A stretch of 25,087 nucleotides of DNA from the IMG/VR virus record IMGVR_UViG_3300009169_000091, positions 1-25,087 of that record, one strand, 5' to 3'. Below, in pieces: positions 1 through 25,087 of this stretch. A program made the position numbers and the translations under genes. The first letter of the stretch is position 1, and each line of letters begins with the position of its first letter. This DNA is from a virus. The notes under the pieces are model-generated. The model did no database searches, had not been told where the DNA came from, and saw only the letters and a program-made list of their open reading frames with translations.

Positions 1-573
1 CTGGCCAAGGCAGTCATTGACGACATCCACGACACGGACCTGCCGGCGATCCAGACGGACATCGGGGACCCGTCCGCCCGGACGAACCTCAAGAGCATCG
101 AGGCCATGCTCGGGAACCCCGACACGGCGGGCGCGACGATCTACGCAGCCCTGGCGGGAACGATCGACGCCGTCAACCGGGCCGCCGGGAAGGCGCAGAT
201 GAAGGCCGCAACGATCGACCTCCACCAGGCGGCGGCCGACTACGACCTCTTCACCGGGACGACGCAGGACGTGGTCCTGGAATCCCTGTGCTTCCGCGTC
301 CCGAACATCGACGTCTCGGACGACGCGGGCGGGATCACGGAGATCTCGATCCAGACCGACGACGCGACGCCCCAGGTGATTGTCGACGCGGCGGACGGCG
401 CCGTCGCGAACCTCACCGCCGAGGCGCAGATCAACTGGGCGGGCGCGATCCTCATCAAGACGGGGACGAAGATCCAACTCACGCTCGACGGCGGGACCGC
501 GGACGCGGACCCCACGACCTGCGACGTGGTCGCAACCTACCGGGCCGTCGTCAGCGGCGGATACCTGGCGTAA
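1..573 (+). CDS. Virion/tail-associated protein, C-terminal part (5' end outside window)
   Basis: The frame is open from the first base and ends with TAA at 571-573, so about 190 C-terminal residues are visible. The first part is hydrophilic and helical-looking (Asp/Ala-rich, with an IDDIHDTDLPAIQTDI-type heptad pattern). That pattern is common in the coiled stalk of phage fibre or neck proteins. The rest is rich in Thr, Ala and Val with alternating hydrophobics, suggesting a beta-structured domain. It is the first of four virion-type genes before the lysis cassette, which favours a tail or receptor-related role. No specific family is recognised. Its last 70 bases occur again, identically, at 1592-1661. 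The real start is not visible. Confidence 0.7.
   Translation: MAKAVIDDIHDTDLPAIQTDIGDPSARTNLKSIEAMLGNPDTAGATIYAALAGTIDAVNRAAGKAQMKAATIDLHQAAADYDLFTGTTQDVVLESLCFRVPNIDVSDDAGGITEISIQTDDATPQVIVDAADGAVANLTAEAQINWAGAILIKTGTKIQLTLDGGTADADPTTCDVVATYRAVVSGGYLA
504..573 (+). repeat. 70-bp direct repeat, copy A (3' end of the fibre-type gene)
   Basis: This segment, ending with the stop codon of the first gene, is base-for-base identical to 1592-1661. Homology stops abruptly on both sides: the next bases are AGAGGG after copy A and GGGTTC after copy B. The two copies flank a unit of 1088 bp that carries the glycine-rich gene. Confidence 0.95.
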
Positions 574-585
574 AGAGGGAACGGA

Positions 586-1479
586 ATGGGTCTCGAATCG
601 GTATCTTTCCATAACGGCGTGGTATCCGGGGACGTATCCCCCGCGTCCGCTCTATTCATCAACGGGGTTGTCCAGGGTGGAGCCGCGGGGCCCCCGACCG
701 GCGGGACCATTACTTATGACGGCGATTATACTGTCCACACCTTTACGGAATCCGGGGATTTCGAGATTTTCGCCGGCCTTACAGTAGAGGTTCTGGTTGT
801 CGCCGGCGGCGGAGGCGGCGGGTGGGCGTCTGGTGGAGGTCACGGCGGCGGCGGTGCGGGGGGATTGGTCTATCATTCGGGAAAGGCACTGGCAAAAGGC
901 AAATATACCGTGACTGTCGGCGCCGGAGGACGAGGCGCAAGCTCTGGTGTGGTAAATTTGGCAGGTGGCGATTCTGTCTTTGGCAATATAACCGCGCTGG
1001 GCGGCGGAACGGGCGCGCGGTCTGCCGGCGGCGGGGACGGAGGTTCAGGCGGTGGTGGTTCTGCCTCGTATAGCGGCGGCTCTGCCACGCAGGGAGACTC
1101 TGGCGGCGGAACGGGCTATGGATACGGGGGCGGCGGTAGCACCAGCTCAAGCCAATATGGCGCTGGTGGCGGCGGCGGGGCTGGAGCTGCTGGGGTAACA
1201 GGTTATTGGAATAGTGGCGGGAACGGCGGAGATGGCCGGGCATACGATATACGAGAAGCTGGATCATCCGTGTACTATGCGGGAGGCGGAGGTGGAGGAA
1301 TAGCGTCGACATACTCTGCCGGAACAGGAGGCTCCGGGGGCGGCGGAAATGGTAGCTGCGGCGGGAACGGCGGCGGCGGCACAAGCAACACAGGTGGCGG
1401 CGGCGGCGGATCTGGCGGAAACGGCACTTCCGGCGGGCCGGGCGGGTCTGGAATCGTGATCGTTAGATATTTAACGTAA
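586..1479 (+). CDS. Glycine-rich tail fibre / adhesin-like protein
   Basis: This 297-aa protein starts 12 bp after the previous stop behind a GAGGGAACGG ribosome site. Residues 1-60 form a short non-repetitive domain with Thr/Tyr/Phe beta-strand patterns (TYDGDYTVHTFTESG), ending in VEVLVVAGGG. Residues about 68-285 are almost entirely Gly with Ser, Ala and Asn. The protein closes with GGSGIVIVRY, the typical end of phage glycine-rich tail proteins. Poly-glycine domains of this kind form packed polyglycine-II helices in some phage tip adhesins, so a receptor-binding or fibre-tip role is likely (family knowledge plus inference). The gene lies in a cassette bounded by the 70-bp repeats, so it was probably swapped in as a unit. 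Confidence 0.75.
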   Translation: MGLESVSFHNGVVSGDVSPASALFINGVVQGGAAGPPTGGTITYDGDYTVHTFTESGDFEIFAGLTVEVLVVAGGGGGGWASGGGHGGGGAGGLVYHSGKALAKGKYTVTVGAGGRGASSGVVNLAGGDSVFGNITALGGGTGARSAGGGDGGSGGGGSASYSGGSATQGDSGGGTGYGYGGGGSTSSSQYGAGGGGGAGAAGVTGYWNSGGNGGDGRAYDIREAGSSVYYAGGGGGGIASTYSAGTGGSGGGGNGSCGGNGGGGTSNTGGGGGGSGGNGTSGGPGGSGIVIVRYLT

Positions 1480-1500
1480 CGATTGAATGAAAAACAATAG

Positions 1501-1661
1501 ATGCCCGGCTGGTACCGCCGATACTTCGACGACGAGGAGGACGGAAGACAGATGGAGCGCTGCGAAGGACATGATTCTCTGGTGATGACCGCGCGGACCC
1601 CACGACCTGCGACGTGGTCGCAACCTACCGGGCCGTCGTCAGCGGCGGATACCTGGCGTAA
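1501..1661 (+). pseudogene. Chimeric gene remnant: start of the TM coiled-coil gene joined to the end of the fibre gene
   Basis: Bases 1501-1591 copy the first 91 bases of the gene at 3267 (about 92% identity; same MPGWYRRYFD start and MERCEGHDSLVMT). Bases 1592-1661 then copy the last 70 bases of the first gene exactly, but in another reading frame relative to the new start. The open frame from 1501 runs on to 1710 and would give a 69-aa hybrid with a nonsense C-terminal half (RTPRPATWSQPTG...). There is no convincing ribosome site before 1501. This is best read as a recombination scar, not a working gene. The upstream parent junction shows that in the donor a TM gene followed the glycine-rich gene directly. 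Confidence 0.8.
1592..1661 (+). repeat. 70-bp direct repeat, copy B
   Basis: Identical to 504-573, including the TAA. Recombination between the copies would remove the glycine-rich gene and the chimeric remnant and restore a single fibre-gene end followed by 1662. Confidence 0.95.
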
Positions 1662-1667
1662 GGGTTC

Positions 1668-1703
1668 AAGACCAGAGGCCCGGACTCCCCGGCCTCTGGT
1701 CTT
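1668..1703 (+). terminator. Strong hairpin, possible transcription terminator or RNA processing site
   Basis: AAGACCAGAGGCC (1668-1680) pairs perfectly with GGCCTCTGGTCTT (1691-1703) around a 10-nt loop, giving a 13-bp stem. It lies between the recombination scar and the next gene. No clear T-run follows (TCACATAG), so it may attenuate or protect mRNA rather than end it fully. Confidence 0.55.
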
Positions 1704-1730
1704 CACATAGTTAGAAGGAGGGAAAGCGCT

Positions 1731-2096
1731 ATGGCAAGCTCATCGGCAGTCAAGAGGAAGCTGTCCGGCAGCACGGACGGCAAGGCGATCAAGATTACGC
1801 AGACCGCCACGGTAGGGGATACGATTCATACTGCGGTAGCGGGGACAACGGCTGGAACCTACGACGAGATCTGGTTGTGGGCCTATAACGGGCATACGGC
1901 GGATGTTGTTCTGACGATCGAGTTTGGCGGGGCAGGTGTTCCTGACCAGAATATCGTGGTGACTATTCCCTACAAGGCAGGGCTTGTGCCTGTCGTTCCG
2001 GGGCTGATCCTCCAGAATGGGATGGTGGTAAAGGCGTTTGCGGGGAGCGCTAATGTTGTCACTATTACTGGCTTTGTAAACGCTATTACGGATTAA
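1731..2096 (+). CDS. Small virion structural protein
   Basis: This 121-aa protein has a good ribosome site (GAAGGAGGGAAAGCGCT) before the ATG. After a basic N-terminus (MASSSAVKRKLSG) it is a regular series of beta strands rich in Thr, Val, Ile and Gly (KITQTATVGDTIHTAV, EIWLWAYNGHTADVVLTIEF, QNIVVTIPYKAG, ANVVTITGFV). That resembles a compact beta-sandwich head-tail or tail decoration protein. No signal peptide or enzyme motif is present. It lies between fibre-type genes, so a virion role is inferred. Base composition here is less GC-rich than in the flanking genes. I do not recognise a named family. Confidence 0.7.
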   Translation: MASSSAVKRKLSGSTDGKAIKITQTATVGDTIHTAVAGTTAGTYDEIWLWAYNGHTADVVLTIEFGGAGVPDQNIVVTIPYKAGLVPVVPGLILQNGMVVKAFAGSANVVTITGFVNAITD

Positions 2097-2104
2097 GGTG
2101 ACTT

Positions 2105-2536
2105 ATGCGAAGTAGATCAAGGACAATAGGGGTTTCGGATCTTTTATTGACGAGAAGAATGCGAAGATCTGTGCAAATCATGGTCTTCGCCGCTGCGACC
2201 AACGTCGCAGTCGGAGACGGGAAGGCATATTTCGTCGTTCCAGATGAGTTGGACGGGATGAACCTGGTCCGGGTCGCGGCTACGGTCGTCACGGCTGGGA
2301 CGACGAACTCAACGACGATTCAGATCGCCAATGTCACGGATGCGGTAGATATGCTCTCGACGCTGATGGCGATTGAGACGACTGAGACCAGCACCCGGAC
2401 GTCAACGACCCCAGGAGTGATTGATACAACAAAAGATGATGTGGCGACCGGCGATGTGCTGCGGATCGACGTGGACGCCGTTTCCACGACGGCCCCGAAG
2501 GGGTTGATCGTCGAGATGGTGTTCCAACTGCCGTAA
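2105..2536 (+). CDS. Small virion structural protein
   Basis: 143 aa, starting 8 bp after the previous stop, with AAGGTG at a normal distance from the ATG. The first 25 residues are strongly basic (MRSRSRTIGVSDLLLTRRMRRS) and look unlike the rest. An internal ATG at 2180 (MVFAAATNVAVGDG) would begin the folded part but has no good ribosome site. The body is beta-rich with many Thr residues and resembles small phage proteins with a VGDGKAYFVVP segment and Thr-rich strands. No catalytic motif is visible. The position between structural genes implies a virion or tail role; the exact function is unknown. Confidence 0.65.
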   Translation: MRSRSRTIGVSDLLLTRRMRRSVQIMVFAAATNVAVGDGKAYFVVPDELDGMNLVRVAATVVTAGTTNSTTIQIANVTDAVDMLSTLMAIETTETSTRTSTTPGVIDTTKDDVATGDVLRIDVDAVSTTAPKGLIVEMVFQLP

Positions 2537-2545
2537 GGGAGAGAA

Positions 2546-3265
2546 ATGGGCGACTGGTATGTCAATGGCGTAAAATGGACCGGCGCAATCAAGACGGTCG
2601 GGGCGAGTGGCAAGGACTATACCACCCTCGGGGCGGCGGTTACTGCGAATAAGAATGTAGCGGACACCCTTTACCTTGTAGATGCGGGAACGTACACGGA
2701 AAGTGCCATCTCCGGAGGTACCAAGAGGGCGATCGTTCGGGGCCTGGGAGACGACGCGACTGGTGTTGTTCTCAATTTTACCGCCGGACAGAATTGCGCG
2801 GGATTCACGCCAGGGTATGTCACTCAATACCATATTCTGGAAAATGTGAAGCTCAACAGTACCTCTGTAAATGTAGGCATGACAGGTGGATATATTGACG
2901 CCGGCGGGGTAGATTATATCGTCAACAAGTGTATCCTTGGTTCGTCGTCGATAAACAAATACAGCAGCGGCGTCTACGCCGGTTCAACCGGCGGCGGGCC
3001 GTATTATCGGTTCAAATATACAGACATCTACCGTGGATCAGATAACTCGTTTAACGGGGGTCATCTTACACAGTTAAACCTGAGCAGGGTCTATCTCACA
3101 AAAGTTGCTTATTATAGTACATGGAGGGTGCCTAATTGCACTGGGTCCCTTGCCGAGGACGACAAGGCCGCAATCGGGACGGGCGGATATGGGTATGCAA
3201 GCGGTGATTTTATAGTGACGTATGAGGAGGAGTTTGTCCCGAAGATCATCACGGTGATTGGATGA
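2546..3265 (+). CDS. Beta-helix-like tail fibre or tailspike protein
   Basis: 239 aa, preceded by GGGAGAGAA. Residues 15-60 contain the GKDYTTLGAAV...DTLYLVDAGTYTES pattern typical of right-handed parallel beta-helix (pectate-lyase-like) proteins, where a short repeat leads into the first coil. Residues 60-200 carry irregular strand-turn repeats rich in Asn, Gly, Ser and Tyr. Phage proteins of this shape bind or cut host surface polysaccharide (family knowledge). At 239 aa it is short for a full tailspike and no catalytic Asp/Glu pair can be assigned, so it may be a fibre tip or receptor-binding protein. It ends one base before the ATG of the lysis-cassette gene. Confidence 0.65.
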   Translation: MGDWYVNGVKWTGAIKTVGASGKDYTTLGAAVTANKNVADTLYLVDAGTYTESAISGGTKRAIVRGLGDDATGVVLNFTAGQNCAGFTPGYVTQYHILENVKLNSTSVNVGMTGGYIDAGGVDYIVNKCILGSSSINKYSSGVYAGSTGGGPYYRFKYTDIYRGSDNSFNGGHLTQLNLSRVYLTKVAYYSTWRVPNCTGSLAEDDKAAIGTGGYGYASGDFIVTYEEEFVPKIITVIG

Positions 3266-3266
3266 G

Positions 3267-3809
3267 ATGCCTGGCTGGTACCGCCGATACTTCGACAACG
3301 AGGAGGACGTAAAAGGGATGGAGCGCTGCGAAGGACATGATTCCCTGGTGATGACCGTCTCCCGTGCGGCTGAGGCGACGGAGCAGCATGGCCGCCAGCT
3401 CGGTAAGATCTTCGAGATGGTGCGGGAGATCAAGGAGGCGGTTGACAAGAACGCCGTCCGCGCAGAGGGCCGCGACGTGGCGCTCGCGACCCTGAGCGAG
3501 ACCATCCAAAAGATCGATCACAAGATCGAAAACGGCCTGCGGTCCGAGGTCCGTGAGTGTGCGGCAAAGATCCGGGAGATGATGGGCTTCCTGGACGCCC
3601 GGAAAAAAGAGCGGGTGATGGCAGAGGTCCACAGCCGGCAGCGGTTCCTCCGCCGCGGGTGGGATGAGTTCAAGGGGAAGGCCGCCTTCATCCTGGTCTC
3701 CTCGACGATCATTGTCTGCGCCTGGCTGGTCGTCTACATCCTCACCCGGATCAAGATATTCCACGAGGGGCCGGAGGCGCTCCTGAAGCTCTTTGGGATC
3801 GGGGGGTAG
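3267..3809 (+). CDS. Coiled-coil, single-TM protein (holin-associated / XhlA-like)
   Basis: 180 aa from the ATG at 3267. A TTG at 3258 would add three residues, but the homologous copy at 1501 begins at this ATG. Residues 30-110 form a long charged helix (KIFEMVREIKEAVDKN, LSETIQKIDHKIENGL) likely to be a coiled coil. A hydrophobic segment at about 139-160 (AAFILVSSTIIVCAWLVVYI) is one membrane span, followed by a short tail. This helix-plus-C-terminal-TM layout matches small phage lysis accessory proteins of the XhlA/hemolysin type. The neighbours downstream support a lysis role. It may also help anchor or time the holin. The first 91 bases are duplicated at 1501-1591. Confidence 0.65.
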   Translation: MPGWYRRYFDNEEDVKGMERCEGHDSLVMTVSRAAEATEQHGRQLGKIFEMVREIKEAVDKNAVRAEGRDVALATLSETIQKIDHKIENGLRSEVRECAAKIREMMGFLDARKKERVMAEVHSRQRFLRRGWDEFKGKAAFILVSSTIIVCAWLVVYILTRIKIFHEGPEALLKLFGIGG

Positions 3810-4235
3810 ATGCTCCAGGCGCGGCTGACCCGGATCGAGAGCTCGGACGAGGGGACCTTCGGGATCTTCTCCGGGGAGGGGATCCCGACCGTCTATACGG
3901 CCGAGCCGCCCTGGCGGGACAACCGGCCGAACCTCTCCTGCATCCCGGCGGGGGAGTACGAGGCCCGGCCGTGGGAGAGCGCCCGCTTCCCGGGGACCTG
4001 GCGCCTGGAGGCGGTGCCTGGACGGGCCGCGATCCTCACCCACCAGGGGAACCTGGCCGGGGATCCGGAGAGAGGATATGTCCGGCATTCCCTGGGCTGC
4101 ATCCTGGTCGGGGACCGGCGCGGGTGGATCCGGGGACAGAAGGCGGTCCTCCTCTCGGTCGTCGCCATGCGGCGGCTGCGGGAGGCGATCGGACGCCGGG
4201 CGTTCCGGATCCGGATCGCGGAGACATATATATAA
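3810..4235 (+). CDS. DUF5675 family protein, candidate lysis enzyme
   Basis: 141 aa, starting directly after the previous stop. The sequence shows the family pattern: TFGIFSGEGIPTVYTAEPPW followed by RDNRPNLSCIPAGEYEA, then VPGRAAILTHQGN and a terminal HSLGCILVGDRR motif. The conserved Cys, His and Gly-Cys pieces resemble the arrangement of small peptidoglycan-active or L,D-transpeptidase-like folds, but no activity has been established for this family to my knowledge. It is the only soluble candidate enzyme in the lysis cassette, between a TM coiled-coil protein and a holin-like protein. No signal peptide is visible. The family call is fairly sure; the lysis role is an inference. Confidence 0.75.
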   Translation: MLQARLTRIESSDEGTFGIFSGEGIPTVYTAEPPWRDNRPNLSCIPAGEYEARPWESARFPGTWRLEAVPGRAAILTHQGNLAGDPERGYVRHSLGCILVGDRRGWIRGQKAVLLSVVAMRRLREAIGRRAFRIRIAETYI

Positions 4236-4253
4236 CAGCACAGGGAGGGAACC

Positions 4254-4826
4254 ATGATCGCGGCAATCGCGGGTTTGTTTTCATCGGCGGCCGCCGGCGG
4301 CCTGACGGGGCTCATCGGCGGCGTGGCGAACAAGTTCTTCGACTGGCTGACCCTCAAGGAGCGCCAGAAGCACGAGCTGGCGATGCGGGACAAGGACCTG
4401 GAGATCGCCCGGACCGAGGCGGACAGGGACGTCGTCCTGGCCAAAGAGAAGAGCTTTACCGAGCGGGAGGTCGCCGAGACGGCGGCGCTGGGGAAGAGCT
4501 TCGAGGCGGACAAGGCGGCCTACTTCTCATCGGAGATGATCCAGGGGCTGCCGCCGTGGGCGAAGGGGATCGTCGCCGTCGGCTTCGGCCTGGTCGATTT
4601 CATTCGGGGCTTGACACGGCCGGGGATCACCCTGTATATGTGCGTCCTCACGACGCTGATCTACCTGGAGATGCAGGCGATCGTATCCCAGGCGGGGGCC
4701 CAGGCCTTCACGCCCGGCGAGGCGGTGAAGATCATCATCATCCTGGTCGACGCGGTCGTCTATCTGACCTCGATGTGCATCGGCTGGTGGTTCGGCGCGC
4801 GGGCGAAGACGCCGCAGCGGGGGTGA
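4254..4826 (+). CDS. Holin-like membrane protein (3-TM type)
   Basis: 190 aa with a GGGAGGGAACC ribosome site. An N-terminal Gly/Ala-rich hydrophobic helix (residues 1-28) is followed by a charged helical stretch (about 35-95, ERQKHELAMRDKDLEIARTE) and two further membrane spans (about 120-145, TLYMCVLTTLIYLEM; about 160-182, IIIILVDAVVYLTSMCIGWW). The WAKGIVAVGFGLVDFIRGLTRP segment before the spans resembles three-TM holins of the gene-transfer-agent release type. Such proteins make the inner-membrane lesion that releases or activates the endolysin. It is the last plus-strand gene of the late operon, 180 bp before a terminator hairpin. Confidence 0.65.
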   Translation: MIAAIAGLFSSAAAGGLTGLIGGVANKFFDWLTLKERQKHELAMRDKDLEIARTEADRDVVLAKEKSFTEREVAETAALGKSFEADKAAYFSSEMIQGLPPWAKGIVAVGFGLVDFIRGLTRPGITLYMCVLTTLIYLEMQAIVSQAGAQAFTPGEAVKIIIILVDAVVYLTSMCIGWWFGARAKTPQRG

Positions 4827-5060
4827 GCCTGGCTAACATTTGGCTAACAAGTGGGCAAAAAGGGGCCAATCCAGGCCATGAGCGGGAAATGTGTATTGAA
4901 TTATATCAATATGTTGCGTGCTGGGGTGGGCCGTATATGAATCTCAGCAAGAAAGTCGTTTGAGGAGAAGGGTCAACCGAGATTGCGAAATGGAATCACG
5001 TTGTTAGCCGCCTTTTTGGCGGCTTTTTTTTGCCTTTGGCTAACATTTTTGGCTAACAAA
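4827..5060. other. Probable attP / integrase arm-site region with GGCTAACA repeats
   Basis: Five copies of GGCTAACA are present. Two are directly repeated at 4831 and 4842, one is inverted at 5001-5008, and two more are direct at 5038 and 5051. The last three overlap the 3' end of the integrase gene. Short repeats of this kind around the end of a tyrosine integrase gene are typical arm-type binding sites. The core where strand exchange would occur could lie in the AT-richer stretch around 4890-4945. No tRNA end is seen here. The att assignment is inferred from position and repeat pattern only. Confidence 0.45.
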
Positions 5061-6133
5061 TTGGTCTGACCAATCCCTTTTTTCGTTTTTTCGGGGGACA
5101 ATTCGGGGAGCCGGAAGGCCTCCTTTTTTTTGATCTCGTCGGCCAGGTGGGCATAGACCCGGACGATCATGTCGGCGTTCTTGTGGCCGACCCGATGGGC
5201 CAGGTTCAAGAGGTCGGCGCCGCCGGCCAGGGCGTAGGTGATGTGAAAATGGCGGATGTCGTAGAGCCGGATCCGCCGCTTTGCGGGGATCCCCGCCTTT
5301 TCCTTCGCCCGCTGCAACTCCCGCCACAGCTCCCGCCGGATCGGCTTCCCGTCGCGGGAGATCACCCACTCGCAATTCCCCGCCTGGTCCCGCTTCTCCT
5401 GGAGGCGGGCGAGAAAGGCTGGGGAGACGTACTGGGTATGGCTGTGGCCGGTCTTCGGCGAGAAGACGTGCAGCGCCCCCGTCTCAAAATCGAAATCGTC
5501 CCACCGCAGGCGGTAGAGCTCCGAGGGGCCGGTCCGGACGCCGGTGTGGTAGGCGACCTCCATCGCCCAGGCGAGGGGCTCCTCCGCCGCCTCCAGGAGA
5601 CTCCGAAACTCCTCCAGGGTGAACAGCGCGATCTCCGGCACCCGGGCCCGGAGGGGTTTCCGCCTGGCCCAGGGATGGCTCTGGAGCCGGTCCCGGGCAA
5701 CGGCCCAGGCGAGGATCCCCGAGATACTGAGAAAGTATTTATTGATCGTCTGCGGTTTGACCTTCCGCGCGATCATCCTCTTTTCGATCTCAGACCAATG
5801 GGCCATGGTCAGACGGCGGATCGGGATCCCCCCGATCAGCGGCAGGGCGTAGCGGGCGACGATGTAGAGGGTCTCGCTGCGGGTCTTCGGGGCGAGATCG
5901 ACCTGGCGGGCGTTGATGTAATCCTGGCAAAGGTCGCGGAAGGTGGAGGAGTTGGCGTCGGCCGGGCGGAGATCCCGCCGGTTCTTGTCCATCTTGAGCT
6001 GGAGGTCGCGCTCGACGGCCTCCGTCCGGGCATCCTCTCCCCGTCCGTAGTATTCATAGACGATCCGGTTGTCCTGCGCCGGGTTCCTCCAGGCGCAATA
6101 CCAGCGCCCGTCTTTTTTTTTGCCTACGGACAT
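4973..6133 (-). CDS. int: Tyrosine recombinase / phage integrase
   Basis: 386 aa. Residues about 8-55 form an arm-binding AP2-like region (DGRWYCAWRNP...IVYEYYGRGEDA). Residues 64-155 are the SAM-like core-binding domain (TFRDLCQDYI, TINKYFLSISGILAWAV), and the catalytic domain follows. Catalytic residues can be placed: Arg200 in HTGVRTGPSEL, Lys227 in SPKTGHSH, Arg294 in YDIRHFH, His317 in HRVGHKNADM and the nucleophile Tyr327 in VRVYAHL. The usual His of the HxxR box is Tyr291 here. The gene is last in a minus-strand operon with the repressor and a 60-aa membrane protein, 4 bp after the latter. It mediates site-specific integration and, with an excisionase, excision. Its last codons overlap a plus-strand terminator and repeated boxes. 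Confidence 0.93.
   Translation of the reverse strand: MSVGKKKDGRWYCAWRNPAQDNRIVYEYYGRGEDARTEAVERDLQLKMDKNRRDLRPADANSSTFRDLCQDYINARQVDLAPKTRSETLYIVARYALPLIGGIPIRRLTMAHWSEIEKRMIARKVKPQTINKYFLSISGILAWAVARDRLQSHPWARRKPLRARVPEIALFTLEEFRSLLEAAEEPLAWAMEVAYHTGVRTGPSELYRLRWDDFDFETGALHVFSPKTGHSHTQYVSPAFLARLQEKRDQAGNCEWVISRDGKPIRRELWRELQRAKEKAGIPAKRRIRLYDIRHFHITYALAGGADLLNLAHRVGHKNADMIVRVYAHLADEIKKKEAFRLPELSPEKTKKGIGQTNLLAKNVSQRQKKAAKKAANNVIPFRNLG
5006..5031 (+). terminator. Rho-independent terminator for the plus-strand late operon
   Basis: AGCCGCC (5006-5012) pairs with GGCGGCT (5018-5024) around a TTTTT loop and is followed by a run of eight T residues on the plus strand. It lies downstream of the holin-like gene but inside the 3' end of the opposing integrase gene, where it encodes KKAAKKAAN-type residues. 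It would stop late transcription from running through the lysogeny module. Confidence 0.8.
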
Positions 6134-6137
6134 GGGT

Positions 6138-6320
6138 TCACTTTTTATCCGGCGTTTGCGCCTTGTCAGACCAGATCCACATCAACAAGGCAAACGACCC
6201 GACGCCGATGATGATCCGCGACCAGCCTGCGTGCGGCGCGATCGACTTGGATATGGCCAGGAGGATTGTGCCGGAAAGGAAGATCACGACGCTCAGGACG
6301 ATCTTGCCGGTTTTTGTCAT
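6138..6320 (-). CDS. Small two-TM membrane protein in the lysogeny operon
   Basis: 60 aa from the ATG at 6318-6320, chosen because it has an ideal AGGAGG four bases upstream. A longer in-frame start at 6374 lacks such a site. Two hydrophobic helices (residues about 5-24, KIVLSVVIFLSGTILLAI; about 33-50, RIIIGVGSFALLMWIW) are joined by a short polar loop, and the C-terminal tail is charged. It lies between the repressor and the integrase on the same strand, so it should be expressed in the lysogen. Small membrane proteins in this position are often superinfection-exclusion or other lysogenic-conversion factors. That role is inferred from context only; no family is recognised. Confidence 0.65.
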   Translation of the reverse strand: MTKTGKIVLSVVIFLSGTILLAISKSIAPHAGWSRIIIGVGSFALLMWIWSDKAQTPDKK

Positions 6321-6468
6321 CGGGCCTCCTATCGGGAGATTGTCTTTATGCAGGAACCGGTCGCCCAGTCCCACAATGTAAACGCCCGCCGCGTGTTCAA
6401 CTTTGATAAAGAACAGCAGAATACGCCATATCGGATGTTCCCCTCAGACCGGTACTCGACAACGCGGC

Positions 6469-6930
6469 CTAATCGGTACCGGTACGCCGGTTTATCTCCT
6501 GGATCCTCTTGATCTCGTCGATGTCCCTCTTGAGCTGCTCCACATCCTCCCGCAGGCGCGCGTTCTGTTCCTGGCTGTCGATCGACTTCTCGAAGGCCGC
6601 GATGTTCATCCTTAGCGCGTCCGCCGTCGTTTTGTCCCCGGCCTCCAGGATCTTCTTCACCGCCCGACAAGCCTCCCGCACCTCCGGCGTCCAGCCGCAC
6701 ATGAACTGTTGTTCCGCGGCGACATCACGGAGGTGGATGTCCGTCCGCTGGCCTGTCGTATTGCTTAGGATCAAATTGATTAAATGTTGCGAGGGCTTTT
6801 TGATGTCCCGTTCTATATCCGACAAGTAAGGCGGAGAGATCCCAAGATCGGATGCAAATTTCCGCTGCGTTACGCCCATCGTAAGTCGTAACTGTCGAAA
6901 ATCGCTTCCTGTTAAATTATTCTTAATCAT
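6469..6930 (-). CDS. XRE-family transcriptional repressor (CI-like)
   Basis: 153 aa. An N-terminal helix-turn-helix of the Cro/CI (XRE) type spans about residues 8-60: DFRQLRLTMGVTQRKFASDL, then GISPPYLSDIERDIKKPS. The recognition helix is PPYLSDIER. The middle (LSNTTGQRTDIHLRD...) leads to a C-terminal heptad-rich helix (about 95-150, FEKSIDSQEQNARLREDVEQ) likely to dimerise as a coiled coil. There is no LexA-like peptidase domain, so induction would not use the classical Ser-Lys self-cleavage. It is divergent from a Cro-like gene across an operator-rich gap, the standard arrangement of a lysogeny switch. Membrane protein and integrase genes follow on the same strand. Confidence 0.88.
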   Translation of the reverse strand: MIKNNLTGSDFRQLRLTMGVTQRKFASDLGISPPYLSDIERDIKKPSQHLINLILSNTTGQRTDIHLRDVAAEQQFMCGWTPEVREACRAVKKILEAGDKTTADALRMNIAAFEKSIDSQEQNARLREDVEQLKRDIDEIKRIQEINRRTGTD

Positions 6931-7010
6931 AGTTTAATTTTTGCTTGACAAAGATAAACTCAGCGTGTATCTTCCGTTCTCAGAAACATTCATTACCATC
7001 CAAAGGAGCG
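6931..7010 (+). promoter_or_regulatory. Divergent lysogeny-switch control region: sigma-70 promoter, palindromic operators, RBS
   Basis: On the plus strand TTGACA (6945-6950) is separated by exactly 17 bp from TATCTT (6968-6973), a near-consensus early promoter for the gene at 7015. Two inverted repeats overlap it: AGTTTA (6931-6936) with TAAACT (6955-6960), and AAGATA (6951-6956) with TATCTT (6968-6973). The latter covers the -10 and would be a good operator. AAGGAGCGG at 7002-7010 is the ribosome site. The region is strikingly AT-rich compared with its surroundings. Confidence 0.75.
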
Positions 7011-7014
7011 GCAG

Positions 7015-7320
7015 ATGGTAAAAACCCCTCAAAAAACCCAATTCGGGGGAAACACTCTACACCCACCTTGTAAACCAGTCAAGCAAAAATACACAAACCA
7101 GCAATATATCCGGAGAAAACTCGCCCTTCAGATCGTGGGGATCACCCAGGCGGACATTGCCGAAGCGCTCGGCGTCTCCCGCGCGGCGGTGAACCACGTT
7201 GTCCGCGGACTGAGGTTCACGCCGCGGATCGTCGCGGGGATCTGCGGGGCGCTGGCGCCCCACGGCCGGACCCGGGCGGACCTTTTCCCCGAGTTGGAGG
7301 AGAAAGAACCATGCGCGTGA
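7015..7320 (+). CDS. Cro-like helix-turn-helix DNA-binding protein
   Basis: 101 aa, the first gene of the early operon under the promoter at 6945-6973. The N-terminal 25 residues are polar and basic. Residues about 30-85 contain a helix-turn-helix: YIRRKLALQIVGITQADIAE, then LGVSRAAVNHVVRGLRFTPRI, ending with ALAPHGRTRADLFP. This resembles the short Ner/Cro-type regulators in which a single domain represses the lysogeny promoter. It overlaps the next gene by 10 bp, so translation is coupled. The counterpart repressor lies divergently at 6469-6930. A Cro function is inferred from position and size; another role in early gene control is possible. Confidence 0.8.
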   Translation: MVKTPQKTQFGGNTLHPPCKPVKQKYTNQQYIRRKLALQIVGITQADIAEALGVSRAAVNHVVRGLRFTPRIVAGICGALAPHGRTRADLFPELEEKEPCA

Positions 7321-7643
7321 CGCGGACGGACGACGACACCCAGGTCCTGTCACCCTACTTCAGATTAAAAGAGGCGGCCGCTTACGCCGACCTCGACCAA
7401 TCAACCTTTCACACCAAGGCCAAAAACGGCAATCTCCCCCGCCATGGGGCCGCGCGCGTGGTCCTCTACCGCGTGGACCAGATCGACCTCTGGATCGAGA
7501 ACGCTTTCATGTTCCCGGGGCGGGAGCCTGCGGAGCCCCCGCGGCCGAAGGCCGGGACACGCCGGCGCGCCGCGACCGGGGAGGGGATCTACGACCCCGG
7601 GCTGAAGAAGGCCTATGGAGGCACAGTCAGCAGCAACAGATAA
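7311..7643 (+). CDS. Excisionase/AlpA-like winged-helix DNA-binding protein
   Basis: 110 aa. Residues about 15-60 fit the HTH_17 / excisionase pattern: FRLKEAAAYADLDQSTFHTK, AKNGNLPRHGAARVVLYRVDQIDLWIE. This means a helix-turn-helix followed by a small wing with a terminal Trp. The C-terminal part is basic and Pro/Arg-rich (PPRPKAGTRRRAATGEG). Such small proteins act as recombination directionality factors for tyrosine integrases or as local regulators. The early operon with an integrase nearby fits an excisionase role. The assignment of the domain is fairly sure; the role is inferred. Confidence 0.7.
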   Translation: MRVTRTDDDTQVLSPYFRLKEAAAYADLDQSTFHTKAKNGNLPRHGAARVVLYRVDQIDLWIENAFMFPGREPAEPPRPKAGTRRRAATGEGIYDPGLKKAYGGTVSSNR

Positions 7644-7663
7644 GCAAAAACGGAAGGTCGGCA

Positions 7664-8203
7664 ATGAGAACAAAACCTTTGACGGATGCGGAACGATACC
7701 CTGGCATGAAGGGGGCGATCCCGCGGGTGGTGGATCTGCTCACGGTCACGGCGGCCGGGCAGGCGGGGAGGACGATCCGCGCGGAGGTCTACTCCGGCGA
7801 CGGGATCTTCAACCCCTCCCGCGGATGGATCGAAGTGGCGCCGAACACGGGGAGCCCCCAGTCGAACCTGGCCGAGATCGCCCGGGCCGTCTTTGCGCTC
7901 CTCTCCGGGGACCGGGAGGGGAAGAAGCGCGAGAGACGGATCCGTGAATCCCTGCTCGACCTGTTCATCCTGGGTCGGGCCGTCACCACCCACCTGAGAG
8001 ACGAGATGCTGGCGCGGGAGAACACCCGGGCGCTCTTCGACGAGATCTATGACGCGGTCGAGGAGGCGAAGAAGCTGCTGGTCGAGGAGTTCGGCATTCC
8101 GGAAGGAGGCGAACATGGATACGATCTGCAATCCGTTCAAATGGGGGACGCAGCCGCACCGGCTCCTGGAGCGGATGATCCTGGGGCCGATCACCACCTA
8201 TGA
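7664..8203 (+). CDS. Uncharacterised early phage protein
   Basis: 179 aa behind a GGAAGGTCGGCA ribosome site. Residues 15-80 are mixed alpha/beta (VVDLLTVTAAGQAGRTIRAE, GWIEVAPNTGSPQSNLAEIA). Residues 85-150 are strongly helical and charged (KKRERRIRESLLDLFILGRA, RALFDEIYDAVEEAKKLLVE). The last 30 residues (GDAAAPAPGADDPGADHHL) look like read-through of another frame, and they overlap the next gene by 89 nt. The folded protein probably ends near EFGIPEGGE, just at the downstream ribosome site. No family is recognised. It is tightly placed in the early operon. Confidence 0.65.
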   Translation: MRTKPLTDAERYPGMKGAIPRVVDLLTVTAAGQAGRTIRAEVYSGDGIFNPSRGWIEVAPNTGSPQSNLAEIARAVFALLSGDREGKKRERRIRESLLDLFILGRAVTTHLRDEMLARENTRALFDEIYDAVEEAKKLLVEEFGIPEGGEHGYDLQSVQMGDAAAPAPGADDPGADHHL

Positions 8204-8420
8204 GATCGTGACCGAGCTCGGGATCCTCTCGGCCCACCAGGTCCTGGGCGAGATCCGCCGGGCGCTCCGGGAGCAGGGCGGAGCAATCGCGAACCGCACC
8301 CTGGACCGCAAGAGGAAACAATGGGAACACCGCCTGGTCCGCCCGGGGCAGCAGGCCCTCTTCGAGACGCCGCGCCGCCTGTTCGACGCGGGGGAAGGAG
8401 GCCGAAGATGCGGCGCCTGA
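8115..8420 (+). CDS. Winged-helix (HTH) phage protein
   Basis: 101 aa from the ATG at 8115, which has a strong GGAAGGAGGCGAAC site; the frame is open further upstream without a good start. Residues 15-75 follow the common phage winged-helix pattern: LLERMILGPITTYEIVTELG, then ILSAHQVLGEIRRALREQGG, and a wing (AIANRTLDRKRKQWEHRLV). Similar small proteins in phage early regions are annotated as helix-turn-helix domain proteins and may regulate transcription or join replication. The C-terminus (LFETPRRLFDAGEGGRR) overlaps the next gene by 13 bp. Confidence 0.7.
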   Translation: MDTICNPFKWGTQPHRLLERMILGPITTYEIVTELGILSAHQVLGEIRRALREQGGAIANRTLDRKRKQWEHRLVRPGQQALFETPRRLFDAGEGGRRCGA

Positions 8421-8692
8421 TCGTTCGGCTCCTCCTGATCGCGGCCGTTGTCGCGGCGTTCGTCCTGGCCTACTGCTGGATCCTCAACCTGATTACCTAC
8501 CGGGACTACCTCGACGAACGCAGCACGATCGAATGGGAGCGCCGCGGATACGGCGCGATGCCCGACGGCCCGGAGAAGCGGGAGTTCCTCCGGCTGCTGA
8601 GGAAGCACGGGCCGGGGCAGCCCGTGATCTACGGCGACGGGGAGCCCTACTACATCCGCGCGAAGGACGGGAAGCGCTGCGCTTTCCGGTAA
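8408..8692 (+). CDS. Small membrane-anchored protein
   Basis: 94 aa, ATG at 8408 with a GGGGGAAGGAGGCCGAAG site. A hydrophobic N-terminal helix (LIVRLLLIAAVVAAFVLAY, residues about 4-26) is preceded by two Arg, giving one inner-membrane anchor with the C-terminal 65 residues probably outside the cytoplasm. The soluble part is charged and has no Cys pair or catalytic motif that I recognise (EWERRGYGAMPDGPEKREFL, PYYIRAKDGKRCAFR). It lies in the early operon and could alter the host envelope or exclude other phages, but this is speculation. Confidence 0.6.
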   Translation: MRRLIVRLLLIAAVVAAFVLAYCWILNLITYRDYLDERSTIEWERRGYGAMPDGPEKREFLRLLRKHGPGQPVIYGDGEPYYIRAKDGKRCAFR

Positions 8693-8704
8693 AAGGGGGG
8701 CTCG

Positions 8705-8902
8705 ATGAACGAGTGGCGGACGAAGGAGGAGATCGAGCATATCCGCGCGGCGGTCCGCAAGCGGGACCCGGCGGGACGGCGGGCCTTTCTCCGCCGCTAC
8801 CTGGTCTCGATGCCGAACCGGAGGCGCTGGGGGAGGATCGAGCCGGAGGTCGTCGAGGCCTATGTCCGGCTGGAACTGGGGAAGGGAGGGTTAAAGCCAT
8901 GA
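8705..8902 (+). CDS. Small charged helical protein
   Basis: 65 aa after an AAAAGGGGGGCTCG site. The sequence is rich in Arg and Glu, mostly helical (EWRTKEEIEHIRAAVRKRDP, RRWGRIEPEVVEAYVRLELG). No membrane segment, Cys motif or known family is visible. The stop overlaps the start of the next gene (ATGA at 8899-8902), indicating coupled translation. Confidence 0.6.
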   Translation: MNEWRTKEEIEHIRAAVRKRDPAGRRAFLRRYLVSMPNRRRWGRIEPEVVEAYVRLELGKGGLKP

Positions 8903-9057
8903 CGGAGAGGCAATGGCAGGCGTACAAGCTGAAGGTTTCGCGGGAAGATCTGTTTTTGCGGTTCCTGGATCGGTGGATCCCGCGGCTGTCCTGGGTGGTG
9001 CTCATCGGGGCAGCGGCCTATTTCGGATGGGGGACGATCGCGTGGTTCCTGGAGTAG
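8899..9057 (+). CDS. Small single-TM protein
   Basis: 52 aa, ATG inside the ATGA overlap with the previous gene and a GGGAGGG site upstream. The first 28 residues are amphipathic and charged (MTERQWQAYKLKVSREDLFL). Residues about 31-51 form one membrane helix (SWVVLIGAAAYFGWGTIAWF). It is too short for an enzyme. Function is unknown; a membrane-modifying or accessory role is possible. The next gene's best ATG lies 31 bp inside this gene in another frame. Confidence 0.55.
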   Translation: MTERQWQAYKLKVSREDLFLRFLDRWIPRLSWVVLIGAAAYFGWGTIAWFLE

Positions 9058-10469
9058 GCGCCGCGCCCTGCCTCACGGGCCCGGAGTATTTCGATTGTAT
9101 CCGGCTGCGGTGCAGGCTGACCAAGCGGGCGTGTGTGGCCCGGCGGAAGTTGCACGAAAGGGCGTCGCGGGCTCGGTACGCGCGGATCGGCACCATGGCG
9201 GAGAGGGCGGAGAAGATGAACCTGGATTGCCTGGGCTGCGCCCAGGGGATCCGCAACGAAGAGGAGGTCGGCATGGGAAAGACGAAAGAGAAGGCGGTCA
9301 AGAGGCCGCGGCCCCGGGCGGCGTGCGTGAATTGCAACCGCGTCCTGGCAATCATTGGGAATGGTCTCTGCGGGGGCTGCTATACGGCGGTGAGAAAGAG
9401 GCCTTCCGGGCAGTCGGAAGAGCAGGCCCTCAAGGAGGCCCGGAGCCGCTTCGGCCCCGAGGGGTTCTCCGGCACAACGGTCGATCCGGCGGAGACATGG
9501 AATGAATCCCGGTCCGTGCCCCTGCCGGCGGCGATCCTGGGGTTACCAAACCCGATCCGGCTCCCGGAACCCGACTGTTTCTTCGCCAAAAAGGGGAGCC
9601 GGGCCGTCTATTCCCACACCAACCTGGCGCGATACCTGGCCGACAAGCTGGCGCCGATCCGCCTCGACGAGGGGGAGTTCTGGCGCTACGCCGGCGAGGG
9701 GGTCTGGCGGAAGTACCCCGATCTGGAGGTCCGTAAGCTCGCTCTCTGGTCCCTGGACACCTTCGCGAACGACGGCCGGGTCTCCCTGGCCATGGGAGCC
9801 CTCCGTTTGCTCCTCGCCCGGGAAGCGGAGCAGGCGGGAGCAGGCGGTCGCGTGACGATCGCACAGCCGAAGCCCTCCCTCCAGGTCGAGTTCCCGCCGG
9901 ACCCGGCAGAAGGGGATCCGCGGGTGGCAGAGCTCGCCCGCAACCTGGAGAATGTCGCGAAACGGGCGGAGGAAGGGCTGCGGAAGCTCGCCGAGCTCGC
10001 CGAGCTCGTCGCCAAGAAGAAAAAATCGCCCGCGGAGATCGGGCTGGTAGCAGATGTCATGGTCGCAACGAGCAGGTCGATCGACAACGAAGCTGCGATC
10101 GGCGGGCTGGAGAAGCGTGTCTCCGAAGTCGAGAAGCTCATCGCGGAGATCGCGGCCTCCGACATCTACCCGGGCGCGAAGGAATACGATGGGCTCCGTG
10201 CACGGCTCTCCGACCTGGAGAAGCCCCGGGAAGAGGCCAGCCACTCCGGCGACGGGCGGGTCGCCCTGTCCGACGTCAAGCCGCAGCTCTTCGTACCCTG
10301 GGAGAAGGTACTCCGCGTCGTGGAGGAGAGCCTGACGCTGGAGGAGGATTATCCCGGCGGCGACGACACAAAGAAAAAGGTCGAGGCGCTGCTGCGGAGG
10401 ATCTCCCAGGGGCTCATCTACAACCTTGCCCACTACATCGAGGGCAGCATCGGGGTCGTCAAGTGGTAG
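9027..10469 (+). CDS. Multi-domain protein: two zinc-binding modules, a D5-N-like segment and a coiled coil
   Basis: 480 aa from the ATG at 9027. A GTG at 9042 is possible, and an internal ATG at 9273 has by far the best ribosome site (GAGGAGGTCGGC). Module 1, residues 15-74, has Cys24, 29, 36 and a C68-x2-C71 pair ending in CLGCAQG, like small phage zinc proteins. Module 2, residues 83-150, has C100-x2-C103 and C115-x2-C118 (GLCGGCY), another common free-standing phage protein. Residues about 190-245 (YSHTNLARYLADKLAPIRLD, GEFWRYAGEGVWRKYPD) resemble the segment before the helicase of D5-like primases, also present in the primase at 13705. The remainder is coiled coil. It may be one fusion or two in-frame products. 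A replication accessory role is inferred. Confidence 0.6.
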   Translation: MGDDRVVPGVGAAPCLTGPEYFDCIRLRCRLTKRACVARRKLHERASRARYARIGTMAERAEKMNLDCLGCAQGIRNEEEVGMGKTKEKAVKRPRPRAACVNCNRVLAIIGNGLCGGCYTAVRKRPSGQSEEQALKEARSRFGPEGFSGTTVDPAETWNESRSVPLPAAILGLPNPIRLPEPDCFFAKKGSRAVYSHTNLARYLADKLAPIRLDEGEFWRYAGEGVWRKYPDLEVRKLALWSLDTFANDGRVSLAMGALRLLLAREAEQAGAGGRVTIAQPKPSLQVEFPPDPAEGDPRVAELARNLENVAKRAEEGLRKLAELAELVAKKKKSPAEIGLVADVMVATSRSIDNEAAIGGLEKRVSEVEKLIAEIAASDIYPGAKEYDGLRARLSDLEKPREEASHSGDGRVALSDVKPQLFVPWEKVLRVVEESLTLEEDYPGGDDTKKKVEALLRRISQGLIYNLAHYIEGSIGVVKW

Positions 10470-10704
10470 AGGATCGCGGCGGCGCTGAGAGGCGCGCAAA
10501 CTGGCAGATAAGGCCCGGGGGATTCTCTGGTCTTCCCACCCGGGCGCGGATACCCAGGCAAACCACCGCCGCCGCACCTATTCATCCCGGTCCGACTGCG
10601 AGATGACGGATCCGGGACCCAAGGCGGGGAAGGTCCCCGCCGGCCGGGGCGGGTGAACGCAAGCGCCCGCTCCGGCTTTCCAAACATGATTCAGGGGGAG
10701 CGCC
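10470..10704 (+). other. 235-bp intergenic region with three GC-rich hairpins
   Basis: No convincing gene is seen. Three inverted repeats stand out. GCCCGGG (10513-10519) pairs with CCCGGGC (10539-10545). GGCGGGGA (10623-10630) pairs with TCCCCGCC (10634-10641) around a 3-nt loop. A 13-bp stem joins 10643-10655 and 10664-10676 and is followed only by TTTCC. The last two hairpins are adjacent and could act together as a terminator, a processing site or a structured leader for the GTG-started gene at 10705. A GGGGG ribosome site lies just before 10705. No tRNA could be folded. Confidence 0.5.
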
Positions 10705-10938
10705 GTGGAGAAGAAAGTCGTGAAGATCCGGGTGCGGGACCGCTGCCAGGCCTACAACGCCAGCGGCGCGGGAGAACGGGCGAGCTCGACGGCGGGCGCG
10801 GAGCAGGCGGCGCGGCGCCTGGCCGAGAAGGTCTTCGGCCGGACGCGCTTCCGGCTCGTCCGCGTCGGGACGATCGACGAGAAGGGGCCCTTCGACACGA
10901 TCGACCGGAGTGTCCTTTTCCGGGCGGAGGAGGTTTGA
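10705..10938 (+). CDS. Small uncharacterised protein (GTG start)
   Basis: 77 aa beginning with GTG at 10705 behind CAGGGGGAGCGCC. It is basic and mixed alpha/beta: a strand (KKVVKIRVRDRCQAY), a helix (AEQAARRLAEKVFG), and further strands (RFRLVRVGTID, SVLFRAEEV). This strand-helix-strand layout resembles a tiny RNA- or DNA-binding fold, but no motif proves that. It opens a new run of overlapping small genes after the structured intergenic region. Confidence 0.6.
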   Translation: MEKKVVKIRVRDRCQAYNASGAGERASSTAGAEQAARRLAEKVFGRTRFRLVRVGTIDEKGPFDTIDRSVLFRAEEV

Positions 10939-10940
10939 CG

Positions 10941-11231
10941 ATGGGCGAAGGGAAATTCAACCAGCGGATGGCCGAACAGCGGCGGATCGAGATCTCCATC
11001 CCCGCGGACCAGGTCCGGGCGGTGCGCTGCGCCTGCGGCGGGGAACACTACGCCGGCGTCTTCGAGATCAAGGAGATCCCGATGTTCTACACCGTCTCCG
11101 GGAAGACGGAGCGGGTCCCGGTGCAGGTGCCCTATATGGCCTGCGTCCGCTGCGGGCAGTTGATGGGGCTCGGCCCCGTTGCGGGGGCTTCCGCGCAGGC
11201 GCCGGAGACCCCGGGGAAGGAGGGCGGATGA
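10941..11231 (+). CDS. Small zinc-ribbon-like protein
   Basis: 96 aa, start 2 bp after the previous stop (AGGAGGTTTGACG precedes the ATG). A Cys-Ala-Cys pair (VRCACGGEHYAG) and a later CVRCGQL pair, about 45 residues apart, can form one zinc site. Between them lies a beta hairpin region (PMFYTVSGKTERVPVQVPYM). The C-terminus is Ala/Pro-rich and probably disordered. Zinc-ribbon proteins of this size are common in phage early operons, but no specific function is known. The last codons overlap the next gene by ATGA. Confidence 0.6.
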   Translation: MGEGKFNQRMAEQRRIEISIPADQVRAVRCACGGEHYAGVFEIKEIPMFYTVSGKTERVPVQVPYMACVRCGQLMGLGPVAGASAQAPETPGKEGG

Positions 11232-11446
11232 GCATCCAGAACGGCTACACGGAGCTGATCCGGCTCCAGGAGGAGATCCGGTCGGAGCTGGTCCGGATCA
11301 TCTTCGACGAGACGCGGACGGCGGAGGATGGGATCGAGGCGGCGCGGGAGCTCCTCCGCGGTGGTGTCCGGAAGAAGCGCGAGATCGAGGCGCGCTACGC
11401 GAGCGCCGGGAGCCCCCGGCAGAAAGAGGCGGTGCGATGCAGGTGA
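11228..11446 (+). CDS. Small helical protein
   Basis: 72 aa, start in an ATGA overlap, ribosome site GGAAGGAGGGCGG. Almost wholly helical and charged (QNGYTELIRLQEEIRSELVR, DGIEAARELLRGGVRKKREI). No family is recognised. The stop lies 10 bp inside the next gene. Confidence 0.55.
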   Translation: MSIQNGYTELIRLQEEIRSELVRIIFDETRTAEDGIEAARELLRGGVRKKREIEARYASAGSPRQKEAVRCR

Positions 11447-11817
11447 AGGTCGAGGGAAAGAACATCCTGAAGGCGGTCGGGCTCTCCGTCGAGCCGGGGG
11501 TCCCGTCGCCCAAAGGGCCGATGGACGTGATCCACATGCAGATGGTCGATCCGGAGGAGACCGTCCACCAGGTCTCCCTCGGGACGTTCCCGATCTACAC
11601 CAGAGGCGTTCTCAAGGCGTTCGGGCGCACGGCGCCGGTCCTCCCGCTGCCCGCGGGCGAGGAGATGGTCAGGATCCGGCGCGGGAAGGAGGACGGCGAT
11701 GCTCAAGGAGAAGGAATACACCTGGATCCGGCGGCTGGAGATCGCGGCGGAGAAGGGGCGGGAGAAGCTGACTCGCTGGGAGCAGGAATTCCTGGACGGC
11801 CTCCTGGCGAGGTTTAG
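11437..11817 (+). CDS. Uncharacterised early protein with out-of-frame C-terminal tail
   Basis: 126 aa, ATG at 11437. Residues 1-85 look like a folded protein (MQVKVEGKNILKAVGLSVEP, GPMDVIHMQMVDPEETVHQV, GTFPIYTRGVLKAFGRTAPV, LPAGEEMVRIRRGKE). After residue 87 the sequence becomes Gly/Glu/Ala/Asp-rich and low in hydrophobics (DGDAQGEGIHLDPAAGDRGG) exactly where it overlaps the next gene, by 119 nt. The ancestral stop was probably near the downstream ribosome site. Function is unknown. Confidence 0.55.
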   Translation: MQVKVEGKNILKAVGLSVEPGVPSPKGPMDVIHMQMVDPEETVHQVSLGTFPIYTRGVLKAFGRTAPVLPLPAGEEMVRIRRGKEDGDAQGEGIHLDPAAGDRGGEGAGEADSLGAGIPGRPPGEV

Positions 11818-11896
11818 GGTCCAGCGGGCGACGATCCACGTCAGCCCCGGGCAATGGCGGGTGATCGCCGAGATCGGCGACAAGATCATCGAGTAG
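11699..11896 (+). CDS. Small charged protein
   Basis: 65 aa with a strong GGAAGGAGGACGGCG site. Two helices (KEYTWIRRLEIAAEKGREKL, RWEQEFLDGLLARFRVQR) precede a short strand region (ATIHVSPGQWRVIAEIGDKI). It overlaps the previous gene in another frame; its better composition and ribosome site argue that this frame is the real one here. No family is recognised. Confidence 0.6.
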   Translation: MLKEKEYTWIRRLEIAAEKGREKLTRWEQEFLDGLLARFRVQRATIHVSPGQWRVIAEIGDKIIE

Positions 11897-11915
11897 GTCG
11901 GAGGAGGTCGGCAAA

Positions 11916-12149
11916 ATGTATCCGCGTACCCGGTGGAACGGGTTTGAAATCATCTTTGATGCAAACCTGGTCGAGGAAGGGCCCCCGATTACAGTTTCAA
12001 GGCCATGGAAGGAGCGCTTGTTTTCTCTTCCATGGCATCCATTAAGGGCAACGAAAACGACTGTCCCGCTAATACCCATGAAAGGTTGTTACAAAATAGG
12101 CGATTCACGCATCATCATGCACCCCGCGATGAAGTACCTATTACCCTGA
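11916..12149 (+). CDS. Small uncharacterised phage protein
   Basis: 77 aa behind GGAGGAGGTCGGCAAA. Rich in aromatic residues and Pro with several short strands (RWNGFEIIFDANLVEEGPPI, RPWKERLFSLPWHPLRATKT). The LPWHPLRATKT-type motif, with aromatic, Pro and basic residues, is seen in short phage early proteins of unknown function (recollection, not checked). The base composition is less GC-rich than the preceding operon, as in the next gene, so both may have arrived together. Confidence 0.6.
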   Translation: MYPRTRWNGFEIIFDANLVEEGPPITVSRPWKERLFSLPWHPLRATKTTVPLIPMKGCYKIGDSRIIMHPAMKYLLP

Positions 12150-12167
12150 GGGAGGAGGAGAGGAAAG

Positions 12168-12755
12168 ATGAATATCACGGAGATTAAAGTATCGTTGGAG
12201 GGGTTGTCAGACATCATGTTCGATAGGTTCATTGACCACAGCAAGGAGGATCGGCCGCCGGAGAAAAAGCTGTATCTCAACGGAGACAATGAGCTGGTGC
12301 TGCCGATGGAGTGCCTTCATTCATTCCTGTTCCGGGACATGGCGCCCGTCGGGATCATCCGCACCACGGAGAAAAACAAGGCGAAGGATTATATCGCGTT
12401 CGGCCAGGCCTATGTGGCCATCGAGCCGGTTTTGATCCCCTTTCGGGACGCCAAGGGGCGGACGCTCGTTTTCAACGGATTCGGCAATGGCTCGCCGCTT
12501 TACATCAACGACTGGTCTGCCGGCGTCACAAAGATGAGCAACGGCAAAGTGATTAAGCAGGAGGTCCGGAAGCGCCCCGTCTTGAAGCTGCCCTGGTTCC
12601 TCGATTTTCGGATCCAACTGGTCGAAAACGACAAGATCACGGAGGAAAAGCTCCGCACCTGGTTCGAGCTCGGCGGGATGATCACGGCGATCGGGACATA
12701 CAGGCCGCGTTACGGGCGCTTCACCGTGAAAAAGTGGGAAAAGAAGGGGAAATAA
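12168..12755 (+). CDS. Conserved phage protein of unknown function (IGxYRPxxGRF C-terminal motif)
   Basis: 195 aa behind GGGAGGAGGAGAGGAAAG. The N-terminus has a strand pattern (ITEIKVSLEGLSDIMFDRFI) followed by polar segments and KKLYLNGDNELVLPMECLHS. The C-terminal half has strands (VLKLPWFLDFRIQLVENDKI, TEEKLRTWFELGGMITAIGT) and ends YRPRYGRFTVKKW. This layout, with a helix then a conserved IGxYRPxxGRF motif, resembles an uncharacterised phage family. Its architecture recalls ferredoxin-like RAMP (Cas7-type) folds; that comparison is from memory and unproven. It directly precedes the GGCNN arrays and the replication genes, so a nucleic-acid role is plausible. Confidence 0.6.
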   Translation: MNITEIKVSLEGLSDIMFDRFIDHSKEDRPPEKKLYLNGDNELVLPMECLHSFLFRDMAPVGIIRTTEKNKAKDYIAFGQAYVAIEPVLIPFRDAKGRTLVFNGFGNGSPLYINDWSAGVTKMSNGKVIKQEVRKRPVLKLPWFLDFRIQLVENDKITEEKLRTWFELGGMITAIGTYRPRYGRFTVKKWEKKGK

Positions 12756-12770
12756 TTAAGTCCTCGACGA

Positions 12771-13179
12771 GGCTGGGCGGGGCGGGGCAAGGCTGGGCAA
12801 GGCTATGCTTGGCTTGGCTGGGCAAGGCACGGAGTTTCAAAAAAAGAAGATGGGCGCAGGATTAGTCCGTAAATATAAGCCGGGTGTGGCGTGGCTCGGC
12901 GTGGCGCGGCCGGGCCTGGCATGGCGCGGCTCGGCGAGGCACGGAGTTCCAAAAAAAGAAGATGGGCGCAGGATCAGTCCGTAAATATAAAGCCGGGCGT
13001 GGCACGGCAAGGCAAGGCTGGGCGAGGCGGGGCATAGCAAGGCACGGAGTTTCAAAAAAAAAGAGGATGGGCGCAGGATCCAGACATAAATATGAACCAG
13101 GCGAGACTCGGCCAGGCACGGCCAGGCATGGCGTGGCACGGCGAGGCGAAGCTTGGCGTGGCGTGGCAGGGCACGGAGT
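12771..13179 (+). repeat. GGCNN pentanucleotide arrays 1-4 with conserved linkers
   Basis: Four arrays occupy the 449-bp gap before the gene at 13205. Array 1 is 12771-12835, array 2 is 12883-12947, array 3 is 12996-13050 and array 4 is 13100-13179. They have 12, 12, 10 and 15 pentamers. Nearly all are GGC followed by two free bases. Every array ends GGCAC then GGAGT, followed by TYC and an A-tract. The linkers between arrays share GAAGATGGGC, CAGGAT and GTAAATATAA-like AT-rich ends. The last linker becomes the leader of 13205 (TAGGAGGAGAAA). Open frames across the region are a by-product of the repeat and not genes. Confidence 0.95.
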
Positions 13180-13204
13180 TCCACAAAAAAAATAGGAGGA
13201 GAAA

Positions 13205-13501
13205 ATGCAAACAACAGGATTTCGCGAGAAGATCGTCGGGCTCGGCGGAAAGGCCGCTGAGATCATGGAGGAGTATTTCGGCGGGAAGAGGCAGGGCAAC
13301 GATATGGTCCGCGAGGCATCGAAGATGATTAGCCAGGCCATCAAGGTGGAACATATCAATCAGATCAAGACGCAAACGGACCGCTCCTTCGCGCTACGGC
13401 TGCTGCAATATCTCCCGAAGGAAGGCAATGCGAGGAAAAAATACATCGAGCTCACCAACCCGGAGTTGAAGCCGTTGTTGCTGGAAAGGCCGAAGAAATA
13501 A
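13205..13501 (+). CDS. Small helical protein embedded between pentamer arrays
   Basis: 98 aa, ATG at 13205 with TAGGAGGAGAAA before it. Helical throughout and strongly basic towards the end: GFREKIVGLGGKAAEIMEEY, GNDMVREASKMISQAIKVEH, FALRLLQYLPKEGNARKKYI, then NPELKPLLLERPKK. The last part (Leu-rich, Arg/Lys, NPEL) resembles short phage proteins of unknown function. It has no Cys, signal or membrane segment. The gene sits between array 4 and array 5, so it may be expressed with, or bind to, the repeats. Nucleic-acid binding is suggested only by charge. Confidence 0.65.
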   Translation: MQTTGFREKIVGLGGKAAEIMEEYFGGKRQGNDMVREASKMISQAIKVEHINQIKTQTDRSFALRLLQYLPKEGNARKKYIELTNPELKPLLLERPKK

Positions 13502-13505
13502 ACCA

Positions 13506-13670
13506 GGCGTGGCGTGGCTTGGCCCGGCACGGCGAGGCCTGGCCAGGCACGGCATGGCACGGAGTTCCATAAAAAAGAAGATGGGCCGTAGGATCCGGCC
13601 ATGAATAATATACTGGGCGCGGCTCGGCACGGCGAGGCAAGGCTCGGCAAGGCGCGGCTTGGCACGGAGT
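13506..13670 (+). repeat. GGCNN pentanucleotide arrays 5-6
   Basis: Array 5 (13506-13565, 11 pentamers) begins 4 bp after the stop of the 98-aa gene. Array 6 (13616-13670, 10 pentamers) is 50 bp on. Both end GGCAC then GGAGT. The linker has the same GAAGATGGGC and GGAT parts and an AATAATATA-like AT-rich end. The bases after array 6 form the leader of the primase gene (GTAGTAGGGGAAAA). The 5-bp register is perfect. Confidence 0.95.
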
Positions 13671-13704
13671 TCCAAAATAGCGAGAAGAAAGTAGTAGGGG
13701 AAAA

Positions 13705-16287
13705 ATGAATTTTCCATTGTTTTTCCACGCGGGCGAGGTCGCCGAGATCCGCGCGATCGGGATCCAGGGGAAGAATCCCGGTTGGGAGGGCTTCGCCAAG
13801 GGGACCGTGAGCGGGTACTTCGACGATCCGGAGGCCTTCGAGAAGGCGGCCGCGGCCCTGGACAAGGCCGGCGCCCGGGGCGTCTATTACACGGTGAATC
13901 CCGTTAATCCTGCGCTCCTGGCCAGGGCGAAGAACCGGCTGAAGGTCGCCAAATCGACGACGCAGGACCAGGACGTCGTCTGCATCAGGTGGCTCCCGAT
14001 CGACCTGGATCCGAAGCGGCCTGCGGACATCTCCTCGACGGAAGAGGAGCTCCAGGCGGCCCTCGACCTGGGGAAGAAGGTCTCCGCCTGGCTGGAGGAC
14101 GAGCTCGGATTTGCGAAGGGGATCCGGGCGGAATCGGGAAACGGCGTCCATTTGCTCTACCGGCTGCCGGACCTTCCCAATGACGAGGAGACCCACAGGC
14201 TCCTGGTTGCCGCGATCGCCGCGATCAAGGCCAGGTTCGACAACGACCAGGTGGACATCGACCCGGTCACGATCAATCCCGCGCGGATATGGAAGTGCTA
14301 TGGGACGACCGGGCGGAAAGGGGACGACACAGAAACAAGACCCCACAGGCGATCTAAACTCTTCTCGAAGCAGCCCACGAAGCTCGAAGACGTCCCGATC
14401 ACGCCGCGGGAGATCCTCGAAAAGCTGGCCGCCCTGGTCCCTGTCCTTCCACCAGGACGAGCCGGAGGGGCACGGTCCGGCGCAGCGGACGCGACCGCCG
14501 CCCAGGCCGGGAGCGCCCCTCCGGCGCCGGCCCGCTTCAAGAAAAGCACCCTGGGGCCCCTGAAGGTGGACGCCTACCTCGACGCCCACGGGATCAGCTA
14601 CAAGGTCAAGGAGGACGGCGCGGCGACCATCTACGCGCTCGACCATTGCCCCTTCAACCCGGACCACGTCAACGGCCAGGCCTCGATCATCGTCTCCCCG
14701 AACAGCCCGGTCAACTTCCATTGCTTCCATGCGTCCTGCCATGGAAAGATGTGGAAGGACGCGCGCGCGGCGATCTCCGGGGACAAACCGATCGCGGCCT
14801 GGTGTGCGGGCTACGATCCGGACTGGAAGCCGCCGATGAACGTGGGGACCGGGATGATGCGGGCGCTGCCCGCAACCGATGACGACGAAGATCCGCCGCT
14901 GCCGGCGGTCCCGCCGCCCAAGCGGATGGATCCCATGGAGATGTTCGACAAGCGGGGGAAGCGGCCGGTCTTCGTCCCGGCCTTCCTCGTCCGCTACTTG
15001 CGGTCCCTGCTCCAGCCGCTGTGCCATACCGCGGGGACCTTCTACCGATACCGGCACGACAAGGGCGTCTGGCAGATCACCCTCGAAACGTACCTGGCGG
15101 AGATCATCGCCAAGGTCATGAAGGACAGGATCCAGGCGGATATGCTGTCCAACACCCTCAAGGTCGCCAAGGCGATCGCCAACAAGGAGGCAGAAATGTG
15201 GGTTTATGATCCAAATCTCATCAACGTCAAGAACGGAATGCTCAACATTTACACGCGGGAGCTCCTCCCGCACGACCCGAAGTACGGCAGCCGCGTCCAG
15301 CTCCCCGTCAGCTACGATCCGGACGCCTTCTCGGAGCGCTGGCACGAGTTCCTGAAGGAGATCTTCCCCGAGGACGATAATTATGCGAAGCGCGGGATCC
15401 TCCAACAGTTCTTCGGATATTGCCTCCTCCAGGACTGCCGCTACCAGCGGGCCCTCTTTATGTATGGGACGGGGGCGAACGGCAAGACGACCGTTCTGGA
15501 CGTCCTCCAGGCGATGATCGGCGAGGAGAATACATCATCCCTGTCCCTGGCGGACCTGACGCAGCGGTTCAAGGCGCAGTTCCTCCAGGGGAAGCTCGTC
15601 AACCTCGCGACGGAGACGAACACCCGGGATCCCCTGTCCACCGAGCTCCTCAAGGCGATCATCTCCGGGGATTCGATCACCGCCGAGCGGAAATACGGCG
15701 ACCAGTTTCAATTCAAACCCTTCGCGAAGTTCATCAGCGCCATGAACGAACCGCCAACAATACCCGACAAAAGTTTCGGATTGAGCCGGCGCCTCCTGGT
15801 CCTGATCTTCAACCGGCGCTTCACGCCCGAGGAGATCAAACCGCGGATGGCCGATTCCCTCATCGAGGAGATCGACGGCGTCTTCAACTGGGCGGTCGAG
15901 GGGCTCAAGATCCTCCTCAAGAACGACGGATTCGTGATCCCCGGCCAGGTGGTGGAGGACACGTCCAACTTCATGGAGACCATGAACCCGCTGCTGATCT
16001 TCGTCAAGGAGCTCTGCGAGGTCCACGAGGGCGTCTCCGTCTCGACGACGGACCTGTGGGAGGCGTACAGGGAATGGTGCGCCGACGGCCACAACCGGCC
16101 CCTGGGGCGCAACAAGTTCCTCGACCAGGTCACCATGACGTTCACGACCGTGAAGAAAAAACTCTGCCAAGAAGGCGTAGGTGACGAGCGAACCCGGGTA
16201 CATTCATTTATTGGCATCGGGCTGACGAATCAGGCGCGCGAGTGGGTCGCGGACCGCAAGGCGCGGTTCCGCCGGCGGGAGGATTAA
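13705..16287 (+). CDS. D5-like primase-helicase (AEP primase fused to SF3 helicase)
   Basis: 860 aa. Residues about 60-215 form an AEP-type primase domain: metal-binding Asp100-x-Asp102 in WLPIDLDPKRP, the SGNGVHLLYRLP box (His149), and NPARIWKCYGTTGRKGDD. A zinc-finger-like segment has Cys315, His321, Cys340, His342 and Cys345 (DHCPFNPDH, HCFHASCHG). Residues about 426-530 form the D5-N region (FLVRYLRSLL, GTFYRYRHDKGVWQ). The helicase core has Walker A GTGANGKT at 588-595, followed by LINLAT-type and ISGDSITAERKY motifs and FISAMNEPPTIPDKSFGLSR (SF3 signature and sensor). It primes and unwinds phage DNA at the fork. It lies directly after the pentamer arrays, which may mark the origin. Confidence 0.93.
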   Translation: MNFPLFFHAGEVAEIRAIGIQGKNPGWEGFAKGTVSGYFDDPEAFEKAAAALDKAGARGVYYTVNPVNPALLARAKNRLKVAKSTTQDQDVVCIRWLPIDLDPKRPADISSTEEELQAALDLGKKVSAWLEDELGFAKGIRAESGNGVHLLYRLPDLPNDEETHRLLVAAIAAIKARFDNDQVDIDPVTINPARIWKCYGTTGRKGDDTETRPHRRSKLFSKQPTKLEDVPITPREILEKLAALVPVLPPGRAGGARSGAADATAAQAGSAPPAPARFKKSTLGPLKVDAYLDAHGISYKVKEDGAATIYALDHCPFNPDHVNGQASIIVSPNSPVNFHCFHASCHGKMWKDARAAISGDKPIAAWCAGYDPDWKPPMNVGTGMMRALPATDDDEDPPLPAVPPPKRMDPMEMFDKRGKRPVFVPAFLVRYLRSLLQPLCHTAGTFYRYRHDKGVWQITLETYLAEIIAKVMKDRIQADMLSNTLKVAKAIANKEAEMWVYDPNLINVKNGMLNIYTRELLPHDPKYGSRVQLPVSYDPDAFSERWHEFLKEIFPEDDNYAKRGILQQFFGYCLLQDCRYQRALFMYGTGANGKTTVLDVLQAMIGEENTSSLSLADLTQRFKAQFLQGKLVNLATETNTRDPLSTELLKAIISGDSITAERKYGDQFQFKPFAKFISAMNEPPTIPDKSFGLSRRLLVLIFNRRFTPEEIKPRMADSLIEEIDGVFNWAVEGLKILLKNDGFVIPGQVVEDTSNFMETMNPLLIFVKELCEVHEGVSVSTTDLWEAYREWCADGHNRPLGRNKFLDQVTMTFTTVKKKLCQEGVGDERTRVHSFIGIGLTNQAREWVADRKARFRRRED

Positions 16288-16294
16288 CGGTCGG

Positions 16295-16471
16295 ATGAAC
16301 CCGGATCCGGAGAAATACGGCTACGACCCGGAGAAGGTGCCCGAGGTCCTATGCCTGATGTGTAAAGAGAAGATCGGCCAGGCTCCGTATCGGGAGGTCC
16401 GGACCCTGGCCCGTTTCGGACAGATGATGTTCCGGCACGCGCGCTGCGCGCCGGAGGCCAGGTCGGCATAA
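16295..16471 (+). CDS. Small zinc-binding protein
   Basis: 58 aa, starting 7 bp after the primase stop with GGAGG inside the end of that gene. A CLMC pair (residues 20-23) and HARC (residues 48-51) give a four-ligand zinc site. The rest is basic (YREVRTLARFGQMMFRHARC). The close spacing to the primase suggests co-transcription. The role is unknown; a replication accessory is possible. It is easily missed because it is so short. Confidence 0.6.
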   Translation: MNPDPEKYGYDPEKVPEVLCLMCKEKIGQAPYREVRTLARFGQMMFRHARCAPEARSA

Positions 16472-16710
16472 TCCTGGCGACAATTTGCAGCCCACCATAC
16501 CCGGATCCGGGCGCCCTCCGAGGCCTGGATCCGGGCCCACCCCGGGGGAGAGATCCTCCTCGCCCCGGTCCCCCCGTCCCTTGTGATCCTGAATAGACCA
16601 AAGACCGCTATGATCTGGATCAGATTTTTTTATAAACTACCTTATAGAATACACTTACCTATCGCGCACACACCTGATAAAATTATAACCGTGAATTGTA
16701 TTAAGGGGTT
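16472..16710 (+). other. Non-coding region with palindromes and a weak promoter
   Basis: No gene is seen. CCCGGATCCGGG (16500-16511) is a perfect 12-bp palindrome, and GGATCCGGGC recurs about 17 bp on. ATCTG (16613-16617) pairs with CAGAT (16621-16625) and is followed by seven T residues, a weak terminator. Downstream the DNA turns sharply AT-rich: TTACCT then, after 17 bp, TAAAAT, a possible promoter for 16711. AAGGGG lies just before 16711. Confidence 0.4.
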
Positions 16711-16884
16711 ATGGGAAAAAACCGTGCAGCGGCGCCGGCAGCGGGCTCTTCGAGGCCTCCTGGGCGGCCCGGATCCGCGAAGGCCGCGTCGATATTGACT
16801 AATCTGACCGATAGGGGAGCAAATGTTATTCGTTTTTTTGACTGGAGACCGGCTGGCGGGGGGGATCCCTGGATCGTTTTTTGA
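16711..16884 (+). CDS. Possible small basic protein
   Basis: 57 aa with AAGGGG four bases before the ATG. The N-terminus is Ala/Pro/Arg-rich (KNRAAAPAAGSSRPPGRPGS), followed by a plausible folded piece (AASILTNLTDRGANVIRFFD). It ends in a hairpin, CTGGATC (16869-16875) with GATCCAG (16883-16889), which spans the stop codon and has a T-rich loop. No family is recognised. It may also be a chance frame in an intergenic region or the start of a truncated gene. Confidence 0.35.
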   Translation: MGKNRAAAPAAGSSRPPGRPGSAKAASILTNLTDRGANVIRFFDWRPAGGGDPWIVF

Positions 16885-17022
16885 TCCAGAGGCCTTCCCC
16901 AAGGCGAAGTCGAACGGTCGTTTATGGGTATCCAGGGGGGGACGGGGGCTTTGTTGCGGGGAAAGCTGAATGATTCATGCGGCCTTCGCGTTTTGAATTG
17001 GATTGACGGACGGCAGGCGGGG

Positions 17023-17099
17023 ATATTTCAGGGGATCCCCTAAAATATTCGTGACTGGTGAAAATATACTCTTGACAAATATATTTCATTGATGATACT
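17023..17099 (+). promoter_or_regulatory. Promoter with two inverted-repeat pairs before the serine recombinase (res-like or operator)
   Basis: Promoter: TTGACA (17072-17077) with a GATACT -10 at 17094-17099 (16-bp spacing). Site I is a 26-bp palindrome at 17023-17048, centred on AGGGGATCCCCT with one mismatched pair; its arms are ATATTTC and AAAATAT. Site II is 17059-17088, with arms TGAAAATATA and TATATTTCA around the -35. Both share an ATATTTCA-like arm. Paired, AT-rich-armed palindromes next to a resolvase gene are typical of res subsites, which also allow autorepression. The recombinase gene starts 86 bp further on, after AAAGGAGGAGGCA. Confidence 0.6.
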
Positions 17100-17184
17100 G
17101 AAAAGCCGTGTCATGGATACTAAAACAGGCGGCGACGGAGATAAACGGTCCCAGTAGGGGAAAAGTAGAAGAAAGGAGGAGGCA

Positions 17185-17880
17185 ATGAGCAAGAAGGCGA
17201 AGATCCAGGCGGCGGCGGCGAGGACCTGGGCGTATCTGCGGGTGTCGACGGACGAGCAGGACGTCAAAAACCAGCGGGCGGAGATCCTCACCCTGGCGAA
17301 CGGACAGGGCGCGGCCGGCCAGGTCCAGTTCATCGAGGATCCGGCCGTTTCCGGTCGGGTGCCCTGGCGGACCCGGAAGATAGCGGGCGTCCTGGAGGAG
17401 ATGCAGCCGGGCGACGCGCTGATCGTGGCGGAGCTCTCCCGCCTCGGCCGGTCGATGTATGAAATCATGGAAATCCTGGCGCTCGCGGTGCAGAAGGGCG
17501 TCCGGATCTACGCGGCGAAGGGCGGCTGGACCCTGGACGACACGATCCAGTCGAAGATCCTGGCGATGGTCTTCGCGATGGCGGCCGAGATCGAGCGGGA
17601 CCTCAACGTGCAGCGGACGAAGGCCGCGATGGCGACCCGGCGCGCCATGGTGGCCCGGGGCGAAGCCTGGATGTCCAAGGCGGGGAACCTGGTCCGATCC
17701 CTGGGGCGGCCGCCGGGCCCGGGACCCTCGAAGCTGGACAAACACGCCGAGGCGATCCAGGAGCGCCTTCGGCTGCGCGTCCCGATGATCCACATCGCCG
17801 GGGCGTTCGGCACGACGCCGGCGAACCTCCGGCGGTGGATGAAGAAGCACAACATCGAACGGCCGCAGGATAATATATAA
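17185..17880 (+). CDS. Small serine recombinase (resolvase/invertase family)
   Basis: 231 aa with a GAAAGGAGGAGGCA site. The resolvase domain spans about residues 14-150: catalytic Ser21 with Arg19 in YLRVSTDEQ, EDPAVSGRVPWRTR, AELSRLGRSMYEI (Arg86 and Arg89), then the long dimer helix E (ILAMVFAMAAEIERDLNVQR). The C-terminal 50 residues include a helix-turn-helix (MIHIAGAFGTTPANLRRWMK) that binds site arms. Length fits small resolvases and invertases, not large serine integrases. The enzyme makes double-strand cuts with a 2-bp stagger and rejoins by subunit rotation (family knowledge). It is monocistronic, with its own promoter and terminator. The inverted sites upstream and the 72-bp repeats downstream are likely partners. 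Multimer resolution is one role; inversion of a segment is another. Confidence 0.92.
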   Translation: MSKKAKIQAAAARTWAYLRVSTDEQDVKNQRAEILTLANGQGAAGQVQFIEDPAVSGRVPWRTRKIAGVLEEMQPGDALIVAELSRLGRSMYEIMEILALAVQKGVRIYAAKGGWTLDDTIQSKILAMVFAMAAEIERDLNVQRTKAAMATRRAMVARGEAWMSKAGNLVRSLGRPPGPGPSKLDKHAEAIQERLRLRVPMIHIAGAFGTTPANLRRWMKKHNIERPQDNI

Positions 17881-17894
17881 GAGCACGCGGCGGA

Positions 17895-17923
17895 GGCCGG
17901 GCGGGAGCCCGGCCTTTTCTTTT
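17895..17923 (+). terminator. Rho-independent terminator after the serine recombinase
   Basis: GGCCGGGC (17895-17902) pairs perfectly with GCCCGGCC (17907-17914) around GGGA, followed by TTTTCTTTT. It lies 14 bp after the stop codon. Confidence 0.9.
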
Positions 17924-17966
17924 GGTGCAGCCGGGCGGCGGAGATCCACCTGGCGGCGGCCGCGGG

Positions 17967-18182
17967 CGGATAAACGCAAACCGGCGGGCAAACGCAAAAG
18001 AGCGTTTACCCGGGAAGATACGTTTTCCCGCAGCCGGGCGGATAAACGCAAATAGGCGGGTAAACGCAAAAGAGCGTTTACCCGGGAAGATCCGTTTTCC
18101 CGCAGCCAGGCGGATAAACGCAAACCGGCGGGCAAACGCAAAAGAGCGTTTACCCGGGAAGATCCGTTTTCCCGCAGCCAGG
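17967..18182 (+). repeat. Three 72-bp tandem repeats with internal palindromes
   Basis: Copies begin at 17967, 18039 and 18111 with exactly 72 bp between them and only a few substitutions. Each unit contains ATAAACGCAAA, then a second AAACGCAAAAG, then GCGTTTACCC. In copy 2, GGGTAAACGC (18058-18067) and GCGTTTACCC (18074-18083) form a perfect 10-bp stem with an AAAAGA loop; copies 1 and 3 have one mismatch. A second hairpin follows (CGGGAA with TTCCCG). The direct AAACGCAAA boxes look like iterons. There are no unique spacers, so it is not a CRISPR. Possible roles are a replication origin, a partition site or accessory recombinase sites. Confidence 0.9.
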
Positions 18183-18951
18183 CGCCGAGATCGAGGCCGC
18201 AGCCGGGACCGGAGCGGCCGATCCTGGACGTTTTCGCGGATTCGGGCGAAAACGGCGCGCGAGGATGGCCTATAAACGACGATCGCCGGCCGGGACGGGT
18301 GATCCTATGGTCCGTTTCGAGGCGGCGGGCGGAGCCCTGGAGGCGAAACCCGGAGACCGGCATCGAGGCGGCCGGGCGGACACCTGGGCGCCTGGGTAGG
18401 ACGACCACGCCGGCAGCGCCGGCCGATCCGGACGGCGGCGGCACCTGGCAGCCGGCAGCCGGGCCCGTCGCACCCCGACGACCCGAGCACCCAGGCGACC
18501 CGACCCGCGCGCCCCCGAAAACCGGGCGGCCGGGACTCCTGCCCCCCCTATCATGTCCCTTCCCGTCAAAATTATCCCCACTTTTCATCCTTCATTCGGG
18601 ATCACGTTGTTATGGCGTTGTACGGTCTGAATGGAAGGGAAGGGGGCGCGGGGGCCTCCGCCCCGGGAGAGGAAGGAAGACCCGGGGATCTACCCGATCG
18701 GGTCGCCTGGGCGATCCTCCGAAGCTGGATGGTCATATCGAGAGGGAGGGGGCGCGGGGATCTGCCGGGATGGGTAAAGGGGTATAGGAATATGGCGAAC
18801 TACAAAGCCACATTTCACCCCCTGTCAAGCGTTTTTTTTCGTTTTTGAATTTTTTTACGTTCGCCTGTCTTTGTCCTCCTTTGTTTTCGCCACCCACACC
18901 CGATTGCACGAAAAACCCGTGGTAATAATGCAGCCGTGACAACCTCCTCAC
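18183..18951. other. Non-coding or undetermined region before the terminase genes
   Basis: No convincing gene in about 770 bp. Frames on both strands are rich in Pro, Arg and Gly, lack ribosome sites and cover one another. Bases 18183-18540 are very GC-rich. Bases 18550-18650 contain a short AT-richer island. Bases 18805-18890 are pyrimidine-rich on the plus strand with long T-runs. TTGACA on the minus strand (18825 region) has no good -10. This is a likely place for a packaging (pac/cos) site or late promoter, but neither can be shown. Confidence 0.4.
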
Positions 18952-18999
18952 CGTAGGGGGGCACGATGATCCGCCGCCGACCCGGATCGCCCCCCTACG
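18952..18999 (+). promoter_or_regulatory. Nested long inverted repeat upstream of the small terminase gene
   Basis: CGTAGGGGGGC (18952-18962) and GCCCCCCTACG (18989-18999) form a perfect 11-bp stem. Inside it, GATCCG (18968-18973) pairs with CGGATC (18983-18988). The stem covers the G-rich ribosome site of the upstream ATG at 18966, so in RNA it would hide that start. It could be a translational control element, a terminator-like structure or a DNA site for the terminase. Confidence 0.6.
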
Positions 19000-19028
19000 C
19001 CTCTCTCGTTGTCGGCTGGAGCGTGCGG

Positions 19029-19670
19029 ATGGCGGGGAAGATCGAAAAACTCGGGCTCGTGAAGCGGATCGAGGGATTGATCGCGGGGGGGACAACCTCC
19101 TCCGAGGCGATCGCCGCCGCGCTGAAGACCGAGGGATACGCCGTATCACAGCCGACCGTCGCCCGCTGGCTGAAGCGGACACGGGAAGAGCGCCGCGAAG
19201 AGACGCAAAAGATCATCGCCGACCACGTCCAGGAGACGGTCCCCGCGGACCTCGACGCCCTGGAGCAGATGGAGGCGCAATGCCTGGCCTGGGCCAAGGA
19301 GGAAAACGACGCCTTCGCCTACCGTCTGGCCGGCCGGAACATCGCCCAAAACCTTTCCACCTGGCTCGGCCGGATCCTCTCGATCAATCCCGCCTCCTAC
19401 ACGGAACCCGAAGAGCTCGACCGGGCGCGCCATGACGCCGTGAAGGAGATTATGGCCGACTGCCTGGGCTGGATCATCGACGAGTTCGCGATCCAGAAGG
19501 CCAGGCTCGCCGCGATGAGGCAGGGGTCCGCGATCATCGAGATGAAACTCCGCTTCTCCGGCCTCATCGACTCGAAGGACGGGAACGTCTTTATCGTCGG
19601 GGCCGACGACCGGGTGGAGCGGGATCCATCATCCGGGCGATTCGTGGTCATCAAGGGAGGCGCGGAATAA
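19029..19670 (+). CDS. Terminase small subunit-like protein
   Basis: 213 aa from the ATG at 19029 (GGAG seven bases upstream). An alternative ATG at 18966 adds 21 residues that look unlike protein and lie inside a long inverted repeat. Residues 5-60 form a helix-turn-helix: KIEKLGLVKRIEGLIAGGTT, SSEAIAAALKTEGYAVSQPT, VARWLKRTREERREETQK, typical of small terminase DNA-binding domains. A helical middle part (DALEQMEAQCLAWAKEENDA) would oligomerise, and the C-terminus has strands (AIIEMKLRFSGLID, NVFIVGADDRVER). The stop overlaps the next gene by one base. It would recognise the packaging site and load the large subunit. Identity rests on order and domain pattern. Confidence 0.75.
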   Translation: MAGKIEKLGLVKRIEGLIAGGTTSSEAIAAALKTEGYAVSQPTVARWLKRTREERREETQKIIADHVQETVPADLDALEQMEAQCLAWAKEENDAFAYRLAGRNIAQNLSTWLGRILSINPASYTEPEELDRARHDAVKEIMADCLGWIIDEFAIQKARLAAMRQGSAIIEMKLRFSGLIDSKDGNVFIVGADDRVERDPSSGRFVVIKGGAE

Positions 19671-21118
19671 TGGCCAGGGAAGACCTCCTCTTTGAACTCA
19701 CGCCGACGCAGACGCGCTTCGTCCACTCCCGTGCGAACATCGTCCAGCTCGTCGGGCCGATGGGGGAGGGGAAGACCTTCACGGGCCTCGTCGGGATGAT
19801 CCACCACGCCGCGAGCTGCGGGATACCCCTCCAGGCGGCCTGGATCCGCGACACCCTGGAGAACATCAAGACCTCGACCGTCCAGAGCGTCAACGAGGTC
19901 CTCGGCGACTGGGCGATCTTCAAGGACAACAACAAAAAACTCCATATCCGGACGAACCCTCCCGTCGATTGCGATATGTTCGGGATCGACGACGCGGCGT
20001 CCATATCCAAACTCCAGGGCCCGCTCTACGGCTGCATCACGCTGGAGGAACCCGCGCCGATCCATGAACGGGCGAACGCGGGGCTGCCGAAGGAGGTCTT
20101 CCTGATGTCGATCGCCCGCGCGGGACGGCAGAAGGGGTCCAGGCCGCGGCTCCAGGTGATCCACAACCCGGGCGACTCCACCCATTGGACGAGCGAGCTG
20201 ATCGACGACCCCCGCGAGTATATGGTCGCCGAGGACGGGACGATCATCTACAAGGACACCTTCTTCATCCCGAAGGGCGAGAACACCCACCTGACGCCGA
20301 TCCAGCGGGCTATGAACCAGGCCGCCTTCAAGGACGACAAGGGGAAGTGGGAGCGGTACGTCGAGGGGCGCGTCGCGACGGTGATGGAGGGCAAGAGGGT
20401 CACGCCGCCCTACAACCCGGCGATTCATCTCTCGCAGCAGATCCTCCCCGTCTATCCGAACCTCCAGGCCTTCCGCGGATGGGACGGCTTCGGACACCCC
20501 GCCTGCCTGATCGCGCAATACAACCCGCTCGGCCAATTTGTGATCCACGACTGCCTCTACGACGAGGGGATCGGCGTCGAGGAGCTGATCGAGGAGAAGC
20601 TCCTGCCGCTCCTGGCCACGCCGAAATACAAGGGAAAGATTCCCGAGGGCGCCTGGCGCGACATCGGGGACCCCTCGATGCTCACCCCGGACCAGTCAAG
20701 CCGGAAGCGCTCCGCGGCGAAGGTGCTCCGGGACCTCCTCAAGGGGCGCTTCGAGCCCGGGCCCACCCGCTGGCCGAACCGGATCGAGCCGACGAACTAC
20801 CATCTGAAGCGCCTGGTCGCCGACGGGCGCCCCGCGATTGTCCTTTCCGCCTCCGCGAAGCTCCTCCACCGCGCGCTCAACGGCGGATGGCATTGGAAGG
20901 TGGACAACTCGGGAAACATCATCGGGACGACGCCCGTGAAGAACGAGCACAGCCACCCGGGCGACGCCTTCCTCTACCTGATCTCGGTTCTGATGCCGTT
21001 CGACCCGGCGCGGCTCAGGAAGCCCCAGGCGCGCCAGGTGGATATGAGCCGGATCCTTTCTTACGCGCCGGGAGGCCGGGCCGGGAGGCCGATGGTCCCC
21101 GCGATGGGGAGGTTTTGA
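19670..21118 (+). CDS. terL: Terminase large subunit (ATPase-nuclease)
   Basis: 482 aa, starting inside the previous stop (TAATG). The ATPase domain has Walker A GPMGEGKT (residues 29-36) and a Walker B-like YGCITLEEPAP (Glu126-Glu127). The nuclease (RNase H-like) domain includes Asp272 in FRGWDGFGHP, Asp331 and Asp334 in WRDIGDPSM and Asp432 in HPGDAFLYL. These are the expected acidic metal ligands. Its length is normal for TerL. It pumps DNA into the procapsid through the portal and cuts it at the end of packaging. Portal and scaffold genes follow. Confidence 0.95.
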   Translation: MAREDLLFELTPTQTRFVHSRANIVQLVGPMGEGKTFTGLVGMIHHAASCGIPLQAAWIRDTLENIKTSTVQSVNEVLGDWAIFKDNNKKLHIRTNPPVDCDMFGIDDAASISKLQGPLYGCITLEEPAPIHERANAGLPKEVFLMSIARAGRQKGSRPRLQVIHNPGDSTHWTSELIDDPREYMVAEDGTIIYKDTFFIPKGENTHLTPIQRAMNQAAFKDDKGKWERYVEGRVATVMEGKRVTPPYNPAIHLSQQILPVYPNLQAFRGWDGFGHPACLIAQYNPLGQFVIHDCLYDEGIGVEELIEEKLLPLLATPKYKGKIPEGAWRDIGDPSMLTPDQSSRKRSAAKVLRDLLKGRFEPGPTRWPNRIEPTNYHLKRLVADGRPAIVLSASAKLLHRALNGGWHWKVDNSGNIIGTTPVKNEHSHPGDAFLYLISVLMPFDPARLRKPQARQVDMSRILSYAPGGRAGRPMVPAMGRF

Positions 21119-21119
21119 T

Positions 21120-21281
21120 TTGACGCTGGAGGAGTTGAACCAGGTGCGAAACGCACTCTATGAGGCGCACAACCAGATCAGCGGGAAGATTGTCGTAAAG
21201 CGCGAGTTGATGCTGACCACGATCGAGGATGCGCTCCAGACGGTGACGAAGGGGATCCTGGAGGCGAGGCATGGCGGTTAA
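21120..21281 (+). CDS. Small helical protein (TTG start)
   Basis: 53 aa from the TTG at 21120, with GGGGAGG seven bases upstream inside the end of the terminase gene. The sequence is helical (TLEELNQVRNALYEAHNQIS, GKIVVKRELMLTTIEDALQT, TKGILEARHGG). It overlaps the next gene by 11 bp. No motif is recognised. It was not obvious because of the TTG start and small size. Confidence 0.55.
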   Translation: MTLEELNQVRNALYEAHNQISGKIVVKRELMLTTIEDALQTVTKGILEARHGG

Positions 21282-21540
21282 GGGGAAGAAGGACCGTTAC
21301 TGGGAGATGCGGGACGGCGGACCCTACGACGGGCCCGGCGAGAGCCGGGAGATCTTCAAGTGTGCGGACTGCGGCGCGGAGACGATGCCGGCCGAGGGAT
21401 GGAACGGCGCGCCGAACCCGCACAAATGCCGCCCCGGATGCAGGGCGAACCACGGGGACTGGAGGATCGGCGGGGCGAGCCGGCTGTTCAAGCGGAACTT
21501 CGACCGGATCTTCCCGAACGCGCCCGGCGCCGGGCTCTAA
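21271..21540 (+). CDS. Small putative zinc-binding protein
   Basis: 89 aa. The N-terminus is basic (MAVKGKKDRYWEMRDGGPYD). CADCGAET (residues about 31-38) and HKCRPGC (about 51-57), with a GWNGAPNPHKC lead, give a four-Cys/His zinc knuckle. The C-terminus (RLFKRNFDRIFPNAPGAGL) is basic and hydrophobic. A close association with packaging genes suggests a head or packaging accessory role, which is unproven. Confidence 0.65.
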   Translation: MAVKGKKDRYWEMRDGGPYDGPGESREIFKCADCGAETMPAEGWNGAPNPHKCRPGCRANHGDWRIGGASRLFKRNFDRIFPNAPGAGL

Positions 21541-21551
21541 AGGAGGAGACG

Positions 21552-21638
21552 ATGGCGAACAAGAAGGGGAAGAAGAAGGCGGCGGCGCCCGCAAAGAAGG
21601 GAAAGGCCGCCCCGGTGAAGAAGGGGAAGAAGCGCTGA
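21552..21638 (+). CDS. 28-aa Lys/Ala-rich peptide
   Basis: The ATG has an AGGAGGAGACG site, stronger than many in this operon. The product (MANKKGKKKAAAPAKKGKAA, then PVKKGKKR) is histone-tail-like, with about half Lys/Arg and no acidic residue. It ends in TGATG, overlapping the next start. Such a peptide would bind DNA or RNA without specificity. A DNA-condensing or packaging role is a speculation. Confidence 0.5.
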   Translation: MANKKGKKKAAAPAKKGKAAPVKKGKKR

Positions 21639-21808
21639 TGCTGGCCGAGCGGACGAACCCGAGGACGAAGCGGAAGGAATACTGCCTGGTCTCGCAGGAC
21701 GGGCGGAGGGTCCTCCAGTATTTCGGGAAGGCGAAGCCTTCGGATGAGGCGATCCGGAAGGCCGAGGCCCGGGTCGAATACTTCAAGAACAAGGGGAAAG
21801 AGGGCTGA
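21638..21808 (+). CDS. Small basic protein
   Basis: 56 aa, start overlapping the previous stop (TGATG). Basic and mixed alpha/beta: RTNPRTKRKEYCLVSQDGRR, VLQYFGKAKPSDEAIRKAEA. The strand-turn-strand (CLVSQDGRRVLQYFGKAKPS) and helix resemble small phage head-region proteins of unknown role. It overlaps the portal start by one base. Function is unknown. Confidence 0.65.
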   Translation: MLAERTNPRTKRKEYCLVSQDGRRVLQYFGKAKPSDEAIRKAEARVEYFKNKGKEG

Positions 21809-23781
21809 TGGAGCTCAAGGACGAGAGGACCGAGGAACTCAAGCGCCGCGCCCGGGAGATAGAACGCTCCCAGGACAGGGCCGCCCCGCCCGAGCCGGAC
21901 GGGAAGGAGCTCGCCGAACGGGAGGAGGCCGCGAAGGCCTACGCGGGCGAGAGCGAGCGCCACTTCGTCGACTACCTCCAGGACTGTGTGAAACAATCGA
22001 CCACGGCGATGGAGGAGATCCGCCAGACCCAGGTCGAGTGCTACGCGGTCTATAAGGAGAACAAGCCGGTCGCCTGGCAGAAGAAAGAGCCCTGGCAGGC
22101 GCAGATCGTGATTCCAAAGCCGTTCGCAACCGTCCAATACGGGGCCTCCGCGGTGAAGAAGGCCTTTACGCCGAAGTTTCTCACGATCCACAACGCAAAA
22201 AGCAAGCTGACCGAGGAATTCTGGCAGACCTGCATGGACCGGCAGCTCAACGAGGCGGCGGCCAACTTCCTGATCCGCTTCGTCGACGCGGTGACGATGA
22301 GCCTGGCGATCGGGGTCTCGATGGAGATGATCCCCCGCTTCGTCCCCGGCCGGGGCCTGGAGTACGTCCTGGTCGAGCCGTGGAAGATCCACCGCGACCC
22401 GGACACGATGAGCCGCGACAACCAGTCCGGGATCTACTGGATCCACCAGGAATACCTCGACTGGCACGTCCTGAAGGAGGGGGAGAAGAAGGGGCAGTTC
22501 TTCGGCGTGGACCGCTGCGTCGCCGAGGAGGAGAACGCCCAGGATCCCTTTCTGACGAAGGAGGCGGTCGCGGAGAGGAAGAAGCAGATCTGGCAGCGCT
22601 CCGGCTACCGGAAGATGATCCTCGCGTCCGAGTTTTGGGGGTCCGTCCTGGGCCCGAAGGGGGACCTCCTCCTGCCGAACGCGCGCTACACGGTCGCGGG
22701 CGGGCGGGTGATCCGCCTCCCGCAGGCGACGACCTACCCCAGGCTCCGCTGGCCGGGGATCGCCTTCTCGCCGCTCCCGGATCTCCTGTGCTTCGGGGGC
22801 CGGGGACTCCTGGAGGGGATCCTCACCGTATGGGAGGCGATGTGCAATATCATGTGCCTCCACCAGGACTACCTCCTCTGGATCGTCAACCCGATGACCG
22901 AGATCAACATCGACGCCCTGGACAACCCCGCGGACGTTAAGACCTATCCGGGGAAGGAATACATCACCCGCGACACGCCCAACGGTCAGCAGGCGGTCCG
23001 CACCGTCCAGCGGCGCTTCGTGACGAACGAGATCCTGGCGAACATGCAGTACCACGACCAGAACTTCCAGCGCGGGACCTTCGTCACCGACGCCGTCCAG
23101 GGGCTCCCGGGATACCGGAAGGACATGACCTACCGGGAGAGCGCGCAGAACCTCGACCAGGCGATGGGGGTCTTCTCCCTGATGGGGGAGAACATCGAGG
23201 CGGGCGCGATCTCCGCGATCCAGGCGGGGGCGGAGATGATCCTTCACCACGCCGGATGGGAGGACTACCGCCGGATCTTCACGGACGAGGAGCTCCAGAA
23301 GTACGGGATCCGGCAGGACCCGAACGCGCCGAACGGCGTCTCCGGCGTCCCGCCGATCGACGGGTCTTTCCACGTCTCGGGGATGCAGGCGCTGATGCGG
23401 GAAAACGAGGCGCTGATGAACCTGCGGACCCTGATCCTCCCCCTGGTCGGGCAGCCGGGGAGCCCGTTCGCCCCGTACATCCAGCCCTACAACATCCTCA
23501 AGGCGATCGAGGAGCGGACGAACCTCAAGGACGAGAAGATCATCGTCGACGAACAGACCGCGAAGCTCATCGAGCAGCGGCAATACGAGCAGCTCGCCGC
23601 CCAGGCGGCCGCGGCCGCGGAGGCCCAGGAGATCCAGACCGCCTCGGCCGGGATCGACCTGGCCGCGAAGATCGAGGCGCTCGGCCAGGGGAAGCCGGAG
23701 ACCGCGGGCAAGGCGCCCGCTCCGGGCGGGAAGGCGGCCCCGCGGGCGAAGAAGGCCCCGCAAGGAGGCGCGAATGGCTAA
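21808..23781 (+). CDS. Portal protein
   Basis: 657 aa, in the size range of podovirus-type portals. The N-terminal 50 residues are charged and helical. The body has the mixed strand/helix pattern of a portal: KEPWQAQIVIPKPFATVQYG, ASAVKKAFTPKFLTIHN, LEYVLVEPWKIHRDPDTMSR, LPDLLCFGGRGLLEGILTVW, EAMCNIMCLHQDYLL. The C-terminus is an Ala/Gln-rich coiled coil (QRQYEQLAAQAAAAAEAQEI) ending in a flexible basic tail. It would form the dodecameric head vertex where the terminase docks. It follows terL and precedes a scaffold-like gene, as expected. No catalytic motif is present. Confidence 0.82.
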   Translation: MELKDERTEELKRRAREIERSQDRAAPPEPDGKELAEREEAAKAYAGESERHFVDYLQDCVKQSTTAMEEIRQTQVECYAVYKENKPVAWQKKEPWQAQIVIPKPFATVQYGASAVKKAFTPKFLTIHNAKSKLTEEFWQTCMDRQLNEAAANFLIRFVDAVTMSLAIGVSMEMIPRFVPGRGLEYVLVEPWKIHRDPDTMSRDNQSGIYWIHQEYLDWHVLKEGEKKGQFFGVDRCVAEEENAQDPFLTKEAVAERKKQIWQRSGYRKMILASEFWGSVLGPKGDLLLPNARYTVAGGRVIRLPQATTYPRLRWPGIAFSPLPDLLCFGGRGLLEGILTVWEAMCNIMCLHQDYLLWIVNPMTEINIDALDNPADVKTYPGKEYITRDTPNGQQAVRTVQRRFVTNEILANMQYHDQNFQRGTFVTDAVQGLPGYRKDMTYRESAQNLDQAMGVFSLMGENIEAGAISAIQAGAEMILHHAGWEDYRRIFTDEELQKYGIRQDPNAPNGVSGVPPIDGSFHVSGMQALMRENEALMNLRTLILPLVGQPGSPFAPYIQPYNILKAIEERTNLKDEKIIVDEQTAKLIEQRQYEQLAAQAAAAAEAQEIQTASAGIDLAAKIEALGQGKPETAGKAPAPGGKAAPRAKKAPQGGANG

Positions 23782-24100
23782 TCCGGGCACCGTCCAGGTC
23801 GATCCCGTCACCGGCCGCCCCGTCGGCCTGGTCCGGCAGGAACAGGATGAGAAGACCGGCCGCGAGCAGGAGGCGCTCCTCCGCGAGCAGGCCGCATGGA
23901 TGGCCGTATCGAAGACCGAGGCGGGCGCGAAACTCGTCGCGATGGTGATGCAGCAGATCACCAAGCGGATCGACCAGCTCATCGAGGATGACCCCGAGGC
24001 CTCGGCCTACCGGGCGATCCTCCGGGAGATGGGCGTCAAGGAAGGACTGGCGAAAACCGCGGCGAAGGAGCTCTTCCGCCGCTACGTGAAGGAGGAATAG
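23774..24100 (+). CDS. Small head-region protein
   Basis: 108 aa, overlapping the portal end by 8 bp, with AAGGAGGCGCG before the ATG. Mostly helical and charged (DEKTGREQEALLREQAAWMA, KLVAMVMQQITKRIDQLIED, YRAILREMGVKEGLAKTAAK). No family is recognised. The position between portal and scaffold suggests a head assembly accessory. Confidence 0.65.
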   Translation: MANPGTVQVDPVTGRPVGLVRQEQDEKTGREQEALLREQAAWMAVSKTEAGAKLVAMVMQQITKRIDQLIEDDPEASAYRAILREMGVKEGLAKTAAKELFRRYVKEE

Positions 24101-24152
24101 ACACACAAAGAACAAGACAGAATGGAAATCCCCGGCTGATCCCCGGGAGATA

Positions 24153-24211
24153 GCCAAAAAAAGAGGGTGCATGTCGGCTGCCGACCCCGCGTGCACCCTC
24201 TTTCTTTTGGC
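24153..24211. terminator. Long bulged hairpin, bidirectional terminator-like
   Basis: AAAGAGGGTGCA (24160-24171) pairs with TGCACCCTCTTT (24192-24203). With a one-base bulge at 24204 the stem extends through GCCAAAA (24153-24159) and TTTTGGC (24205-24211), giving about 19 bp in total. A-rich and T-rich sides mean it could work on both strands. It lies between the portal and scaffold genes and so might only partly terminate. Confidence 0.8.
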
Positions 24212-24278
24212 GCTTGAGAGAAGCAAAAGACGGCCCCCGGGAACCGGGATCACGCCGCAGAAAGGGGAATAGGTTTTT

Positions 24279-25087
24279 ATGGAGAAGGAAAACAACGAGG
24301 GAACGCAGACCACATCCGTCCTCGACCAGGCGCTGAAGGATGGGCAGTCCACGTTCGACGGGCAGACCCCGCCGGACGGCGCTGCCGTACCGCTCGCCCC
24401 GGGAAACACGGATCCTGACGAAGGCAAAGAGGAAAAGGCACGGGCGGAGGCGGAAGCCGCGAAGGCCGCAGGGAAGAAAGACGGGGAGGGAGCGCCCGAA
24501 AACAAGGAGGGGGACACGCCCCCCGGGACCGCGCCCCGCTTCAAGACCCACGAAGAGGCCGAACGCGGATACCGCGAACTCCAGGGGAAGACGACCAAGG
24601 CCGAGCAGCGGGCGAAGGATCTCGCGGAGGAGATCGACCGGATCAAGAACGCGGACCGGCTGCGGGCCGAGGCGGAGGCCGAAAGGGAAAAGGTGATCGA
24701 CTACGCCGCCGAGCGGCGCGCCCAGGCCCTGGAGGCGATCGACGAGCTCGATCCCGAGAAACCGGACTACCGGAAGGAGGCCGCGAAGATCCTCTCCAAG
24801 GCCGACATCGACATCTACGAGCACTACCAGCAGCGGGGGACAAAAACCCCCGCCGGCGAGGGCGCGGCCGCGGAAAAAGGCACCGGGGACCAAGCGGCGG
24901 CGGCTGGGGCCGCAGCCGGGCAGGACCCGGAGATGGAGAAGGTCGTCGGCTTCATCCAGGAGAAGATCGCGGGCGAAGGGCTGGAGAAGGACGACCCGCT
25001 CTTCTGGCAGTACGCCGGCCAGGCGCCGATCACGGACAAACAAGGGAGGCCCACGAAGCTGGAGGACCAGATCCGCTGGGCCGTGGA
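24279..25087 (+). CDS. Scaffold-like protein, N-terminal part (runs off window)
   Basis: The ATG at 24279 follows GAAAGGGGAATAGGTTTTT and the frame is open to the end (269 codons visible). The first 90 residues are polar and probably disordered (QALKDGQSTFDGQTPPDGAA; KARAEAEAAKAAGKKDGEGA). Residues 95-180 form a charged coiled coil (RFKTHEEAERGYRELQGKTT, ERRAQALEAIDELDPEKPDY). A later region is Gly/Ala-rich with helices. This composition, directly after the portal, is typical of podovirus scaffolding proteins that shape the procapsid and leave before or during packaging. The call is from position and composition; no sequence motif proves it. Confidence 0.65.
   Translation, partial: MEKENNEGTQTTSVLDQALKDGQSTFDGQTPPDGAAVPLAPGNTDPDEGKEEKARAEAEAAKAAGKKDGEGAPENKEGDTPPGTAPRFKTHEEAERGYRELQGKTTKAEQRAKDLAEEIDRIKNADRLRAEAEAEREKVIDYAAERRAQALEAIDELDPEKPDYRKEAAKILSKADIDIYEHYQQRGTKTPAGEGAAAEKGTGDQAAAAGAAAGQDPEMEKVVGFIQEKIAGEGLEKDDPLFWQYAGQAPITDKQGRPTKLEDQIRWAV

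What the first reader, a model, noticed from the sequence alone, without database searches (positions are those of the whole stretch)
12771..13670. Six phase-perfect GGCNN pentamer arrays around one small gene
By my count 70 pentamers occur in six arrays with no insertion or deletion. 65 start with GGC and the other five have one substitution in the core. The NN positions use all 16 dinucleotides. Selection therefore holds spacing and the GGC core, not the whole unit. GGC recurs every half helical turn on one strand only. Each array ends with the same GGCAC-GGAGT-TYC block and an A-tract. Possible roles: binding array for an oligomer, replication origin near the primase, an R-loop or single-strand-annealing site, or a boundary for module swapping. 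I recall low-complexity translated ORFs of this type in some phages but know of no function.
Basis: partly seen in the sequence, partly recalled or inferred. Interest (0 to 1): 0.85.

Follow-up and report, generated by a model that had tools for sequence, protein, structure and literature searches.

The report
Phage RNA-guided VIPR guide arrays
The odd five-letter repeats are genes for six small guide RNAs of a recently described virus-against-virus system (VIPR), in which the two variable letters of each repeat spell out the DNA target and the gene just upstream encodes the CRISPR-like protein that carries the guide.

Summary
The arrays are not DNA-binding sites or an origin. They are six vrRNA genes of a VIPR system (Viral Interference Programmable Repeat; PMC13142463, 2026). 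The gene directly upstream (12168-12755, phrog_4652) is vipr. Its model is Cas7/Csm3-like (VIA Z 13.6), and its family profile matches PDB 36pp, "SUSP1 Vipr protein", at E=4e-40. Of 122 loci (121 viral contigs fetched by repeat pattern alone, plus the window), 90 carry this gene beside the arrays. Conversely, all nine vipr loci first found by protein and inspected have arrays. NN content is hypervariable while cores, phase and flanks persist (L069/L099, mycobacteriophages). Across 4033 units, NN composition fits codon positions 1-2 best, which agrees with the published one-base-skip code. The window is a new member, far from the characterised SUSP1 system. It has a conserved 98-aa gene (13205-13501) that may be a new accessory protein. 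I found no convincing target for its guides, and the skip rule could not be confirmed by matching in my small data set.

The parts
12168..12755 (+). vipr gene (195 aa), Cas7/RAMP-like guide-RNA binding protein
   Evidence: phrog_4652 1.7e-7; AF2 pLDDT 90; Csm3/Cas7 by Foldseek 2.5e-5 and VIA Z 13.6; family profile matches PDB 36pp SUSP1 Vipr 4e-40; profile hit in window 1.4e-32
12768..12839 (+). vrRNA 1: guide NN = GA TG GG GG AA TG AA TA TT TT TG AA; constant tail GGCACGGAGTTTCA 12826-12839
12880..12951 (+). vrRNA 2: CG GT GT TC GT GC CG CT AT GC TC GA; tail 12938-12951
12993..13054 (+). vrRNA 3: CG GT AC AA AA TG GA GG AT AA; tail 13041-13054
13097..13183 (+). vrRNA 4: CA GA TC CA AC CA AT GT AC GA GA TT GT GT AG; tail 13170-13183
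13205..13501 (+). candidate accessory gene (vap), 98 aa, predicted helical
   Evidence: homologues inside the VIPR loci of L104, L139 and L140; no PHROG or Pfam hit, no PADLOC hit; AF2 pLDDT 72; no significant fold match
13503..13569 (+). vrRNA 5: CA GT GT TT CC AC GA CT CA AC AT; tail 13556-13569
13613..13674 (+). vrRNA 6: TG GC TC AC GA AA TC AA GC TT; tail 13661-13674
12840..12879 (+). conserved spacer after the A-tract (GAAGATGGGCGCAGGATYAGTCCGTAAATATAA), repeated after arrays 1, 2, 3 and 5 and absent after 4 and 6: longer tail, leader or processing region, role not settled
   Evidence: alignment; no Rfam family reaches its gathering score

Best explanation
The locus is a VIPR system of a temperate phage. 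The gene at 12168-12755 makes Vipr, a small RAMP protein. The six arrays are transcribed as vrRNAs, each with 10-15 guide units ahead of the constant GGCACGGAGTTYCA tail. Vipr subunits line up on the RNA, one per pentamer, gripping GGY and presenting NN. The NN pairs together recognise a DNA target written NNxNNxNN..., with one skipped base, usually the codon wobble base, and binding represses transcription of a competing phage or satellite. Shown here: array anatomy, the link to the gene, Cas7-like fold, family membership, hypervariable NN with fixed core and phase, and codon-like NN composition. Taken from the paper on SUSP1/P. fulva systems: RNA expression, RNP formation, skip code, repression. 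Inferred: one subunit per pentamer, that the window's copy is active, and what it targets.
For: Protein-array link: 90 of 122 loci fetched by the DNA pattern carry the gene, on the array strand in all but partial L071, usually 10-150 bp away. All array proteins tested are phrog_4652. Reverse test: L138, L139 and L140 and six named-phage loci found by protein all have arrays, with GGTNN in the AT-rich Felix O1 type. Fold: Csm3/Cas7. Sequence: PDB 36pp 'SUSP1 Vipr protein' 4e-40; VSe11 protein against 36pp 2.8e-127. Paper: GGY/NN repeats, 9-16 units, constant tail. Hypervariability: L069/L099 have near-identical flanks yet arrays of 19 against 11 and 18 against 14 units with different NN; mycophages with 98-100% identical vipr differ by whole arrays, whole units or NN. 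NN composition best fits codon positions 1-2 (KL 0.060, against 0.092 and 0.229), in 500 of 500 bootstraps.
Against: No transcription data. No convincing target: the 1-nt-skip scans gave chance-level hits only. In 2.2 Mb of loci real guides did no better than unit-shuffled ones at any skip length. An independent-base model fits NN better than any codon model (KL 0.0145). Four units have cores outside GGY, which might weaken vrRNAs 1, 3 and 4. No sigma-70-like promoter was found. About 20 contigs have arrays but no detectable vipr.
Confidence: 0.94

Rival explanations
1. A degenerate, no longer active VIPR locus: the arrays are remains that drift.
For: Four of 70 cores depart from GGY; no target found.
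Against: No indel in six arrays; identical tails; intact vipr ORF; the small gene has a clear ribosome-binding site; vipr and the small gene are conserved with 44-55% identical relatives.
Confidence: 0.04
2. An RNA element that only regulates the phage's own operon: Vipr binds the arrays in its own 5' and 3' untranslated regions, like TRAP wrapping RNA with a 5-nt period, without external targets.
For: Arrays are co-directional and sit between genes and ribosome-binding sites.
Against: Does not explain hypervariable NN, variable copy number or codon-like NN composition.
Confidence: 0.015
3. A DNA element: origin, initiator array or recombination boundary near the primase.
For: Arrays end about 30 bp before the primase ORF.
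Against: Primase-like ORFs in only 2 loci, while vipr-family genes are in 90 of 122; strand always follows the genes apart from L123 and partial L071.
Confidence: 0.004
4. Low-complexity coding sequence.
For: Only NN=TA gives a stop in any of six frames, so arrays look open everywhere.
Against: TA units occur (170 of 5124); arrays shift phase by 4 nt and sit between genes with their own starts.
Confidence: 0.001

Closest known systems
VIPR of Escherichia phage SUSP1 (type II) and the P. fulva prophage, PMC13142463
   Same: Phage-borne RAMP protein of about 195 aa, GGY/NN arrays in the flanking intergenic DNA, 9-16 units, constant tail, several vrRNAs upstream and downstream of genes
   Different: Vipr only remotely similar in sequence; tail here is GGCACGGAGTTYCA plus A-tract; the small gene beside the arrays is unrelated by profile to the type II partner phrog_5926; order is vipr - 4 vrRNAs - small gene - 2 vrRNAs - primase
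Csm3/Cas7 backbone subunits of class 1 CRISPR effectors
   Same: Fold over 171 residues (Z 13.6, rmsd 3.7) and a glycine-rich G(x)G..R..GRF loop
   Different: About 12% identity; no CRISPR repeat-spacer array seen in the window, no cas operon; guide is a gapped pentamer array
phrog_4652
   Same: The vipr family under its PHROG name
   Different: Annotated 'unknown function' in PHROGs v4

Membership tests
VIPR | Vipr-family RAMP protein by sequence | tested here: met
VIPR | RRM/RAMP fold with glycine loop | tested here: met
   C-terminal GTYRPRYGRF
VIPR | vrRNA of 9-16 YNNGG repeats | tested here: met
   10-15 guide units, each array starting C-NN-GG
VIPR | GGY constant, NN hypervariable | tested here: met
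   NN identity 27% between arrays; relatives differ in NN with core kept
VIPR | Invariant 3' tail after the repeats | tested here: met
   GGCACGGAGTTYCA in all six; the tail pseudoknot reported for SUSP1 was not seen, single-strand folds weak
VIPR | Accessory vap gene | tested here: inconclusive
   Conserved 98-aa gene; not compared with vap1-6, supplement not readable
VIPR | Encoded by a phage or provirus | tested here: met
   Integrase, primase, portal hits; virus record
VIPR | 1-nt-skip targeting of other elements | tested here: inconclusive
   No convincing target; composition fits codon positions 1-2
VIPR | vrRNA expression and Vipr-vrRNA complex | not testable with these tools
   Needs RNA sequencing and pull-down
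CRISPR-Cas class 1 | CRISPR array of long repeats and spacers | tested here: not met
   Only pentamer arrays and unrelated tandem repeats in the window
CRISPR-Cas class 1 | cas gene operon | tested here: not met
   No PADLOC hit for the two locus proteins; other genes tested are phage genes or unknown

The most novel reading that the evidence does not exclude
The window represents a VIPR subtype not among those described, defined by an 'IMFDRF' Vipr clade, the GGCACGGAGTTYCA tail and a new family of about 95-aa helical accessory proteins. A related possibility is that the vipr-less phage contigs with arrays are orphan guide carriers that use another element's Vipr in trans.
Probability: 0.35. 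Interest if true: 0.55.

Novelty: new member of a known kind. Interest (0 to 1): 0.45.

Why it matters
It turns an unexplained repeat into a decodable set of guides in an environmental phage. It also shows independently, from DNA pattern alone, that phrog_4652 and GGYNN arrays travel together across Felix O1-like, mycobacterial, Gordonia and Pseudomonas phages. The codon-position signal in NN supports the wobble-skip code without using any known target. The 98-aa gene is a concrete new accessory candidate.

Tried and rejected
Origin or primase link: primase-like ORF in only 2 loci. TRAP-like 11-mer ring: array lengths are broad, 4 to 30 and more units. Translated repeat: TA units are only mildly depleted. 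Hammerhead-spaced arrays: no Rfam match above its gathering score in the locus. Targets by the 1-nt-skip pattern: vrRNA 3 and 5 cores, no match in viral contigs; vrRNA 2 core, one site in two near-identical contigs with the skip off the wobble base and no extension; vrRNA 4, one hit in viral contigs without extension and none in genome contigs; vrRNA 6, nine of ten units in wobble frame of a Mu-F-like head gene in L142, but I estimate about one chance hit per scan, so this is weak. vrRNA 1 was not scanned against the collections. Skip-length test in 2.2 Mb of loci: no excess over shuffled guides. Early idea that vrRNA 3 reads like a Vipr C-terminus: no match found. Host: no relative in genome contigs, so it remains unknown. 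The loosest array finder was replaced by a scored one.

Full report
Observation. The six arrays are exactly as described: 70 units, 65 GGC, five single-substitution cores, all 16 NN, one strand, no indels, and the same 3' block. Thirty-nine GGCNN x4 matches stand against 0.04 expected. Each array is also preceded by C-NN-GG. NN letters of different arrays agree at chance level (27% against 26%), while the tails and spacers of arrays 1, 2, 3 and 5 are nearly the same.

Setting. The window is a virus record of 25,087 bases with an integrase, a repressor-like HTH gene, a D5-type primase/helicase, a resolvase and a portal. The arrays lie between genes, on the coding strand.

Related sequences. Arrays are strand-coherent in all loci but L123. 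An iterated profile of the upstream ORF hits 90 of the 122 loci, counting the window, next to the arrays and on the same strand except partial L071. All ten members tested are phrog_4652, unknown function. Searching by protein instead, 131 and 33 phage records match two members. Six inspected loci all have arrays, in GGTNN form in the Felix O1 type VSe11. The window's three closest relatives found by protein (L138-L140) have arrays too.

Identity. The ORF's AlphaFold model (pLDDT 90) matches Csm3/Cas7, and the family profile matches PDB 36pp "SUSP1 Vipr protein" at 4e-40. PMC13142463 describes VIPR: a RAMP protein plus vrRNAs of alternating GGY/NN, where NN pairs with DNA under a one-base-skip rule and represses competing phages. 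Apart from the accessory gene and natural targets, which stay inconclusive, every sequence-level feature I could test is met.

Evolution. L069 and L099 have near-identical flanks but arrays of 19 against 11 and 18 against 14 units with unrelated NN. Mycobacteriophages with nearly identical vipr genes differ by gain or loss of whole arrays, one-unit duplication or NN substitutions; the GGC core is kept. Gorge's 70% figure in that call is an ungapped comparison across an indel.

Code. NN usage in 4033 units is closest to codon positions 1-2 of phage genes, as a mix of about 65% sense and 35% antisense (KL 0.060, against 0.092 for positions 2-3 and 0.229 for 3-1; 500 of 500 bootstraps over loci). 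This agrees with the published wobble skip. It is not proof: an independent-base model fits better still, and direct matching of guides to 2.2 Mb of loci showed no excess over shuffled guides.

Accessory gene. The 98-aa ORF at 13205-13501 is conserved in the VIPR loci of L104, L139 and L140. It is predicted helical at moderate confidence, has no fold match and is not related by profile to the partner gene of Felix O1-type systems. I propose it as a vap; its role is inferred.

Targets. None convincing. The best candidate is vrRNA 6 on a Mu-F-like head gene in contig L142, nine of ten units in wobble frame, at a level where about one chance hit is expected.

Verdict. A new, distant member of the VIPR kind.

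Noticed in passing
L039, L060, L064, L073, L081, L101, L105, L112, L115 and others: Phage contigs with GGCNN arrays but no detectable vipr in the whole record, some 20-48 kb long: orphan guides, a divergent Vipr, or unrelated repeats (L064 is low-complexity).
   Followed up: partly
L145 896-1138, L133 2303-3049, window 12884-13195: Arrays are stop-free in all six frames unless NN=TA, so they can be annotated as spurious hypothetical proteins or N-terminal extensions in phage records.
   Followed up: partly
L143 1103-2320: In phage Gorge the vipr and partner genes are annotated as one fused ORF.
   Followed up: no
L132 about 2330-2400 and 3670-3840: Felix O1-like phage VSe11 carries GGTNN arrays on both sides of its vipr and partner genes.
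   Followed up: partly
17965-18184: Three tandem copies of a 72-bp repeat (94% match) just after a resolvase gene at 17185-17880.
   Followed up: no
1501-1710 and 3258-3809; 106-573: Partial duplications: a sequence reading MPGWYRRYFD.EED occurs twice, and the first copy is fused to a copy of the end of the 106-573 ORF region.
   Followed up: no
L123, L071: L123 has arrays on both strands; L071 has a partial vipr-like ORF opposite to its arrays.
   Followed up: no
viral contig arrays: In many loci arrays of about 10 units are separated by a single 4-nt unit (GGCA), a phase shift by one base; perhaps the staggered arrays of the paper.
   Followed up: no
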